This document shows, one piece after another, positions 1 to 64,000 of a stretch of DNA of 64,000 nucleotides. Under the pieces are notes generated by a model, which saw only the letters and a list, made by a program, of their open reading frames with translations, ran no database searches and had not been told where the DNA came from. The stretch is from Amaricoccus solimangrovi. Lineage in GTDB: Bacteria > Pseudomonadota > Alphaproteobacteria > Rhodobacterales > Rhodobacteraceae. The stretch lies in contig NZ_VFRP01000001.1 of the NCBI RefSeq assembly GCF_006385685.1, positions 310,001 through 374,000 of the forward strand. The letters run 5' to 3'. The first letter of the stretch is position 1, and every line of letters starts with the position of its first letter. Position numbers and translations under genes: made by a program.

Positions 1-2
1 AG

Positions 3-1178
3 CGGGCGATCCATGCCTACGAGGCGGTGGCGAACGTTCATTTCACCCGCGTGGAGGGGACCGCCGACGTCAATTTCGGGCAGTTCGACATCGGGGAAGC
101 CGATGTGCAGGGCTATTCGTGGAACACCTGGACCTACAAGCCGACCGGGGATCTCTACGGCTATCCGGACGATGACGGGCTCATGCGGCCGAACGAGGTC
201 TGGTACGACACGAAGATCGGCGTCATCCATTACGACGTGGTGCTGCACGAGGTCGGCCATACGCTGGGACTGAAGCATCCGGTCCAGTACAGCGACGCCG
301 ATCCGGCCGAGCCCGTCCTGCCGCCTTGGGAGGATAAGGGCGAGAACACGATCATGTCCTACAACCGCGAGGCCGGGACCGACGAGCTCGGCCTCTACGA
401 CATCATCGCGCTCCAGAGCATCTACGGCCCCGCCCAGTCGCGGCGCGGCGACAACGTCTATGTCTTCGGCGAGGACAAGCTCATCTGGGACGGCGGCGGC
501 GAGGACCGGATCACCGCGCGCGACGCCGAGGAGGGGGTGCGCCTCGACCTCGGCGGCGGAACCTGGAACTACGAGGGGGCGAAGGGACGCTCGCTGCTCT
601 GGGGCGGGCAGGTCTTTCTCGGCTACTACACCGAGATCGAGAACGCGGACGGAAGCGCGTTCGACGACCGCCTGACCGGCAACGGCCTCGCCAACCGCCT
701 GCTCGGCCTCGACGGCGACGATTTCCTGCGCGGCCTGCGCGGCCCGGACCGGCTCGTGGGCGGCGACGGGGACGACACGCTCTCGGGCGGCGACAACCGC
801 GACCGGCTGCTGGGGGGCGACGGGGACGACTGGCTGACGGGGGGGCGGAACCTCGACCAGCTCCGCGGCGGCGAGGGGGCGGACCGCTTCATCTACACGG
901 CGGCGGCCGATTCGACGGTGCGCTTCCGCGACGTGGTGCTCGACTTCCACCGCAGCGAACGCGATCTGGTCGACCTCTCCGGGCTTGCCAAGGACGGGCC
1001 GGCGCTGCGTTTCGTGGGGACCGCGGGTTTCTCGGACAGGGCGGGGGAGGTGCGCTACGATCACCACGCGGCCGAGGGGACGCGGATCGTGGCCGATCTC
1101 GACGGCGACGGGACCGCGGATTTCGCGATCGGGCTCGAGGGGCACATCGCGCTGCGCGAGGCGGACCTGATCCTCTGA
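3..1178 (+). CDS. Serralysin-like RTX metalloprotease (5' truncated by window edge)
   Basis: Secreted zinc metalloprotease of the serralysin (M10B) type. The reading frame is open to the left edge, so only the C-terminal part is present. The zinc site HEVGHTLGLKH (bases 246-278) fits HExxHxxGxxH, and TIMSY (around base 350) is the Met-turn that follows it in this family. After it come glycine/aspartate nonapeptide repeats ([11 protein letters not shown] type, roughly bases 670-880), which bind calcium and form a beta-roll, then a C-terminal module ending in DLIL, as in type I secreted proteins. No secretion genes are nearby. The internal GTG at 27 is not a credible start because family sequence continues upstream of it. 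Confidence 0.9.
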   Translation, partial: RAIHAYEAVANVHFTRVEGTADVNFGQFDIGEADVQGYSWNTWTYKPTGDLYGYPDDDGLMRPNEVWYDTKIGVIHYDVVLHEVGHTLGLKHPVQYSDADPAEPVLPPWEDKGENTIMSYNREAGTDELGLYDIIALQSIYGPAQSRRGDNVYVFGEDKLIWDGGGEDRITARDAEEGVRLDLGGGTWNYEGAKGRSLLWGGQVFLGYYTEIENADGSAFDDRLTGNGLANRLLGLDGDDFLRGLRGPDRLVGGDGDDTLSGGDNRDRLLGGDGDDWLTGGRNLDQLRGGEGADRFIYTAAADSTVRFRDVVLDFHRSERDLVDLSGLAKDGPALRFVGTAGFSDRAGEVRYDHHAAEGTRIVADLDGDGTADFAIGLEGHIALREADLIL

Positions 1179-1206
1179 GGCGGGGCGCGCCTGGCCCGAA
1201 CGAAGC

Positions 1207-1229
1207 GGCCCGCGCGGGAGGCGCGGGCC
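1207..1229. terminator. Convergent-gene hairpin terminator
   Basis: Perfect 9-bp stem (1207-1215 with 1221-1229) and a 5-nt loop, lying between the converging protease and pyrophosphatase genes. It has no clear T-run on either side, so termination is inferred from position and stem strength. Confidence 0.55.
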
Positions 1230-1238
1230 GGTCCGGAG

Positions 1239-1775
1239 TTACTTCTTCACCGCGTCGAGCGAGGTCTTCAGGATCGATTCGGCCTCGGCCTTGTCGCCCC
1301 AGCCGATGACCTTCACCCACTTGCCTTCCTCGAGGTCCTTGTAGTGCTCGAAGAAGTGCTTGATCCGGTCGCGCGTCTTCTGCGGCACGTCGTCGAGGTC
1401 CTTGATATGGGCCTGGAACGGGTCGACCTTGGTGACGGGCACGGCGATCAGCTTGTCGTCCATGCCGCCGTCGTCCTCCATCTTCAGGACGCCGACCGGA
1501 CGGCAGCGGATCACGACGCCCGGATGCAGCGGGAAGTCGCAGAGCACGAGCACGTCGGTCGGGTCGCCGTCGGCGTGCAGCGTGTTCGGGACGAAACCGT
1601 AGTTGCAGGGGTAGAACATCGGCGTGTTCACGACCCGGTCGACGAAGACGGCGCCCGACTCCTTGTCGATCTCGTACTTGACCGGCGCGCCGCCGGCGGC
1701 GCCGCCCGTGATCTCGATCACGACATTGATGTCCTCGGGCGGGTTCTTGCCCGCCGGGATCGCGTCGATCTGCAT
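1239..1775 (-). CDS. ppa: Inorganic pyrophosphatase
   Basis: Cytoplasmic family I soluble pyrophosphatase, hydrolysing PPi to two phosphates and so driving biosynthetic reactions forward. The 178-aa length is normal for the bacterial family. Recognisable elements are the N-terminal VVIEI strand, the EIDKESGAVFVDR segment, the PCNYGFVPNT segment and the metal-binding acidic stretch DGDPTDVLVLCD. The start is an ATG with a GAGGAGA-type Shine-Dalgarno sequence just upstream. It is monocistronic, converging on the protease gene. Confidence 0.96.
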   Translation of the reverse strand: MQIDAIPAGKNPPEDINVVIEITGGAAGGAPVKYEIDKESGAVFVDRVVNTPMFYPCNYGFVPNTLHADGDPTDVLVLCDFPLHPGVVIRCRPVGVLKMEDDGGMDDKLIAVPVTKVDPFQAHIKDLDDVPQKTRDRIKHFFEHYKDLEEGKWVKVIGWGDKAEAESILKTSLDAVKK

Positions 1776-1889
1776 ATCCGTCTCCTCGTTCTTCCGGACC
1801 GGTTCAAATCCGGGCGTCCGACTAGCACGGCCCCGGGCAAGGCGGAAGGGGGCGCGCGGTAGGGGGAGGCCCCGCCGCCGCGGGGCCGG

Positions 1890-2765
1890 TCAGGCGGTCC
1901 GGATCCGCCGGGCGCCGTCGCGCAGGTTCACGACATTGGCGCAGACGATGATCGCGGCGCCGACCGCGACCATCGGGCTCAGCGTCTCGCCGTAGAGCAG
2001 CGCGCCGACGAAGGCGATGAGCGGAAGCCGCGCGAAATCCATCGGCGCGACGATCGTCGCCGGCGCCCAGCCGAGCGCCGAGGTCAGCGCGAAATGCGCG
2101 CTGACGCCGGTCACGCCGACGACGAGGATGTAGAAGAGATCCCCGGCCGAGGGCAGCGGAATGCCCCCCGGCAGCGACAGGACGAGGCTCCCCGCGCCCT
2201 GCGTGAGCGTCATGTAGAAGATCACCGTCAGCACGTGGTCGTGGCGCATGATCTGCTTCGTGTAGATCGTGTTGAGCGCGTAGCAGAGCGCGGCGACCGC
2301 GACCGCGACCTGACCCGGCCCGATCGGCGCGCGGCCGGGCTGCGCCACGATCAGCACGCCGATGAAGCCGAGGAGCGCGGCGATCAGCCGCGCGCGCGTC
2401 AGCCGCTCCCCGAGCAGGAAGGGCGCGAGCAGCGCGACCCAGATCGGGTTGGTGAATTCGATCGCCACGACCTGGCTCAGCGCGATGAGCGAGATCGCGT
2501 AGAACCAGAGATTCTGGCCGGTGTAGTGAATGGCGTTGCGCAGCAGATGCAGCCGGAGGTTCCGGGTCCGGACGAGCGAGAAGCCCGCGGGCCGGAGCGC
2601 GATGATCGCGCAGACGCAGACGAAGCCCACGCCCGAGCGGTAGAGCATGAGCTCGAACGTGTTCATGTCGACGAGAAGCTCGCGGCCCGCCACCGCCATG
2701 GCCGAGAAGGAGAGAACGGCGGCGCCCATCCAGAGGGCCGCCTTGAAGAGATTCTGGTGCTGCAT
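1890..2765 (-). CDS. DMT superfamily (EamA-type) transporter
   Basis: Inner-membrane protein of 291 aa with about ten hydrophobic segments in two homologous halves, the EamA/RhaT architecture of drug/metabolite exporters. The substrate cannot be read from the sequence. The characteristic end of the first half (NPIWVALLAPFLLGERL) and the matching motif near the end of the second half (FVGALLYGETLSP) are clear. It is transcribed alone, downstream of the UdgX module with about 100 bp between them. Confidence 0.88.
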   Translation of the reverse strand: MQHQNLFKAALWMGAAVLSFSAMAVAGRELLVDMNTFELMLYRSGVGFVCVCAIIALRPAGFSLVRTRNLRLHLLRNAIHYTGQNLWFYAISLIALSQVVAIEFTNPIWVALLAPFLLGERLTRARLIAALLGFIGVLIVAQPGRAPIGPGQVAVAVAALCYALNTIYTKQIMRHDHVLTVIFYMTLTQGAGSLVLSLPGGIPLPSAGDLFYILVVGVTGVSAHFALTSALGWAPATIVAPMDFARLPLIAFVGALLYGETLSPMVAVGAAIIVCANVVNLRDGARRIRTA

Positions 2766-2861
2766 GGACAGGCCCTCCGCGCGCTCCTCTATCGCCCGGC
2801 CCGTTCGGCGACAAGGGCGCGCGGGACGAAGCGGTTTCTTCCCGCGCGCGACGATCGCCGG

Positions 2862-4268
2862 TCAGGCCGCGAGGGCGCGCGCGGCGCGCAGATCCTCGAC
2901 GAAGCGCGCGTATTCGCGCGCCTTCGCCTCCGCGTCGGGCAGGCGCAGCAGATAGGAGGGATGCACGGTCAGGTAGCCCGGCCGGTCGCCGAACCGCCAG
3001 GGACCGCGGTTCTTCGTCACCGGCACCGCGCGGCCCGCGAGCGCCAGCGCCGCGGTGGCGCCGAGCGCGACCGTCAGCCGGGGCGCGACGAGGTCGAGTT
3101 CGGTCTCGAGCCACCAGCGGTAATGGCGCACCTCGCCCGCCGTCGGCGTCTGGTGCAGCCGGCGCTTGCCGGTCTGCCTGAACTTGAAATGCTTGACGGC
3201 GTTCGTGAGATAGCAGGCGGCGCGGCCGATTCCCGCCTCGGCCAGCGCGCGGTCGAGAAGCTGGCCGGCGGGGCCGACGAAGGGCCGGCCCTGGCTGTCC
3301 TCCTGGTCGCCCGGCTGTTCGCCCACGAAGGCGATGGCGGCGTGGTCCGGCCCTTCGCCGAGCACGGCGCGCGTCCCGCCCTCCACGAAGGGATCGGAGC
3401 GCGCGATGATCGCGTTGAGTTCCGCGAGGCTCGCGGGCCTCTGTTCGGCCATCGCCGCCACGGCGCGGGCCGGGTCGCGTTTGCGGGGCATCTCCGCCTC
3501 CTTCTCGATCATCTCGCGCGCCCGCGCCGGGGCCTCCGCGATCAGCCCGGGGATCGTCGCCGCCTCGGGCAGGTCGCGCCAGTAGCGCCGCGGCATCTCC
3601 TGGCGCATCCGGGCGGGATTGACCCGCGCGGGATTGAACGTCGCCGCGTAATAGCCGGTCCAGGCGGCCTCGACGGGATCGCCCGCCGGCGCCTCGTCCC
3701 GCGTCGCGGGCGGGCCGAAGGCGAGGCTCTCGCCGTTCCAGCGGACGGAGCCGACGGGCGTCAGGATCGTCCAGTCGAGCGCGCGGAAACGGTCGCGGAA
3801 GAAGGGCGCCGCCGCTTCGAGGATGAAATGCTCCGGCTCGAACCAGGCGACGTAGCGTTCGAGCCCCGCCTCCTCGACGCGGCGGAAGCGGACGAAGGCG
3901 TGCATCTTGTGGATCTCGCGCCGGATCTCGCGCGCCATGGCCCCGAGCCGGTGGACGAGCGGGTCGGACGGGTCGTCGAGCAGCGCCGCCTCGCCATGGG
4001 TGAGGCGCCAGCAGAGGTCGTGGAGCCGCGCGTAGCGTTCGGGGGCGCGGTGCATAACGACGGTTGCGATCAGATCGACCGCCGCCCGGGGCAGCGGGAC
4101 CGCCGGTGCCTCCGGATGCGGAACGAGGGGCCGGGCGTGCAGATCGGCGGGCGCGCCCTCCTCCTGCCAGACCACCTCGGCGGGCGGGACGCCCTCGGCC
4201 ATCAGCGCGCGCAGCGCCGCGCGGAAGCCCGCGAGATTGGCCCCGGCGCGGAGCGCGACGGACCGCAT
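2862..4268 (-). CDS. DUF4130-UdgX fusion: uracil-DNA-binding glycosylase-like protein
   Basis: A 468-aa two-domain protein. Residues about 1-250 match the DUF4130 family that accompanies a radical SAM repair protein. Residues about 275-465 form a family 4-like uracil-DNA glycosylase of the UdgX class. Visible motifs are GEQPGDQED (316-324), followed by the PFVGPAG segment, the UdgX-specific loop KRRLHQ (368-373) and HPSYLLR (436-442). In mycobacterial UdgX the histidine of that loop attacks the sugar and leaves a covalent protein-DNA adduct; H372 is the equivalent. The start codon shares one base with the radical SAM stop (TGATG), so the two genes are translationally coupled. The radical SAM gene lies upstream with a LexA box. 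Confidence 0.9.
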   Translation of the reverse strand: MRSVALRAGANLAGFRAALRALMAEGVPPAEVVWQEEGAPADLHARPLVPHPEAPAVPLPRAAVDLIATVVMHRAPERYARLHDLCWRLTHGEAALLDDPSDPLVHRLGAMAREIRREIHKMHAFVRFRRVEEAGLERYVAWFEPEHFILEAAAPFFRDRFRALDWTILTPVGSVRWNGESLAFGPPATRDEAPAGDPVEAAWTGYYAATFNPARVNPARMRQEMPRRYWRDLPEAATIPGLIAEAPARAREMIEKEAEMPRKRDPARAVAAMAEQRPASLAELNAIIARSDPFVEGGTRAVLGEGPDHAAIAFVGEQPGDQEDSQGRPFVGPAGQLLDRALAEAGIGRAACYLTNAVKHFKFRQTGKRRLHQTPTAGEVRHYRWWLETELDLVAPRLTVALGATAALALAGRAVPVTKNRGPWRFGDRPGYLTVHPSYLLRLPDAEAKAREYARFVEDLRAARALAA

Positions 4269-5473
4269 CAGAAGAGCTCCAGCTGGCGCGGCTTCGCCGT
4301 GAGCCGCGCGCGCAGGTCGAGCCGGTCGAGCCCGGGCGCGCGATGGTCGGGCGTCACGATGAAGGGCAGGGGCCTGCGCGAATTGCGGGTCAGCCGTGCC
4401 AGGTCGGCGAGGCGGAGCGCGCCGTGGCGCCGCGCGGCGAGGATGCGGTCCACCACCCGGATCCCCAGCCCCGGCACGCGCAGCAGTTCCGAACGGCGCG
4501 CGCGGTTCACGTCGACCGGGAAGCGCTCGCGATGGCGCAGCGCCCAGGCCAGCTTCGGATCGATGCCGAGGTCGAGCATGCCGCCCTCGGTCGCCGCCGC
4601 GATCTCCGCGAGCGTGAAACCGTAGGACCTGAGCAGCCAGTCGGCCTGATAGAGCCGGTTCTCGCGGCCAAGCGGCGGCGCCTCGGGCGGCAGCGCGCTG
4701 CTCGGCTCCGGGATCGGCGAGAAGGCGGAATAGTAGACCCGCGCCAGCCGGTGCTCGCGGTAGAGCCGGTCGCTCGTCGTCAGCAGCTCGGTATCCGTCG
4801 CCACGTCGGCGCCGACGATCACCTGCGTGCTCTGTCCGGCGGGGGCGAAGCGGCGGCGCTCCTCCCGCGCCTCGGCGATGCGCGCGCGGGTCTGGGCCAT
4901 CGCGCCCTCGATCGCGGCGGCCGATTTCTCCGGCGCGAGCCGCCCGAGGCTCGCCGCGCTCGGCAGTTCGAGATTGACCGAGAGCCGGTCGGCCCAGAGC
5001 CCGGCCTGTTCGATGAGCCAGGGGCTCGCCTCCGGGATGGTCTTCAGGTGGATGTAGCCGGCGAAACCGTGGTCGCGCCTAAGGCCCCGCGCGATCCTGA
5101 GCATGTCCTCCATCGTCCGGTCGGGCGAGCGGGCGATGCCGGAGGAGAGGAAGAGCCCCTCGATGTAGTTGCGCTTGTAGAAGTCGAGCGTGACGGCGAT
5201 GACCTCCTCGACCGTGAACCGCGCGCGCGGCGTGTTGGAGGAACGCCGGTTCACGCAATAGGCGCAGTCGAACAGGCAGTAGTTCGTCATCAGGATCTTC
5301 AGGAGCGACACGCAGCGCCCGTCGGGCGTGTAGGAATGGCAGATGCCGTTCGAGGTCGAGCCGAGGCCGCCCGGCCCCGCGCGGCGTTTCGGCGCCCCGG
5401 AGGAGGCGCAGGAGGCATCGTATTTCGCCGCGTCGGCGAGGATGCGGAGCTTCGTGGCCAATCGGTCGTCCAT
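4268..5473 (-). CDS. Putative DNA modification/repair radical SAM protein
   Basis: A 401-aa radical SAM enzyme of the family found next to DUF4130/UdgX genes; the reaction is unknown. The SAM-cluster motif C66-x3-C70-x2-C73 (CLFDCAYC) lies near the N-terminus. Three more cysteines precede it (C22, C45, C54) and could bind a second cluster. The C-terminal part (around 325-360) carries a helix-hairpin-helix-like segment (LLRVPGLGIRVVDRIL), a DNA-contact fold, which supports a nucleic-acid substrate. The start is supported by the family-typical N-terminus (DAAKYDASCASSG) and by GGTGA nine bases upstream. That ribosome site overlaps the SOS box. Confidence 0.88.
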   Translation of the reverse strand: MDDRLATKLRILADAAKYDASCASSGAPKRRAGPGGLGSTSNGICHSYTPDGRCVSLLKILMTNYCLFDCAYCVNRRSSNTPRARFTVEEVIAVTLDFYKRNYIEGLFLSSGIARSPDRTMEDMLRIARGLRRDHGFAGYIHLKTIPEASPWLIEQAGLWADRLSVNLELPSAASLGRLAPEKSAAAIEGAMAQTRARIAEAREERRRFAPAGQSTQVIVGADVATDTELLTTSDRLYREHRLARVYYSAFSPIPEPSSALPPEAPPLGRENRLYQADWLLRSYGFTLAEIAAATEGGMLDLGIDPKLAWALRHRERFPVDVNRARRSELLRVPGLGIRVVDRILAARRHGALRLADLARLTRNSRRPLPFIVTPDHRAPGLDRLDLRARLTAKPRQLELF

Positions 5474-5480
5474 CGCTAAT

Positions 5481-5495
5481 GTTCACCATATGTTC
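5481..5495 (-). promoter_or_regulatory. LexA/SOS box of the radical SAM-UdgX operon
   Basis: Perfect GTTC-ACCATAT-GTTC, matching the alphaproteobacterial LexA box GTTC-N7-GTTC. It ends 7 bp before the radical SAM start codon, and its orientation relative to the gene is the same as in the lexA box at 9343-9357. Bound LexA would block initiation or early elongation; damage induction is inferred. Confidence 0.85.
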
Positions 5496-5645
5496 GCGTG
5501 AAGCGCAATTCACGCTGGCGTGCCCGGAGAGAACGGAGCAGGATCGCGCCGGTTCCCGGGCGGAGGGCGGGATCATGGCGGGACGCATCCGGAGGGCTGT
5601 TCGGAGGCCGGGTTCGATCTCTGGGCCGCCCGCGGTCAGACGCGC

Positions 5646-6128
5646 TCAGTGCGTGAGCCGCACCGAAAGCTGGCGCAGCGCCGAGCGGTCGGCGGCGCTG
5701 AGCCTGGGCAGGCCTGCGGTTTCCGCGTGGAGCCGCGACAGCAGATCCTCCAGCTCCTCGATCTCGAAATCCTCGTAGTCGCGATCCGCGCGGGCGAAGC
5801 TCGCGATGGTGCGGGTTCCGTCGGGCATGATCGCGATGGTGGCGCCGTTCATCAGCCCGTGGTTCTTCGCCGCGTTGAGCACGCCGGCGCTGTCGATCCG
5901 TTCCAGATCGCTCCAGCGGACATGGCCCAGATTCTGCACGCCCCAGCGCACGGTCGGGTCGTTCACCACCATCCCGTGCTCCGAATAATGATCCATCCAG
6001 CGCTTCGGATAGGTCTGGAAAAGATAGGCCGGTGCGGTGAAGCGGATGTGGAGCGCGATGGCGAATCCGGCCGGGCTGCGGCGGTCGAGCTCCCGCAACA
6101 AGCCGGCGATGCTCGTCCGATGAGCCAT
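5646..6128 (-). CDS. LuxR-type autoinducer-binding domain protein lacking the HTH
   Basis: A 160-aa protein consisting of an N-terminal autoinducer-binding domain only. The conserved pocket pattern W..HY...G....DP...W is present (KRWMDHYSEHGMVVNDP and a following W). The sequence stops after LPRLSAADRSALRQL, exactly where the DNA-binding HTH begins in full LuxR proteins, and no HTH remnant was seen downstream in the strand examined. The start at 6128 is chosen because AAAGGGGGG precedes it; a longer frame to 6206 lacks such a site. It is divergent from a full luxR. It could titrate signal or form inactive heterodimers; this is inference. Confidence 0.82.
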   Translation of the reverse strand: MAHRTSIAGLLRELDRRSPAGFAIALHIRFTAPAYLFQTYPKRWMDHYSEHGMVVNDPTVRWGVQNLGHVRWSDLERIDSAGVLNAAKNHGLMNGATIAIMPDGTRTIASFARADRDYEDFEIEELEDLLSRLHAETAGLPRLSAADRSALRQLSVRLTH

Positions 6129-6141
6129 TTTCCCCCCTTTG

Positions 6142-6160
6142 CTCGCGACATGGTTGCGAG
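6142..6160. promoter_or_regulatory. Imperfect 19-bp dyad, lux-box candidate
   Basis: CTCGC-GACATGGTT-GCGAG. Seven of nine position pairs are complementary. It lies in the divergent region between the truncated and full luxR genes, 14 bp before the start of the truncated gene. Size and symmetry fit a LuxR-family operator, but sequence identity to a known lux box is weak. Confidence 0.4.
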
Positions 6161-6189
6161 ATGGCGCGGATCCGCCTAATCTCCATCCG

Positions 6190-6206
6190 ATGGAAACTAG
6201 TTCCAT
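6190..6206. promoter_or_regulatory. Perfect ATGGAA-N5-TTCCAT dyad
   Basis: Six-base perfect arms separated by ACTAG, in the same divergent intergenic region about 50 bp before luxR. Possible operator; the binding protein is unknown. Confidence 0.4.
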
Positions 6207-6256
6207 GGCGGCGGCGGTGAAAGAACTTTCGCGGGCGCCAGTGGCAAGTGGGTTGA

Positions 6257-6853
6257 ATGATAGCGCAGGACTTTCAGGAACTCGCCCCGGCAGGCTTCTA
6301 CATCGCCTTGCGCGTGGGTTTCGCCTTTCCCATGGTCGAGCAGAATCGCCTTCCGGAACTCTGGGTGCGCGAATACACGATGAGCGGCCTGATCGTGCAC
6401 GATCCGGCCATCGCCTGGTGCTACCGCAACGACGGCGCCGCGCGCTGGAGCGAGCTCGGAATCGAGGATGAACTCGGCGTGCTCGAACTCGCCAAGGCCC
6501 ATGACCTGCTCTTCGGCGCGGCGGTCAGTTGTCGCGACGCGGGTGATTCGGGACAGCGGAGCTTCGGCATCTTCTGCCGCTCCGACCGCGAGTTCGAGAC
6601 GGAGGAACTCGAGCGGCTGACCGCGCTCCTGCGCGCCGAGCACGCCGCGCTCGAACAGCCGCGGAAGCTGACGCCGGCGGAGCTCGAGACGCTCGGGCTC
6701 GTCAAGAACGGGTTGCTGATGAAGGAGATCGCCTGCGCGCTGGGCGTTTCGGAAAGCGCGATCAAGCAGCGGCTGAAGAGCGCCCGGCTGAAGCTCCGGG
6801 CCAAGACAGGGACCCAGGCCGCCGCCCGGGCGACCATGCTGGGCATGATCTGA
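6257..6853 (+). CDS. LuxR-family quorum-sensing transcriptional regulator
   Basis: A 198-aa regulator with an autoinducer-binding domain (about 10-130) carrying W36, Y40, D49, P50 and W54 at the family positions, and a C-terminal LuxR HTH (about 137-195: KLTPAELETLGLV then MKEIACALGVSESAIKQRL). It is expected to bind the acyl-homoserine lactone made by the synthase starting about 110 bp downstream, and to control that gene and others. It is divergent from the HTH-less paralogue, with two dyads between them. The start lacks a strong ribosome site. No specific luxR subfamily name can be assigned. Confidence 0.92.
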   Translation: MIAQDFQELAPAGFYIALRVGFAFPMVEQNRLPELWVREYTMSGLIVHDPAIAWCYRNDGAARWSELGIEDELGVLELAKAHDLLFGAAVSCRDAGDSGQRSFGIFCRSDREFETEELERLTALLRAEHAALEQPRKLTPAELETLGLVKNGLLMKEIACALGVSESAIKQRLKSARLKLRAKTGTQAAARATMLGMI

Positions 6854-6938
6854 GCCGTTTTCAGCCGAATTCTACTCCTTTCGAGCGTATCGCCCTGCGA
6901 CAGTGATTAACACGACGCGCGTCGCGGGCATAGCTTGG

Positions 6939-6959
6939 CTCATCCAAACAGAGGATGAG
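6939..6959 (+). promoter_or_regulatory. Perfect inverted repeat over the AHL-synthase ribosome site
   Basis: CTCATCC (6939-6945), loop AAACAGA, GGATGAG (6953-6959), ending two bases before the ATG. As RNA the right arm includes most of the Shine-Dalgarno (AGAGGATGAG), so the hairpin would mask it. As DNA it is a 21-bp operator-like dyad. Either reading implies control of AHL synthesis. Confidence 0.6.
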
Positions 6960-6961
6960 TC

Positions 6962-7573
6962 ATGCGCAACATCACTTTCGCCTTTCTTGACCAGCATCGC
7001 CACGGCGCCGCCTTCCACGACTTCCTGCGGCTCCGCAAATCCTTCTTCGTCGATGAACTGGGATGGGACATTCCCCATGACGACGAAGTGGAAATGGACC
7101 AGTACGACAACCCGCTCGCGCATTACTCGCTGGTGCTGCGCGGGGGCGCGGTCATCGGCGGCGCGCGCTGCATGCCGACCACCGCGCGCTGGGGCAATCA
7201 CACCTATATGTTGCGCGACGCGCTGCGCGGCGGGCTGCGCCACATCCCGCCCGAGGTGATGCCGGCCGACATCGCGACGCCCGAGGTCTGGGAATGCACC
7301 CGGCTCGTGATGTCCCACGACGTCGCGGGCCATGCCGAGCGCGCGACCTGCCTGTCGCTCATCGTCGACGGGCTGGTGCGGGTCGCGCGGTCGCGCGGCG
7401 CCGAGGCGCTGGTCTCGCTGTCGCCGCTGCCGCTGATGCGGGGGCTGCGCCAGCTCGGCTTCGACGCGCAACGCCTCGGCGAGCCCTATCTCAACGAGAA
7501 CGACGGACGCAAATACGCGGTGCTGCAGATGTCCGCCACCCCCGCGCCCGAACAGCTGATGGCGGCCGAGTAG
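6962..7573 (+). CDS. Acyl-homoserine-lactone synthase
   Basis: A 203-aa LuxI-family enzyme that joins an acyl group to S-adenosylmethionine to make the AHL signal. Conserved catalytic and binding residues are visible: R25, F29, W35, E44, D46, D49 (in FFVDELGWDIPHDDEVEMDQYD), R69 (GGARC), and E111/R114 in WECTR. It follows the luxR gene in the same direction after 108 bp. The ATG has GAGG eight bases upstream inside a hairpin. Acyl-chain length cannot be predicted from the sequence alone. Confidence 0.93.
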   Translation: MRNITFAFLDQHRHGAAFHDFLRLRKSFFVDELGWDIPHDDEVEMDQYDNPLAHYSLVLRGGAVIGGARCMPTTARWGNHTYMLRDALRGGLRHIPPEVMPADIATPEVWECTRLVMSHDVAGHAERATCLSLIVDGLVRVARSRGAEALVSLSPLPLMRGLRQLGFDAQRLGEPYLNENDGRKYAVLQMSATPAPEQLMAAE

Positions 7574-7578
7574 GAACG

Positions 7579-7613
7579 CCTGTCCCGCGATCGCGTCTGT
7601 ACAATAGGACAGG
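7579..7613. terminator. Inverted repeat after the AHL synthase, terminator-like
   Basis: CCTGTCC (7579-7585) pairs perfectly with GGACAGG (7607-7613), which is followed by TTT. The 21-nt loop contains the palindrome CGCGATCGCG. It starts six bases after the synthase stop codon. The long loop makes termination uncertain; an operator for the XRE gene is the alternative. Confidence 0.4.
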
Positions 7614-7776
7614 TTTCGCGAGTAGAGCGTCGGCGGGATAAGACGGGACGGGGGCGGGACCAGATCCCGCTCCTCCTCCCCGAGAGGGGCCGTGGCGGCG
7701 GAAGGGGGCGCCCGGCCGCCGCCACGAAAACGTTTGAACGAAAAAGATGATTGAAAAGGAAGGGGGCGCAGCCACT

Positions 7777-8226
7777 ATGAATGAACTCCCGATGCAGGCG
7801 AGCAAGACGAGCCAGGTCGACGCGCATGTCGGCCGACGCATGCGGCAGCGGCGCGAGTATCTCGGCATCAGCCAGAGCCGCCTTGGACAGCATCTGGGGC
7901 TGACCTTCAGCCAGGTGCAGAAATACGAGAACGGTTCGAACCGGATCGGCGCGGGCCGGCTCTATCTGATGGCGCGCATCCTGCAGGTGCCGGTCCAGTA
8001 CTTCTACGAAGGGCTCGGATCCCGGCCGGGATTCGAGGCGGAGACCGAGGGTCCGAAGGAGGCCGAGCTGACCATGCTCGACGACGCCTTCCTGTCGATC
8101 CCCGATCCCGATACGCGCGCCTCGCTGATCGCGCTGGTCCGTTCGCTGGCCGAACAGGGCGGGGCGGCGGCCTCGACCGCGTCCCGCGCGGGCGCGCGGC
8201 GTCTCCGCCGGGCCGAGATGATCTGA
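7777..8226 (+). CDS. XRE-family helix-turn-helix regulator
   Basis: A small cytoplasmic DNA-binding protein (149 aa from this start). The N-terminal HTH_3 domain is clear: VGRRMRQRREYLGISQSRLG, then GLTFSQVQKYENGSNRIGAGRL. The rest is an acidic, poorly conserved tail that may dimerise. Such proteins are common in Rhodobacterales. The start at 7777 has GGAAGGGGG ten bases upstream; an ATG at 7747 in the same frame has no good ribosome site. It lies downstream of the AHL synthase, which suggests but does not prove a link to quorum sensing. Confidence 0.82.
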   Translation: MNELPMQASKTSQVDAHVGRRMRQRREYLGISQSRLGQHLGLTFSQVQKYENGSNRIGAGRLYLMARILQVPVQYFYEGLGSRPGFEAETEGPKEAELTMLDDAFLSIPDPDTRASLIALVRSLAEQGGAAASTASRAGARRLRRAEMI

Positions 8227-8635
8227 CCGGCCGCGCCGGCGCGTCTCGCGCGGGCGCTGGCCTGATCGGGCGGCGATCCGGGCCTTGGGTCCGGACCGCG
8301 CGGAGCGGGCCGTTGCCCGCGAGTCCGGTTCTCCCCGCCCGTTGGCGGGGCCCCTCGCTCCGGCGCTTCGGGCCGGCGCGGACTGCCCGATAGATTTCAT
8401 GCCCATATGAAGCACGGGGAAGAAGCGAGCTTCCAGCCGAGCAACCGGCGGCTCGAACAGCCGGCGGGTGCGACGAGGCGTGCCGTCTCCGGCGAGGCGC
8501 CCTGACGGGCGAAGGTCGTGAAACGCGTCGCGGGCGCGGCCTTGCGAAGGGCGCCGCCCTCGCCGCGGCGCCACCGCCCGGAGGGCTTGGATTTCGCAAC
8601 GTTCAAGCTTGGTGGACGGGCGCCCGGTCGCGGGC
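8227..8635. other. Gene-free stretch with two tandem CGTT-loop hairpins
   Basis: No convincing gene. Two strong stems follow one another: GCGGGC-CGTT-GCCCGC (8305-8320), enclosed by CCGGAC (8291-8296) and GTCCGG (8323-8328), and CCCCGCC-CGTT-GGCGGGG (8333-8350). The same tetraloop occurs in both. They may terminate the XRE transcript or belong to a structured RNA. Frames here look like GC-driven shadows. Confidence 0.4.
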
Positions 8636-9310
8636 TCAGTAGGTGCGGAGCAAGCCGACGAGCCTGCCCTGCACCCGGACCTGGTGATCCTGGTAGAGCC
8701 GGGTTTCGTAGGCGGGATTCGCCGCCTCCAGCGCGATCGTGCCGCCCCGGCGGCGGAAAGTCTTCAGCGTCGCCTCCTCGCCGTCGATCAGCGCCACGAC
8801 GATGTCGCCGTTGTTCGCGGTCGACTGCTCCTGGATCACGACCAGGTCGCCGTTGTTGATCCCGGCGTTGATCATCGAATCGCCCCGCACCTCGAGCGCG
8901 TAGTGCCGGCCCTGGTGCGCGAGCATCGCGGCCGGAACCGCGACGTTGCGCGACACCTGCTGGATCGCCTCGATCGGCGTGCCGGCGGCGATCCGGCCCA
9001 TGACCGGCAGTTCGAAGAAGGCCGCGGCCGTAGGCGTCGCGACCGGCGCCTCCGCCTCCCGGGCGGAGGGAAGCGCCGCGCCCGCGCTCTCGAAACTGTC
9101 GGGCAGGCGCAGGATCTCGATCGCGCGGGCCCGGTGGGCGAGTCGGCGGATGAAGCCGCGCTCCTCGAGCGCGGTGATCAGCCGGTGGATCCCGGATTTC
9201 GAGCGGAGGTCGAGCGCCTCCTTCATCTCGTCGAAGGAGGGGGGGACGCCGTCCCGGCGCAGGCGATCGTGGATGAAGTGCAGCAGATCATATTGCTTGC
9301 GCGTCAGCAT
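8636..9310 (-). CDS. lexA: LexA repressor/autoprotease
   Basis: SOS master repressor, 224 aa. The winged-helix DNA-binding domain covers about residues 1-65, with the recognition segment [18 protein letters not shown]. The self-cleavage bond is A109-G110 ([11 protein letters not shown]), and the catalytic dyad is S145 (GDSM) and K183 (EEATLKTF), so RecA-stimulated autocleavage should be intact. It is last in a leftward run of trp and moa/moe genes but has its own promoter 33 bp upstream overlapped by a LexA box. Targets visible in this window are lexA itself and the radical SAM-UdgX pair. Confidence 0.97.
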
Positions 9311-9342
9311 CGCCCGTTCCCTCTTACCCGCATTCGGCTAGT

Positions 9343-9357
9343 GTTCTAGAAACGTTC
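9343..9357 (-). promoter_or_regulatory. LexA/SOS box of lexA
   Basis: Perfect GTTC-TAGAAAC-GTTC, the alphaproteobacterial LexA operator, 33 bp upstream of the lexA start. It overlaps the -10 and part of the spacer of the lexA promoter, giving direct autorepression. Confidence 0.92.
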
Positions 9358-9371
9358 ATGTTTTGTGTCAA
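9343..9371 (-). promoter_or_regulatory. Sigma-70-type lexA promoter
   Basis: On the minus strand TTGACA (9371-9366), 17-bp spacer, TAGAAC (9348-9343). The -35 is perfect and the -10 matches 4 of 6. Start codon 33 bp downstream. Confidence 0.75.
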
Positions 9372-9402
9372 GGAATATTCTCAAATTGCAACTCTGGGTT
9401 GT

Positions 9403-10596
9403 TCAGATCCAGAGGAATTCGACCCGGTCCCCGCTTGCCCGGGCCGGGTCGTGGGGCGGGCGGACCAGGAGCGCGTTGGCCCGCGACAGCACCGAGAGCA
9501 GCGAGGAATCCTGCCGCCCGAAGGCCTCGATCCGCCAGCCGCCCGGCTCCGGCTCGGCGCGCGACATCATGTAATGCGCCCGGGGGCCGTTCGGCTCCAG
9601 CGCCGCCTCGAGCCTGGCGGGAAACCGCAGGGCCGCCTCCTCGGGCAGGCCGAGCATGCGCCGGACCGCGGGCAGGACGAAGAGCAGGCCGCAGACCATC
9701 GCCGAGACCGGATTGCCAGGCAGGCCGATCATCGGTGTCGTCCCGAGCCGGCCCGCCATCAACGGTTTTCCGGGCCGCATCGCGATCTTGTAGAAGGAGA
9801 GGTCGAGCCCGCGGCCGAGCGCGGTGGCGCGCACGAGGTCGTGCTCGCCGACCGAGGCGCCGCCGAGCGTCACCACGAGATCGGCGCCGGCGGCGAGGTC
9901 GAAGGCGGCCGTCAGGCTCTCCGGCGTGTCGCGCGCGATCGGGAGCATCCGCGCCTCGGCCCCCGCCGCTTCGAGCATCGCCTTCAGACCGAAGTTGTTG
10001 GAGCAGAGGATCTGGTCCGGCCCCGGCGTCTCGCCCGGCATCGCGAGTTCGTCGCCGGTCGCGATCAGCGCGACGACCGGCCGGCGCCGGAGCACCGGGC
10101 GGGCGATGTTCATCGCCGCGAGCAGCGCGAGATCGGCGGGGGCGAGCCGGCGCGGCGCCGCGATCCGGTCGCCGGGCATGAAGTCGCCGCCGGCGGGGCG
10201 GATGTTGGTGCCCCCCGGCGCGGCCTCGTCGAGCGTGACGGAATCCTCGACGCGGGTCGTGTTCTCCTGGATCACCACCCGGTCGGCGCCATCGGGAACC
10301 GGCGCGCCGGTGAAGATCCGGACAGCGGTGCCGGGGCGGACCGCGCCCTCGAACCGCGCGCCGGCGGCCGAGGCGCCGATCACCGCGAGCCGGTTGCCCG
10401 CGCGGTGGTCCTCCTCGCGGATCGCGTAGCCGTCCATCGCGGAGGCGTCGAAGGGCGGCTGCGGACGCGTCGCCACCGCGTCCTCGGCGAGCACGCGGCC
10501 GCCGGCCGCGGCGAGTGGCACGGATTCGGTCCCGACCGGGGAGAAGAGGGCGAGGAGGCGGGCGCGCGCCTCCTCGACGCTGAGAAGCCCGCTCAT
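9403..10596 (-). CDS. moeA: Molybdopterin molybdenumtransferase MoeA
   Basis: Inserts molybdate into adenylylated molybdopterin in molybdenum-cofactor synthesis; cytoplasmic. The 397-aa protein has the normal length and motifs: the early [24 protein letters not shown], the MPT-binding-like core [11 protein letters not shown], and [12 protein letters not shown], followed by the C-terminal MoeA domain IV. It overlaps moaC by 4 bp (ATGA), indicating coupled translation within trpGDC-moaCA-type operon order. Confidence 0.96.
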
Positions 10597-11069
10597 GGCG
10601 CCTCGAACCGTCCGGAGGTGCCGCCCTCCTTCATCACGACGCGGATCTCGCCGATCACCATGCCGCGGTCCACCGCCTTCAGCATGTCGTAGACGGTGAG
10701 CGCGGCGACCGAGACGGCGGTCAGCGCCTCCATCTCGACGCCGGTCGGACCCGTCGTCTTCACCCGCGCCTCGATCACCACGCGGTTCGCCTCGGGCTCG
10801 GGCGTGAGGTCGACGGCGACGCGGGAGAGGGCGAGCGGGTGGCAGAGCGGGATCAGCTCCGCGGTGCGCTTCGCGGCCATGATGCCGGCGAGCCGCGCCA
10901 CGCCCGCGACATCGCCCTTCCTCGCCGTGCCGGCCATGAACAGCGCGAGCGTCGCGGGGGCCATCGCGATCGCGCCGCGTGCCACCGCCTCGCGCGCGGT
11001 CGCGGGCTTCTCCGAGACGTCGACCATCGCGGCCGCGCCGGTCGCGTCGAAATGGGTGAGGCCGGACAT
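10593..11069 (-). CDS. moaC: Cyclic pyranopterin monophosphate synthase accessory protein MoaC
   Basis: Catalyses, after MoaA, formation of cyclic pyranopterin monophosphate from the GTP-derived intermediate. The 158-aa length is typical. The family landmarks are [18 protein letters not shown], the LIPLCHPL segment with its conserved histidine, [20 protein letters not shown] and the terminal lysine region [11 protein letters not shown]. It shares one base with the trpC stop (TGATG) and overlaps moeA by four. Confidence 0.97.
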
Positions 11070-11878
11070 CAGCCCGCTTCCGGCGTCCAGGGGTTGCGCA
11101 GCAGCGCGCGCGTCGCGCCCTCGACGTTCTCCTCGCGCATCAGCGTCTCCCCGACGAGGAAGCAGCGCACGCCGTAGCTCGCGAGCTTCGCGAGGTCCCG
11201 CCGCGTCGCGATCCCGGATTCCGAGATGATGAGCCGGTCCGGCGCCACGTCGCGCGCGAGGCGGCGGGTCACGTCGAGATCGGTGACGAAGGTCCTGAGG
11301 TCGCGGTTGTTGATGCCGACGAGGTTCGAGCGCAGCATCTTCGCGCGCGCCAGTTCCTCCTCGTCATGCGTCTCGATCAGCACGTCCATGCCCCATTCGA
11401 TCGCCTTGGCCTCCAGCGCGGCGGCCTCGGCGTCGGTGACGGCGGCGAGGATGATCAGGACGCAATCGGCGCCGAGCGCGCGCGATTCCACCACCTGCCA
11501 GGGGTCGAACAGGAAGTCCTTGCGCAGCACCGGCAGGCTGGTCGCATTGCGCGCCATCGCGAGGAAGCCGTCGTCGCCCTGGAAGCTCGGCCCGTCGGTC
11601 AGGACCGAGAGGCAGGCGGCGCCGCCGGCCTCGTAGGCGCGGGCGAGGGCCGCGGGGTCGAAATCCTCGCGGATCACGCCCTTCGACGGGCTCGCCTTCT
11701 TGATCTCGGCGATGAGCCCGTAGCCGCCGGCCATCGCCGCGCGCCCCAGCGCCTCGCCGAAGGGGCGCACCGGCCCCGCCGCGCGGGCGAGCGTCTCGAT
11801 CTCGGCGAGGGAGCGGGCGGCCTTGCGCTCGGCCACGTCGGCGAGCTTGTAGGCCTTGATCTCGTCGAGAATGGTCAT
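11069..11878 (-). CDS. trpC: Indole-3-glycerol phosphate synthase
   Basis: TIM-barrel enzyme of tryptophan synthesis converting the anthranilate-derived ribulose phosphate to indole-3-glycerol phosphate. 269 aa. Conserved segments are [28 protein letters not shown], the [12 protein letters not shown] region, [12 protein letters not shown] and ISESGI. It is monofunctional, with no TrpF fusion. The start ATG at 11878 overlaps the end of trpD by four bases; the much longer frame upstream in the same phase is a shadow of trpD. Confidence 0.97.
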
Positions 11879-12921
11879 CGTCCCCGTCCTTCCTGGGCGC
11901 CCTCGGCCGCGAGCCGGGTCAGCGTCGCGAGCCGTTCCGCCTTTTCGCGCGCCGCGCCCGAATCGATGCTGGCGCGCGCGACCTCGACCCCCTCGGCGAG
12001 ATCGGCCGCGCGTTCCGCGACGACGAGCGCGGCCGCGGCGTTGAAGAGCACCGCGTCGCGATAGGCCGAGGCCGCGCCGTCGAGCAGGTCGCGCAGCGCG
12101 GTGGCGTTCTGGGCCGGCGTGCCGCCCCGGATCGCCTCGAACGGATAGCTCGGCAGCCCCGCGTCGGCCGGGGTGACGTCGAACTCGGCGATCTCGCCGT
12201 CGCGGAGCTCGGCCACGTGGGTCACGCCCGCGATCGAGAGCTCGTCGGTGCCGTCGCCGCCGTGGACGAGCCAGGCCCGGTCGGAGCCGAGCGCGCGCAG
12301 CGTCTCGGCCATCGGCCGGATCACCGCGCGGGAATAGGCGCCGGTCAGCTGGCGCCGCACGGCGGCGGGATTGGTGAGCGGCCCGAGGATGTTGAAGATC
12401 GTGCGCGTGCCGAGCTCGATGCGCGCCGGCATCACGTGGCGCATCGCCGGGTGGTGCATCGGCGCCATCATGAAGCCGATGCCGACGGTCGCGAGCGCCT
12501 GCTCGACCACCTCGGGGCCGGACATCACCTGGATCCCGAGCTCGCCCAGCACGTCGGCCGAGCCCGATTTCGACGAGAGGTTGCGGTTGCCGTGCTTGGC
12601 GACCGGCACGCCCGCCCCCGCGACGACGAAGGCGGCCGCCGTCGAGATGTTGAGCGTGCCCTTGCCGTCGCCGCCGGTGCCGACGATGTCGATCGCCCCC
12701 TCGGGCGCGTGGACGCGGACGCATTTCGCCCGCATCACCGCCGCCGCGGCCGCGTATTCGGTGACCGTCTCGCCCCGGGTGCGCAGCGTCATCAGGAAGC
12801 CGCCGGTCTGCGCCGGCGTCGCCTCGCCCTCCATGATCGTCTGGAAGGCGGCCTCGGCCTGTTCGCGCGACAGCGGGCCCTCGACCGCCTTCGCGATCAA
12901 GGCTTTCAGACGGTCGCTCAT
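11875..12921 (-). CDS. trpD: Anthranilate phosphoribosyltransferase
   Basis: Transfers phosphoribose from PRPP to anthranilate. The 348-aa protein shows the glycine-rich PRPP loop [15 protein letters not shown], the [18 protein letters not shown] segment and the [10 protein letters not shown] segment that mark this family. The ATG at 12921 overlaps the end of trpG by four bases. A longer frame continues upstream but only as a shadow of trpG. Confidence 0.97.
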
Positions 12922-13499
12922 GCCGGCACGCGCGCGAGCTCGAGGAAGTTCCCGAGCAGCGCGTGGCCGTGTTCCGAGGCGATCGATTCGGGATGGAACT
13001 GGACGCCGTGGATCGGCAGATCGCGATGCTGGAGACCCATGATGGTCCCGTCGGCCAGTTCCGCCGTGACCTCGAGCACGTCCGGCAGGCTCGCGCGCTC
13101 GACGATCAGGCTGTGGTAGCGCGTGGCGTGGAAGGGCGAGGGCAGGCCCCGGAAGACGCCCTGGCCGGAATGGGTGATCGTGCCGAGCTTGCCGTGCACG
13201 ATCTCGCCCGCGCGCACCACCTTGCCGCCGAAGGCCTGGCCGATCGCCTGGTGCCCGAGGCAGACCCCGATGAGCGGCGTCCGCGTCTCGGCGGCGGCGG
13301 CGATCAGCGCGAGGCAGACGCCGGCCTGATCCGGATCGCAGGGCCCGGGCGAGAGCAGGATAGAGGAGGGACGCATCGCCATCGCCTCCTGCGCGTCGAT
13401 CTCGTCGTTGCGGCGCACGACGATCTCGGCCCCGAGCTGGCCGAGGTAATGGTAGAGATTGTAGGTGAAGCTGTCGTAATTGTCGATCAGCAGCAGCAT
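12918..13499 (-). CDS. trpG: Anthranilate synthase glutamine amidotransferase component
   Basis: Class I glutamine amidotransferase that supplies ammonia for anthranilate (or aminodeoxychorismate) synthesis; 193 aa from the [10 protein letters not shown] start. The triad is C80 (GVCLGHQ), H169 and E171 (GVQFHPES). It heads a tightly overlapping run trpG-trpD-trpC-moaC-moeA. The partner subunit trpE is not in this window. PabA function cannot be excluded, but the operon favours tryptophan. The start at 13499 fits the family N-terminus and has a GGAAAG-type site upstream. Confidence 0.95.
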
Positions 13500-13605
13500 T
13501 TGGCGGACTTTCCAAGGCTTTTCGGCTGGCACGGGCGCTCGCGCGCGCTATACATGGCCCCGCCGGTCAGATGGGGTCAAGGGCCAGCGGGAAAGGAACG
13601 GGGAT

Positions 13606-13944
13606 TTGCGGGTCCGGAGGCGCCGTCGGGGAGACGGATTCTGGAAGGGAGTGGCGCTCGGCCTCGCCGCGGCGCTGGTCGCGGTGCTCGCGCTGGCCTG
13701 GATCTTCCCGCCGATCCGCTATTTCGCCCCCGCCGTTCCGGGCGACACGGAGCGCGCGCCCGAGGCGCCGAAACGCCCGGCGCTGGTGCCGGGCGGCCCG
13801 GTCATCAGCGGGGACGCGGCCCGGCCGATCCTTCCGCGCCTCGGCCCGCCGCCGGCGCCCGAGGCGGCGCGTCCCGCCCCGCCGGTCCGCGACGCGGCCG
13901 GGAACACTCCCTCGCTCGTCCCGCTCCCGCCGCCGCCCGACTGA
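13606..13944 (+). CDS. Small single-pass membrane protein, proline-rich (unknown)
   Basis: Unrecognised 112-aa protein. An arginine-rich N-terminus (RVRRRRRGDG) precedes one hydrophobic helix (about residues 14-34, GVALGLAAALVAVLALAWIF), giving an N-in topology. The outside part is proline- and alanine-rich and unstructured (ending LVPLPPPPD). I favour the TTG start at 13606 because AAAGGAA lies at a good distance; a longer frame from 13480 runs into the trpG leader. It is divergent from trpG. Confidence 0.5.
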   Translation: MRVRRRRRGDGFWKGVALGLAAALVAVLALAWIFPPIRYFAPAVPGDTERAPEAPKRPALVPGGPVISGDAARPILPRLGPPPAPEAARPAPPVRDAAGNTPSLVPLPPPPD

Positions 13945-13959
13945 GGCGGGCGGCGCCGG

Positions 13960-13980
13960 GGTGGTCCCGCGAAACGCGGA
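13960..13980. terminator. Short hairpin between convergent genes
   Basis: CCGCG-AAA-CGCGG (13964-13976), flanked by GGT and ACC that extend pairing after one mismatch. It lies between the ends of the small membrane protein and the RTX peroxidase gene, consistent with a bidirectional terminator. Confidence 0.45.
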
Positions 13981-13991
13981 ACCCGCCGGTG

Positions 13992-16091
13992 TCAGACGAT
14001 GTCGGTATTGTCCGCGAAGACGAAGTTGTAGGTATGGAGCCTGTGGCCGGCGTAGTCGTCGAGGATCACGGCGCCGTCCTCGAGATGGATCGTCTGGTTG
14101 CCGTGGCGCTCGGTCACATGGTCCCTGACGTCGGCGAGCGACTGGAACTCCGAATAGGCGGAGAGGTCGATCGTCTCGTTCCAGCGGAAATCCGCGACGT
14201 GATCGTAGCCGCCGCCCTTGAAGACGAAGGTGTCGCGGCCCGCGTCGCCGAAGAGCAGGTCGCTTCCCGTGCCGCCGTCGAGCGTGTCGCCATGCCGGCC
14301 GCCACGCAGCGTATCCATCGCGGCGCCGCCCCAGAGCATGTCGTGCCCGCCGTCGCCGAAGAGCGCGTCCCGGCCGTCGCCGCCGTAGAGATCGTCCGAG
14401 ACCGCCCCGCCGGACAGCGTGTCGCGGCCGTTGAAACCGATGATCAGGTCGGCGCCGTCGGTGCCGTTCAGCGTGTCGGACGCCGATGTGCCGCCGATCC
14501 GCTCCGCCGCGACGAAGGCGTCGTGGTAGAGGCGGTTGATCCCGGTGGTGCGCGCGATGATGTCCGCGAGGCTCGTGTCCTGGATCTGGCGGATCAGCTC
14601 GGGATGGTCGGCGAAGCGTTCCTGGTACCAGAACCGGTCGCCGTCGCGCGTGTTCTCGAATTGCGTGACCGTCAGGATCGTCGCGGTCTCGCCGAGCATG
14701 GAGCCTTTGGCCTCCTTCTCGAGCAGGACGCCGACGATCGAATCGAGTTCGCCGATGCTGGAGCCGTAGACCGAGCGCAGCGCCGAGAGCGTCGCGGCGT
14801 CGACGTCGTTGGCACGGGCGAAGGCGCCGAGGCTCGAATAGGTCGAGAGGCCGAGCCCCGCGCGCAGCGCGTTGTAGTCGCCGACGCCATGATCGTCGCC
14901 GCGCGCGATGTCGACGGCGGCGAGGTCGAAGCCGAGGCCGAAGAGCTCGTTGCGGACGCCGTCGCTGACCTTGCCGTCGATCTCCTGCGCCGCCTGCGCG
15001 AGTTCGCCGCGCACCCAGAGGTCGAGATCGGCGCGGGAGGTGATGCCGTTGCCGGCGAGGAAGGACTGGGTGAAGTTGTCGCCGAGCCCGACGGTCGTGC
15101 CCGACCCGTCCTCGGCGAGTTTCGCATCCGAGGCGCTGGCCTGGTCATGGCCGAAGCGGAAGGCCACCGTCGACCATTCGTTGATGATCCTCGGATCGAC
15201 CCTGGCGTCGAAACCCGAATAGGCGCTGAGCGCGTGCTTGCCAACCAGTTTCGCCAGGTACTCGTCGTAGACGACGTGCTGGAAATCCGCCTCGTTGAGC
15301 GCGCGGGCGGTCTGGTAGACCTTCTCGGTGCTCCAGCCGGGATAGAGCTTCTCGAGCTGGTCGACGTGCCAGTTGTGGTTGCGCAGGAAGATCGTCTGGT
15401 CGGCGAGCAGCTGCGCCTGCTGGTTCATCCGCGCGTCGCCGCCGACGGTGCCGACCGGGCCACCGCCGAAATCGACCGCGCCGAGCGTGCCCGCCGCCGC
15501 CTCGGCCGCGGTGATCCCGTGCGCCGCGGCCAGATCGTCCGCGTGGGGCAGCAGGCCGCCGGAGCCCGTGAGGAGCTTCGCCGAATCCGGATCGCGCAGC
15601 AGCGCGTTGATCTCGTCGGACGGCCCGTAGACCTGGGAGAGGTCCATGAAGGCGGTCTGGCTGTCGATCTGCTCGCGCACATTCGCGTTGAGCGGAGCCT
15701 CGTCGGACATCACGAAGGCGTCGCGCGAGAAGGTACCGCCGAAGACATGCGGGTCGAGGCTGGCGACCCGCTCGTCCGAACCGCTCTGCGAGCCGGCGAT
15801 GTCATGGGTGATGAACTGGCCGAAGAACTGGAAGAGCTCGTTCACACCCTCGTGCGCGGGCCGGTCCTGCGAGGTCGCGAGCACCCGGTCGCTGATCGCG
15901 CGGGGGTCGTTCGCGCCGCCCTCCGCGTCGGGCCGGTCCCAGACCGATCCGTCACTGGCGCCGTAGCTGTTCGGGGTGACCCGGACGTAATGATCGAACC
16001 GCGCGCCGCCCTGGCTGTTGTTGCCGGATCCGTCGTTTTCCCGCGCGGTGACGGAGAGAGACGAGAAACCGACCCTCGACTTCGTGGCCAT
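13992..16091 (-). CDS. RTX haem peroxidase (animal-type peroxidase superfamily)
   Basis: A 699-aa secreted protein. Residues about 30-530 form an animal-type haem peroxidase domain: distal histidine H96 in FGQFITHD, GDARMNQQAQLLADQT leading to RNHN (237-240), and proximal histidine H315 in AFRFGHD. Residues about 535-625 hold RTX calcium repeats (GGDGRDALFGDGG type), followed by a C-terminal RTX cap as in type I secretion substrates. It has no N-terminal signal peptide. The enzyme probably oxidises halides or aromatic compounds outside the cell; the substrate is not predictable. The start at 16091 is chosen over a frame extending to 16256 because GAGGT precedes it and family-like sequence begins there. 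Confidence 0.88.
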   Translation of the reverse strand: MATKSRVGFSSLSVTARENDGSGNNSQGGARFDHYVRVTPNSYGASDGSVWDRPDAEGGANDPRAISDRVLATSQDRPAHEGVNELFQFFGQFITHDIAGSQSGSDERVASLDPHVFGGTFSRDAFVMSDEAPLNANVREQIDSQTAFMDLSQVYGPSDEINALLRDPDSAKLLTGSGGLLPHADDLAAAHGITAAEAAAGTLGAVDFGGGPVGTVGGDARMNQQAQLLADQTIFLRNHNWHVDQLEKLYPGWSTEKVYQTARALNEADFQHVVYDEYLAKLVGKHALSAYSGFDARVDPRIINEWSTVAFRFGHDQASASDAKLAEDGSGTTVGLGDNFTQSFLAGNGITSRADLDLWVRGELAQAAQEIDGKVSDGVRNELFGLGFDLAAVDIARGDDHGVGDYNALRAGLGLSTYSSLGAFARANDVDAATLSALRSVYGSSIGELDSIVGVLLEKEAKGSMLGETATILTVTQFENTRDGDRFWYQERFADHPELIRQIQDTSLADIIARTTGINRLYHDAFVAAERIGGTSASDTLNGTDGADLIIGFNGRDTLSGGAVSDDLYGGDGRDALFGDGGHDMLWGGAAMDTLRGGRHGDTLDGGTGSDLLFGDAGRDTFVFKGGGYDHVADFRWNETIDLSAYSEFQSLADVRDHVTERHGNQTIHLEDGAVILDDYAGHRLHTYNFVFADNTDIV

Positions 16092-16285
16092 ACGTAAGAG
16101 ACCTCGCAAACTGGTTACGCGCGCACCAATCCCGCTCCCCACGATGGAGAGTTTCGCCTGCTCGCCTGCCTGACAGGTGGAGCACCCCGCAGCGAAACGC
16201 CGCGTTGATTCCGCACCCCCGCCGAGTTCCGTAGCATTACCCGCGAATTGTCTCAATCACTCCGTTGACGGCGTGGTCGAGAGGT

Positions 16286-16335
16286 GGCGCGTCCAGGGCC
16301 GGGAGCCAAGGAACCCCCACGAGCCTGGACGCGCC
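16286..16335 (-). terminator. 12-bp perfect inverted repeat after the VWA-RTX gene
   Basis: GGCGCGTCCAGG (16286-16297) pairs perfectly with CCTGGACGCGCC (16324-16335), with a 26-nt loop, starting four bases after the stop codon of the 1035-aa RTX gene. There is no T-run. It probably ends or attenuates transcription before the downstream peroxidase gene. Confidence 0.6.
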
Positions 16336-16339
16336 GGCG

Positions 16340-19300
16340 TCAGAGCAGGATGTCGGAAGCGTCGAGCGTGCCGCGGACACCGATCTCCAGGTCGTAGCGG
16401 CTGTCCCCGTCCACGTCGGCGCGCAGCAGCCTCAGTCCGTCCTCGCGGACGAAGTAGAGTTCGCCGGTGTCGCCCGTCTCCGCCTCGCCGATAAACGTGA
16501 ACCGCTGGTTGCCGCGGACGTCCTCGTTCGCATCGATGTCGCTCAGCCTGATCCTGTCGGCGTGGTGGCGGAAGTCCGCGATCAGGTCATAGTCGCCCCG
16601 GTTGGACTGGCTGACCGTCTCGAAGACGTAGGTGTCGCGCCCGCCCTCGCCCTCCAGCAGGTCCGCGCCGCCCCCGCCGATGAGCCGGTCGCTGCCGGAG
16701 CCGCCGATCAGCGTGTCGTCGCCCGCGTTGCCCAGAAGGCGGTCCGCGCCGAAGAGGCCGCGGAGCTCGTCGTCGCCGCGGCCGCCGATGAGCTCGTTGT
16801 CGACGCTGTTGCCGCGGATCACGTCGTCGAACCGGGTTCCCTCGGCGATGTCGATGGAGGTCGAGGTCGCGACGGTCGCGGCGTCCCGGATCGCCGCCAC
16901 GACGTCGCTCGATTCGTCGTTGATCGAGACCACGCCGCCAAAGCCGAGCCGGTCCACCAGGTCCCCGTAGGTGCTCTGGAGGCCCTCCGTCACCGCGAAG
17001 ACCGGCAGGATGCCGGCGGAGGCCAGCGCATCGCGAACCTGGTTCACGCTCGGGTAATCCTCCGCCGATCCCGGCGGATCGCCCTCCACCACGCCGTCGC
17101 CGTCGTTCGCGGGCAGGTCCGGCGCGTCGCCGGCCTCGTGATACTGGTCGTCGGTGAAGAGCACGACGAGGCGCAGCGTGTCGGAGCGGAAGCCGACCTC
17201 GTCGTCGGCGTGCCGGGCGATCTGGAGCAGGACTTCGAGCTGGCTTTCGGGAAGGTCGCCGCCATTGCCGATCGTCATCGCGGCGTAGGCGTCGGTGAGC
17301 GCCGAGGCCGACGTCGTCACGTCCTGATAGACCTTGTAGACGTAGTCCGTGGAGCCGCCGAACACGCCGTAGGGCTTGTCGATGAACGCCACGGCGCCGA
17401 AGGCGCTGTCGGAATTCACGTCGCGGACGCTGTCGACGATCTCGGGCACCAGCGCGCGCACATTGGCGATGTCCGTGCCGAAGGAGCCGGAGAGATCCTG
17501 GGCGAAGACGAGATCGATCGGCAGCGCGCTGCTGCCCGTCCTGGCGATGCGCAGCGTGTAGTCTTCCGCGATCGACGCCTCGCCGATGCCGAGGTCGATC
17601 CGCGCCGCCGCGCCGGCGCCCGACGCGTCGAGCTTGTCGCGCAGGCCCACCGCGTCCTCGATCACGCCGCCGCCCGTGCTTCGCCCGAGAACGTAGGTGT
17701 CGTCGCCGGCGCCGCCGATCAGCCTCTGGTTCGTGCCGGATCCCGCGTTCAGGACGTCGTCACCGGTTCCGCCGATCAGCGTGTCCGCGCCATCGCCGCC
17801 GATCAGCGTGTCGTCGCCCTCGCCCCCGGACAGTGCGTTGTCGCCTCTCGATCCCCTGAGGACGTCGTCCCTCGTCCCGCCGCTCACGTTCTCGATGCTC
17901 CGGAAATGGTCGGTGCCGGCGCCCCGGTTCGTCTGCACTTCCTTCCCCAGGTCGATGCGCAGCCGGACGGAGCGGCCCGAGTAGTCGGCCCAGTCCGAAC
18001 CGGCGCCGCCGCTCAGCCAGTCGTCGTGCGAGCCGCCGGAAAGGGTATCGTTGCCGCGCCCGCCGATCAGGGTGTCGTCGCCCTGCTCGCCGATCAGCAG
18101 GTTGCCGCGGCCGTCGCCGCTGATCCTGTCGTCGCCCTGGCCACCCCGGACCGCCTCGATCGAGATGAGACGGTCATCGCCCGCCGCGCCCGAGGCCCCG
18201 CCCGAGAGCGACACGTCCAGCGCGCCCTCGTGCGCGGAATAATCGGCGAGATCGAAGCCTCCGCCGCCTGAAAGAGTGTCGTCGCCAAGTCCGCCGATCA
18301 GCGTGTCATCGCCCGCGCCGCCTGACAGGACGTTGTCGTCCTCCGCCCCCGCGAGCCGGTCGTCGCCGCCGCCGCCGCGCGCGTTCTCGATCCCGCTGAG
18401 GCGGTCCCGGCCCATGCCGGTCCATTGCCCGTCGCCGCGAGCGAGATTGACACGGACGTCGAGGGTCGCGTCGGAATAGTCGGCGGTATCGGTCCCCGCG
18501 CCGCCGGCCATGCGATCGTCGCCGAGTCCGCCGCGCAGGGTCTCGTCGCCGTCGCTGCCGGTCAGGGTGTCGTCGCCCGAACTGCCTTCGACGCCCTCGA
18601 TGCTCAGCAGCGTGTCGGTCTCGAAGGCGGAGATCTCCTGTGTTTCCTCGCCAAGGTTGATATGCACGCCTTCCGTGGAGCCGAAGGCGGGGATGAAGGT
18701 GGCGTAGCTGACGAAGTCGTCGCCCGGACCGCCCGCGATCGTGTCCGACCCGTCGCCGCCCAGCAGCGTGTCGTCGCCGGTGGAGCCTGTGAGGGAGTCG
18801 TCGCCCCCGCCGCCGTCGATCCGGTTGTCACGCCCGTCACCCGAAAGCGTGTCCGCGTAGGCGGTTCCGATCACATGCTCGAAGCCGAGGAGTTCCACCG
18901 TGCCGGAACTCGTGACCACGGAAGCATCGCCGATCCGGTAGGTCACGCCTGGAAAGAGGTTCTCGAAGGAGACCGTGTCCTGCCCGGAACCACCGCTCAG
19001 CAGCGCCGAATCCGCGCGGGCGAGCAGCGTGTCGTCGCCGTTCCCGCCGAAAAGCTCGTCCGCGCCGCCCAGTCCGTCAAGCCGGTCATCGCCGTTGCCG
19101 CCGCGCAGCGTATCGGCGCCGGAAAAGACGCCGCTCAGCGTGTCATCGCCGTTGCCGCCACTCAGCAGGTTGTCTCCGGAATAGCCGGCGTCGAGGCTGT
19201 CGTCGCCATCGCCGCCGTCGAGCGTGTCGCTATCGTAGGAGCCGTTCAGCGTGTCATCGCCGTCGCCTCCGCTCAGCGTATCCTCTCCGAAACCGCCGTC

Positions 19301-19447
19301 GAGCGAGTCCCTTCCGCCCTCGCCGTTGAGCACGTCATCGCCCGAGTCGCCGACCAGCGTGTCGTTGCCGGCTCGTCCGTTGAGCGTGTCGTCCGTTGCC
19401 TCTCCTGACAGGTAGTCATTGGCGTCGGTGCCTGTACGGGTGACCAT
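16340..19447 (-). CDS. RTX protein with embedded integrin-beta-like VWA domain
   Basis: A 1035-aa protein, probably exported by a type I system. Residues about 10-600 are RTX nonapeptide blocks ([10 protein letters not shown] type) interrupted by beta-rich spacers. Residues about 642-860 form a von Willebrand/integrin-beta-like domain with the metal site D651-L-S-G-S655 (DxSxS), the integrin-like GGDLPES stretch (729-735) and the strand VVLFTDDQ (761-768). A second RTX block (about 870-935) and a serralysin-type C-terminal cap ending DILL follow. This looks like a calcium-dependent adhesin or matrix protein; that role is inferred. It is followed by the RTX peroxidase gene on the same strand. 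Confidence 0.85.
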
Positions 19448-19503
19448 TCCAGGGATTCCTTCTCGAAATAGGCAGATACTTGAAAATGGGGTGCGGCAAT
19501 CCT

Positions 19504-19519
19504 ATCACGGCACCGTGAT
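19504..19519. promoter_or_regulatory. 16-bp palindrome in the RTX/yajC divergent region
   Basis: ATCACGG-CA-CCGTGAT, perfect 7-bp arms. It lies 56 bp upstream of the VWA-RTX start and about 165 bp upstream of yajC. The rest of this 237-bp intergenic region shows nothing else clear. Operator function is inferred from symmetry and position. Confidence 0.45.
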
Positions 19520-19684
19520 CCTCGCCAGCGTCACAACCGCCCCAACCGACGTGCCACCGGGCCCTCCGGCGCGCCCTCCCGCCTCCGCTTGCCAATCCCC
19601 GGCCCCGCGGCTAGTGTCCGCGCGCAATTCGAGCGGGGGGTCGGGCCAGGGGCCGGGCCGCGCGCGCAAGACGAGGAACGACCG

Positions 19685-20011
19685 ATGTTTGCAACGCCCG
19701 CTTTCGCCCAGGCGGCCGCCTCCGGGGGAGGCGCCGCCGGCCTGATCCAGTTCGCCCCGATCGTCCTGATCTTCGTGATCATGTATTTCCTGATGATCCG
19801 GCCGCAGCAGAAGAAGGTGAGGGAGCACAAGGCGATGATCGACGCGCTGCGCCGCGGCGATCAGGTGGTGACCGCCGGCGGGCTGATCGGCAAGGTCGTC
19901 AAGGTCGGCGATACCGAGCTCGAGGTGGAACTGGCGCCGAGCGTGAAGGTGCGCGTCGTGCGCTCGACCGTCACCCAGGTGCTGAGCAAGACCGTGCCCG
20001 CCGAGGCGTGA
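19685..20011 (+). CDS. yajC: Sec translocon accessory subunit YajC
   Basis: A 108-aa inner-membrane protein that associates with SecDF. A single membrane helix (IQFAPIVLIFVIMYFLMI) is followed by the family signature RPQQKKVREH and a small cytoplasmic beta domain (GDQVVTAGGLIGKV). The ATG at 19685 follows ACGAGGAACG; a longer frame from 19589 has no support. It is the first gene of yajC-secD-secF. Confidence 0.96.
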   Translation: MFATPAFAQAAASGGGAAGLIQFAPIVLIFVIMYFLMIRPQQKKVREHKAMIDALRRGDQVVTAGGLIGKVVKVGDTELEVELAPSVKVRVVRSTVTQVLSKTVPAEA

Positions 20012-20060
20012 CACCCCGCGCCTCCGGCCGGTCCGGAGGCGATCCCAGGGATGGACCCGA

Positions 20061-21725
20061 ATGCTGCAATTTCCGCTCTGGAAGCGCCTGATCATCATCG
20101 CGATCTGCGTGATCGGGATCGTGATCGCGCTGCCCAACCTGTTCTATTCCCGCGTGGAGACCTCGAACGACGCCGTGACCGCGATGGAGCGCGGCGCGGC
20201 GGAGACGCCCGAGCTCGCCGCGCAACGCGCGGAATGGCCGCGGTGGATGCCGCGTGAGCTCGTCAACCTCGGCCTCGATCTCCGGGGCGGGGCGCATGTG
20301 CTGGTCGAGGTCCATACCTCCGACGTGCATGCCGAGCGGCTGGAGGGGCTCTGGCCCGACCTGCGCGACCGGCTGCGCGGCCTGCGCGACCAGGTCGGGA
20401 CCGCGCGCCGGATGACGGGTACGCCGGACGAGCTCCGGATCCGGATCTCGAACCCGGCCGGAATGGACGCGGCGCTCCAGGCGGTGCGGGACGCGGCGCA
20501 GCCGGTCTTCTCGCTCACGAGCGCGGGCAGCCGGGAATTCGAGGCGCGCGCCGACGGCGACATGATCGTCGTCACGCTGAGCGACGCCGAGAAGGCCGCG
20601 GTCGACGACCGCACGATGCAGCAGAGCCTCGAGATCATCCGCCGCCGCGTCGACGAGACCGGCACGCGCGAACCCTCGATCCAGCGCCAGGGCGCGGACC
20701 GGATCCTCGTGCAGGTGCCGGGCATCGGCTCGGCAGACGAACTGCTGCGCATCATCGGCAAGACGGCGCGGCTCTCCTTCCATCCGGTGGTGAGCCAGAC
20801 CACGGATCCGAAGGCCGATCCGGGTCTCGACAACCTGCTCCTGCCGATGATGGACCAGCAGGGGCTCTATTACATCGTCGAGCGGCGGGCGGTGGTGACG
20901 GGCGAGCAGCTCGTCGACAGCCAGCCCTCCTACGACCAGAACGGCATGCCCTCGGTCTCCTTCCGCTTCAACCCGGCCGGCGGGCGGGCCTTCGGCGACT
21001 ATACCGCCGCCAATATCGGCAAGCCCTTCGCCATCGTGCTCGACAACCAGGTGATCTCGGCCCCGACGATCCAGAGCCACATCGCCGGCGGCTCGGGCAT
21101 CATCACCGGCAACTTCACCGTCGAGGAGGCGCAGCGCCTCGCCGTGCTCCTGCGCGCGGGCGCGCTGCCCGCCGAGATCAGCGTGCTGGAGCAGCGGACC
21201 GTCGGGCCGGAGCTCGGCCAGGATTCGATCAACGCGGGCATGCTCGCGGGCGTCATCGCGCTCGGCGCGGTCGCGGTCTACATGATCGTGACCTACGGGC
21301 TCTTCGGCCTCTTCGCCAACGTGGCGCTGGTGCTCAACATCGTACTGATCTTCGCGCTCATGGCGATCATCGGCGCGACGCTGACGATGCCCGGCATCGC
21401 CGGCATCGTGCTCACCATCGGCATGGCGGTCGATGCGAACGTGCTGATCTTCGAGCGTATCCGCGAGGAGATGCGCACGGCGCGCGGCCCGGCGCGGGCG
21501 ATCAACCTCGGTTTCGAACGCGCCTTCGCCACGATCATGGACGCCAACATCACCACGCTGATCGTCGCGGCCATCCTCTATGTCATGGGCTCCGGTCCGG
21601 TCCGGGGCTTCGCCGTCACGCTCGGCCTCGGCATCCTCTGTTCGATCTTCACCGCCGTCTGGGTGACGCACATGCTCGTCGCCGGCTGGTTCGACTGGCG
21701 CCGGCCGAAAACCGTGACGGTCTGA
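20061..21725 (+). CDS. secD: Protein translocase subunit SecD
   Basis: Inner-membrane RND-type protein that uses proton motive force to pull exported proteins out of SecYEG on the periplasmic side. The 554-aa protein has an N-terminal helix, a large periplasmic P1 domain that opens with the LGLDLRGGAHVL motif, and five C-terminal membrane helices that include MAVDANVLIFERIREE. Start and length are normal. It is 13 bp from secF. Confidence 0.97.
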   Translation: MLQFPLWKRLIIIAICVIGIVIALPNLFYSRVETSNDAVTAMERGAAETPELAAQRAEWPRWMPRELVNLGLDLRGGAHVLVEVHTSDVHAERLEGLWPDLRDRLRGLRDQVGTARRMTGTPDELRIRISNPAGMDAALQAVRDAAQPVFSLTSAGSREFEARADGDMIVVTLSDAEKAAVDDRTMQQSLEIIRRRVDETGTREPSIQRQGADRILVQVPGIGSADELLRIIGKTARLSFHPVVSQTTDPKADPGLDNLLLPMMDQQGLYYIVERRAVVTGEQLVDSQPSYDQNGMPSVSFRFNPAGGRAFGDYTAANIGKPFAIVLDNQVISAPTIQSHIAGGSGIITGNFTVEEAQRLAVLLRAGALPAEISVLEQRTVGPELGQDSINAGMLAGVIALGAVAVYMIVTYGLFGLFANVALVLNIVLIFALMAIIGATLTMPGIAGIVLTIGMAVDANVLIFERIREEMRTARGPARAINLGFERAFATIMDANITTLIVAAILYVMGSGPVRGFAVTLGLGILCSIFTAVWVTHMLVAGWFDWRRPKTVTV

Positions 21726-21738
21726 GGAGCTTCCCGCG

Positions 21739-22701
21739 ATGCGTTTCCGTCTCGTTCCCGATACCACCAACATCGACTTCTTCCGCTACATGCGGTTCTG
21801 GCTCGCCGTTTCCATCATCGGCGTGATCGGCTCCTTCGTCTCGCTTGCGATCTTCGGGCTCAACTACGGCGTCGACTTCCGGGGCGGCACGCTGATCATG
21901 GCGGCGACGCCCGAGGCGCATGAGGTGGGCGAGTTCCGGACGCTGCTGACCGGGCTCGACGTCGGCGAGGTCGGGGTGACCACCGCCTCCGACGCGACCG
22001 GGGCGGGGCGCCATGTCGTGCTGATGCGCCTCGGCGTGACGGGAGAGGACGCGACGAACCAGCGCGCGGCGATCGCGACGGTTCAGGGCGCGCTCGACAA
22101 GGCCTTTCCGGGCATCACCTACCTGCAGGTCGACAGCGTCGGCGCGAAGGTGTCGGAGGAACTGGTGCGCGACGGGGTGATCGCCGTCCTGCTCTCGGTC
22201 GTGGGCATCATGATCTACGTGTGGCTCCGGTTCGAATGGCAGTTCGGCCTCGGCGCCGCCGCCTCGCTGCTGCACGACGCGATCGTGGTGGTCGGCCTGT
22301 TCAGCGTGTTCCAGCTCGAGTTCAACCTCACGATCGTCGCCGCGGTGCTGACCGTGCTCGGCTATTCGATCAACGACACGGTCGTGGTTTTCGACCGGGT
22401 GCGCGAGGTTCTGCGCAAATACAAGAAGATGCCGCTCCGCGACGTGCTGAACCTCGCCCTGAACGAGACGCTGAGCCGGACGGTCATGACGGTGCTGACC
22501 ACGCTGCTGGCGCTGATCGCGATCCTGCTCTTCGGCGGGCAGACGGTGCGCGGCTTCGCGATCGCGGTGATCTTCGGCATCCTGATCGGCACCTATTCCT
22601 CGATCTACGTCGCCTCCGCCGTCGTGCTCCGGCTCGGCGTCCGGCGCGACTGGGGCGCGCAGAAGGCCGAGGCGGATGCGAAGCGCGACGCGCGGGCCTG
22701 A
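21739..22701 (+). CDS. secF: Protein translocase subunit SecF
   Basis: Partner of SecD, 320 aa. It has a first membrane helix, the periplasmic motif NYGVDFRGGTLI, and a C-terminal bundle with the signature GYSINDTVVVFDRVRE. The shared SecD/SecF membrane fold supports a heterodimer. It lies downstream of secD in the same operon and is followed after 7 bp by a Mth938-like gene. Confidence 0.97.
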   Translation: MRFRLVPDTTNIDFFRYMRFWLAVSIIGVIGSFVSLAIFGLNYGVDFRGGTLIMAATPEAHEVGEFRTLLTGLDVGEVGVTTASDATGAGRHVVLMRLGVTGEDATNQRAAIATVQGALDKAFPGITYLQVDSVGAKVSEELVRDGVIAVLLSVVGIMIYVWLRFEWQFGLGAAASLLHDAIVVVGLFSVFQLEFNLTIVAAVLTVLGYSINDTVVVFDRVREVLRKYKKMPLRDVLNLALNETLSRTVMTVLTTLLALIAILLFGGQTVRGFAIAVIFGILIGTYSSIYVASAVVLRLGVRRDWGAQKAEADAKRDARA

Positions 22702-22708
22702 GGCGGGC

Positions 22709-23062
22709 ATGCGCGTCACCGAGGTCCATTATCCGGGCGGCCCGCCGGTCGAGGGCTACGGCCCCGGCTTCTTCCGCGTCGCGGGCGCGGTCCACGAGGG
22801 CGCGCTCCTGCTCCTGCCCGACGCGATGGCGGGCTGGGGCGGGTTCGGCGATCTCGCGCCGATCCTGGAACGGAGCGATGCGATCGACGTTCTGCTGATG
22901 GGGATGGGGGCGGAGATCCGCGCCCTGCCCGGGGACGTGCGCGCGGCGCTGGAAGGAGCGGGGATCGGTGTCGAGATCATGGCCACCCCGCCGGCCTGCC
23001 GGACCTACAACGTCCTGCTCGGCGAGGGCCGCCGCGTCGCCGCCGCGCTGCTGCCGGTGTGA
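22709..23062 (+). CDS. Mth938-like (DUF498) domain protein
   Basis: A 117-aa soluble protein of the Mth938/NDUFAF3-like family, a small alpha/beta fold often encoded next to secDF in alphaproteobacteria. Recognisable segments are IDVLLMGMGAEI, followed by a proline-rich turn, and VEIMATPPACRTYNVLLGEGRRVAAALLP. The eukaryotic relative helps assemble respiratory complex I; the bacterial role is not settled. The start at 22709 has GAGGCGGGC upstream. It is probably cotranscribed with secF. Confidence 0.85.
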   Translation: MRVTEVHYPGGPPVEGYGPGFFRVAGAVHEGALLLLPDAMAGWGGFGDLAPILERSDAIDVLLMGMGAEIRALPGDVRAALEGAGIGVEIMATPPACRTYNVLLGEGRRVAAALLPV

Positions 23063-23176
23063 GGCCGCGTCCCGCCGTCCTGGGATGCCAGAAACTTCCC
23101 GTCGAGCCTTCCCCCCGACTTCCCGCCGGACTAGAACCGGAGCGGGCGAACTCTGACTGAAAGAAAGGGTACTCAA

Positions 23177-23776
23177 ATGGCCTTCGAACTTCCCGATCTC
23201 CCCTATGCTCACGACGCGCTCGCCGGCGCGGGCATGTCGAAGGAGACGCTCGAATTCCACCACGACATCCACCACAAGGCCTATGTCGACAACGGCAACA
23301 AGCTGATCGCCGGCACCGAGTGGGAGGGCAAGTCGGTCGAGGAGATCGTCAAGGGCACCTATCAGGCCGGCGCGGTCGCCCAGTCGGGCATCTTCAACAA
23401 CGCCTCCCAGCACTGGAACCACACCGAGTTCTGGCAGATGATGAGCCCGAATTCCGGCGCGATGCCGGGCGCGCTCGAGAAGGCGCTGACCGAGGCCTTC
23501 GGCTCGGTCGACAAGTTCAAGGAGGAATTCGGCGCGGCCGGCGCGGGCCAGTTCGGCTCCGGCTGGGCCTGGCTCGTGAAGGACGGGGACGGCGCGCTCA
23601 AGGTCACCAAGACCGAGAACGGCGTGAACCCGCTCTGCTTCGGCCAGACCGCGCTCCTCGGCTGCGACGTGTGGGAGCATTCCTACTACATCGACTTCCG
23701 CAACAAGCGCCCGGCCTATCTCACCAACTTCCTCGACAAGCTGGTGAACTGGGAATACGTCGCCTCCAAGCTCTGA
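23177..23776 (+). CDS. sodB: Superoxide dismutase (iron type)
   Basis: Cytoplasmic enzyme converting superoxide to peroxide and oxygen. 199 aa. The metal ligands are H28 (EFHHDIHH), H82 (HWNHTEFW), D164 and H168 (CDVWEHSYY). The second-shell context NNASQHWNHTEFW and overall length point to the iron-type or cambialistic group rather than the typical manganese form. It is monocistronic, with a strong double hairpin directly after the stop. Confidence 0.95.
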   Translation: MAFELPDLPYAHDALAGAGMSKETLEFHHDIHHKAYVDNGNKLIAGTEWEGKSVEEIVKGTYQAGAVAQSGIFNNASQHWNHTEFWQMMSPNSGAMPGALEKALTEAFGSVDKFKEEFGAAGAGQFGSGWAWLVKDGDGALKVTKTENGVNPLCFGQTALLGCDVWEHSYYIDFRNKRPAYLTNFLDKLVNWEYVASKL

Positions 23777-23784
23777 GGCTCCCG

Positions 23785-23839
23785 GACTCCCGCCCCCTCG
23801 GCGGGAGTCCACCCGCGGCGCTTCGCCTCGCGCGGGTGG
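23785..23839 (+). terminator. Double hairpin terminator after sodB
   Basis: First stem GACTCCCGCC (23785-23794) with GGCGGGAGTC (23800-23809) and loop CCCTC; second stem CCACCCGCG (23809-23817) with CGCGGGTGG (23831-23839), followed by GCTTCTGT. Both arms are perfect. It lies eight bases after the sodB stop. Confidence 0.7.
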
Positions 23840-23909
23840 GCTTCTGTCCCTCCGGGGGGTGTGATAGGAGCGACTCTCCCCGGGGTGGGGTGATCGCGTG
23901 GGGACATCG

Positions 23910-24884
23910 ATGATCAAGGCGGTTTGTCTGGGCTTGGCGCTGGCTTCCTGCGCCGGAATGGGACTGGCTCAGGACGAGGCCGCCGATACGCCTGCGACGA
24001 CGGGGCCGGTCAGCGTCGTCTCGGGCACGGCGAACCGCCTCTCCGACCGGCTGAGCCTCGAGACCTACCTCGGCTACCTGAGCGGCGAATCGAATGAATA
24101 CGTCTACAATAACGGCGCGCGGACCAGCCGGCTGACCTGGACGATCGAGGATGCGATGATCGTCGGCAGCCGGGTCAATTTCGCCGCGACGAACTGGCTC
24201 AGCCTCGGCCTCGGCGGCTGGGCGAGCCTCGCCTCCGACAACACGATGGACGACTACGACTGGCTGCGGGACGACATCGACTCCTGGAGCGACTGGTCGC
24301 ACCATCCGGACACCGACCTGGAACGCGCCTTCGAATTCGACCTTTCGGCCCAGGCACGGGTGCTCGAGTGGCGCGGGATCTGGTTCGACGGGCTGGCCGG
24401 CTATCAGGTCCGCAACTACAAATGGCGCGCCTCGGGCGGGCACTACGTCTATTCCGACTATGACTTCCGCGATTCCGAGGGCAATTTTAGCGGGCCGCAG
24501 GTGGACTACCAGCAGTGGTGGCGCACGCCCTATCTCGGCGTCGCGGCCGGCTACGCGCTGCCCGGGCTCCGGCTCAGCGGGCGGGTGATCGCGAGCCCCT
24601 TCGCCCAAGTCTCCGACAAGGACGTGCATATCGAGAACGGGCAGAGCTTCACCGGCGATTTCGGGAACACGCAGATGGCGGCGGTGACGCTGCGCGCCGA
24701 GCACGACCTGACGCCGAGCTGGACGCTGAGCGGCGAGGCCAACTACCAGCGGTTCTGGGAGGCGCGCGGCGACATGACGGTCAACTACCTCAATCTCGAC
24801 GGCTGGAACAGCGAACTGAGCGACGCCGCCGGGGCGAGCAACGATGCGATGATCCTGTCGCTGGGGCTCAACTACCGCTTCTGA
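23910..24884 (+). CDS. Omptin-family outer-membrane protease
   Basis: A 324-aa outer-membrane beta-barrel. Omptin features are the catalytic aspartate pair D115/D117 (MDDYDW), the following WSDWSHHPDT segment, and the D238/H240 pair (KDVHI) that activates water in OmpT. It ends in phenylalanine (LNYRF), the usual BAM-recognition residue. The N-terminus is a signal peptide; both a signal peptidase I site (GLA-QD) and a lipobox-like LASC14 are visible, so processing is ambiguous. Omptins cleave basic peptides at the cell surface. A GTG at 23898 is an alternative start. Confidence 0.8.
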   Translation: MIKAVCLGLALASCAGMGLAQDEAADTPATTGPVSVVSGTANRLSDRLSLETYLGYLSGESNEYVYNNGARTSRLTWTIEDAMIVGSRVNFAATNWLSLGLGGWASLASDNTMDDYDWLRDDIDSWSDWSHHPDTDLERAFEFDLSAQARVLEWRGIWFDGLAGYQVRNYKWRASGGHYVYSDYDFRDSEGNFSGPQVDYQQWWRTPYLGVAAGYALPGLRLSGRVIASPFAQVSDKDVHIENGQSFTGDFGNTQMAAVTLRAEHDLTPSWTLSGEANYQRFWEARGDMTVNYLNLDGWNSELSDAAGASNDAMILSLGLNYRF

Positions 24885-25024
24885 TCCTCCCGCGGTCGTG
24901 ACGCCGGTCGCGGGCGACGCGGCCCTCCGGTTGTGCTAGGGTCGACTCACGCGGGCGGCGGCTCGCGGGGAGATCACAAGCGGTCCGCCGCCCATAACCC
25001 TAGAAGAAGGGGGAGGGTAGGTTC

Positions 25025-25900
25025 ATGACAACGACCATCGGCAACCCGCTGTCCTGGAGCGTGGATACCGCGCGGGCGGCGGGGCATCACATCGGCGCGG
25101 TCGCCGACCGCGTCGCCAGTCACGACCTGGAGGCGTCGCACGCGCCCCGGGTCAGGCGGATCGGCATCGAGGATCTGCGCGCGGCGCTGCGCGAGGGGGT
25201 GGAGGATTTCGCGGCCTGCCGCTCCGACGTGATCTTCCTCTGCCTGCTCTATCCGCTGATCGGCATCGCGATGATCACCGCGGCGCTCAACGGCAACATG
25301 ACGCCGCTGATCTTCCCCGCGATCGCGGGCTTCGCGCTGATCGGGCCGGTCGCGGGCGTCGGCCTCTACGAGATGAGCCGCCGCCGCGAGATGGGCGAGA
25401 CGCCGAACTGGGGCGACGCCTTCGGCGTGCTGCGCTCGCCCCGTTTCGGCGCGGTGCTGGTGCTCGGCCTGCTGCACTGCGCGATCTTCCTCGCCTGGAT
25501 GATCACCGCCTTCTCGCTCCACAACGCGATCATGGGGCCGGCGCGCCCGGCCTCGCTCCTCGATTATCTCGGCACGGTTCTGAGCACCGGGGCGGGCTGG
25601 ACGCTGATCGTCGTCGGCTGCGGCGTGGGCTTCGTCTACGCCGCGGTGGTGCTCGCGATCAGCGTGGTCTCCTTTCCGCTGCTGCTCGACAGGAACGTCG
25701 GCTTGCCCGTCGCCATCGCGACCTCGATCCGCGTCGCGCGCGAAAATCCCGCGACCGTCGCCGTCTGGGGGCTGATCGTCGCGGCGGGGCTCGCCATCGG
25801 CTCGATCCCGTTCTTCCTCGGGCTGATCGTGATCCTGCCGATCCTCGGCCACGCGACCTGGCACCTCTACCGCCGCGCGGTCGAGCCCGCGCCGCGCTGA
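25025..25900 (+). CDS. DUF2189 integral membrane protein
   Basis: A 291-aa inner-membrane protein of unknown function. It has a soluble N-terminal stretch of about 65 residues, then about six hydrophobic segments. The region VRRIGIEDLRAALREGVEDF and the following membrane start are characteristic of DUF2189, a family frequent in alphaproteobacteria. The start has GGGAGGGTAGGTTC upstream. It stands alone, converging on the LOG-family gene with a 20-bp gap. Confidence 0.82.
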   Translation: MTTTIGNPLSWSVDTARAAGHHIGAVADRVASHDLEASHAPRVRRIGIEDLRAALREGVEDFAACRSDVIFLCLLYPLIGIAMITAALNGNMTPLIFPAIAGFALIGPVAGVGLYEMSRRREMGETPNWGDAFGVLRSPRFGAVLVLGLLHCAIFLAWMITAFSLHNAIMGPARPASLLDYLGTVLSTGAGWTLIVVGCGVGFVYAAVVLAISVVSFPLLLDRNVGLPVAIATSIRVARENPATVAVWGLIVAAGLAIGSIPFFLGLIVILPILGHATWHLYRRAVEPAPR

Positions 25901-25920
25901 GCGGGGCCCGCGCGCGGGTC

Positions 25921-26478
25921 TCAGAGATCCGCGCGCAGCGCCGCCATCAGTTCGGGCACCGTGGCATAGACGTCGAGCATCTCGAGAAAGGAGAGCTCGG
26001 CGAAGCCGTTCTCCACGAGATGCATGAGAAGCGTGATGAGCGGCGTCCAGTATCCCCTTGTATTGAGAAGATAGACCGGCTTCGCATGCAGGCCGAGCTG
26101 GCGCCAGGTCAGCACCTCGAACAGTTCGTCGAGGCTGCCGGGGCCGCCCGGCAGGGTCACGATCGCGTCGGCGTTCATGAACATGACCTTCTTGCGCTCG
26201 TGCATCGTCTCGGTGACGACGAAGGCGCCGAGATCGCGCTTGCCGACCTCGCGGCGCAGCAGGTGCTCGGGGATCACGCCGAAGGTGTCGCCGCCGGCGC
26301 GGATCGCCGCCCGGGCGACGGCGCCCATCAGGCCGATGTCGCCCGCGCCATAGACGAGGCGGTAGTTCTCCTCCGCCAGCGCGTGGCCGAGTTCGCCGGC
26401 CGCGGCGACGAAGGCCGGGTCGTTTCCTTCCCGCGAGCCGCAGAAGACACAGACGGATTTGCGCGCGCCCAGGGGCAT
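25921..26478 (-). CDS. LOG-family protein (TIGR00730, nucleotide 5'-monophosphate phosphoribohydrolase type)
   Basis: A 185-aa Rossmann-fold protein. It shows SVCVFCGSREGNDP at the N-terminus, YGAGDIGLMG, and the family active-site motif PGGPGSLDELFE (canonical PGGxGTxxE). Relatives release free cytokinin bases from their nucleotides or act as purine nucleotide hydrolases; bacterial substrates vary. The start at 26478 is preferred because GAGGAG lies eight bases upstream; the frame can extend to 26541 without a good site. Confidence 0.9.
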   Translation of the reverse strand: MPLGARKSVCVFCGSREGNDPAFVAAAGELGHALAEENYRLVYGAGDIGLMGAVARAAIRAGGDTFGVIPEHLLRREVGKRDLGAFVVTETMHERKKVMFMNADAIVTLPGGPGSLDELFEVLTWRQLGLHAKPVYLLNTRGYWTPLITLLMHLVENGFAELSFLEMLDVYATVPELMAALRADL

Positions 26479-26623
26479 CTGGAAATCTCCTCGGCTGGCG
26501 GAAGGACCTTTTGCGGCATGTGCCTTTTGTGACAGGCTCATTGGCTAGCAGGTCGCCGGCGCGACGGCCAGACCCGAGGGGGGACCGGTCCGCCGGTGCG
26601 AGGGCCGAGGAAAGGACAACCGA

Positions 26624-27721
26624 ATGGACACGACCACCCCTGAGCCCCGACGCCCCGGGCGCGGCCGCGCCGCGCTCGCCATCGGCGCCTGTCTCGCGGT
26701 GGCGGTGGTGCTGGTCCAGCTCCTGACCCGCGGCCGGGAGGAACCCGCCGTGACGCCGCCCGCCGCGACGCCGCCGGCCGCGACGCGGGAGGTCGCGACG
26801 GGCAAGGTCGCGGCTCCGGCTGACCGGCCCGCGGAGACGGCGGGCGAGACGCCGAGCGTCGAGGTGATGCGCGTCTCGGCCAGCGGCTCCGGCGTGGTGG
26901 CGGGCCGGGCGCGGCCTGGCGCCAATGTCGCGGTGCTGGCCGGCGACCGCCCGCTCGCCGAGGTGAAGGCGGACGAGGCGGGCAGGTTCGTGGCGATGTT
27001 CGAGGCCGGCGCGTCGGCCGAGCCGCGCGCGCTGACCGTCGAGACGAGGGGGGCGGACGGGACCACCCACCGTTCCCAAGAGGTGCTGGTGATCCTGCCC
27101 GGCCACGAGCCCGCCCCGCCCGCCGGCTCGGAAACACCCGCCGGCGCGGCCGCCCCGGGGGCGGAACCGGCGGCGGAACCGGCGGCGGCGCCGGTCGCCG
27201 CGACCGCGCTCATCACGCCCGGGACGGCCGAGGTGACGCCCGTGGCCCGGCCCGCGAACCTCGCCGAGGGGCAGGTCGCCTTCGCGAGCATCTCCTATGG
27301 CGAGGCCGGCGCGGTCGCGCTCCAGGGTTTCGGCGACCCGGGGGCGGCGCTGCGCGCCTATGTCGACGGCGCGCTCGCGGTCGAGGGGCGGGTCGGTCCC
27401 GACGGCCGCTGGACGCTGACGGTGCCCGAGGCGGCGCCGGGCACCTACACCATCCGCGTCGACCAGCTCGACGCGACGGGCCGGGTGGTGAGCCGGACCG
27501 AGACGCCGTTCCGCCGCGACACCGGCGGCGGCGCGCCGCCCCGGCCGGGCGAGGTCTCGATCGTGGTCCAGCCGGGCAACAACCTCTGGACGCTGGCGCG
27601 GATCCATTACGGCACCGGCATGCGCTACACCCAGATCTTCGAGGCCAACCCGGAACTGATCGCCGATCCCGATCTCATCTATCCCGGCCAGGTCTTCCGC
27701 GTGCCGGAATCGGCCCGGTGA
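26624..27721 (+). CDS. LysM peptidoglycan-binding membrane protein
   Basis: A 365-aa protein with a short cytoplasmic N-terminus, one membrane helix (about 15-35), a long alanine/proline-rich linker with Ig-like or BON-like beta segments (GSGVVAGRARPGANVAVLAG; GDPGAALRAYVDG), and one C-terminal LysM domain (SIVVQPGNNLWTLARIHYG to IYPGQVFRVP). LysM binds glycan strands, so it probably tethers the inner membrane to peptidoglycan. A paralogous layout is common in Rhodobacterales. Confidence 0.85.
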   Translation: MDTTTPEPRRPGRGRAALAIGACLAVAVVLVQLLTRGREEPAVTPPAATPPAATREVATGKVAAPADRPAETAGETPSVEVMRVSASGSGVVAGRARPGANVAVLAGDRPLAEVKADEAGRFVAMFEAGASAEPRALTVETRGADGTTHRSQEVLVILPGHEPAPPAGSETPAGAAAPGAEPAAEPAAAPVAATALITPGTAEVTPVARPANLAEGQVAFASISYGEAGAVALQGFGDPGAALRAYVDGALAVEGRVGPDGRWTLTVPEAAPGTYTIRVDQLDATGRVVSRTETPFRRDTGGGAPPRPGEVSIVVQPGNNLWTLARIHYGTGMRYTQIFEANPELIADPDLIYPGQVFRVPESAR

Positions 27722-27812
27722 CCGGCGCGGAGCGGCGCGGCGCCCGGGCCTTCGGGCTTGGCACCGCGCGGGGCGGGCGGTATATCCCGCGCCGGACCGA
27801 TCGGAGAACGGC

Positions 27813-28499
27813 GTGAGCCAGAGTGATTCCTTCTTCAACGAGGTGGACGAGGAAGTCCGCCGCGACAGGTTGCGCCGCGGACTGGGCCGTTACGGCTGGC
27901 TGATCGGCCTCGTGATCCTCGGACTGGTCGGCGGCGCCGCCTTCGTGGAATGGCGCAAGCACGCCGAGCAGGTGGCGGCTGAGAAGGCCGGCGACGCGCT
28001 GCGCGCCGCCTCTCTCGAAAGCGATCCCGCGAAACGCGCCGAGGCGCTCGCCACCGTCGCGGGTGACGAGCCGCGCGCGGCCGCCGTGGCGCGCCTGGCC
28101 GAGGCGGGAAGCCAGATGGAGGCGGGCGACACCGGGGCCGCGGCCGCGACGCTCGCGAGCCTCGCGGAGCAGGGCGATACGCCGGAACTCTACCGCTCGC
28201 TCGCCGCGCTCTTGCGCGTCATGCTGCTCGGCGACGCGATGGACCCGGCCGAGCGGAACGCGACGCTGGAGACGCTGAGCGACGGCGAGTCGCCCTTCCA
28301 GGCGCTCGCGCTCGAGCAGCGCGCGCTCGGACGCCTCGCCGCCGGCGACCGGGAGGGCGCCTTCGCCGATCTCGGCACGATCCTGAAGCTGCCCCAGGCC
28401 CCCGAGCAGGTCTCGACCCGGGCGCGGCAGCTTCTCCAGGCCGCGGGCGGCGAGGCGCCGGCGGTTCCGGCCCTTCCGGCCACCCCGTCGGAAGGCTGA
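27813..28499 (+). CDS. YfgM-like TPR membrane protein
   Basis: A 228-aa protein with one N-terminal membrane helix (YGWLIGLVILGLVGGAAFVE), charged just before it (EEVRRDRLRRGLGR), and a periplasmic alpha-helical repeat region. It fits the YfgM ancillary SecYEG/BamB-linked family. Location directly upstream of bamB (22-bp gap) matches the yfgM-bamB-der order known from many proteobacteria. The start is a GTG, supported by GGAGAA upstream. Confidence 0.87.
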   Translation: MSQSDSFFNEVDEEVRRDRLRRGLGRYGWLIGLVILGLVGGAAFVEWRKHAEQVAAEKAGDALRAASLESDPAKRAEALATVAGDEPRAAAVARLAEAGSQMEAGDTGAAAATLASLAEQGDTPELYRSLAALLRVMLLGDAMDPAERNATLETLSDGESPFQALALEQRALGRLAAGDREGAFADLGTILKLPQAPEQVSTRARQLLQAAGGEAPAVPALPATPSEG

Positions 28500-28520
28500 G
28501 CCGGAACAGGAATTCCCCCG

Positions 28521-29834
28521 ATGCGTCTGAAGATCCCGCATGCCCGCCCGGTTCACCTCGCGCTCGCCGCGGCGCTGCTCGCCGGCTGTTCCGGCGAGGA
28601 CATCCTGCCGGGCGACCGGATTCCGATCCGTCAGGTCGAGCAGCCGCTGAGCGAGACCGATCCCTCGGCGGTGCGCCCGGTCGCGATCCCGGCGGCGCGG
28701 ATGAACGCGGACTGGACGCATCACAACGGCTCCGCCGCCGGGCGGCTCGTCAATCCCGCCTTCTCGACGGCGCCGAGCCCGCGCTGGTCGGTTCCGATCG
28801 GCGAGGGCGACGCGCGGCGCCGGCGCATCCTGACCGCGCCCGTCGTCGCGGGCGGCCTCGTCTACACGATGGACGCCGGCGGCGTGGTGAGCGCGCTGCG
28901 CCAGAGCGACGGCCAGCCGGTCTGGAGCCAGAGCGTCGTGACCCCGGGGCAGCAGGCCGACAACGGCCCGGGTGGCGGCTTCGCCTATGCCGACGGCGTG
29001 CTCTACCTGACCACCGGCTTCGGCCAGGTGATGGCGCTCGATCCCCGGACCGGCGGGCGGATCTGGACCCAGACCATGGAAGGCCCGGTCCGCGCCGCGC
29101 CGACCGTCTCGGGCGGGCAGGTCTTCGTCGTGGTGCGCGACGATACCGGCTACGCGCTCGACGCGACCACGGGCGAGACCAACTGGATCGTGCGCGGCGT
29201 CGGCGGAACCGGGCTTCTCGGGGGCGCGAGCGTCGCGACCGACGGCACGCTCGCGGTCTTCCCCTTCGCCTCGGGCGAGGTGCTCGGCATCGTCGCGCGC
29301 AACGGGCTGCAGGTCTGGGGCACCGCGGTGACCGGCGGGCGGCGCGAACTGGCGCGCAACGCCATCGTCGACGTGAGCGGGGAGCCGGTGATCGCCGGGG
29401 GCACCGTCTACGCCGCGAACCAGAGCGGGCGGGCGGTCGCGCTCGACGCGGAGACCGGCGAACGGCGCTGGACCGCCTCCGAGGGCGCCTACGGCCCCGC
29501 CTGGCCGGTCGGGGGCGCGGTCTTCATGGTCTCCGACGAGGGGGCGCTGCTGCGCCTCGACGCCGCCACCGGACGGGTGATCTGGCGCACGGTGCTGCCG
29601 GAATACTGGAACGAGGAAAAGCGGATCGAGGCCATCGCCCATTACGGGCCGATCCTCGCCGGCGGCCGGCTCTGGGTCGCGAGCGGGGACGAGACGCTGC
29701 GCTCCTTCGACCCGACGACGGGACGCCAGCTTTCCTCGGTGCCGCTGCCGGGCGGCGCGGGCGCGCCGCCGGCGATCGCGGGCGGCGTGATGTACATCGT
29801 CTCGCGCGACGGAAAGCTTCTGGCTTTCCAATGA
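28521..29834 (+). CDS. bamB: Outer-membrane assembly lipoprotein BamB (PQQ-like beta-propeller)
   Basis: A 437-aa lipoprotein. The lipobox LAGC has its cysteine at residue 23. The mature part contains repeated PQQ-like propeller blades (VYTMDAGGVVSALRQSDGQPVW; ALDPRTGGRIWTQ; ALDAETGERRW). BamB is a scaffold of the BAM complex that inserts outer-membrane barrels. It follows yfgM-like and precedes der. It is somewhat longer than the E. coli protein, mainly at the N-terminus. Confidence 0.92.
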   Translation: MRLKIPHARPVHLALAAALLAGCSGEDILPGDRIPIRQVEQPLSETDPSAVRPVAIPAARMNADWTHHNGSAAGRLVNPAFSTAPSPRWSVPIGEGDARRRRILTAPVVAGGLVYTMDAGGVVSALRQSDGQPVWSQSVVTPGQQADNGPGGGFAYADGVLYLTTGFGQVMALDPRTGGRIWTQTMEGPVRAAPTVSGGQVFVVVRDDTGYALDATTGETNWIVRGVGGTGLLGGASVATDGTLAVFPFASGEVLGIVARNGLQVWGTAVTGGRRELARNAIVDVSGEPVIAGGTVYAANQSGRAVALDAETGERRWTASEGAYGPAWPVGGAVFMVSDEGALLRLDAATGRVIWRTVLPEYWNEEKRIEAIAHYGPILAGGRLWVASGDETLRSFDPTTGRQLSSVPLPGGAGAPPAIAGGVMYIVSRDGKLLAFQ

Positions 29835-29883
29835 CGGGCGGAGGCGGTAAGGATCGCCTTCCTTCGCGAATGGTTACCGCCCC

Positions 29884-31335
29884 ATGTCCTTCACGCTCGC
29901 CATCGTAGGCCGCCCGAATGTCGGCAAGTCGACGCTGTTCAACCGGCTGGTCGGCAAGCGCCTCGCGCTCGTCGACGACCAGCCCGGCGTCACCCGCGAC
30001 CTGCGCGAGGGCTCGGGCCGGCTCGGGCCGCTGCGCTTCACGGTGATCGACACCGCGGGGCTCGAGGAGGCGACGGACGAGAGCCTGCCGGGCCGGATGC
30101 GCGCGCTGACCGAGCGCGCGGTCGACATGGCCGACGTCTGCCTCTTCCTGATCGACGCGCGCGTGGGCGTGACGCCGACCGACCGGATCCTGGGCGAGCT
30201 GCTGCGCAAGCGCGCGCCCCAGGTGATCCTCGCGGCGAACAAGGCGGAGGGGCGCAAGGGCGAGCAGGGGTTCTACGACGCCTATGAACTCGGCCTCGGC
30301 GAGCCGCTCGCGATCTCGGCGGAGCACGGGATCGGCATGGACGACCTGCTGCGCGCGCTCGAGCCGGTGGCGGAGCGGTTCGAGGACGCGACCGCGATCG
30401 TCGACGTCGATCTCGACGAGATCGATGACAGCGTGAACGAGGAGGGCGAGGGCGCGATCCTGCCGCCCGGCCGGCCGATCCAGATCGCCGTGGTGGGCCG
30501 GCCGAACGCGGGCAAGTCCACGCTCGTCAACGCGATCCTCGGCGAGGACCGGCTGCTGACCGGGCCGGAGGCGGGGATCACGCGCGATGCGATCGCGGTC
30601 TCGGTCGACTGGGACGGCGTGCCGTTCCGGATCTTCGACACCGCCGGGATGCGCAAGAAGGCGAAGGTGCAGGAGAAGCTCGAGAAGCTCTCCGTCTCCG
30701 ACGGGCTGCGCGCGGTCAGGTTCGCCGAGGTCGTCGTCGTGCTCCTCGACGTGCAGATCCCGTTCGAGAGCCAGGACCTGCGCATCGCCGATCTCGCGGA
30801 GCGCGAGGGACGCGCGGTCGTCGTCGCGGTCAACAAATGGGATCTCGAGGAGGAGAAGTCCCACAAGCTCAACGAGTTGCGCGAGGCCTTCGGCCGGCTG
30901 CTGCCGCAGCTGCGCGGCGCGCCGATGGTGATGGTCTCGGCGCTGACCGGCAAGGGTCTCGACCGGCTCAGGGCCGCGATCGTCAAGGCGCATTCGGTCT
31001 GGAACGCGCGGATCTCGACGGCGCGGCTCAACCGCTGGCTCGCGGGCCAGATCGCGGATCACCCGCCCCCCGCGCCTGGCGGGCGGCGGATCCGGCTGCG
31101 CTACATGACGCAGGTGAAGACGCGGCCGCCGACCTTCGTCGTCTTCTGCTCGCATCCCGAGGGGGTGCCGGACGATTACAAGCGCTTCCTCGTGAACGGG
31201 CTCCGGCGCGACTTCGACATGCCGGGCACGCCGATCCGGCTCTATCTGCGCGCGGGCGAGAATCCGTACAAGGATCGCAAGAAGCCGAACGTCACCGCGC
31301 TCGACAAGCACAAGGCCCGCCGCGTCCGCGACTGA
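29884..31335 (+). CDS. der: Ribosome-assembly GTPase Der
   Basis: A 483-aa tandem GTPase required for 50S assembly. The first G domain has GRPNVGKST and DTAGL, the second GRPNAGKST and DTAGM, with NKWD in the second domain. A C-terminal KH-like domain ([21 protein letters not shown]) contacts rRNA. The first NKxD is NKAE, a conservative variant also seen in Rhodobacterales. It follows bamB by 49 bp. Confidence 0.97.
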
Positions 31336-31398
31336 CGGCGCCGGGCGCCGCGGTCTCGCCCGGCCATTGATCCTTTCCGGCCATTAACCCTTTGGGGA

Positions 31399-31417
31399 AT
31401 ACGCGCGCCGCGCGTAT
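31399..31417. promoter_or_regulatory. Perfect 19-bp palindrome upstream of the DUF2235 gene
   Basis: ATACGCGCG-C-CGCGCGTAT, 9-bp arms with a single central base, 77 bp before the DUF2235 start and 63 bp after the der stop. It could be an operator or a der terminator; there is no T-run, so an operator is favoured. Confidence 0.45.
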
Positions 31418-31494
31418 CATACCGCCCGCGAGCCGACCATTCCCGGCTGGCGGCGCATCTTCTCATATGCATTTACATATTCGAGGAATTTGCG

Positions 31495-32715
31495 ATGAAG
31501 CGGATTGTCGTCTGTTGCGACGGGACGTGGAACCGTCTCGATTCGGAAGAGCATACCAACGTGGGCCGGCTCGCCGCCGCGATCCTCGGCACCGCGACCG
31601 GGGCGGACGGGACGCGGGTCACGCAGATCGTCCACCACCTCGACGGCGTGGGGAGCGGACGGGGCACCGGGCGCGCGTCGCAGACGGTGGACCGGCTCTT
31701 CGGCGGCGCCTTCGGCTGGGGTCTCGACGCGCTGATCACGGAGGCCTACCGCTTCCTCGCGCTGAACTACGAGCCGGGCGACGAGATCTACGTCTTCGGC
31801 TTCTCCCGCGGCGCCTATTGCGCGCGCTCGCTCTGCGGGCTCATCGGCCGGGCGGGCATCGTCGAGCGGCGCCATGCCGACCGGATCGACGATGCGACGC
31901 GGCTCTACCGCGATCCGGCGAAAGGATCGGCCAGCGAGGCGGCGCGGGTCTTCCGCGCGCGCTACGCGAGCCATGTGACGACGATCGACGGCGAGGCGGC
32001 GTGGCGGGAGCGGGAGGGCCTCGGCGATCATCCCGACCCGGTCCGGCTCCGCCTCGCCTATCTCGGGGTCTGGGACACGGTCGGCTCGCTCGGGGTGCCG
32101 AGGGGCCTCTTCGGGATGATGCCCGGCGGCGGGAGGGCGGTGCGCCGCCACAGCTTTCACGACACGAAGCTGAGCCCGCTCGTCGCCGCCGCGCGCCACG
32201 CGGTGGCGATCGACGAGCGGCGCTGGGATTTCGAGCCGACGCTCTGGCAGCTCGACGACATCCTGGGCAAGCCGGGGCTCGATCCGGGCGACTATCCGCA
32301 GCAGTGGTTTCCCGGCGTGCACGGGGCGGTCGGCGGGGGCGGACCGGACGCGGGGCTCTCCTCGGCGGCGCTGCTCTGGGTGCTGGAGGGGGCGGAGGCG
32401 CGGGGGCTGAGGGTCGACGGCGGCATGCGGAAGGCCTGGGTCCGGGAAGCGGCGTTCGACGGGCCGCTCGACGCCGGGCGGACCGGGCGAAGCCTGGCGG
32501 ACAGGGTCTTCCGCCTGCGCTCGCGCGACCGGACGGCGGTTCCCGGTTTCGACAACGTCTCGGAAACGGCGCGGCGGCGCTGGAAGGGGGTCGCGGCCTA
32601 TCGTCCGAACCCGCTCGCCGCGCTCCGCGACCGGCTCGACGGCTGGGACGCCGGGGTTCCGGAGGGAGAGGCGACCCCGCCGAGGCCGGGCGAGCCGCCG
32701 CTCGCCGCCGAATAG
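31495..32715 (+). CDS. DUF2235 alpha/beta-hydrolase-like protein
   Basis: A 406-aa protein of the DUF2235 (Tle1-like phospholipase) family. It opens with VVCCDGTWN, has the nucleophile-type motif GFSRGAYCARSL (serine in a GxSxG-like turn), and LGVWDTVGSLG. Some relatives are type VI secretion lipase effectors, but no VgrG, PAAR or immunity-like gene lies beside it and there is no signal peptide, so a cytoplasmic hydrolase is equally possible. The start has GAGGAAT upstream. It is flanked downstream by palindromic repeats. Confidence 0.85.
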   Translation: MKRIVVCCDGTWNRLDSEEHTNVGRLAAAILGTATGADGTRVTQIVHHLDGVGSGRGTGRASQTVDRLFGGAFGWGLDALITEAYRFLALNYEPGDEIYVFGFSRGAYCARSLCGLIGRAGIVERRHADRIDDATRLYRDPAKGSASEAARVFRARYASHVTTIDGEAAWREREGLGDHPDPVRLRLAYLGVWDTVGSLGVPRGLFGMMPGGGRAVRRHSFHDTKLSPLVAAARHAVAIDERRWDFEPTLWQLDDILGKPGLDPGDYPQQWFPGVHGAVGGGGPDAGLSSAALLWVLEGAEARGLRVDGGMRKAWVREAAFDGPLDAGRTGRSLADRVFRLRSRDRTAVPGFDNVSETARRRWKGVAAYRPNPLAALRDRLDGWDAGVPEGEATPPRPGEPPLAAE

Positions 32716-32723
32716 GCGCGGGG

Positions 32724-32816
32724 GGCGGACCGAGGTCCGCCGCTGCGCGAGGCTGTAGGGCGGACATCTGTCCGCCGCGGGCGCGGGGGTGTGGGGCGGA
32801 CCGAGGTCCGCCCTAC
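32724..32816. repeat. Cluster of three REP-like palindromic units
   Basis: Three related palindromes: GGCGGACC-GA-GGTCCGCC (32724-32741), GGCGGACA-TC-TGTCCGCC (32759-32776) and GGGCGGACC-GA-GGTCCGCCC (32794-32813), with flanking GTAGG/CCTAC outer bases. They lie between convergent genes, and the last one covers the lrgB stop codon. The first and third share a core; the second has the compensating A-T variation expected of selected hairpins. They may act as terminators. Confidence 0.7.
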
Positions 32817-33547
32817 AGGAAGAGGTTCAGCACCAGGATCAGGACCGAGGTCAGCGCGCCGTTCAGCCCGAGCGCGATGCCGGCGAAGGTGCCGGCCTCC
32901 TGGCTCACCTGGAAGGCGCGGGCGGTGCCGATGCCATGGCTCGCCACGCCGACCGCGAAGCCGCGCGCGGCGTAGTCGCGGATCCTGAGCGCGTTCATGA
33001 GCGGCGTCACGACGATCGAGCCGAAGACCCCGGTCAGCACCACGAGCACCGCGGCGAGCGCCGGGATGCCGCCGATCGTGTCGGTCAGCGCCATCGCGAT
33101 CGGCGCCGTCACCGATTTCGCCGCGAGCGAGGCGATGACCTCCGACGGCGCGCCGAAGACCCAGGCGATGGCGCAGGCCGAGCCGATCGCGGTCACCGAG
33201 CCTGCCACCAGGGCGGCGCACATCGGGAGCAGGTTCGCCCGCACCTGGGCGCGGTTGCGCCAGAGCGGCACGGCGAGCGCGACCGTGGCCGGGCCGAGCA
33301 GGAAGTGCACGAACTGCGCGCCCTCGAAATAGGTCTGGTAGGAGGTGCCGGTGAAGCCGAGCAGCGCGATCAGCAGCCCCGCCGAGATCACCACCGGATT
33401 GGCGATCGGATTGCGCCGGAACCGGAGCGAGACGAGATCGCCGAGCGAGAAGGCGGCGAGCGTCACCGTCAGCCACAGGAGCGGCGTGGTCGAGAGATAG
33501 ACCCAGATCCGATAGAGATCGCCCGTATCGGGCAGCGCGCCGCTCAC
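32813..33547 (-). CDS. LrgB family protein
   Basis: A 244-aa polytopic inner-membrane protein of the LrgB/CidB/YohK family, paired with LrgA and thought to act in murein hydrolase or small-metabolite export. Family landmarks are FRRNPIANPVVISAG, AAKSVTAPIAM, the conserved GVASHGIGTARAF segment and an end rich in small hydrophobic residues. The start GTG at 33547 overlaps the lrgA stop by four bases. The stop codon lies in a palindromic repeat. Confidence 0.9.
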   Translation of the reverse strand: MSGALPDTGDLYRIWVYLSTTPLLWLTVTLAAFSLGDLVSLRFRRNPIANPVVISAGLLIALLGFTGTSYQTYFEGAQFVHFLLGPATVALAVPLWRNRAQVRANLLPMCAALVAGSVTAIGSACAIAWVFGAPSEVIASLAAKSVTAPIAMALTDTIGGIPALAAVLVVLTGVFGSIVVTPLMNALRIRDYAARGFAVGVASHGIGTARAFQVSQEAGTFAGIALGLNGALTSVLILVLNLFL

Positions 33548-33897
33548 AGGACCGGCCTCGCGGTCAGCCGCGCCACCGCGCGGAAGGTCAGCACCGTCAC
33601 GACGAGGGTCAGCAGAGTCGAGACGACGAGGGCGGCGGCGATCGCGAACCAGTTCTCCCGGATCAGGCCGATCTGCTGCACCACCCCGACCGAGGCGGGA
33701 ACGAAGAGCAGCGAGAGATGGCCGAGGATCGTGTCCGCCACCTTCTCGAGCGGGCCGCCGGCGCGGCCCGCGGCCAGCATGCCGAGAAAGAGCAGTCCCA
33801 TGCCGACCACGGGGCCGGGAAAGACGATGCCGAGCGAGCGGACGAGGAACTCGCCCGCGAGCTGGCAGAGGAAGAGCAGGGTCAGGGCTTGGATCAT
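33544..33897 (-). CDS. CidA/LrgA family holin-like protein
   Basis: A 117-aa membrane protein with four hydrophobic segments, including the family motif FPGPVVGMGLLFLGM and VPASVGVVQQ. LrgA-type proteins work with LrgB in control of murein hydrolases and cell death in Firmicutes; in proteobacteria the role is less clear. The start ATG at 33897 has GCGGAGCC upstream. It is translationally coupled to lrgB and divergent from gpmI. Confidence 0.88.
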   Translation of the reverse strand: MIQALTLLFLCQLAGEFLVRSLGIVFPGPVVGMGLLFLGMLAAGRAGGPLEKVADTILGHLSLLFVPASVGVVQQIGLIRENWFAIAAALVVSTLLTLVVTVLTFRAVARLTARPVL

Positions 33898-34002
33898 GGC
33901 AGGCTCCGCTGGTCTCGGGAATGGCGCTGTTTCCCGCGGGCCGCGCCGGCGCGCAACCGGCCGCGACCGCGGGTCCGTCATGCGTTCTCGTACCGGTTCG
34001 GT

Positions 34003-34031
34003 TTGCCAACCCGGCGGGGGCAGAGTATTGC
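34003..34031 (+). promoter_or_regulatory. Candidate gpmI promoter
   Basis: TTGCCA (34003-34008), 17-bp spacer, TATTGC (34026-34031), 34 bp before the gpmI start. The -35 is 5/6 and the -10 is weak, so the call is tentative. Confidence 0.35.
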
Positions 34032-34065
34032 TACGCGGCAAAAGGGCAAGAAAGGCAGGTTCGCG

Positions 34066-35592
34066 ATGGCTGGTGTTCGACCCGTCGTGCTTTGCATCCT
34101 CGATGGCTGGGGGCTCCGCGCGGAGACCGAGGCGAACGCGGTGGCGCTCGGGAACACGCCGAACTTCGACCGGATCTGGCGGGAATGCCCGCATGCCCAG
34201 CTCGCCGCGCACGGCCCCGATGTCGGCCTGCCCGAGGGGCAGATGGGCAATTCCGAGGTCGGGCACATGAACATCGGCGCCGGCCGCGTGGTCTGGATGG
34301 ACCTGCCCCGGATCGACAATGCGATCGCGGACGGAAGCTTCGCCGCCAATCCGGCGCTCGCGGAATTCATCGCGAAGGTCAGGGCTGGTACCGGCGTCGC
34401 GCATATCGCCGGGCTGACCTCGCCCGGGGGCGTGCACGCGCATCAGCGCCACATGACCGCGCTCGCGGAGGCGATGGTCGCCGCGGGGCTGCGCGTCGAG
34501 GCGCATTGCTTTCTCGACGGGCGCGACGTGCCGCCGAAATCCGCCGCCGAGCAGATCGCGGCCTTCGAGGCGAGCCTGCCGGAAGGCGCGCGGATCGCGA
34601 CGATCTCGGGCCGGTTCTACGCGATGGACCGCGACAACCGCTGGGAGCGGGTGGCCGCGGCGGTGGCGGCGATCCTGAGGGGCGAGGGCAAGCACGCGGC
34701 GAACGCGGCGGAGGCGGTCGCCGGCGCCTACATGGCCGGCGAGACGGACGAATTCGTGACGCCGACGGTGATCGGCGACTACGCGGGTGTTCGGGACGGC
34801 GACGGGCTCGCCTTCGCCAATTTCCGCGCCGACCGCGCGCGCGAGATCCTCGGCGCGCTGATCCTGCCCGGTTTCGACGGCTATGACGTGGGCGCGCGGC
34901 CGGCCTTCGCCTCGGTGCTCGGCATGGTCGAATATTCCGACACGCTGAGGGAGCACCTGCTGGTGATGTTCCCCTCCGGCGAGATCGTGAACACGCTCGG
35001 CCACTGGGTGGCCACGCATGGCAGGAAGCAGTTCCGCATCGCGGAGACCGAGAAATACCCGCATGTGACCTTCTTCCTCAACGGCGGAGTCGAGGTGCCG
35101 GAGGGCGGCGAGGAGCGCTACATGGCGCCGAGCCCGAAGGTACGGACCTATGACCTGCAGCCCGAGATGTCGGAGCCGGAGGTGGCCGAGCATCTCGTCG
35201 CGGCGATCCGCTCGGGCGAGATGGATCTCATCGTCTGCAACTTCGCCAATCCCGACATGGTGGGCCATACCGGCTCGCTCGAGGCGGCGATCAAGGCGGT
35301 CGAGGCGGTGGACGAGGGGCTGGGCGCGGTGCTGGCGGCGGTCCGGGACATGGGCGGCGCGCTCATCGTCACGGCGGACCACGGCAATTGCGAGACCATG
35401 GTCGATCCCGAGACCGGCGGCCCCCATACCGCGCATACGCTCAACCCGGTCCCGGTGATCCTCGTCGGCGGCCCGGAGGGCGCGGGGCTCCGGAACGGGC
35501 GGCTTTCCGACCTGGCGCCGACGCTTCTCGAACTCATGGGCATGCCCCGGCCCGCCGAGATGACCGGGCAGAGCCTGATCGTTCCGGCGTGA
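34066..35592 (+). CDS. gpmI: 2,3-bisphosphoglycerate-independent phosphoglycerate mutase
   Basis: Glycolytic enzyme interconverting 3- and 2-phosphoglycerate with two metal ions (usually Mn). The 508-aa protein carries the metal/nucleophile region LDGWG and MGNSEVGHMNIGAG with catalytic serine S63, and the C-terminal metal site TADHGNCE. It is normal length. It is first in gpmI-envC-ctpA-rppH, overlapping the envC-like start by four bases (GTGA). Confidence 0.97.
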   Translation: MAGVRPVVLCILDGWGLRAETEANAVALGNTPNFDRIWRECPHAQLAAHGPDVGLPEGQMGNSEVGHMNIGAGRVVWMDLPRIDNAIADGSFAANPALAEFIAKVRAGTGVAHIAGLTSPGGVHAHQRHMTALAEAMVAAGLRVEAHCFLDGRDVPPKSAAEQIAAFEASLPEGARIATISGRFYAMDRDNRWERVAAAVAAILRGEGKHAANAAEAVAGAYMAGETDEFVTPTVIGDYAGVRDGDGLAFANFRADRAREILGALILPGFDGYDVGARPAFASVLGMVEYSDTLREHLLVMFPSGEIVNTLGHWVATHGRKQFRIAETEKYPHVTFFLNGGVEVPEGGEERYMAPSPKVRTYDLQPEMSEPEVAEHLVAAIRSGEMDLIVCNFANPDMVGHTGSLEAAIKAVEAVDEGLGAVLAAVRDMGGALIVTADHGNCETMVDPETGGPHTAHTLNPVPVILVGGPEGAGLRNGRLSDLAPTLLELMGMPRPAEMTGQSLIVPA

Positions 35593-36890
35593 GGGCTGGC
35601 ACGCTCTCCCGCGCGCGGCGGGCGCTCGCGGCCTCCGCTCTCGGTCTCGCGCTCGCGCCCGGCGCGCTGGGCGCCACGCCGGCCGAGGACATGGCGGAGG
35701 CGGCGAAGCGCATCGACGCCGCCGGCGCCGATCTCGCCGCCGCGTCCGACCCGGCGACGCGGGTCGGCGCGCTGACGCGCGCGATCGGCGCCTATCAGGC
35801 CGCGCTCGACATCCTGCGCGCGGGCGTAAGCGGGGCCAATGCGCGCGAGCGCGAGCTCTCGGAGGAGCTCGAGACGCGGCGGAGCGAGATCCAGCACCTG
35901 ATCGCCGCGCTCGAGACGATGGCGCGCACGCCGCCGCCCGCGCAGGGGATGATCCATCCGGGCGGCCCGGTCGCCGCCGCCCGCGCGGCCGCGACGCTCT
36001 CGAAGCTGACGCCGGCGCTGCGCGACGAGGCCGGGGAGCTGGCGCGCGAATACGACGCGCTGACGGAGCTGCGCCGGCTGCGGCTCGACGGCGAGCGCGA
36101 CCTCGCCACGGGCATCGCCGCGCTCGGCGCCGCGCGGACCGAGCTCGAGGACAGGCTGAGCGACGAGGCGCCGCCGCAGCCGCGCGAGACCGAGGATCCC
36201 GCCATGGCCGCGATCCTGCGCGGCAGCGACACGCTGACGACGCTCGCCGCGAAGCTCGCGGCGCAGGGGGGGGGCAAGCGCGTGGCGAGGGACGCGCCGG
36301 CGCCGAGGCTGGCCCGGCCGGTGCCGGGCGAGATCGTGCGCCGCTTCGAGGAACCCGACGCCGCGGGCGTGCGGCGGCCGGGGATCACGATGCGCGCCCC
36401 GCCGCTCTCGCTCGTGAGCGCGCCCGCTGACGGGATCGTGCGCTACGTCGGGCCGTTTCTGGATTATGGCTATGTCGTGGTGGTCGAGACCGACGACGGC
36501 ACGCTCGTCGTCCTGGCCGGGCTCGCGCGGGTCCAGGTCGAGACCGGCGCGGCGACGCGGCGGGGCGACCTGCTCGGCCAGCTTGGCGGTCCCGCCTACG
36601 AGGGGGCGGACGCCTCGCGGCCCGCGCCCGGCGCGGGGCTCGCGCTCGCGGATCCGGCCGGGGAGGCGGAGGCCGAGGACGGCCCCTCGGCGGCGGAGCT
36701 CGCGGAGGATATCGCCGCCGGCGGGGAGGACGGGGACGCGGGACCCGACACCGAAGCGGTGGAGACGGAGGCCGCGCCCGGGGCCGGGGAGGAGCCGGCC
36801 ACTGGCGCGGACGAGATGCTCTATATAGAAGTGAGGCGCGGACAGGGGCCGGTCGACCCGGCCGGACTGTTCGAGAGCGAGAACGGATAG
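35589..36890 (+). CDS. EnvC-like murein hydrolase activator (degenerate LytM)
   Basis: A 433-aa periplasmic protein with a signal-peptide-like N-terminus (ALAASALGLALAPGALGA), a long coiled-coil region (about 30-220) and a C-terminal M23/LytM-like fold (PVPGEIVRRFEEPDAAG...VSAPADGIVRYVGPFLDYG). The zinc ligands of active M23 enzymes (HxxxD and HxH) are absent, as in EnvC, which activates amidases rather than cutting peptidoglycan itself. An acidic, alanine-rich insertion (about 335-405) interrupts the end. It starts at GTG overlapping the gpmI stop and precedes ctpA. Confidence 0.85.
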   Translation: MRAGTLSRARRALAASALGLALAPGALGATPAEDMAEAAKRIDAAGADLAAASDPATRVGALTRAIGAYQAALDILRAGVSGANARERELSEELETRRSEIQHLIAALETMARTPPPAQGMIHPGGPVAAARAAATLSKLTPALRDEAGELAREYDALTELRRLRLDGERDLATGIAALGAARTELEDRLSDEAPPQPRETEDPAMAAILRGSDTLTTLAAKLAAQGGGKRVARDAPAPRLARPVPGEIVRRFEEPDAAGVRRPGITMRAPPLSLVSAPADGIVRYVGPFLDYGYVVVVETDDGTLVVLAGLARVQVETGAATRRGDLLGQLGGPAYEGADASRPAPGAGLALADPAGEAEAEDGPSAAELAEDIAAGGEDGDAGPDTEAVETEAAPGAGEEPATGADEMLYIEVRRGQGPVDPAGLFESENG

Positions 36891-36900
36891 GAATGGCTCG

Positions 36901-38244
36901 ATGAGAAAATTACTGCTGGCGAGCGCGGCCGGCGCGGTCCTGGGAGTGATTGTCAGCACGCAGTTCGCCGGGCCGCTGGTCGCGCAGGAGGCTGACAAGG
37001 ACAAGTCGGTCTACGAGGAGCTCGACCTGTTCGGCGACGTGTTCGAGCGCATCCGGACCTCCTATGTCGAGCCGGTGGACGACAAGAAGCTCATCGAGGC
37101 GGCGATCAACGGCATGCTCTCGTCGCTCGATCCGCATTCGAGCTACCTGCCGCCGGACGATTTCGACGACATGCAGGTGCAGACCAAGGGCGAGTTCGGC
37201 GGGCTCGGCATCGAGGTCACGCAGGAGAACGGCGTGGTCAAGGTCGTCTCGCCGATCGAGGATACCCCGGCGGACAAGGCCGGGATCAAGCCGGGCGACC
37301 TCATCACCCAGGTGGACGGGGAGAGCGTCGTCGGCCTCAACCTCAACGACGCGGTCGACCTGATGCGCGGCCCCGTCGGCTCCGAGATCACGATCACGAT
37401 CCAGCGCGAGGGCACGCCCGATCCGTTCGACGTGAAGCTGACGCGCGAGATGATCAAGACCTCGCCGGTCAAGAGCCAGCTCATCGACGGCGTCGTGGTG
37501 CTGCGCGTCTCGACCTTCAACGAGCAGACCTATCCGAACCTCGAGAAGCAGCTCAGGGAGCAGGTCGAGGCCGCGGGCGGCATGGACAAGGTCACGGGTT
37601 TCATCCTCGACCTGCGCAACGATCCGGGCGGGCTCCTGAACCAGGCGATCTCGGTCGTCGACGCCTTCCTCGATTCGGGCGAGATCGTCTCGACGCGGGG
37701 CCGCGACCCGCGCGACAGCGAACGCTACAACGCGACGCCGGGCGACCTGACCGAGGGCAAGCCCATGGTCGTGCTGGTGAACGGCGGTTCGGCGAGCGCG
37801 TCGGAGATCGTCGCGGGCGCGCTGCAGGACCATCGCCGCGCGGTGATCCTCGGCACGCAGAGCTTCGGCAAGGGCTCGGTCCAGACGATCATGCCGGTGC
37901 AGGACGACGGCGCGCTCCGGCTCACCACCGCGCGCTACTACACGCCCTCGGGCCGCTCGATCCAGGCGCTCGGCATCGCGCCGGACATCGTCGTCGAGCA
38001 GCCGGCCCCGGGCGAGAAGCCCGAGGACGAGGCCGAGGCGCAGCCGACCGTGCCGCAGATGCGCTCCGAGGCGGATCTGCGCGGCGCGCTGACCAACGAC
38101 CAGCTGACCGAGGACGAGAAGAAGCAGCTCGAGGCGGCGAAGAAGCACCAGGAGGAGACCGCGAAACTGCGCGCCTCCGACTACCAGCTCAGCTACGGCG
38201 TCGATCTGCTGCGCGGCATGTCCTTCATGCACGCCGAGAACTGA
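36901..38244 (+). CDS. ctpA: C-terminal processing protease (S41 family)
   Basis: A 447-aa periplasmic serine protease with an N-terminal signal/anchor helix, a PDZ domain (about 95-175) and the S41 catalytic core. The nucleophile is S299 (GGSASASEI) and the base K324 (SFGKGSVQT), 25 residues apart as in Prc. It trims C-termini of periplasmic proteins and may regulate murein hydrolases. The start has GGAATGGCTCG upstream. It shares one base with the start of rppH. Confidence 0.95.
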
Positions 38245-38741
38245 TGGCCGGGGAAACGGCCATCGATCCCGCCGCGCTGCCCTACCGGCCCTGCGTCGGC
38301 GTGGTGCTGATGAACCGCGAAGGCCTCGTCTTCGCGGGACAGCGGCTCGACACGCCCGGCGCCTGGCAGATGCCGCAGGGCGGCATCGACAAGGGCGAGG
38401 AGCCGCTGGAGGCGGCGCTGCGCGAACTGGGCGAGGAGACCGGGGTCGGGCCGGGGTCGGTCGAGTTCCTCGCGCAGACGCGCGACTGGCTGACCTACGA
38501 CCTGCCGCCGCGTCTGCTCGGCAAGGTCTGGAACGGCAGGTTCCGGGGACAGCGCCAGATCTGGGCGCTGTTCCGCTTCCACGGCTCGGACGACGAGGTG
38601 CGGCTCGACCAGCCGCACCCGGAATTCGGGGAATGGGCCTGGATGCGCCCGGCCGATGTCGTCGAGCGCATCGTCCCGTTCAAGCGCGCGATCTACACGC
38701 GCGTCTTCGCGGATTTCGCGGACCGCCTCGCCCCCGGCTGA
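38244..38741 (+). CDS. rppH: RNA 5'-pyrophosphohydrolase (NUDIX)
   Basis: Removes pyrophosphate from the 5' end of primary transcripts, starting RNase E-dependent decay. The 165-aa protein begins with the RppH-type [18 protein letters not shown] and has the [12 protein letters not shown] approach to a complete Nudix box ([11 protein letters not shown]... RELGEETGV). Translation starts within the ctpA stop (TGATG). It lies in the order gpmI-envC-ctpA-rppH. Confidence 0.94.
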
Positions 38742-38786
38742 CGGTCCCGGGCGTCCCGGGCCGGGCCCGGGATCGCGGCGCGCGGA

Positions 38787-39350
38787 TCAGGCGCGCTCGA
38801 CGTATTCCATCGTCTCCGTCGAGACGATGACCGCCTCGCCCTCGCCGACGAAGGGCGGGATCATGATCCGCACGCCGTTGTCGAGGATCGCCGGCTTGAA
38901 GCTGTTGGCCGCGGTCTGGCCCTTCACCGCCGGCTCGGTCTCGGTGACGGTGCAGGTCACCTTGTCCGGGAGCTGCGCGTTCAGCGCCTCTTCCTCGTAA
39001 TACTCGACGACGATGGTCATGCCGTCCTGCAGGAAGGGGCGGCGGTCGCCGAAGATGTCGGCGGGGATCGTCACCTGCTCGAAGGTCTCGGCATCCATGA
39101 AGTGGAGCAGGCCGTCGCTCTCGTAGAGGAACTGCTGGTCCTTCTGCTCGAGGCGCACGCGCTCCACCTTGTCGGCCGAGCGGAAACGCTCGTTGAGCTT
39201 GCGGTTGTCGCGGATGTTCTTCATCTCGACCTGGGCGAAGGCGCCGCCCTTGCCGGGCTTCACATGCGCGACCTTGACCGCGACCCAGAGCCCGCCGTCA
39301 TGTTCGAGGATATTGCCCGGCCGAATTTCATTGCCGTTGATCTTGGGCAT
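38787..39350 (-). CDS. efp: Elongation factor P
   Basis: Relieves ribosome stalling at polyproline by binding between the P and E sites. 187 aa with the three-beta-domain fold. The tip loop is [10 protein letters not shown] with K34, the residue that is beta-lysylated when EpmAB is present. The start at 39350 (MPKINGNEI) fits the family; an upstream ATG at 39365 is less likely. The gene converges on rppH. Confidence 0.97.
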
Positions 39351-39532
39351 CGCCGCCAGTTCCATTCATGAGTTGGAAATCGCGGCTCGCTATATGCTGA
39401 ACTTCGCGCGCTGGCAAGTTGCCGGCACGCGGCCCCAGCGACCCGAGGCCCGTCCCGAGGCCGCGCCTCGCCGGCCGCGCCGCCCTCCGAACCGCCGGAA
39501 GCGGGTCGCGTTTCTCCAGTTCATGAGTGACG

Positions 39533-41113
39533 ATGACCCCGATCGAAGGCGTTCCCTCCGCGCTCGCGCTTGCCATGCGCGCGCATGGCTTCACCGGACT
39601 GACCGAAATCCAGGCGGCGATCCGCGATCGGCCCGATCCCCGCCGCGACCTCCTCGTCTCCGCGCCCACGGGATCGGGCAAGACCGTCGCGATCGGCCTC
39701 GCCCTCGCGCCGGATCTCTCCGAACCCGGTCCGGCGCCCCGCGCGCTGGTGCTCGTCCCCACGCGCGAACTCGCGGCGCAGGTGCGCGGCGAACTGGCCT
39801 GGCTCCATCACGCGGCGGGGATACGGGTCGCGCTCTGCGCCGGCGGCGCGGATCCCGGCGCGGAGGCGCGCGCGCTCGGCCGGGGCGCCGATCTCGTCGT
39901 GGCGACGCCGGGGCGGCTCCTCGCGCATCTGCGGAGCGGCGCCTTCGATCCGCGCGGGCTCGCCACGCTGGTGCTCGACGAGGCGGACGAGCTGCTCGCC
40001 CGCGGCTTTCGCGAGGATCTCGGGCGGATCCTCGCCCGGGCACCGGCGGGACGGCGGCTCTGCCTCTTCTCGGCGACGCTGAGCCCGGCGGTGGTCGCGC
40101 TGGCGGCGCGCCACCAGCGCGACGCGCGCAGGGTCGAGATCGCGGGCGGCGCGCGGCCGGGCGTGGTCCACGAGGCGATCGCGGTCGCGGCGGCGGAGCG
40201 CGACCGCGTGACGGGCAACCTGCTCTGCCTGACGGATCCCGCGCGCGCGCTCGTCTTCGCCGGGCGCCGCGACGGGGTGGCGCCGCTCGTCCGCCATCTC
40301 GAGGGGCGCGGCTTCCGGGCGGTGGCGCTCTCGGGCGCGCTCGACCAGGGCGCGCGCGACGCGGCGCTCGCGGCGCTGCGCGGGGGCGGCGCGCGGGTCT
40401 GCGTCGCCACCGACCTCGCCGCGCGCGGGCTCGACCTGCCGGGGCTCGATCTGGTGATCCACGCCGATCCGCCGGTCTCCCCGGAGGCCCTGGCGCATCG
40501 CTCGGGCCGGACCGGGCGGGCCGGGCGGGCCGGGCACGTGGTCCTGCTCGCGCCCCCGTCCGGGCGGCGGCGGCTCGTGGCGCTGGCGCGGCGGGCGGGG
40601 ATCGCGCTCCACTGGCGGGCCGAGCCAGCCGCGGAGGAAGTCGCGGCGCGGGAGCGCGCGCGGCTCCTCGGCTCGGTCGGGGCGGAAGCGCCGGAGGCCG
40701 CGGGGTCCGACGCGGCGCTTCTCGAGGCGCTGCGCGGGCGGGGCGCGCACCACCTGGCGCGCGCGTTCGCGGCGGGCTGGCACGCCGCGCGGCCCCGGTT
40801 CGCGCCACCCGCCACGCCGTCCGCCGCCCCATCCGCCGCCCCATCCGCCCCGCCGTCCGCCGTGCCACCCGCCGCGCCGGCCGGTGGCCCGGTCTGGTTC
40901 AGCCTGAACCGGGGCGGCGGCCAGGGCGACCTGCGCCGGCTGCTGCCGCTCATCCGCCGGATCGGCGGCGCCCGGCGCGAGGATATCGGCCGGGTGCGGG
41001 TCTTCGCCGCCGAGACGCATTTCGAGGCGCTGGCCCCGGCGGTCCCGGGCTTTCTCACCGCGCTCGGCCGCGAGTCGGACGGGCCGGCGCTCCGCCTCCT
41101 GAGCGGGCATTGA
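39533..41113 (+). CDS. DEAD-box RNA helicase with DbpA RNA-binding domain
   Basis: A 526-aa RNA helicase. The core shows SAPTGSGKT (Walker A), PTRELAAQV, TPGRLL, LDEADELL (DEAD), FSATLS and the helicase C end HRSGRTGRAGRAG. After a proline-rich spacer the C-terminal 75 residues match the DbpA RNA-binding domain (VWFSLNRGGGQGDLRRLLPL), which in E. coli targets hairpin 92 of 23S rRNA. A role in 50S assembly is therefore likely. A GTG six bases upstream is an alternative start. The rpsD promoter overlaps its stop codon. Confidence 0.9.
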   Translation: MTPIEGVPSALALAMRAHGFTGLTEIQAAIRDRPDPRRDLLVSAPTGSGKTVAIGLALAPDLSEPGPAPRALVLVPTRELAAQVRGELAWLHHAAGIRVALCAGGADPGAEARALGRGADLVVATPGRLLAHLRSGAFDPRGLATLVLDEADELLARGFREDLGRILARAPAGRRLCLFSATLSPAVVALAARHQRDARRVEIAGGARPGVVHEAIAVAAAERDRVTGNLLCLTDPARALVFAGRRDGVAPLVRHLEGRGFRAVALSGALDQGARDAALAALRGGGARVCVATDLAARGLDLPGLDLVIHADPPVSPEALAHRSGRTGRAGRAGHVVLLAPPSGRRRLVALARRAGIALHWRAEPAAEEVAARERARLLGSVGAEAPEAAGSDAALLEALRGRGAHHLARAFAAGWHAARPRFAPPATPSAAPSAAPSAPPSAVPPAAPAGGPVWFSLNRGGGQGDLRRLLPLIRRIGGARREDIGRVRVFAAETHFEALAPAVPGFLTALGRESDGPALRLLSGH

Positions 41114-41137
41114 CATCGCCCGCGCGATCGGTAGAAG
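41110..41137 (+). promoter_or_regulatory. Sigma-70 promoter of rpsD
   Basis: TTGACA (41110-41115), 16-bp spacer, TAGAAG (41132-41137). The -35 is perfect and overlaps the helicase stop codon (TGA 41111-41113). It would give a leader of about 125 nt before rpsD. Confidence 0.7.
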
Positions 41138-41187
41138 GGCGCGGCTCGCCATCCGTTGGGTTGGCGGGATCGACTGGCGTTCGCGGA

Positions 41188-41226
41188 CCCCGCAAGGGGA
41201 AACCTGTCGGCGAGGGGCAACCCTCG
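41188..41226 (+). ncRNA. Tandem GCAA-tetraloop hairpins in the rpsD leader
   Basis: CCCC-GCAA-GGGG (41188-41199) and CGAGGG-GCAA-CCCTCG (41211-41226), both perfect stems with GNRA tetraloops, followed by AAGGAGGACG (Shine-Dalgarno) and 34 more bases to the ATG. S4 is a known autoregulator of its own mRNA in several bacteria, so a protein-binding leader is plausible but unproven. Confidence 0.5.
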
Positions 41227-41270
41227 GCAAAGGAGGACGCCGCCCATATTCTGACGGATAGGAAGAGACC

Positions 41271-41891
41271 GTGACCAAGCGCACGAGTGCGAAATACAAG
41301 ATCGATCGCCGCATGGGCGAAAACATCTGGGGCCGTCCGAAGTCCCCGGTGAACAAGCGTGAATACGGCCCCGGCCAGCACGGCCAGCGCCGCAAGAACA
41401 AGATGTCGGACTTCGGCACCCAGCTCCGCGCGAAGCAGAAGCTGAAGGGCTACTACGGCGACCTGACCGAGAAGCAGTTCCGCAAGATCTACGGCGAAGC
41501 CGAGCGGATGCGCGGCGACACGTCGGAGCAGCTGATCGGCCTGCTGGAGCGCCGGCTCGACGCGGTGGTCTACCGCGCGAAGTTCGTGCCCACCATCTTC
41601 TCCGCGCGCCAGTTCGTGAACCACGGCCATGTCCAGGTGAACGGCCGCCGGGTCAACATCGCCTCCTACCAGGTGAAGGAAGGCGACGTGATCTCGATCC
41701 GCGAGAAGTCGCGCCAGCTCGCCATCGTGCTCGAGGCCGCGGGCTCGGCCGAGCGCGACACGCCGGAATACCTCCACGTCGATCACTCGAAGATGACGGC
41801 GGAATTCGTCCGCACCCCGGCGCTCTCGGACGTGCCGTACCCGGTGATGATGGAACCGAACCTCGTCGTCGAGTTCTACGCGAAGAACTGA
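41271..41891 (+). CDS. rpsD: 30S ribosomal protein S4
   Basis: Primary 16S rRNA-binding protein that nucleates 30S assembly, 206 aa. Family features include [16 protein letters not shown] at the N-terminus, the GPGQHGQRR segment, the S4 RNA-binding domain ([17 protein letters not shown]... [19 protein letters not shown]) and the end VVEFYAKN. It is a single gene with its own promoter, structured leader and terminator, separate from the alpha operon. Confidence 0.98.
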
Positions 41892-41917
41892 TCTCCGGTC
41901 CCGCGAGGGATACCGGG

Positions 41918-41946
41918 AAGGGCCGTCCCTCGGGGCGGCCCTTTTT
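41918..41946 (+). terminator. Rho-independent terminator of rpsD
   Basis: Stem AAGGGCCG (41918-41925) with CGGCCCTT (41936-41943) and a run of five T (41942-41946), 27 bp after the rpsD stop. Confidence 0.9.
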
Positions 41947-41965
41947 CGTCGCGCGGCGCGACCGC

Positions 41966-42445
41966 TCAGGCGCGGGGCGCCGGGGCGCGGTGGCGCCACT
42001 CGTGCCAGACCAGCCAGCAGACCACGAGATCGAACACCGTCAGGACGATCAGCGCCGGCGCGTGGGTGTAGGAATAGCGGTAGAGCTGGTAGAGGATGAA
42101 GACGCCGAGCGCCGCGAGCGAGAGCGGATAGGCGAGCGGCTTTTCCCTCAGGAGGCCGAGGACGAGCGCGATCTTTATCGCGCCATGGCTGATCAGGTAG
42201 AAGGCGTAGAAGTTCTCCGTCGCCCCGGTCAGGCTCTGCGCGGCGCCGAGCAGATGCGTCGCCACGAAATCCCGCGGATCCTCGGTGAGTTCCTCCCGCG
42301 TGAGCAGGTTGACCCAGGAGAGGATCGTCGCCGTGCTCACGAGGTAGAAGAACAGCCCGCCGACGATCTCGATGAGCGCATGGGCCCCCTTGAGGAGGAT
42401 GCTGACCTCGAAGGTCTGGTGGATCCTGTTCTCGGGGATCTTCAT
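41966..42445 (-). CDS. DUF2127 membrane protein
   Basis: A 159-aa inner-membrane protein with about four hydrophobic segments. It starts with the DUF2127-like QTFEVSILLKGAHALIEIVGG and has the FYAFYLISHGAIKIALVLGLL segment. Function unknown. It is last in a leftward set with a PAP2 phosphatase (12-bp gap) and a ChrB-N-like gene. Start ATG; ribosome site overlaps the end of PAP2 (AGGGATCGG). The C-terminus is short and basic. Confidence 0.82.
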   Translation of the reverse strand: MKIPENRIHQTFEVSILLKGAHALIEIVGGLFFYLVSTATILSWVNLLTREELTEDPRDFVATHLLGAAQSLTGATENFYAFYLISHGAIKIALVLGLLREKPLAYPLSLAALGVFILYQLYRYSYTHAPALIVLTVFDLVVCWLVWHEWRHRAPAPRA

Positions 42446-42457
42446 GGAGGCCGATCC

Positions 42458-43009
42458 CTACAGGATCCCCGTCACGATCCGGTCGAGGCGCGTGCCCTCC
42501 GTGTAGAGCCGCGCGACGAGGAGCGCCGCCAGGACCGCGGTGAGCGCCCCGCCCAGCACGTCGCCCGCGTAATGCGTGCCGACATAGATCCGCGAGAAGC
42601 AGACGAGCAGCGCGGCGAGCCCGAAGGCAAGCCCCATCCGCCGCGTGCCGTGCAGGAGGAAGGCCGCGGCGATCGCCACGGTCGCCGTGGCGTGATCGGA
42701 GGGGAAGGACACGTCCGCGCTGCGCTCGATCAGCAGCCGGCTCACGCCCGCGTCGTAGGGGCGGACGCGGTGGACGAGATGGACGATGATCTGGTTGAGG
42801 AAGAGGCCGAGCAGGAAGGTGAGCCCGGCCGCCACCAGCACGTGGCGCGAATGCCGCCGGTCCGCGCCCCGCCACCATCGCAGCGCGACCGCGAGGACGA
42901 GGAGCGGCACGCCGATCCTCGATGTCCAGATCATCAGCGCGTCGAAGGCGGCGGAGCCGCCCGCCAGCCCGTTGATCGCCCGCGTCAGCGTCACGTCGAG
43001 ATGATACAT
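42458..43009 (-). CDS. PAP2-family phosphatase
   Basis: A 183-aa integral membrane phosphatase, probably acting on undecaprenyl or phosphatidic-type phosphates. The tripartite signature is present: RVRPYDAG, SFPSDHATATV and SRIYVGTHYAGDVLGG, the last two holding the catalytic histidines. It is the second gene of a ChrB-N, PAP2, DUF2127 run with 12-38 bp gaps. Substrate unknown. The start ATG at 43009 has GGACGGG upstream. Confidence 0.88.
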   Translation of the reverse strand: MYHLDVTLTRAINGLAGGSAAFDALMIWTSRIGVPLLVLAVALRWWRGADRRHSRHVLVAAGLTFLLGLFLNQIIVHLVHRVRPYDAGVSRLLIERSADVSFPSDHATATVAIAAAFLLHGTRRMGLAFGLAALLVCFSRIYVGTHYAGDVLGGALTAVLAALLVARLYTEGTRLDRIVTGIL

Positions 43010-43047
43010 TCCCGTCCTTCCTGTTGTCCCGTCCCCCGGGAAAAGCC

Positions 43048-43614
43048 TCAGCCGCGCCCGTCCTCGGGGGCGGGGCGGTTCTCGTCATGCGCCTCGAAGA
43101 CGCGCCGGGCATAGTCGTCGAGCATGGCCTTGCTCCGCGCCAGCCGCTCCCCGGCCAGCGCGCCGAGATCCGCGCCGTGGAAGTCGAGCTTGCGGATCTT
43201 CTCGAGCCAGTTCTCGAGCTTGCGGAACTCGGCATCCTCCTCCTCGAGTTCCGCGTAGGTGAACTTCGCGATCCGGATCTCCTTCTCGATCTCCCGCTGG
43301 AACGCCTCGCACTTGCCGAGGAACTCGCGGTATTCGTCGTCGCGGTCGGCCTTGAACCGCTCGACGACCTTGGCATGCTGCGCCGCGTCGAGCCCGTGGG
43401 TCCGGAGCAGGATGCACTCTCCCCGGATCTCGCCGATCTCGTTCTCGATGATCTTCAGCCGGCGCAGGTGGTCGTCCGTCGCGGGCAGCAGGCAGACCCC
43501 GCTCTGCAGGTAGACCGCCCCCAGCCCCTTCAGCCGCCGCCACAGGCTGACCCGGCGCGAGGTCGGCTCGCTCGGAACCTTGTAGACGAGAAGCAACCAG
43601 TGGATGTCGTCCAT
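43048..43614 (-). CDS. ChrB N-terminal-domain-like protein
   Basis: A 188-aa protein resembling the N-terminal domain of the chromate-response regulator ChrB (MDDIHWLLLVYKVPSEPTSRRVSLWRRLKGLGAVYLQSGV). The C-terminal ChrB domain is missing; instead there is a charged helical tail rich in Glu, Arg and Lys, probably coiled coil. No chromate transporter lies nearby. It is the first gene before PAP2 and DUF2127. The ATG at 43614 has GGGAGCG upstream; an in-frame GTG six bases earlier is possible. An inverted repeat sits 24 bp upstream. Confidence 0.75.
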   Translation of the reverse strand: MDDIHWLLLVYKVPSEPTSRRVSLWRRLKGLGAVYLQSGVCLLPATDDHLRRLKIIENEIGEIRGECILLRTHGLDAAQHAKVVERFKADRDDEYREFLGKCEAFQREIEKEIRIAKFTYAELEEEDAEFRKLENWLEKIRKLDFHGADLGALAGERLARSKAMLDDYARRVFEAHDENRPAPEDGRG

Positions 43615-43637
43615 GACCACGCTCCCGACGATTCTGT

Positions 43638-43653
43638 TGTAACCACCGTTACA
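43638..43653. promoter_or_regulatory. Perfect TGTAAC-N4-GTTACA operator-like palindrome
   Basis: TGTAAC-CACC-GTTACA in the 151-bp divergent region between the ChrB-N-like gene (24 bp away) and the methyltransferase gene. The rest of the region shows no other clear element. The symmetry fits a TetR/GntR-type dimer; the regulator is not identified. Confidence 0.55.
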
Positions 43654-43765
43654 TTCCGACACCCGTCCGCGTAACTCACAACTGCGTGTTCCCCCGCCCC
43701 CGGCGCGGGGAGGGCGTTTCGTGCTATGATCGCGGCCACCTGCCCCTTGAGGAAAGGAGGACGTC

Positions 43766-44560
43766 ATGCGTGAGGAGGAGGAGGCCAGGAAAGGCCAGAT
43801 CACGGCCGAGGCGGCCAAGGTCTACGAGGATTTCTTCGTTCCGGCGCTTTTCGGCCAGTTCGGACCCTGGCTCGCCGAGGCGGCCGGGATCGGCGGCGGC
43901 CGGGTGCTCGACGTCGCGACCGGGACCGGCGTGGCCGCCCGCGCGGCGCGCGACCGGGGCGCCGCGGTGACGGCGGTGGATATCAACGAAGGCATGCTGA
44001 GCGTGGCGCGGCGGCTCGCGCCGGGGATCGAGTTCCTGCGGGCGGCCGCGGAGGCGCTCCCCTTCGGGGAGGACGCGTTCGACGCGGTGACCTGCCAGTT
44101 CGGGCTCATGTTCTTCGACGACCGGAGCCGGGCGCTCACCGAGATGGCGCGGGTCTGCCGCCCCGGCGGCCGCGTCGCCGTCGCGGTCTTCGCAGGCTGG
44201 CGCGAGTCGCCGGGCTATCGCGACCTCATCCCGCTGATCGGGGAGATCGTCGGGGCCGAGGCCGCCGAGGCGCTGAAGGCGCCGTTCGTGCTCGGCGGCG
44301 CGGGCGTGCTGGAGGCGCTGCTGGCGGAGGCGGGGCTCGGCGGCGCCGCGGTTTCCGAGCGGATCGGCCGGATCCGCCACGCGTCCCTCGACGCCTGGCT
44401 CGACACGGAGATCGGCGGATGGACGCTGGCGAGCATGGTCGACGCGCCGACCCTCGCGGCGCTGAAGTCGGCCGCGCGGGACAGGCTTTCCGCCTGTTGC
44501 CAGCCCGACGGCGCCGTCTCCTTCGATGCCCCCGCCCGCTTCGCCGTCGCGACGGTGTGA
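43766..44560 (+). CDS. Class I SAM-dependent methyltransferase
   Basis: A 264-aa cytoplasmic methyltransferase of the Methyltransf_11/UbiE-like type. Motif I is VLDVATGTGVAARAA, motif II AVDINEGML, and a later ALPFGEDAFDAVTCQFGLMFF segment matches motif IV. The acceptor is unknown. The start has AAAGGAGGACGTC upstream. It is divergent from the ChrB-N-like gene. Confidence 0.88.
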   Translation: MREEEEARKGQITAEAAKVYEDFFVPALFGQFGPWLAEAAGIGGGRVLDVATGTGVAARAARDRGAAVTAVDINEGMLSVARRLAPGIEFLRAAAEALPFGEDAFDAVTCQFGLMFFDDRSRALTEMARVCRPGGRVAVAVFAGWRESPGYRDLIPLIGEIVGAEAAEALKAPFVLGGAGVLEALLAEAGLGGAAVSERIGRIRHASLDAWLDTEIGGWTLASMVDAPTLAALKSAARDRLSACCQPDGAVSFDAPARFAVATV

Positions 44561-44724
44561 GGCGGGCCGGAGGGAAGCGCGCCGGATCACGCCGCGCGTT
44601 CCGGACGGCGCCGGGGGGACAGGCGGTCCCTGACCCGCGTCGGCCGGGATTTCCGCGCCCGCCGCGCTTTCCTTCCGCGCCGAAATTCCTATGGTGGCGC
44701 CGGGTGCCGGCGGGGCCGGCGGGG

Positions 44725-46173
44725 ATGCAGGGGAGTGCCCAGGAAGTGACGCGGACCTATCCGAATTATGGCCGGATCGACGGGCCGATCGTGATCATCG
44801 GCTTCGGCTCGATCGGGCAGGGGACGCTGCCGCTCATAGAGCGGCACTTCACCTTCGACGCGGACGACGTGCACGTGATCGAGCCATCGGACGAGCACAA
44901 GACCTTCCTCGAGCAGCGCGGCGTGCATTTCGTCCATACCGAGCTGACGCGCGACAACTATCGCGCGCTGCTCGGGCAGTTCTTCGCGGGCGGCAAGGGA
45001 TTCTGCGTCAACCTCTCGGTCGACACGAGCTCGCTCGACATCATGAAGCTCTGCCGCGAATTCGGCGTGCCCTACATCGACACGGTGGTCGAGCCCTGGG
45101 CCGGGCACTACTTCGACCTCTCGCTGACCGACGCCGACCGCACGAACTACGCGCTGCGCGAGACGGTGCGGCGGGAGAAGGCGGCGAACCCGGGCGGCAC
45201 CACCGCCGTCTCCTGCTGCGGCGCCAATCCCGGCATGGTGTCCTGGCTCCTGAAGGAGGCGCTGCTCGTCCTCGCGCGCGACACCGGCCAGGACGCGACC
45301 CCGCCGAAGGACCGCGCCGGCTGGGCGAAGCTCATGCAGTCGCTCGGCGTCAAGGGCGTGCATATCGCCGAGCGCGACACCCAGGCCGGGCGCGACGCGA
45401 AGCCGCTCCACACCTTCGTCAACACCTGGTCGGTGGAGGGCTTCATCTCCGAGAGCTTCCAGCCCGCCGAGCTTGGCTGGGGCAGCCACGAGAAATGGTT
45501 CCCGCCGAACGGCCACCGGCAGGAAAAGGGCTGCAAGGCGGCGATCTATCTCGACACGCCGGGGCTGCTCACGAAGGTCCACACCTGGACGCCGGAGGCC
45601 GGGCCGCAATACGGCTTCCTCGTCACCCATAACGAGGCGATCTCGATCTCGGACTACTACACGGTGGGCGAGGGCGACACGCCGGAATTCCGGCCGACCT
45701 GCCACTACGCCTATCACCCCTGCGGCCAGGCGGTGCTGTCGCTCCATGAGATGCTCGGCGCGGGCAAGGTCCAGGAGGCGCAGAAGATCCTCGACGAAAA
45801 CGAGATCCTCTGGGGCGAGGATTGCCTCGGCGTGCTGCTCTACGGCCATGAGAGGAACGCGCTCTGGTACGGCTCGCGGCTCTCGATCCAGGAATGCCGC
45901 GACCTCGCGCCGTTCCAGAACGCGACCGGGTTGCAGGTGACGAGCGCGGTGCTCGCGGGCATGGCCTGGGCGCTGCGCCACCCGACGTCCGGGATCGTCG
46001 AGACCGACGAGATGGACCATGCCTTCTGCCTCGACGTGATGCGGCCCTATCTCGGCCGGATCGAGGGGCATTACACCGACTGGACGCCGATCTCGACCCG
46101 CTGGGCGCAGTTCGCCGAGGAGATCGACGAGAGCGATCCCTGGCAGTTCCAGAACGTGCTCGCCACCTCCTGA
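44725..46173 (+). CDS. hss: Homospermidine synthase
   Basis: NAD-dependent enzyme making sym-homospermidine from putrescine, a main polyamine of many alphaproteobacteria. From this start 482 aa. The N-terminal Rossmann motif [36 protein letters not shown] and the long conserved C-terminal part identify the family. A GTG at 44746 preceded by AGGGGAG would give 475 aa, close to the Blastochloris enzyme, so the start is uncertain. A short hairpin follows the stop. Confidence 0.94.
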
Positions 46174-46193
46174 CGGGCGCCCCCCGCCGCTCG

Positions 46194-46209
46194 CCGCCCG
46201 AGCGGGCGG
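46194..46209. terminator. Small hairpin after homospermidine synthase
   Basis: CCGCCC-GAGC-GGGCGG, a perfect 6-bp stem, 20 bp after the stop. No T-run; weak terminator candidate. Confidence 0.35.
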
Positions 46210-46277
46210 GGAACCGCCTGTGGAAGAAATCCGCCGAGAAGAAAGTCTCCGCTCGCCAAACGGCGGGCGGAGCATTA

Positions 46278-46291
46278 GTATCGTCCGATAC
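46278..46291. promoter_or_regulatory. GTATCG-TC-CGATAC palindrome upstream of the MATE gene
   Basis: Perfect 6-bp arms separated by 2 bp, 107 bp before the MATE start in a 225-bp intergenic region. Candidate operator; no regulator gene adjacent. Confidence 0.35.
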
Positions 46292-46398
46292 CCCGCGCAT
46301 TTGTCAGGTTAATTCGTGCATCCAGTATCCCCGCGCGCGACGCGCTCCCGGTTCCCACACGGCCGCTCTACTCGTATGGCGAGCAAGGAGGCGCGCTG

Positions 46399-47775
46399 AT
46401 GCCCCAGGCCCGCTTCCTCGAAGGCTCGACGATGAGCCATGTGATCCGGATGACGCTGACCGGCGCCGCCGCGCTCACCTTCATGTTCCTGATCGACACG
46501 GCGACGCTCTTCTGGATCTCGCGGCTGCGGGACGAGGCGCTGATGGCCGCGCTCGGCTTCGCCTGGACGATCCAGTTCTTCATCATCTCCACCGGCATCG
46601 GCCTCGCGATCGCCACCACCGCGCTGGTGAGCCGCGCCTTCGGCGAGGGCGACATCGCCGGCGCCCGGCGACTCGCCACCGCCTCGGTCGTGATCACCCT
46701 CGCCTCGCAGGTCCTGCTCGTCGTCGCGGTCATGCTCTGGCGGCGGACGATCCTGCATTACGCGGGCGCGAGCGGGGCGACGCTCGACATCGCGGACCGC
46801 TTCCTCGTCATCACGCTGCCGTCGATGCCGCTGATGGCGATCGGCATGTGCGGCGGCGCGATCCTGCGCGCGATCGGCGACGCCTGGCGGGCGATGCTGG
46901 TCACGATGATCGCGGGCATCGTCGCGATGCTGCTCGATCCGGTCTTCATCTTCTGGCTCGACCTCGGCATCGACGGCGCCGCCTGGGTGATGCTGATCGC
47001 CCGTGTCGGCGTCGGCGTGCTCGCGCTCTGGTATCTGATCGGCGCGCACCGGATCCTCGGCCGGGTCGGGCCGGGCGATCTGAAGGCGATCCTCCATCCG
47101 TTCGGCCTGATCGCGGTCCCCGCGATCATGACGCAGATGTCGACGCCCTTCGGCAACGCGCTGCTCACCCATTTCATCGCCGCCTTCGGCGACGGCGCGG
47201 TGGCGGGCTTCGCGGTGATCTCGCGCCTCACGGTCCTCGCCTTCGGCGGGATCTTCGCGCTCTCGGGCGCGATCGGCGGCATCCTCGGCCAGAACTACGG
47301 CGCGGGGCTGATGCCGCGCGTGCGCCGGGTCTATCGCGACAGCGTGCTCTTCTGCTTCGCCTATACGCTCGCCGCCTGGGCGATCCTGTTCGCGACGCGG
47401 GAGCGGGTGGTGGAGCTCTTCCGCCTCGGCCACGAGGGCGCGGTGGTGATCGACGCCTTCGTGGGCATCGCCGCCGGCGGCTTCGTCTTCACCGGCGCGC
47501 TCTTCGTCGCGAATTCCGCCTTCAACACGCTTGGCAAGCCGCTCTGGTCCACCGGTTTCAACTGGGCGCGCGACGGCTTCGTGCTGCTCCCCTTCGCCTG
47601 GGCGATGTCGCGCGCCTTCGGGGCGCCGGGCGTGCTCTACGGCCAGGCGGCGGCGGGGGTGGTCGTCGGCACGATCGCGGCCTGGGCTGGCTGGCGCTTC
47701 GTCGCGGGGCTCATGCCCGCGCGGCTCGGCGTCTTGGAAACCGGCGCCGAGGACCTACATCATCGCGCGAGATGA
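46399..47775 (+). CDS. MATE-family efflux transporter
   Basis: A 458-aa inner-membrane exporter with about twelve hydrophobic segments in two MatE halves. It has the typical early segment [14 protein letters not shown], and the second-half [20 protein letters not shown]. It is likely a cation-coupled drug or metabolite antiporter; substrate not predictable. Start at 46399 with AAGGAGGCGCG upstream. A palindrome lies upstream. Confidence 0.9.
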
Positions 47776-47801
47776 ACCCCCGCGATGAAGGAGACACGGG
47801 C

Positions 47802-48464
47802 ATGGTATTCGGCCTCTTCAAGCCGCGTGAAATGCCGGCGAGGGGCGAGGCCCTGCCGGGCCGCCCCGACCCGATCCCGACCGCCGAGACGCATTTCGTC
47901 AACCACCGCGCGCTCCAGGGGCCGGTGCCGGACGGGTTCGAACGGGCGATCTTCGGCATGGGCTGCTTCTGGGGCGTCGAGCGGATGTTCTGGCGCCAGC
48001 CGGGCGTCTGGATGACGGCGGTCGGCTACGCCGGCGGCGAGACGCCCAACCCGACCTATCAGGAGGTCTGCACCGGGCGCACCGGCCACAACGAGGTGGT
48101 GCTCGTCACCTACGACCCGTCCGTGACCAGCTACGAGGCCTTGCTGAAGGTGTTCTGGGAGGGCCACGACCCCACGCAGGGCATGCGCCAGGGCAATGAC
48201 CACGGCACGCAGTACCGCTCCGGCATCTATACCTTCACCCCGGAGCAGGCGGACGCGGCCGAGGCCTCGAAGGCGGCCTTCCAGGCGCGGCTGACCGGGG
48301 CCGGCTACGGGCCGATCACCACCGAGATCCTGCCGGCGGCGGAATTCTACTACGCCGAGGACTACCACCAGCAGTATCTGGCGAAGAACCCCGGCGGCTA
48401 TTGCGGCATCGGCGGCACGGGCGTGAGCTGCCCGATCGGGCTCGGCGCCGCCGCCGGCGCCTGA
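47802..48464 (+). CDS. msrA: Peptide-methionine (S)-S-oxide reductase MsrA
   Basis: Repairs oxidised methionine with thioredoxin. 220 aa. The catalytic cysteine lies in [10 protein letters not shown], followed by [28 protein letters not shown] and the [18 protein letters not shown] region. Two C-terminal cysteines ([15 protein letters not shown]) act as resolving residues in this subgroup. The start at 47802 has GAAGGAGA upstream. It follows the MATE gene by 26 bp; the two may be cotranscribed. Confidence 0.95.
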
Positions 48465-48545
48465 CTCGCGCTTGACCTCGGCCCCGGGGCGGCATAGGCG
48501 CGCGCGAACGCCGCCACACACGCGCGCGCGCCCCGGGAGACGCCG

Positions 48546-49409
48546 ATGCCCCTCTACTATGCCAGCACCGTCCTGAAGGGCGAAGACGCCGCCCGCGCGC
48601 TCGGCGACGCGCTCGAGAGCCTCGACCCGCTCGCGACCGAGGTGCGCGACCATGACGACGGCTCCGGCCGCTGGGACGTGGGCGCGCATTTCGACGGCCG
48701 GCCCGACGCGGCCGGGCTCGCGCTCGTCGCGGCGCTCCACGGCGCGCCCGACTTCGCCGTCTCGAAGGTCGAGGAGCGCGACTGGATCGCCCAGGTCCGT
48801 TCCGAACTCACCCCTGTCGAGGCGGGCCGCTTCGTCGTCTACGGCGCGCACGACCGCGACGCGGTGCCGACGAACCGCGTGCGCCTCGAGATCGAGGCGG
48901 CGCAGGCCTTCGGCACCGGCCACCACGCCTCGACGCAGGGCTGCCTCACCGCGCTCGACCGGCTCGCGCGCGCCGGGCTCGTCGCGCGGCGCGTGGCCGA
49001 TATCGGCGGCGGCACCGGCGTGCTCGCGATGGCGGCGGTCTCGATCTGGCCCGCCCGCGCCATCGCCTCGGACATCGACCCGGTGGCGACGCTGACCGCG
49101 CGCGAGAACGCGGCCGCGAACGGCCTCGGCCCGGACATCCTCTGCCTGACGGCGCCGGGCTTCAACCATCCCGTCCTCGCCGCCCGGGCGCCCTTCGACC
49201 TCGTCTTCGCCAATATCCTCGCCGCGCCGCTGAAACGCCTCGCCCCGGCGATGGCCCGCCACCAGGCGCCGGGCGGCGTCGCGATCCTCTCGGGGCTCCT
49301 GACCCGCCAGGCGCCGGGCGTGCGCGCGGTCTACGAAGGCTGGGGCTACCGCCGGATCGACCGGGTGGTGATCGGGGAATGGACGACGCTGGTGCTCCGG
49401 CGCGGCTAG
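48546..49409 (+). CDS. prmA: Ribosomal protein L11 methyltransferase
   Basis: Methylates ribosomal protein L11. 287 aa, with an N-terminal substrate-binding domain and a C-terminal SAM domain: VADIGGGTGVLAMAAV (motif I), IASDIDPVATLTARENAAANGL (motif II) and FANILAAPLKRLAP (catalytic NIL motif). Alphaproteobacterial PrmA-type length. ATG with GGGAGACGCCG upstream. Single gene. Confidence 0.93.
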   Translation: MPLYYASTVLKGEDAARALGDALESLDPLATEVRDHDDGSGRWDVGAHFDGRPDAAGLALVAALHGAPDFAVSKVEERDWIAQVRSELTPVEAGRFVVYGAHDRDAVPTNRVRLEIEAAQAFGTGHHASTQGCLTALDRLARAGLVARRVADIGGGTGVLAMAAVSIWPARAIASDIDPVATLTARENAAANGLGPDILCLTAPGFNHPVLAARAPFDLVFANILAAPLKRLAPAMARHQAPGGVAILSGLLTRQAPGVRAVYEGWGYRRIDRVVIGEWTTLVLRRG

Positions 49410-49583
49410 CGGGGTCGCGCGTTCCCGCGTCGCGCGAATCCCTTTCCCGGGCGACCGGACACGGCGCCCCGTTCCGGCCGGCGCCGGATGCAGCGTGAAT
49501 CCGCTTGCCGGAATTCCCGGCCCCCGCTTCAATCGAAGCATTGATCGACGACTTTGCTTCATTGATTCGGAAAGGATTTGGCC

Positions 49584-51036
49584 GTGGCACAGGTTGCTTC
49601 GGACGGCGACGATTTTGTCGTGATCGACACGGAAAACACCACATTCGACGCGCTCGGGGGGGAATGACCGCGTGCGCGTCCTCGCGACGGGGGCGCGCGT
49701 TCTCGGCAATACCGGCGACGACTGGCTGACGGCCGGGCTGCGCGTCGTGGCCGACGGGCACATGAGCCTGACGACCGATCTGCGCGGCGGCGCGGGGGAC
49801 GATCATCTGCGCGCCACGCTGGTGCTGGAGGACGCCGATATCGACTTCGACAATCTGGTATCGGCGCATCTCTCGGGCGGGGCCGGGGACGATCTGCTGC
49901 GGCTGCGGCTGGGCGCCTCGGACGCCTCGCTGCGCGGCGTCGTGGATGGCGGCGCGGGCGACGACCGGATCACCGTCACCGACGAACCCGTTTCCGGCGG
50001 ATTCGGGCCGCTCGGGGAGGATCTCGCGGTCCGGGGCGGCGCGGGAGACGACGTGATCCGCCTCGATCTCTATCTTTCGAGCCTGAGTTCCGAACTCGCG
50101 GCCGCGATCGGGGGCGGCCGGGGCGAAGACCGGATCTTCGCCCATCTGCGGGCGAGCGGCGACGACGGCGGGGAGGCGGCTGGCCGGATCGGCGGCGGCG
50201 GCGGCGACGACCACATCCGCCTGATCGTCGAGGGCGTCGAAACGGGCGTCGGCGGCGATGAGCATGCCATGGCGCGCGGTGGCGCGGGCGACGACCGGAT
50301 CGCGATCGTCGCGCGGGGGTTCAACGCCTTCGAGACGGCGCAGACGCGGGGAACGGGCGACGGCGGCGACGACGTGGTGACCGCCCTCTGCGCGCTGACG
50401 GGCGACTACGGCGAGGCTTCGAACCGGCTCGACGGCGGCCGCGGCGACGACCGGCTGACCGCCCGGCTCGACCTCGGCTCGGCCTTCGGGAGCAGCGGGC
50501 TCAACCTGCTGCGCGGTGGCGCGGGCGACGACCGGCTGCTCGCGATCGTGAAGCTGGAGGAGGGCCATGACACGGCCGCCCATTCGGAGCTTTCCGGCGG
50601 CGCGGGCGATGACTGGCTGACCGTTCGGGGCGGCGACGGCAACATCCTCGATGGCGGCGGCGGCGACGACGCGCTGCGGGGCGGAGCGCGGGCGGACCGG
50701 CTGATCGGCGGGCGGGGCGCGGATGATCTCCTCGGCGGCGGCGGCGACGACGCCTTCGTCTTCCGCCCCGGCGACGGCCCGTGCCGCGACCGGGTCGCGG
50801 ATTTCGCGCATGGCCACGACGTCATCGACTTCTCCGGCTTCGACGCCGACGCCACCCGGGAGGGCGATCAGGCCTTCGCCTTCGGCGGCGGCCATGGCGC
50901 CGGCCACGTCTGGCTGAGCGCCGGGGCGGGGGGCGCGAGCCTCATCCATGCCGCCGCCGGAACGGAAACGCTCGTCGTCGCGGTGCTCGACGGGCAGGCC
51001 GGAGGCGGCTGGTCGGCGGAGGATTTCATCCTCTGA
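49584..51036 (+). CDS. RTX calcium-binding protein split by a frameshift in a G7 tract
   Basis: The natural start is GTG 49584 (GGAAAGGATTTG upstream), giving about 26 residues (VASDGDDFVVIDTENTTFDA type) before TGA at 49664-49666. Removing one G from the seven-G run 49656-49662 joins this to the long frame ending at 51036 and restores the RTX-like LGGNDRVRVL, so the two frames belong to one gene of about 484 aa. The rest is a string of GGAGDDRI/GGGGDDHI repeats, many of non-standard spacing, ending with a serralysin-like C-terminal module (GADDLLGGGGDDAFVF... DFIL). It is a possible phase-variable gene, a recent mutation, or a sequencing error. Without a frameshift translation would start at an internal GTG such as 49672. 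Confidence 0.78.
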
Positions 51037-51218
51037 CGCCACCCATACCCCCCGGACCGGCCTTCGGGTCGATCCGGAGGCTCGTCACGTTCCTGTAGGC
51101 GCCGAGAGACGCGGCGCGCCGGGACACATGCCCGGCCCGCGACGGCCGCGTCGTTTCCGGGTTTGCCGATCCCGGGCCGGGAGGGTAAATCCCGGCCGAC
51201 AAAGCATCAGGGATCGTG

Positions 51219-52697
51219 ATGGACGAGTTTTCGCCAACCAAGATCAACCAGTGGAAGACCCTCGACAAGGATCTCGGCCGGATCGCCCTTCTCGAGAGCG
51301 CCTCGGCCGCGATCGCGCGGCCGAGGGTGGCGATCGGCATCGCGGTGGTCTTCATCCTGGTCTGCGGTTTCGCCGCCGCCGCCTTCGTCGGCGCCGGGCC
51401 CGGCACGCTCACAATCGTCGTCGCCGCGGCCTTCGGCGCCTACATGGCGCTCAACATCGGCGCGAACGACGTCGCCAACAACATGGGCCCCGCCGTGGGT
51501 GCGAACGCGCTCACCATGTCGGGCGCGCTGGCCATCGCCGCGGTCTTCGAGACGGCGGGCTCGCTCATCGCCGGGGGCGACGTGGTCTCGACGATCTCGG
51601 GCGGGATCGTCGCCCCCTCCGCGGTCGCCGGCCCGGGCGTCTTCGTCTGGGCGATGATGGCGGCGCTGATCGCCTCCTCGGTCTGGCTCAATCTCGCCAC
51701 CTGGCTCGGCGCGCCGGTCTCCACCTCGCATGCGATCGTCGGCGGGGTGATGGGATCGGGCATCGCCGCCGCGGGTTTCGCGGCGGTGCAATGGGGCACG
51801 CTCGGCCAGATCGCCGCCTCCTGGGTGATCTCGCCGGTCATGGGCGGCGCGATCGCCGCCGTCTTCCTCGCCTTCATCAACCGCTACATCAAGGACGCGC
51901 CCGACAAGCTGGCCGCGGCGCGGCTCTGGGTGCCCGTGCTCATCGGCCTGATGGCGGGCAGCTTCACCGCCTATCTGGCGATGAAGGGGCTGAGGAAGGT
52001 CGTCGACGTCTCGCTGGCGCAGGCGCTGCTCCTCGGCCTCGCGGCGGGGGTGGCGGTCTGGCTCGTCTTCCTGCCCGTGGTCCGCTGGCAGGCGACGGGA
52101 ATGCACAACCGCAAGCGCGACCTGAAGCAGCTCTTCGGCCTGCCGCTGATCGTCTCGGCCGCGCTGCTTTCCTTCGCGCACGGGGCGAACGACGTCGCCA
52201 ACGCGGTCGGGCCGCTCGCGGCGATCGTGCACGCGGTGACGTCGATGGACGCGGGCGACAAGGTCGCGATCCCCCTCTGGGTCATGGCGATCGGCGCCTT
52301 CGGCATCTCCTTCGGCCTGCTGCTGTTCGGGCCCCGGCTCATCCGCCTGGTCGGGCAGGAGATCACCAAGCTCAACCAGATGCGCGCCTATTGCGTGGCG
52401 CTCTCGGCGGCCATCACGGTGATCGCCGCCTCCGGCCTCGGCCTGCCGGTCTCCTCGACGCATGTCGCGCTCGGCGGCGTGTTCGGCGTCGGCTTCTTCC
52501 GCGAATGGGAGGAGGAGCGGCGGGCGCGCGCGCTGAACCTGAGGAAGGGCAAGCCCGTCGCGGCCGATGAGCGCAAGCGCCGCAAGCTGGTCCGCCGGGC
52601 GCATGTGCTCGGCATCGCCGCCGCCTGGGTCGTCACGGTGCCGCTGACCGCGCTTCTGTCCGCCGCGATCTTCCGCGCGATCCTGTTCCTCGTCTGA
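51219..52697 (+). CDS. Inorganic phosphate transporter (PiT family)
   Basis: A 492-aa inner-membrane low-affinity phosphate symporter with about eleven hydrophobic segments. Both PiT signatures are present: GANDVANNMGPAVGANALT in the first half and HGANDVANAVGPLAAI in the second, plus the matching LGAPVSTSHAIVGG and GLPVSSTHVALGG. A long hydrophilic N-terminus (about 40 residues) and a basic loop near the end are extra. ATG 51219 directly follows a GTG in frame (51216). Confidence 0.94.
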   Translation: MDEFSPTKINQWKTLDKDLGRIALLESASAAIARPRVAIGIAVVFILVCGFAAAAFVGAGPGTLTIVVAAAFGAYMALNIGANDVANNMGPAVGANALTMSGALAIAAVFETAGSLIAGGDVVSTISGGIVAPSAVAGPGVFVWAMMAALIASSVWLNLATWLGAPVSTSHAIVGGVMGSGIAAAGFAAVQWGTLGQIAASWVISPVMGGAIAAVFLAFINRYIKDAPDKLAAARLWVPVLIGLMAGSFTAYLAMKGLRKVVDVSLAQALLLGLAAGVAVWLVFLPVVRWQATGMHNRKRDLKQLFGLPLIVSAALLSFAHGANDVANAVGPLAAIVHAVTSMDAGDKVAIPLWVMAIGAFGISFGLLLFGPRLIRLVGQEITKLNQMRAYCVALSAAITVIAASGLGLPVSSTHVALGGVFGVGFFREWEEERRARALNLRKGKPVAADERKRRKLVRRAHVLGIAAAWVVTVPLTALLSAAIFRAILFLV

Positions 52698-52754
52698 CCG
52701 GCGGGGCGCGGGTTCCGCGGCCCTGCGCCCCTTTTCAAACCCCCGGAATCAAGA

Positions 52755-52774
52755 GACCGCCCCGATGGGCGGTC
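52755..52774 (+). terminator. Hairpin after the phosphate transporter gene
   Basis: GACCGCCC (52755-52762), CGAT loop, GGGCGGTC (52767-52774), 57 bp after the transporter stop; perfect 8-bp stem but no T-run. Confidence 0.6.
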
Positions 52775-52783
52775 CCTCCGATG

Positions 52784-52806
52784 AAAAAGGCCGCCCCGGG
52801 GCGGCC
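52784..52806 (-). terminator. Terminator of the DUF1127 gene
   Basis: Perfect 18-bp palindrome GGCCGCCCC-GGGGCGGCC (52789-52806), followed on the minus strand by TTTTT (52788-52784). It lies 25 bp beyond the DUF1127 stop. Confidence 0.75.
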
Positions 52807-52831
52807 TCGCGTCCCGCGGTCGGGCCGGCGC

Positions 52832-53053
52832 TCAGCGCCGCGCGAGGTCCTGGGCCACGGCCGCGATGTGGCGGCGGTTCACCCCGATGTCCTCGAGCTG
52901 GGCGTCGGTCAGCCGGGCGAGGGCGCTCTCGGTCGCGCGCGCGTTCCGCCAGCGAAGGGCGGCGTCGTACACGCGCTCGAAGAGATTCACGACACGGAGG
53001 GTGGCAACGGAGCCGAGCGGCGCCGCCTGACGGGTGATTTCATAGACAGCCAT
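52832..53053 (-). CDS. DUF1127 small protein
   Basis: A 73-aa basic protein. The C-terminal 40 residues (YDAALRWRNARATESALARLTDAQLEDIGVNRRHI) are the DUF1127 domain, with the conserved R..A...L..L.D..L.DIG..R pattern. Related small DUF1127 proteins in Rhodobacterales bind RNA and respond to stress. The ATG at 53053 has TTGAGGAAA upstream; a TTG at 53068 is less likely. A strong terminator follows. Confidence 0.85.
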   Translation of the reverse strand: MAVYEITRQAAPLGSVATLRVVNLFERVYDAALRWRNARATESALARLTDAQLEDIGVNRRHIAAVAQDLARR

Positions 53054-53209
53054 TTCCAGTTTCCTCAAGGCGGGAACCCCTGACGATCCCGGGTTCCGAA
53101 TACGTCTCGAATATCAGTTTTCATTCTGTCCAAACAATGAGCATTCCTGCATCCCATCCATGCATCCAACGCATATCTCCTGTCAAAAGATTAATATCCA
53201 CAGTCTGTT

Positions 53210-53227
53210 ACAGGTTTTCATGCCTGT
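53210..53227. promoter_or_regulatory. ACAGG-N8-CCTGT dyad upstream of ruvC
   Basis: ACAGG-TTTTCATG-CCTGT, 76 bp before ruvC in the divergent ruvC/DUF1127 region of about 250 bp, which is comparatively AT-rich. It is not a LexA box. Weak operator candidate. Confidence 0.3.
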
Positions 53228-53302
53228 TCCCCCGCGCGCCATGCTTGGCGGATGTTCCGGGTTCGTGCTAATGAGGGCGCGAGGCAGGAAGCAGGAGCGC
53301 GC

Positions 53303-53815
53303 ATGCGCGTCATCGGAATCGACCCGGGTCTGCGCAGGACTGGCTGGGGCGTCGTGGATGTGGAGGGCGCGCGGCTCATCCATGTCGCGAACGGCGTCTG
53401 TCTGTCGGAGGGCGAGACGCTCGCCGAGCGGCTGCGCAGCCTGCACGACGCGCTGACCCGCGTGCTCGCCGCCTGGCGGCCGGAGACGGCCGCGGTCGAG
53501 CAGACCTTCGTCAACAAGGACGCCGCCGGCACGCTGAAGCTCGGCCAGGCCCGCGGCATCGCGCTGCTCGTTCCCGCGCTCTTCGGGCTGCCGGTCGCCG
53601 AATACGCGCCGAACGCGGTGAAGAAGGTCGTGGTCGGCGTCGGTCACGCGGAGAAGCATCAGGTGGAGCACATGGTGCGGCTGCAGCTGCCGCTCGCCAC
53701 GATCGCGGGGCCGGACGCCGCGGACGCGCTCGCGATCGCGCTCTGCCACGCGCATCACGCGCGTTTCGCCGGGCGGCTCGGCGCGGCGATCGCGCGGGCG
53801 GAGGGACGGGCATGA
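53303..53815 (+). CDS. ruvC: Holliday-junction resolvase RuvC
   Basis: Metal-dependent endonuclease resolving Holliday junctions. 170 aa. Catalytic acidic residues are visible in GIDPGL (D7), EQTF and [14 protein letters not shown]. The start at 53303 is right for [10 protein letters not shown], with CAGGAG upstream; an earlier ATG at 53252 is spurious. It overlaps ruvA by four bases (ATGA). No LexA box of the GTTC-N7-GTTC type was found upstream. Confidence 0.97.
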
Positions 53816-54495
53816 TCGGCAAGGTGACGGGCCGGCTCGACCACCGCGCCGCCGACCACGTGCTGATCGAGACGCAGGGCGGGGTCGGCTATCTGGTGCA
53901 TTGCTCGGACCGCACGCTGATGGCGATGCCGGGGCCGGGCGGCTTCGTCTCGCTCTATACCGACCTGCTGGTGCGCGAGGATCTGTTGCAGCTCGTGGGT
54001 TTCCTGACGCTTGGCGAGCGGGAATGGTACCGGCTGCTCGTCTCGGTCCAGGGGGTGGGGGCGAAGGCGGCGCTCGCCATCCTCGGCGCGCTCGGGACCG
54101 AGGGGCTGGCGCGAGCGCTCAGCCTCGGCGATTCCGCCGCCTTCCGCGCCGCCCCCGGCATCGGGCCGAAGATCGCGCAGCGCCTGGTGCTGGAACTGAA
54201 GGCGAAGGCGCCGGCGATCATGGCGCTGGGGGCCGCGGGCGCGCGCCCGGCGATGACGGGCGAGGTGATCGAGGCGGCGCCGGCGGAGGTGCCCCGGCGC
54301 GCGCGGCCCGCGCCGCCGCCCGAGCCCCCGGCGGCGGCCGTCGCCCAGGCCGACGCGCTCTCGGCGCTCTCCAATCTCGGCTACGCGCCGGGCGAGGCGG
54401 CGGCGGCGGTGACGGAGGCGATCGGCGCCGAGCCGGGGCTCGACACCGCCGGGCTGATCCGCGCCGCGCTGCGCCTGCTCGCGCCGAAGGGCTGA
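53812..54495 (+). CDS. ruvA: Holliday-junction branch-migration protein RuvA
   Basis: Tetrameric DNA-binding partner of RuvB that holds the four-way junction. 227 aa, with the N-terminal OB-like domain ([11 protein letters not shown]... [14 protein letters not shown]), helix-hairpin-helix motifs ([30 protein letters not shown]), and a C-terminal RuvB-binding domain ([19 protein letters not shown]) after a proline-rich linker. It overlaps ruvC and sits 4 bp from ruvB. Confidence 0.97.
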
Positions 54496-54499
54496 GATC

Positions 54500-55528
54500 A
54501 TGGCCGATTCCGATCCCACGCTCCGGCCCGAGCCGCTGCCCGAGGACACCGACCGGGCGCTGCGCCCGCGCGCGCTCGACGAATTCATCGGCCAGCGCGC
54601 GGCGCGGGCCAATCTCTCGGTCTTCATCGAGAGCGCGCGCCGCCGCGGCCAGGCGATGGACCACACGCTCTTCCACGGGCCGCCCGGCCTCGGCAAGACC
54701 ACGCTCGCGCAGATCGTCGCGCGCGAGCTTGGCGTCAACTTCCGGATGACCTCCGGGCCGGTGCTGGCGAAGGCGGGCGATCTCGCCGCCATCCTGACCA
54801 ATCTCGACACGCGCGACGTGCTCTTCATCGACGAGATCCACCGGCTCAATCCCGTGGTCGAGGAGATCCTCTATCCCGCGCTCGAGGATTTCCAGCTCGA
54901 CCTCGTGATCGGCGAGGGGCCGGCGGCGCGCACGGTGCGCATCGAACTCCGCCCCTTCACCCTCATCGGCGCCACGACCCGGCTCGGCCTGCTGACGACG
55001 CCGCTGCGCGACCGGTTCGGCATCCCGACGCGGCTCGAATTCTACGAGGAGGACGAACTCGTCCAGATCGTCACCCGCGCCGCCGGGCTCATGCGCGCCG
55101 ATGCGACGCCCGAGGGCGCGCGCGAGATCGCCCGGCGCGCCAGGGGCACGCCGCGCGTCGCCGGCCGGCTGCTCCGCCGCGTCGTCGATTTCGCCATCGT
55201 CGAGGGCGAGGGGCGGGTGACGCGCGAGATCGCCGACGCCGGGCTCCGCCGGCTCGGCGTCGACGAGCTTGGGCTAGACGCGGCCGACCGGCGCTATCTG
55301 ACGCTGCTCGCGGAGAACTACGGCGGCGGGCCGGTCGGGGTCGAGACGATCGCCGCCGCGCTCTCGGAAGCTCGCGACGCGGTCGAGGAGGTAATCGAGC
55401 CCTTCCTGCTGCAGCAGGGCCTGATCCAGCGCACGCCGCGCGGCCGGATGCTGGCGCCGCGCGCCTGGACCCATCTCGGGCTCGCCCCGCCGCGCCCGGC
55501 GCCGGGGCAGGGCGATCTCTTCGGCTGA
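54500..55528 (+). CDS. ruvB: Holliday-junction DNA helicase RuvB
   Basis: AAA+ hexameric motor driving branch migration. 342 aa. Walker [10 protein letters not shown], Walker [11 protein letters not shown], sensor segments [21 protein letters not shown], arginine finger region, and the C-terminal winged helix ([15 protein letters not shown]). It ends the ruvCAB operon; the next gene converges on it after 13 bp. Confidence 0.98.
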
Positions 55529-55541
55529 GGACCGACCCCCG

Positions 55542-55847
55542 TCAGCGCCGGGCGAGCAGGCGCTGGTTGAGCACGAAGGATTCGGTCGCGAGCTTCACGA
55601 TGGTGCCGAGCGCGAGCAGGAGCTGTTCGTCGTGGTCGAGTCCCTGCGCCTCGTAGGCGCGGAACATCTCGGCGATCTGCGAGGCCATGAGCTCGTAGGC
55701 CGCGCCATGGTCGAGCGTGAGACCGCCCCAGTCGATCGGGTCGTCGCCCTCGGCCTCGCGGGCGAGGCGGGCCAGCAGCGCGGGATTGGCGAGGAACCGG
55801 GCCAAGCGCTCGGCGGAGGGCAGGTCGCGGGAAGGTGTCTCGGGCAT
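55542..55847 (-). CDS. Conserved small protein of unknown function
   Basis: Unrecognised 101-aa soluble protein, mostly helical: ETPSRDLPSAERLARFLANPALLARLAREAEG, then DPIDWGGLTLDHGAAYELMASQIAEMF and DHDEQLLLALGTIVKLATES. No signal peptide or membrane segment. Its reading frame is free of stop codons and keeps a normal amino-acid mix unlike the antisense shadows, but no family can be named. Start chosen at 55847; the frame can extend 39 bases. It converges on ruvB. Confidence 0.55.
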   Translation of the reverse strand: MPETPSRDLPSAERLARFLANPALLARLAREAEGDDPIDWGGLTLDHGAAYELMASQIAEMFRAYEAQGLDHDEQLLLALGTIVKLATESFVLNQRLLARR

Positions 55848-56016
55848 CTCGATCTCGGGTGGTCTTCGGGAGGGCCATGGTTTCAAGGCCGGAGCGCGGA
55901 TGCAAGCGGCGCTCCTTCGCCGATTCCGGCGCGGGCCTTGTCACGCGCCCGCTCTTCGGCGCAGGCTCGGCGCGCCGTTCCTCGCGAGGGTGCGGCGGTT
56001 TGAAGGGAGATGACCC

Positions 56017-56325
56017 ATGACGATCCTCCGTGTTCCCGCGCGTTTCGCCGCGCCCGCGCTGATCGGCGCCGCGCTCGCGCTCGGCGCCTGCGCGAAAAAG
56101 GCGCCCGAGCCGACGCCCGTCGCGCTCACGCCCCAGGAGCAGGCCTGCGTCGATCGCGCCGCCGCCGTGACCGCCGCCGATCCGGCCGGCATCACCGTCA
56201 TGCCGAGCACGTCGACCAAGACCGGCGACATGGTCTATACGGTCGGCGCCGCCGGGGTGAACTACACCTGCGTCGTTTCGCCGGGCGCCCAGGTCTCGAG
56301 CTTCTCCGCCGTCACGGCGCCCTGA
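56017..56325 (+). CDS. Small lipoprotein of unknown function
   Basis: A 102-aa protein with a signal peptide and lipobox LGAC (cysteine 25). The mature part is about 78 residues with two further cysteines (EQACVDRA; NYTCVV) and a beta-rich end (GDMVYTVGAAGVNYTCVVSPG). It probably sits in the outer membrane. The ATG has GGGAGATGACCC upstream. It precedes ybgC by 71 bp. Confidence 0.7.
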   Translation: MTILRVPARFAAPALIGAALALGACAKKAPEPTPVALTPQEQACVDRAAAVTAADPAGITVMPSTSTKTGDMVYTVGAAGVNYTCVVSPGAQVSSFSAVTAP

Positions 56326-56396
56326 TCGGGGCGGCAGGAGTCCGGCGGGCCAGGCGCGTCCGCGGGGCTCCGGCCCCTTCCAGTCGAAAGGTCCTC

Positions 56397-56825
56397 ATGG
56401 CGCACGAGTTTCCGGTCCGGGTCTATTACGAGGACACCGATCTGGCGGGTTTCGTCTATCACGCGAACTACCTGCGCTTCATCGAGCGGGGCCGGACCGA
56501 GGCCCTGACCGAGGCGGGCATCGACCAGCGCGCGCTGAAGGCCGAGGCCGGGATCGTCTTCGCCGTGCGCCGGATGGACTGCGACTGGTTCGCCCCCGCC
56601 TTCCTGCTCGACCGGCTCCGCGTCGTCACCGCGCTCGGCGCGCTCGGGGGGGCGAGCGCCGAACTCGACCAGCGGATCTGGCGCGGGGCGGACTGCCTGT
56701 TCCGCGCGCGGGTGACCGTCGTCGCGATCGGGGCGAACGGGCGCGCGACGCGCATCCCCGAGGCCGCGCGGGCGGCGCTCGCCGCGCTGGGGCCGACGGA
56801 AGGGACGGACGACACGGGCGTGTGA
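56397..56825 (+). CDS. ybgC: Tol-Pal-associated acyl-CoA thioesterase YbgC
   Basis: A 142-aa hot-dog thioesterase. The catalytic segment is YYEDTDLAGFVYHANYLRFIERGRTE, with the family aspartate and histidine. Relatives hydrolyse short acyl-CoAs and sit at the head of tol-pal operons, as here. The start at 56397 has AAAGGTCCTC upstream. An inverted repeat separates it from tolQ, which may partly uncouple the two. Confidence 0.92.
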   Translation: MAHEFPVRVYYEDTDLAGFVYHANYLRFIERGRTEALTEAGIDQRALKAEAGIVFAVRRMDCDWFAPAFLLDRLRVVTALGALGGASAELDQRIWRGADCLFRARVTVVAIGANGRATRIPEAARAALAALGPTEGTDDTGV

Positions 56826-56839
56826 TACACGCACCGGTT

Positions 56840-56891
56840 GAAAATCCCGCCTGCCCGGCGGTGCCCGGACTGGACAAGCCCGGGGATTTTC
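56840..56891 (+). terminator. Terminator-like inverted repeat between ybgC and tolQ
   Basis: GAAAATCCC (56840-56848) pairs perfectly with GGGATTTTC (56883-56891); the 34-nt loop is GC-rich. The right arm ends in TTTT, as in intrinsic terminators, suggesting attenuation or a transcription break before tolQ. Confidence 0.5.
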
Positions 56892-56980
56892 GCCACAAGT
56901 CGCGCGAATGGGCGTAGGATGTGGCCGGTGAGCCGGGTGAACACGGCCGAGGCATTTCGAGCAACGTAACAGCAGGCACC

Positions 56981-57685
56981 ATGCAACCCGATACCCTCGT
57001 CGCCGCGCAGACCCTCGATTTCTCGCTCTTCGCGCTGTTCCTGCGCGCGACCTTCACGGTGAAGATCGTGATGGTGCTGCTGCTCGCGGCCTCGTTCTGG
57101 TCCTGGGCGATCATCCTCCAGAAACATTTCGACCTGCGGCGGGCGAAGGAGGAGGCGCGCGACTTCGACCAGGCCTTCTGGTCCGGCGATCCGCTCGATA
57201 CCGTCTTCGACACGCTCGGGCCGGAGCCGCGCGGCGGCGCGGCGCGCGTCTTCGCCGCCGGCATGACCGAGTGGCGCCGCTCGCATCGCGCGGACGGCGG
57301 GCTGATCGCTGGCGCGCAGAGCCGGATCGAACGGGCGATGAACGTGGCGATCGGGCGCGAGGCGGAGATCCTGCAGAAGGGGCTCACCTATCTCGCGACC
57401 GTGGGCTCGATCGCGCCCTTCGTCGGCCTCTTCGGCACGGTCTGGGGCATCAAGGGCTCCTTCGAGGAGATCGCGGCGCAGCAGAGCACCAATCTCGCCG
57501 TGGTGGCGCCGGGCATCGCCGAGGCGCTGGTCGCCACCGCGCTCGGCCTGCTCGCGGCGATCCCGGCGGTGATCTTCTACAACAAGCTCAACCAGGACGC
57601 CGAGACGACGATCGGAAGCTACGAGAGCTTCGCGGACGAATTCGCGCTGATCCTGTCGCGGCAGCTCGACCGGACCGCGGCCTGA
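56981..57685 (+). CDS. tolQ: Tol-Pal subunit TolQ
   Basis: Inner-membrane proton-channel protein of the ExbB/TolQ family, 234 aa with three membrane helices. The conserved C-terminal helices carry LATVGSIAPFVGLFGTVWGI and APGIAEALVATALGLLAAIPAVIFYN. It energises TolA during outer-membrane constriction in division. The start at 56981 is chosen because earlier in-frame sequence is not TolQ-like. It is 1 bp from tolR. Confidence 0.97.
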   Translation: MQPDTLVAAQTLDFSLFALFLRATFTVKIVMVLLLAASFWSWAIILQKHFDLRRAKEEARDFDQAFWSGDPLDTVFDTLGPEPRGGAARVFAAGMTEWRRSHRADGGLIAGAQSRIERAMNVAIGREAEILQKGLTYLATVGSIAPFVGLFGTVWGIKGSFEEIAAQQSTNLAVVAPGIAEALVATALGLLAAIPAVIFYNKLNQDAETTIGSYESFADEFALILSRQLDRTAA

Positions 57686-57686
57686 G

Positions 57687-58154
57687 ATGGGCGCCTCGCT
57701 TCAGGGCGCCGGCTCCGCGCGCGGCCGGCGCCGCCGCGCCGGCCGCCGGCCGATGGCCGAGATCAACGTCACCCCGATGGTCGACGTGATGCTGGTGCTG
57801 CTCATCATCTTCATGGTCGCGGCGCCGATGCTGACGGTCGGCGTGCCGGTCGAACTGCCCGAGACCGCCGCCTCCGCCCTGCCCGCGGAGCAGCAGGAGC
57901 CGCTGACCGTCTCGCTCACCCGCGACGGCAAGATCGTCGTGCAGTCGACCGAGGTCGAGCGCGAGGGCTTCATCCCGCTGCTGCGCTCGGTCGCCGCCGA
58001 GCGCGACAACGACAAGGTCTTCCTGCGCGCCGACGGCGGCATCCCCTACGCCGATGTGATGCAGGTCATGGGCGCGCTGAACGCGAGCGGGTTCCACGAC
58101 ATCGGCCTCGTGACCGAGCAGGGCGGGCCGGGCTTCGGCGGACAGGACGGGTGA
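57687..58154 (+). CDS. tolR: Tol-Pal subunit TolR
   Basis: A 155-aa inner-membrane partner of TolQ with one N-terminal helix. The signature EINVTPMVDVMLVLLIIFMV contains the protonatable aspartate. The periplasmic part (DKVFLRADGGIPYADVMQVM) is the ExbD/TolR domain. An unusual Arg/Gly-rich N-terminus (SARGRRRRAGRRP) precedes the helix. It directly follows tolQ. Confidence 0.97.
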   Translation: MGASLQGAGSARGRRRRAGRRPMAEINVTPMVDVMLVLLIIFMVAAPMLTVGVPVELPETAASALPAEQQEPLTVSLTRDGKIVVQSTEVEREGFIPLLRSVAAERDNDKVFLRADGGIPYADVMQVMGALNASGFHDIGLVTEQGGPGFGGQDG

Positions 58155-58232
58155 GCCATGGCCGGGGCGACGCGCGCGCGCGATGCTGACCGGAACGCCG
58201 CCCGCCCGTCGGGCGGCGCGTAGGGGCGACGC

Positions 58233-59486
58233 ATGAGGACCGGCGCGGCGATATCGGGACTGGCGCACGCCGTGTTGATCGCGGTGATGATCATCGGCCT
58301 GCCGTGGTTCCCGCGCCGCGAGCGGCCGCCGATCCCGGTGACCGACGTGAGCTTCGTGAGCGAGGCGGATTTCGAACGCGCCCAGGCCGCCGCCCGCGGG
58401 CCGCGCGACGAGGCCGCGCCGCCCGAACAGGTGCGCGCCGAGCCTTCCGCGCCGGAGCCCGCCGCCCGGCCGCCCGAACCCGCGCCCCGGGCCGAGGCCC
58501 CGCCGGCGCCTCAGACGCCCGCCGAGCCCCCCGCCGAGACGGCGCCCGAGACGCCCGCGCCCGAGGTGACGACGCTCGCGCCCGAATTCGATCCCGACCG
58601 GCCGCTCTCGCCGCCGGCCATGGCGCCGGGCGCGCCGGCGCCGCCCGCGAACCCGTCCGCGGAACTCGCCGCCGTGGCGCCGCCGCGGGCGCGGACCGCG
58701 GCGACGATCGCCCCGATGCCCGCGCCGCCCGCGCCCGAGGCGCCTTCCGAGGAACCCGCCGCCGCGCCGAGCCCGGCGAGCCGCGAGGAACCGCGCCCGC
58801 CGGCGCCAAGTCCCGACGCCGCGCCGGCACCCGGGCAGCCGGACGAGGCGGCGCCGCCGCTCGCGCTCGCCACCTCGGCCCGGCCGCTCGCGCGCCGCGG
58901 CAATATCGAGACCGCCGCGGTGGCGCCCGAGCCCGAGCCGGCGCCCGCGCCGGCGGCCAAGCCGAAACCCGCGCCCGAGGCGAAGCCGAAGCCCGTTCCG
59001 GCGGCGAAGCCCGAGACGGAGGCGAGCCCGAGCCCGAGCGATCTGGTGAGGCAGTTGCGCGAGGAGGTGGAGCGCGAATCCGCCCGCCGCGCCGGGGCGA
59101 CGCCGCCGACCGAGCCGACGCCGCCGAGCGACGGCGCCCGGACGGCCACCTCGCTGCCGAGCGGCCCGCCGATCACGGGCGCGGAGCGCAACGGGCTCGT
59201 GCTCGCGGTGCAGAAATGCTGGAACCTGCCGGCGGGGCTGCGCGACGCGGGCGAACTCAAGGTGACGGTCGGGGCGCGACTCAACGCCGACGGCTCGATC
59301 GTCGGCGGCTCGGTCCGCCTCGTCGAACCCGATCCGGCGCCCGACGCGCGCTTCCGGCAGGCCTACGAGGCCGGGCGCCGGGCGCTGCTGCGCTGCGCGC
59401 CCTATTCCGGCCTGCCGCGCGAGAAATACGCGCAGTGGCAGGAAATCGAAGTCGTCTTCAACCCCGAGGGGATGGTCTCATGGTAA
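58233..59486 (+). CDS. tolA: Tol-Pal protein TolA (proline/alanine-rich form)
   Basis: A 417-aa protein with an N-terminal membrane helix ([20 protein letters not shown]), a very long Ala/Pro/Glu-rich periplasmic linker (about 40-290), and a small TolA/TonB-like C-terminal domain ([26 protein letters not shown]). The linker is not the classical KAAEEA helix of E. coli TolA, so it may be extended rather than helical. Position between tolR and tolB confirms the role in bridging TolQR to Pal. It overlaps tolB by 7 bp. Confidence 0.93.
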
Positions 59487-60808
59487 ACCGGCTCCGCCGC
59501 ACGCTGATCCTCGCCGCGCCGGCGGCGCTCGCGCTTCGTCCCTTCGCGAGCGTGGCGCAATCGCCGCTGCGGATCGAGATCACGCAAGGGGTGGTCCAGC
59601 CGATGCCCTTCGCGGCGCCGGTCTTCGTCGCGGACACGCCGATGGCGGCCGATCTCGCCCAGCGCATCACCCAGGTCGTGATCGACGATCTGACCGGCAC
59701 CGGCCTCTTCCGCGAGATCCCGTCGTCGGCGCATATCGGCCGGATCACCAATTTCGACGCGCCGGTCCAGTTCTCCGACTGGAAGGCGATCGGCGCGCAG
59801 GCGCTCGTCACCGGCGCGGTCGGGGTGACGGGCGACCGGGCGCGGGTGCGCTTCCGCCTCTGGGACGTCTTCGCCCAGACCGGGCTCGGCGAGGGGCTGC
59901 GGTTCCAGGGCCCGGCGTCGAGCTGGCGGCGGCTCGGCCACAAGGTCGCGGACCAGATCTACATGCGCCTCACCGGCGAGGGCGGCTATTTCGACAGCAA
60001 GGTCGCCTATGTCGCCGAGAGCGGGCCGAAGGCGAGCCGCCAGAAGCGCATCGCGGTGATGGATTACGACGGGGCCAACGCCGTCGCGGTCACCGATGGC
60101 TCGGCGCTGGTGGTCACGCCGCGCCTCTCGATCAAGGCGCGGCGGATCCTCTACACGAGCTACGAGCAGGGCGCGCCGAAGATCTTCATCATGAACGTCG
60201 ATGGCGGCGGCCGGCGGGTGCTCGACAAGACGGCGGCGATGAGCTTCGCGCCGCATTTCTCCGCCGACGGTTCGCGCGTCGTCTACTCGGTCTCCGAGGG
60301 CACGGGCTCGGATCTCTACGTGACCGGCACCGATTCCGGCGCCCCGGCCCGGCTGACGCGCACCGCCTCGATCGACACCGCGCCGAGCTTCTCGCCCGAC
60401 GGCTCGCGGATCTGTTTCGAGAGCGACCGCTCCGGCAACCAGCAGATCTACGTGATGCCCGCCGGCGGGGGGGAGCCCAAGCGGATCAGCTTCGGCGAGG
60501 GGCGCTATGCGACGCCGGTCTGGTCGCCGAGGGGCGACATGATCGCCTTCACCAAGATTGTCGGCGGGCGGTTCCACATCGGCGTCATGCGGGTCGACGG
60601 CTCCGGGGAGCAACTCCTGACCGCGAGCTATATCGACGAGGGACCGACCTGGGCGCCGAACGGGCGCGTGCTGATGTTCTTCCGGGAGAGCCCGGGCGAG
60701 AGCGGCGGCCCGCGGATCCATTCGGTCGACATCACCGGGCGCAACCTTCGCGAGGTGCCGACGGCGGGTTTCGCCTCCGATCCGTCCTGGTCGGGGCTTC
60801 TCGAATAA
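59480..60808 (+). CDS. tolB: Tol-Pal protein TolB
   Basis: Periplasmic protein that binds Pal and links it to the Tol engine. 442 aa with a signal peptide, an N-terminal TolB domain and a six-bladed WD40-like beta-propeller ([50 protein letters not shown] repeats). The start ATG at 59480 lies seven bases inside the tolA end. Normal length. Confidence 0.97.
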
Positions 60809-60895
60809 CTCCACGCATATCGCACGCGCCCGCCTGAAGGGCGCGGAACAAGCATATGCATGTTTCAATGACATGAGCGGGCAGGGAAAAGTGAG

Positions 60896-61441
60896 ATGAA
60901 GGAAAAGATGCGGGGCGGTATCCTGAGCGGCGGCCTCCTCGCCGCGGCGCTGGCGCTCGCGGGCTGCGCCGGGGAACCGATCAGCGTGCCGACGAGCCCC
61001 GACGCGGGCTACAACGGCCTCGGCGGCGCCGGGGGCGCGGGCGGGCTCGGGCTCGACGGGGTGAGCGGCGGCGCGCTCGGGGGCGGCACGCTGCCCGGCA
61101 CCTCGATCAGCGACCGGGTGTTCTTCACCGTCGACCAGAGCACGTTGTCGGCGGAGGCGATCGGCACGCTCAACCAGCAGATCGGCTGGCTGACCCAGAA
61201 CCAGGGCCAGATCACGATCGAGGGCCATGCCGACGAGCGGGGCACGCGCGACTACAACTTCCAGCTCGGCTCGGCCCGGGCGAGCGCGGTGCGCAACTAC
61301 ATGGTGAGCCAGGGCATCCCGGACAGCCGGATCTCGATCATCACCTTCGGCCGCGAGCGCCCGGTCGCGACCTGCGCCGAGGAAAGCTGCTTCGCCCGGA
61401 ACCGCCGCGCGGTGACCGTGGTGGCGCGGCCGGGCGCGTGA
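60896..61441 (+). CDS. pal: Peptidoglycan-associated lipoprotein Pal
   Basis: Outer-membrane lipoprotein anchoring the outer membrane to peptidoglycan. 181 aa, lipobox LAGC with cysteine 24, a glycine-rich linker (GLGGAGGAGGLGLDG), and an OmpA-like domain (ITIEGHADERGTRDYN... SARASAVRNYMVSQG) that binds diaminopimelate. The start ATG at 60896 has GGGAAAAGTGAG upstream; 87 bp separate it from tolB. Confidence 0.97.
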   Translation: MKEKMRGGILSGGLLAAALALAGCAGEPISVPTSPDAGYNGLGGAGGAGGLGLDGVSGGALGGGTLPGTSISDRVFFTVDQSTLSAEAIGTLNQQIGWLTQNQGQITIEGHADERGTRDYNFQLGSARASAVRNYMVSQGIPDSRISIITFGRERPVATCAEESCFARNRRAVTVVARPGA

Positions 61442-61538
61442 GCCGCCTTAACCGGTTCGTGAAGACGCGGGCGAGGCGGGTTCCGCCGGCCCGCGGCTTC
61501 GTCTAGATTCGCCGCGATCACTCGGAGCGAGAAGGCCC

Positions 61539-62393
61539 ATGCTGGCGAATTGGCGATCCCTCGGCGGCGCGTTCGGCGTCCTCATCCTCCTCGCGTTCGC
61601 GCCGCTCGCGCGGGCCGAGAACGTGGCCGACGTCCGCGCGGAACTGGCGAAGCTCAACGGCCAGATCGACCAGTTGCGGCAGGAACTCGTCAAGACCGGC
61701 CCGGCGAAGGGCCTGCCCGTCGCGCCGGCGACGGCGCTGACCCGGCTCGACCAGCTTCAGGCGGAACTCCGGCGGCTGACGAACCGCACCGACGTGCTCG
61801 CGAACGACATCGGCCGGATCGTCGACGAGGCGACGAACCGCGTCGGCGACATCGAGTTCCGGCTGACCGAGCTCGAGGGCGGGGACACGAGCACGCTCGG
61901 CAAGCCCGAGCCTCTCGGCGGCGGGCTGACCGCGATCGCGCCGCCGCCCCCGCGCGGGACGGTGCCCGCCGCGCCGGAGGCGGACGGCGCCGACGCGCCG
62001 CAGCTCGCCAAGACCGAGCGGGGCGATTTCGACGCGGCCGTCGCCGCCGCCGAGGCCGGCGACAACGCGAAGGCGGCGGAACTCTTCGGCGCCTTCCTCG
62101 CCACCTATCCCGGCGGCCCGCTGTCGAGCGAGGCGCAGTATCGCCGGGGCGACGCGCTGGCCGCGACCTCCGACTGGCGCGGCGCGGCGCGGAGCTATCT
62201 CGACGCGTTCAGCGGCGCGCCGGAGGGGCCGGTGGCGGCGAAATCGCTCTACCGGCTCGGCGTCAGCCTCGGCGAGCTCGGCCAGACCGAGGAGGCCTGC
62301 CTGACGCTGGCCGAGGTGGACAGCCGCTATCCCGGCTCCGAGGTCACGACCGATGTCGCGACCGAGAAGCGGGCGCTGAACTGCCAGCCTTGA
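61539..62393 (+). CDS. cpoB: Tol-Pal system protein CpoB/YbgF
   Basis: A 284-aa periplasmic protein that coordinates outer-membrane constriction with peptidoglycan synthesis. It has a signal peptide, an N-terminal coiled coil (about 25-110: ENVADVRAELAKLNGQIDQLRQEL; FRLTELEGG), and a TPR part (AAEAGDNAKAAELFGAFLATYPGGPLSSEAQYRRGDAL). It is downstream of pal in the usual operon place. Start ATG at 61539 with ACTCGGAGCGAGAAGG upstream. Confidence 0.93.
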   Translation: MLANWRSLGGAFGVLILLAFAPLARAENVADVRAELAKLNGQIDQLRQELVKTGPAKGLPVAPATALTRLDQLQAELRRLTNRTDVLANDIGRIVDEATNRVGDIEFRLTELEGGDTSTLGKPEPLGGGLTAIAPPPPRGTVPAAPEADGADAPQLAKTERGDFDAAVAAAEAGDNAKAAELFGAFLATYPGGPLSSEAQYRRGDALAATSDWRGAARSYLDAFSGAPEGPVAAKSLYRLGVSLGELGQTEEACLTLAEVDSRYPGSEVTTDVATEKRALNCQP

Positions 62394-62401
62394 GGCTTCC
62401 C

Positions 62402-63664
62402 GTGACCGGCGCCGCCCCGCTTCTCGACGCCGTCTCGACGGTCCTGGCGCGCGCGCCGGCGGGGCCGCTGGTGGTCGGCTTCTCGGGGGGCGGCGATTCC
62501 ACCGCGCTGCTGCTGCTGACACTGCTCTGGGCGCGGGAGCGGGGGCGCGAGGTCATCGCGGCGACCGTCGATCACGGGCTCCGGCCCGAGAGCGCGGCGG
62601 AGGCACGGGAGGCCGCCGCCTTCGCGGCGGCGCGCGGCATCGCCCAGGCGACGCTGCGCTGGACGGGCTGGGACGGCGCGGGAAATCTCGAGGACGCGGC
62701 GCGGCGGGCGCGGCGGCGGCTGATCGGCGGCTTCGCCCGGGCGCGGGGCGCGGGCGCGGTGCTGCTCGGCCACACGCTCGACGATCAGGCGGAGACCTTC
62801 CTGATGCGGCTCGCGCGCGGATCGGGCGTGGACGGGCTCTCGGGGATGCGCGCCGAGACCGACTGGGACCGGCTGCCGGTGCTGCGCCCGATGCTCGGGC
62901 TCCGGCGGGAGGCGCTGCGCGACTTCCTGCGCGCCGAGGGCGTCGGCTGGATCGAGGATCCGAGCAACCGCGACCCGCGCTTCGCCCGGGTCAGGTTCCG
63001 CGAGGTGCTCGGCACGCTCGACGCGCTCGGCCTCGGCGCCGGGCGCCTCGCGGAGACCGCCGCCGCGATGGGCCGCGCGCGCGAGGCGCTGGAGACGGCG
63101 ACGGCCGAGCTGGCGCGGGGCGCGGTCGAGGCGGGGCCGGCGGGGGACGCGCTTCTCGATCTGGCGCCGACGCTGGCCGCGCCGCGCGAGATCGGCCTGC
63201 GGCTTTTCGCCGCGACGCTCGGCTGGGTGTCGGGCGCGCGCTACCGGCCGCGGCTCGCGAGCCTCGAACGCGCGTTCGACGGGCTGGCGGGCGGCGCGGA
63301 GACGGGGGCGACGCTGCACGGCTGCCTGATCCGGCGGCGCGGAACGCGGCTCGCGATCCGGCGCGAACCCGCCCGCGTGGCGCCGGCCGTGCCGCTGGCC
63401 GAAAGGCGTTGGGACGGGCGCTGGGAATGGGCCGGGGGCGCGGTCGAACCGGGGCTGAGCATCGGCGCGCTCGGGGCGGCGGGGCTCGCCGAATGCGGCG
63501 ACTGGCGCGCGCGCGGCGCGCGGCGGGAGGCGCTTCTCAGCACGCCCGCGCTCTGGCGCGGGTCCGAGCTCGTCGCGGCGCCGCTGGCCCGGCCGGAACC
63601 GGCGGCGCGGTTCGCGCGGATTTCCGCGCTTCCGCCGCCCTGGGATGCCACGTTATTGCGTTGA
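62402..63664 (+). CDS. tilS: tRNA(Ile)-lysidine synthetase
   Basis: Modifies the wobble C of the CAU anticodon to lysidine so that tRNA reads AUA as isoleucine; essential. 420 aa. The PP-loop SGGGDSTALLLL and the following AATVDHGLRPES, HTLDDQAETFLMRL and the DPSNRD segment are characteristic. The start is GTG 62402; an in-frame TTG at 62390 overlaps cpoB and is an alternative. Located between cpoB and ftsH, as in many Rhodobacterales. Confidence 0.92.
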   Translation: MTGAAPLLDAVSTVLARAPAGPLVVGFSGGGDSTALLLLTLLWARERGREVIAATVDHGLRPESAAEAREAAAFAAARGIAQATLRWTGWDGAGNLEDAARRARRRLIGGFARARGAGAVLLGHTLDDQAETFLMRLARGSGVDGLSGMRAETDWDRLPVLRPMLGLRREALRDFLRAEGVGWIEDPSNRDPRFARVRFREVLGTLDALGLGAGRLAETAAAMGRAREALETATAELARGAVEAGPAGDALLDLAPTLAAPREIGLRLFAATLGWVSGARYRPRLASLERAFDGLAGGAETGATLHGCLIRRRGTRLAIRREPARVAPAVPLAERRWDGRWEWAGGAVEPGLSIGALGAAGLAECGDWRARGARREALLSTPALWRGSELVAAPLARPEPAARFARISALPPPWDATLLR

Positions 63665-63741
63665 ATCCCCGGTTCCAGAGCTTATGTTAGAGATCAATGA
63701 ACGCGGGCGGCCCATCGTCGCCTCGCGAGAGGGAGTGTCCC

Positions 63742-64000
63742 GTGGGCAACACCAAGAATATCGCGTTCTGGATCATCCTCTTCCTGCTGATGGTCGCGCT
63801 GTTCAACGTCTTCTCGAGCGGCAGCAGGACCAGCATGGGCCGGGAGATCAGCTATTCCGATTTCCTGAACCGCGTCGATGACGGCCAGGTTTCCTCCGTC
63901 CGCCTCGACGGCGAGCGGGTCTACATCACGACGAAGGACGGCGTCTCCTACCAGACGGTGCAGCCGCGCGGGAGCGACGTGATTCCGGATCTGCGCGAGA
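63742..64000 (+). CDS. ftsH: ATP-dependent zinc metalloprotease FtsH (3' truncated by window edge)
   Basis: N-terminal 86 residues of the membrane AAA+ protease that degrades SecY, sigma-32 and LpxC homologues. The first membrane helix is NIAFWIILFLLMVALFNVFSS, followed by the periplasmic FtsH-extracellular segment (EISYSDFLNRVDDGQVSSVRLDGERVYI). The start is GTG 63742, with GAGAGGGAGTGT upstream. The frame is open to the window edge. Confidence 0.94.
   Translation, partial: MGNTKNIAFWIILFLLMVALFNVFSSGSRTSMGREISYSDFLNRVDDGQVSSVRLDGERVYITTKDGVSYQTVQPRGSDVIPDLRE

Follow-up and report, generated by a model that had tools for sequence, protein, structure and literature searches.

A two-gene operon of Amaricoccus solimangrovi, which encodes a radical SAM protein and a fusion of DUF4130 and UdgX domains, is well supported by comparative sequence data as a target of SOS control. 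The operon is located in the 64,000-nucleotide stretch of contig NZ_VFRP01000001.1 that we analysed (hereafter the window). SOS control of such a pair is already in print (PMC8565304, in the passages considered here) and is not new. To it we add a clamp-like motif at the end of the radical SAM protein, the loss of Fe-S cysteines from UdgX, an apparent core made of the radical SAM protein and DUF4130, and three additional invariant cysteines. Of these, the apparent docking tag for the clamp most deserves to be tested. We consider it rather probable that the pair forms an SOS-induced lesion-processing enzyme that would be tethered to the beta clamp at the replication fork, with UdgX as an accessory module for capping abasic sites.

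Organization of the gene pair

Coordinates are window positions, and every feature given with them lies on the minus strand. The two open reading frames (ORFs) overlap at a TGATG junction (4266-4270), as the initial annotation had described. Specifically, the first ORF (4268..5473) encodes a radical SAM protein of 401 amino acids that matches TIGR03916 (rSAM_link_UDG) at 517 bits (cut-off 343.5), and the second (2862..4268) encodes a 468-amino-acid fusion that exceeds the cut-offs of TIGR03915 (187.6 bits versus 112.25), TIGR03914 (296.7 bits versus 189.95), Pfam DUF4130 (121.9 bits versus 27) and Pfam UDG. Both family assignments proposed at the outset therefore hold. A perfect GAAC-N7-GAAC direct repeat, GAACATATGGTGAAC (5481..5495), is found where it had been reported, 7 bp before the radical SAM ATG at 5473. 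Also in the window, 3.2 kb from the pair, is lexA, the presumed repressor gene (8636..9310; TIGR00498, 185.5 bits, cut-off 110.95), with its own LexA-type box upstream, the pattern match GAACGTTTCTAGAAC (9343..9357).

Conservation of the LexA-type box

The count of matches to the bare box pattern is weak and no proof of an operator. Three matches are present in the window compared with 1.3 expected, and three or more appear in 19 of 100 shuffles; genome-wide there are 106 matches, versus 38 for a control pattern. These figures favor the view that the match is due to chance and that LexA does not regulate the pair in this genome. We reject a chance match, and regard this view as very improbable, because the position and conservation of the box, and not the pattern count, set it above chance.

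Among relatives of the radical SAM protein, the best 80 of at least 586 were kept, and 70 of these are treated as alphaproteobacterial by title (L070 is titled Proteobacteria only). The box occurs within 150 nt upstream in 67 of 69 loci treated in this way; elsewhere in these loci there are 20 matches in 710,834 nt. With a further locus (L075) added via tblastn, the box lies just upstream of the radical SAM gene in 68 of 70 alphaproteobacterial loci, all from one sample of contig loci and including L074, which has no parse in the later same-family and operator pass. One-mismatch forms and no exact operator are seen in two of the 70. Similarly, the box is present in 11 of 12 genomes drawn from the class and in 25 of 27 same-family matches, both counts including the window's own; six of these 27 loci were recovered by tblastn, and three weak same-family matches were left out. 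L194, a fragment that lacks the gene start, was counted as a box miss, and none of the operator types searched for is present in exact form in L032.

The operon turns up repeatedly in Proteobacteria and also outside that phylum. Of the 13 distinct loci that belong to the phylum but not to Alphaproteobacteria, nine have another LexA-type operator, CTGT-N8-ACAG, ahead of the operon, and four lack an exact match to any operator type tested. These 13 comprise eight chosen from 17 same-phylum matches, seven over the cut-off and L134, with duplicates merged (L162/L199, L164/L198 and L165/L203), and a gamma or beta label for them would rest on kinship codes. One of three Verrucomicrobiota loci carries TGTTC-N4-GAACA; the other two, like both Rhodanobacteraceae loci, are without an exact match to the tested operators. 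Five Xanthomonas/Stenotrophomonas loci carry a different palindrome.

Within the A. solimangrovi genome, this same box is also located ahead of lexA, recA and an imuA-imuB-dnaE2-like cassette, and a separate radical SAM protein of the PA0069 family (L240) sits behind a box of its own. Seven box regions, picked by eye from the 106 genome-wide matches, were examined; in four the box is followed by a damage-type gene or one for a radical SAM protein, and three gave nothing clear. The original claim that LexA controls the pair is supported at the sequence level by conservation of the box in relatives, a check that the initial annotation had itself named, and by its presence before lexA and recA. 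Membership in the alphaproteobacterial LexA regulon calls for a conserved direct repeat of the GAAC/GTTC-N7 type in the promoter, which this operon has; LexA binding and induction by damage are predictions for this site.

The radical SAM protein

The sole NCBIfam match of this protein at E 0.01 is TIGR03916, which is curated as a 'putative DNA modification/repair radical SAM protein' and which we equate with COG4277; the general Pfam Radical_SAM model scores 25 bits, below its cut-off of 29.5. The family is patchily distributed, with matches over the cut-off in 12 of 240 genomes of the class. The control genome of Caulobacter vibrioides, the species to which laboratory C. crescentus belongs, matches this family and also scores above the cut-off of TIGR03915. 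The radical SAM motif C66-x3-C70-x2-C73 (5255..5278) is invariant in all 80 rows of the alignment, as are three cysteines ahead of it, C22, C45 and C54, together with H46 (5312..5410). These residues are candidate ligands of an auxiliary cluster or metal. Lipoyl synthase and the methylthiotransferases also have three cysteines ahead of CX3CX2C, at a spacing that differs from that seen here.

The AlphaFold model of the protein (mean pLDDT 87) retrieves general radical SAM folds at a query TM of 0.33-0.45 among the best 50 of 79 Foldseek matches in the PDB (E 0.001). LIAS and MiaB are among the matches listed, which as a group do not indicate DNA as the substrate. The helix-hairpin-helix tail named in the initial annotation is recognizable at residues 320-352 (4418..4516) as a Pfam HHH_3 match, but its 24.7 bits fall under the cut-off of 27. 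The same segment has weak profile matches to the helix-hairpin-helix regions of ComEA-type proteins (E 0.012) and RuvA (E 0.077).

Clients of the beta clamp carry a motif of the QLxLF type in a flexible end. The radical SAM protein ends in QLELF (residues 397-401; 4271..4285), a beta-clamp-binding-like sequence in a low-confidence tail, where the last blocks of the model have pLDDT values of 62 and 41. The motif thus has the type and location of a clamp-docking site, and docking is putative. A clamp-like motif is present in 69 of the 80 aligned proteins compared with one of 485 control ORFs, and its strict form in 49 of 80 compared with none of 485, the controls being long ORFs picked by length rather than annotated genes. 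The pattern fails in 11 of the 80 rows, including all seven from Xanthomonadales.

DUF4130 and a UdgX domain without Fe-S cysteines

The DUF4130 domain (TIGR03915) spans residues 11-236 of the fusion (3561..4238), whose AlphaFold model has a mean pLDDT of 92.1 and a pTM of 0.61. A profile search of the PDB with DUF4130 gave no convincing relative; its two matches, one to a ribosomal protein (E 0.0094) and one at E 0.7, are not considered credible. Two Foldseek searches with the fusion (best 50 of 471 and best 50 of 407 matches) returned mainly UDG-domain and polymerase proteins. A few weak matches of other kinds are also present in one of them.

The UdgX domain (TIGR03914) spans residues 239-462 (2883..3554), and Foldseek matches it to UdgX entries. 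We aligned the window's fusion with those of 68 other loci; no usable second ORF came from the remaining 11 of the 79 that were parsed. In motif A, GEQPG (3309..3323), the E and Q are invariant in all 69 rows; in the R-loop, KRRLH (3153..3167), so are R370 and the covalent-bond histidine H372 (H109 of M. smegmatis UdgX, MsmUdgX); and in motif B, HPSYLLR (2943..2963), H436 and R442 are present in 68 of 69. The UdgX signature is given as R107 and H109 with Q53 (PMC10359453, in part), and the corresponding R370, H372 and Q318 occur in the window and in all 69 fusion rows.

All three aligned cysteines that presumably hold the 4Fe-4S cluster of the M. smegmatis prototype are absent from the window's UdgX, which keeps the covalent-bond residues. 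The same three are absent from 17 of the other 68 rows. On the tree of the radical SAM partner this loss requires three changes, two of them forced; the tree has 107 rows and excludes L134, L161 and unparsed loci (among them L075, L155, L158, L160, L179-L181, L186, L188 and L193), and rows without a readable UdgX were left out of the change count. Because the passages of PMC10359453 considered here name R107/H109 and not the cluster as the signature, we file the window's protein as a UdgX variant, one whose covalent bond to abasic DNA is putative, as judged from the residues present. The cluster passages of that paper make no mention of a cluster-free UdgX. If active, a cluster-free UdgX would indicate that the Fe-S cluster is dispensable for covalent-bond chemistry, and might handle more easily as a tool for capturing uracil-containing DNA.

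Eight genomes with the radical SAM gene and a stand-alone DUF4130 gene were checked, and all eight are without a TIGR03914 (UdgX) match over the cut-off. It therefore looks as if the radical SAM protein and DUF4130 form the core of the system and UdgX is an add-on. Together, the clamp-like tail and the UdgX-free core offer testable entry points into the site of action, the partner and the dispensability of UdgX.

Possible function and alternatives

Strong sequence evidence suggests that LexA would act on the box next to the start codon to repress both genes until RecA-stimulated cleavage of LexA relieves repression. The radical SAM enzyme would then dock on the beta clamp and on DNA, as the conserved C-terminal motif and the helix-hairpin-helix segment suggest. 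With DUF4130 as its partner, it would convert SAM to a 5'-deoxyadenosyl radical at the CX3CX2C cluster and presumably direct this radical at a damaged nucleotide; the three extra invariant cysteines hint at a second metal centre. Judging from the biochemistry of MsmUdgX and the intact residues, the fused UdgX may remove uracil, or a base that the radical SAM enzyme has converted to a uracil-like form, and H372 would bond to C1' of the sugar so that the abasic site is capped rather than cut near the fork. We give somewhat less than an even chance to the more specific version of this scheme, namely that SOS-induced radical SAM chemistry takes place at the clamp on a lesion of a stalled fork, that DUF4130 is itself an enzyme, and that in this lineage a cluster-free UdgX covalently caps the site. 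If true, clamp-tethered radical chemistry would be a repair route apart from base excision, photolyase reversal and translesion synthesis.

One might instead expect the radical SAM protein to be an enzyme like spore photoproduct lyase (SPL, SplB) that directly reverses a UV thymine photoproduct, with DUF4130-UdgX as an accessory. DUF4130-associated enzymes have been called SplB-like, with thymine modification suggested as a possible activity of DUF4130 and its partners (PMC3765255, in the passages considered here), and SOS control would suit UV damage. However, TIGR03916 is the only NCBIfam family recovered at E 0.01, no NCBIfam SPL model matches, and no SPL entry is among the best 50 of 79 Foldseek matches, an indirect test; moreover, the genome has the separate PA0069-family protein behind its own box. 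This explanation seems unlikely to us. A still less probable proposal is that the radical SAM protein and DUF4130 release UdgX from its covalent bond to DNA, so that its protection would be reversible. The fusion and the gene order fit it, and since all 69 aligned fusions retain the covalent-bond residues, cells must cope with a UdgX-DNA adduct. Against this stand the eight checked genomes that have no UdgX match over the cut-off, where the core of radical SAM protein and DUF4130 therefore has work that involves no such adduct.

We likewise hold it quite improbable that the enzyme, in a physiological or defence role, adds a modification to DNA bases or takes one away instead of repairing damage. 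The curated family name allows for modification and the distribution is patchy, but a damage response is favored by the clamp-like motif and by the SOS-type operators found in several lineages. A phage origin was also considered and rejected. Ten phage-collection records have a match: two large annotated records of one name, of which one was examined, and eight unannotated contigs, of which four were examined. The annotated record carries glyS, glyQ and other housekeeping genes and is therefore treated as bacterial; of the four contigs, L222 only has a parsed radical SAM reading frame.

Comparison with known systems

In a literature search outside which most subscription papers lie, no paper was found that joins 'clamp-binding motif' with 'radical SAM', 'UdgX' with 'radical SAM', or 'UdgX' with 'LexA'. 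Lipoyl synthase and the methylthiotransferases share three cysteines before CX3CX2C with the window's radical SAM protein by analogy only; PDB searches reveal no sequence relation to them and, unlike theirs, its substrate is presumably DNA. The DUF4130/SplB-like/UDG neighbourhoods (PMC3765255) likewise combine DUF4130, a radical SAM enzyme and a UDG in an SOS context, whereas the family in the window is TIGR03916 and matches no SplB model; the passages of that paper considered here mention neither a clamp motif nor Fe-S loss.

SOS regulation has been predicted for the COG1573-COG4277 operon of Bacteroidetes by a paper whose passages considered here also note earlier reports of such a system in Verrucomicrobia and Alphaproteobacteria, the original reports (Verrucomicrobia, Caulobacter) being known through this citing passage (PMC8565304). 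That operon and the window's each have two genes, a UDG-family protein and predicted LexA-type control. In contrast, the window's version has an alphaproteobacterial direct-repeat operator and a UDG that is fused to DUF4130 and has lost its Fe-S cysteines. Finally, the window's UdgX is 47-50% identical to the M. smegmatis UdgX structures in Foldseek alignments (6ail, 6ajo; PMC10359453, in part) and has GEQPG, the R-loop arginine and histidine, and HPSxLLR in common with that protein. Unlike the M. smegmatis prototype, it sits behind DUF4130, lacks the CxxC pair and third cysteine, and shares an operon with a radical SAM enzyme.

Conservation of a LexA-type box ahead of the gene pair

The two overlapping genes, their TGATG junction and the upstream direct repeat GTTC-N7-GTTC (GAAC-N7-GAAC on the opposite strand) all lie where the initial annotation placed them. 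The first gene (4268-5473, minus strand) encodes a 401-amino-acid member of TIGR03916, hereafter rSAM, and the second (2862-4268, minus strand) a 468-amino-acid fusion of DUF4130 (TIGR03915) to UdgX (TIGR03914), with every assignment above its NCBIfam cut-off. Pfam's broader Radical_SAM model and its HhH model also match rSAM, both under cut-off. The box (GAACATATGGTGAAC, 5481-5495) is located 7 bp ahead of the rSAM start codon. A lexA gene, on which the initial annotation is silent, occupies positions 8636-9310 and is preceded by a box of its own at 9343-9357, and a third perfect box, GAACGGGCGATGAAC, is found at 57329-57343. Three genes adjoin the operon (5646-6206, 6257-6853 and 6962-7573): an autoinducer-binding-domain gene (Pfam PF03472), a LuxR-regulator-like ORF and an acyl-homoserine-lactone-synthase-like ORF, the two ORFs being read by eye.

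Could such a box arise by chance? The pattern by itself is weak evidence to the contrary, with 3 matches in the window versus 1.3 expected, and 106 matches genome-wide versus 38 for a control pattern. Its position and conservation are strong evidence. Across 240 genomes drawn evenly from the class, the rSAM family is above cut-off in 12, including the window's own genome, and the box is present in 11 (the exception being L032). Among the best 80 of at least 586 relatives, all from named genomes, 70 loci were treated as alphaproteobacterial by title. In 68 of these a box lies no further than 150 nt from a conserved anchor (the main scan gave 67 of 69, and L075 was counted separately). The other two, L083 and L085, have no exact box; judged by eye, each has a form with one mismatch. 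The background rate in these loci is 20 matches over 710,834 nt, which amounts to 0.004 for every 150 nt. The box ends no more than 31 nt from the chosen start codon in 63 of 67 box-bearing loci, and the N7 spacer is biased to ATA-rich letters. Within the window's family, 25 of 27 matches have the box; the misses are a one-mismatch form (L190) and a fragment (L194). Thus, the conservation in relatives by which the initial annotation proposed to check LexA control is borne out in all three samples.

Seven box regions of the window's own genome were opened. Boxes precede lexA (L244), recA (L243) and an imuA-imuB-dnaE2-like cassette (L239, L260), in which imuA scores just 37 bits where the cut-off is 150, and the other two genes were called by eye. 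A perfect GTTC-N7-GTTC also lies 4 bp ahead of a start codon of a PA0069-family radical SAM gene (L240, G000:C103), possibly a second SOS-controlled radical SAM enzyme. Nothing clear stands behind the boxes of L238, L241 and L242.

Operators in other lineages

Elsewhere in the phylum, outside the class, 13 distinct loci were compared, and 9 of them carry CTGT-N8-ACAG, the E. coli-type LexA motif, in the same place. L134 (named Acinetobacter), L161 and L200 lack it, as does L201 apart from a near match. TGTTC-N4-GAACA is present in one of three Verrucomicrobiota loci (L106). These operators are the LexA motifs of their respective groups. Without selection for SOS control, such a shift of operator type with lineage would be difficult to account for.

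In Xanthomonas and Stenotrophomonas (L084, L093, L095, L112, L126), the palindrome TCTCA-N5-TGAGA precedes the operon, in four of the five loci as the longer GTCTCA-N5-TGAGAC. Three genomes hold 2, 2 and 3 sites of the long form and none of a control pattern. These sites (regions L216, L219, L220 and L221) lie ahead of the rSAM operon (judged from identical sequence), ahead of a DEAD/DEAH helicase gene (the L216 protein, a part sequence, is nearest TIGR03817 under cut-off, and those of L220 and L221 were read by eye) and, in a single Stenotrophomonas genome, ahead of uvrA. The long palindrome may mark a small damage regulon. When 6 of 16 short-form sites were opened, each of the three genomes proved to have one further site with a similar A/T-rich middle (L247, L249, L251), adjoining a gene for what is presumably an NRDE-like protein; in L251 an mraZ-like gene is also adjacent.

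A probable core pair and a UdgX domain lacking Fe-S cysteines

In eight genomes, the DUF4130 gene next to rSAM lacks the UdgX motif (G413, G419, G310, G277, G303, G257, G904 and G906). TIGR03914 is above cut-off in none of the eight, four of which have weaker UDG-like matches. The fusion is present in G821 and G515. The unit common to these loci is rSAM plus DUF4130.

Of the MsmUdgX key residues named in PMC10359453, E317, Q318, N356, R370 and H372 are kept in all 69 rows of our fusion alignment (the window and 68 loci), and H436 and R442 in 68. The CxxC pair and third cysteine are missing from the window protein and, of the 68 remaining rows, from 17 (L054-L068, L071 and L109; L094 is truncated and left out of the judgement), with tyrosine at the third-cysteine position. 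The same cysteines are lost in L184, outside this alignment. In a quick tree built from 107 rSAM sequences, which traces the partner protein rather than UdgX, cysteine loss takes three changes, two of them forced by starred branches. The window groups with Methylobacterium, Azospirillum, Acidocella and others among 16 cluster-free rows (SH-aLRT 99). Within its own family the best match reaches 67%, versus 72% for Azospirillum, and the single same-genus genome searched (G643) has no match, a pattern that suggests lateral transfer of the operon. Among 72,556 plasmid records, 158 carry a relative of the rSAM gene, and 142 of these plasmids are predicted to be non-mobilizable; the commonest sources are Phaeobacter (58), Paracoccus (15) and Azospirillum (11).

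A clamp-like tail and additional cysteines in rSAM

The rSAM protein ends in QLELF, which from its consensus we presume to be a beta-clamp motif. Q[LMI]xL[FLI] or a six-residue form occurs within the last 22 residues of 69 of 80 aligned rSAM proteins, and strict Q[LM]xLF in 49, compared with one and none, respectively, of 485 other long ORFs from the same loci. A looser Qxx form, counted in the aligned proteins alone, is found in 77 of 80. The 11 failures include all seven Xanthomonadales rows (for example QASLF) and L127, where no form of the motif is present. Among the other proteobacterial proteins, L201 has only QQAFDF; the remaining ends include QMALW, QLSLF, QMALL, QLSLI, QMNLF, QLSLL, QASLF, QLTLF and QLPLF. 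The tail is modelled with low confidence, as expected of a free docking peptide, and is a candidate clamp-docking motif. Our literature search returned no paper joining a clamp-binding motif with a radical SAM protein.

C22, C45, C54 and H46 are invariant in all 80 rSAM rows, alongside C66, C70 and C73, and recur in further parsed loci. Residues 21-50 have low model confidence (block means 48-53); metal-binding parts modelled without their metal often do. At most, a second cluster or metal site would be a reasonable conjecture. In the 50 of 79 Foldseek matches listed, HydE, viperin, biotin synthase, MiaB and LIAS appear with modest TM-scores; spore photoproduct lyase is not among them.

Proposed mechanism and known systems

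We propose that the pair is induced under SOS (LexA-type) control, a step well supported by sequence, that rSAM would dock on the clamp through its tail motif, and that, judging from their protein families, rSAM would act on DNA by radical chemistry and UdgX would cap the site covalently. We consider this frame as a whole moderately probable, and the choice of any particular lesion as its target would be quite unlikely to prove correct.

PMC3765255 connects DUF4130 both to radical SAM enzymes described as SplB-like and to UDGs. For Bacteroidetes, PMC8565304 predicts that the COG1573-COG4277 operon is under SOS control, and it refers to prior reports of such an SOS system in Verrucomicrobia and Alphaproteobacteria. 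SOS control of this operon has therefore already been published, and our result confirms it rather than discovers it.
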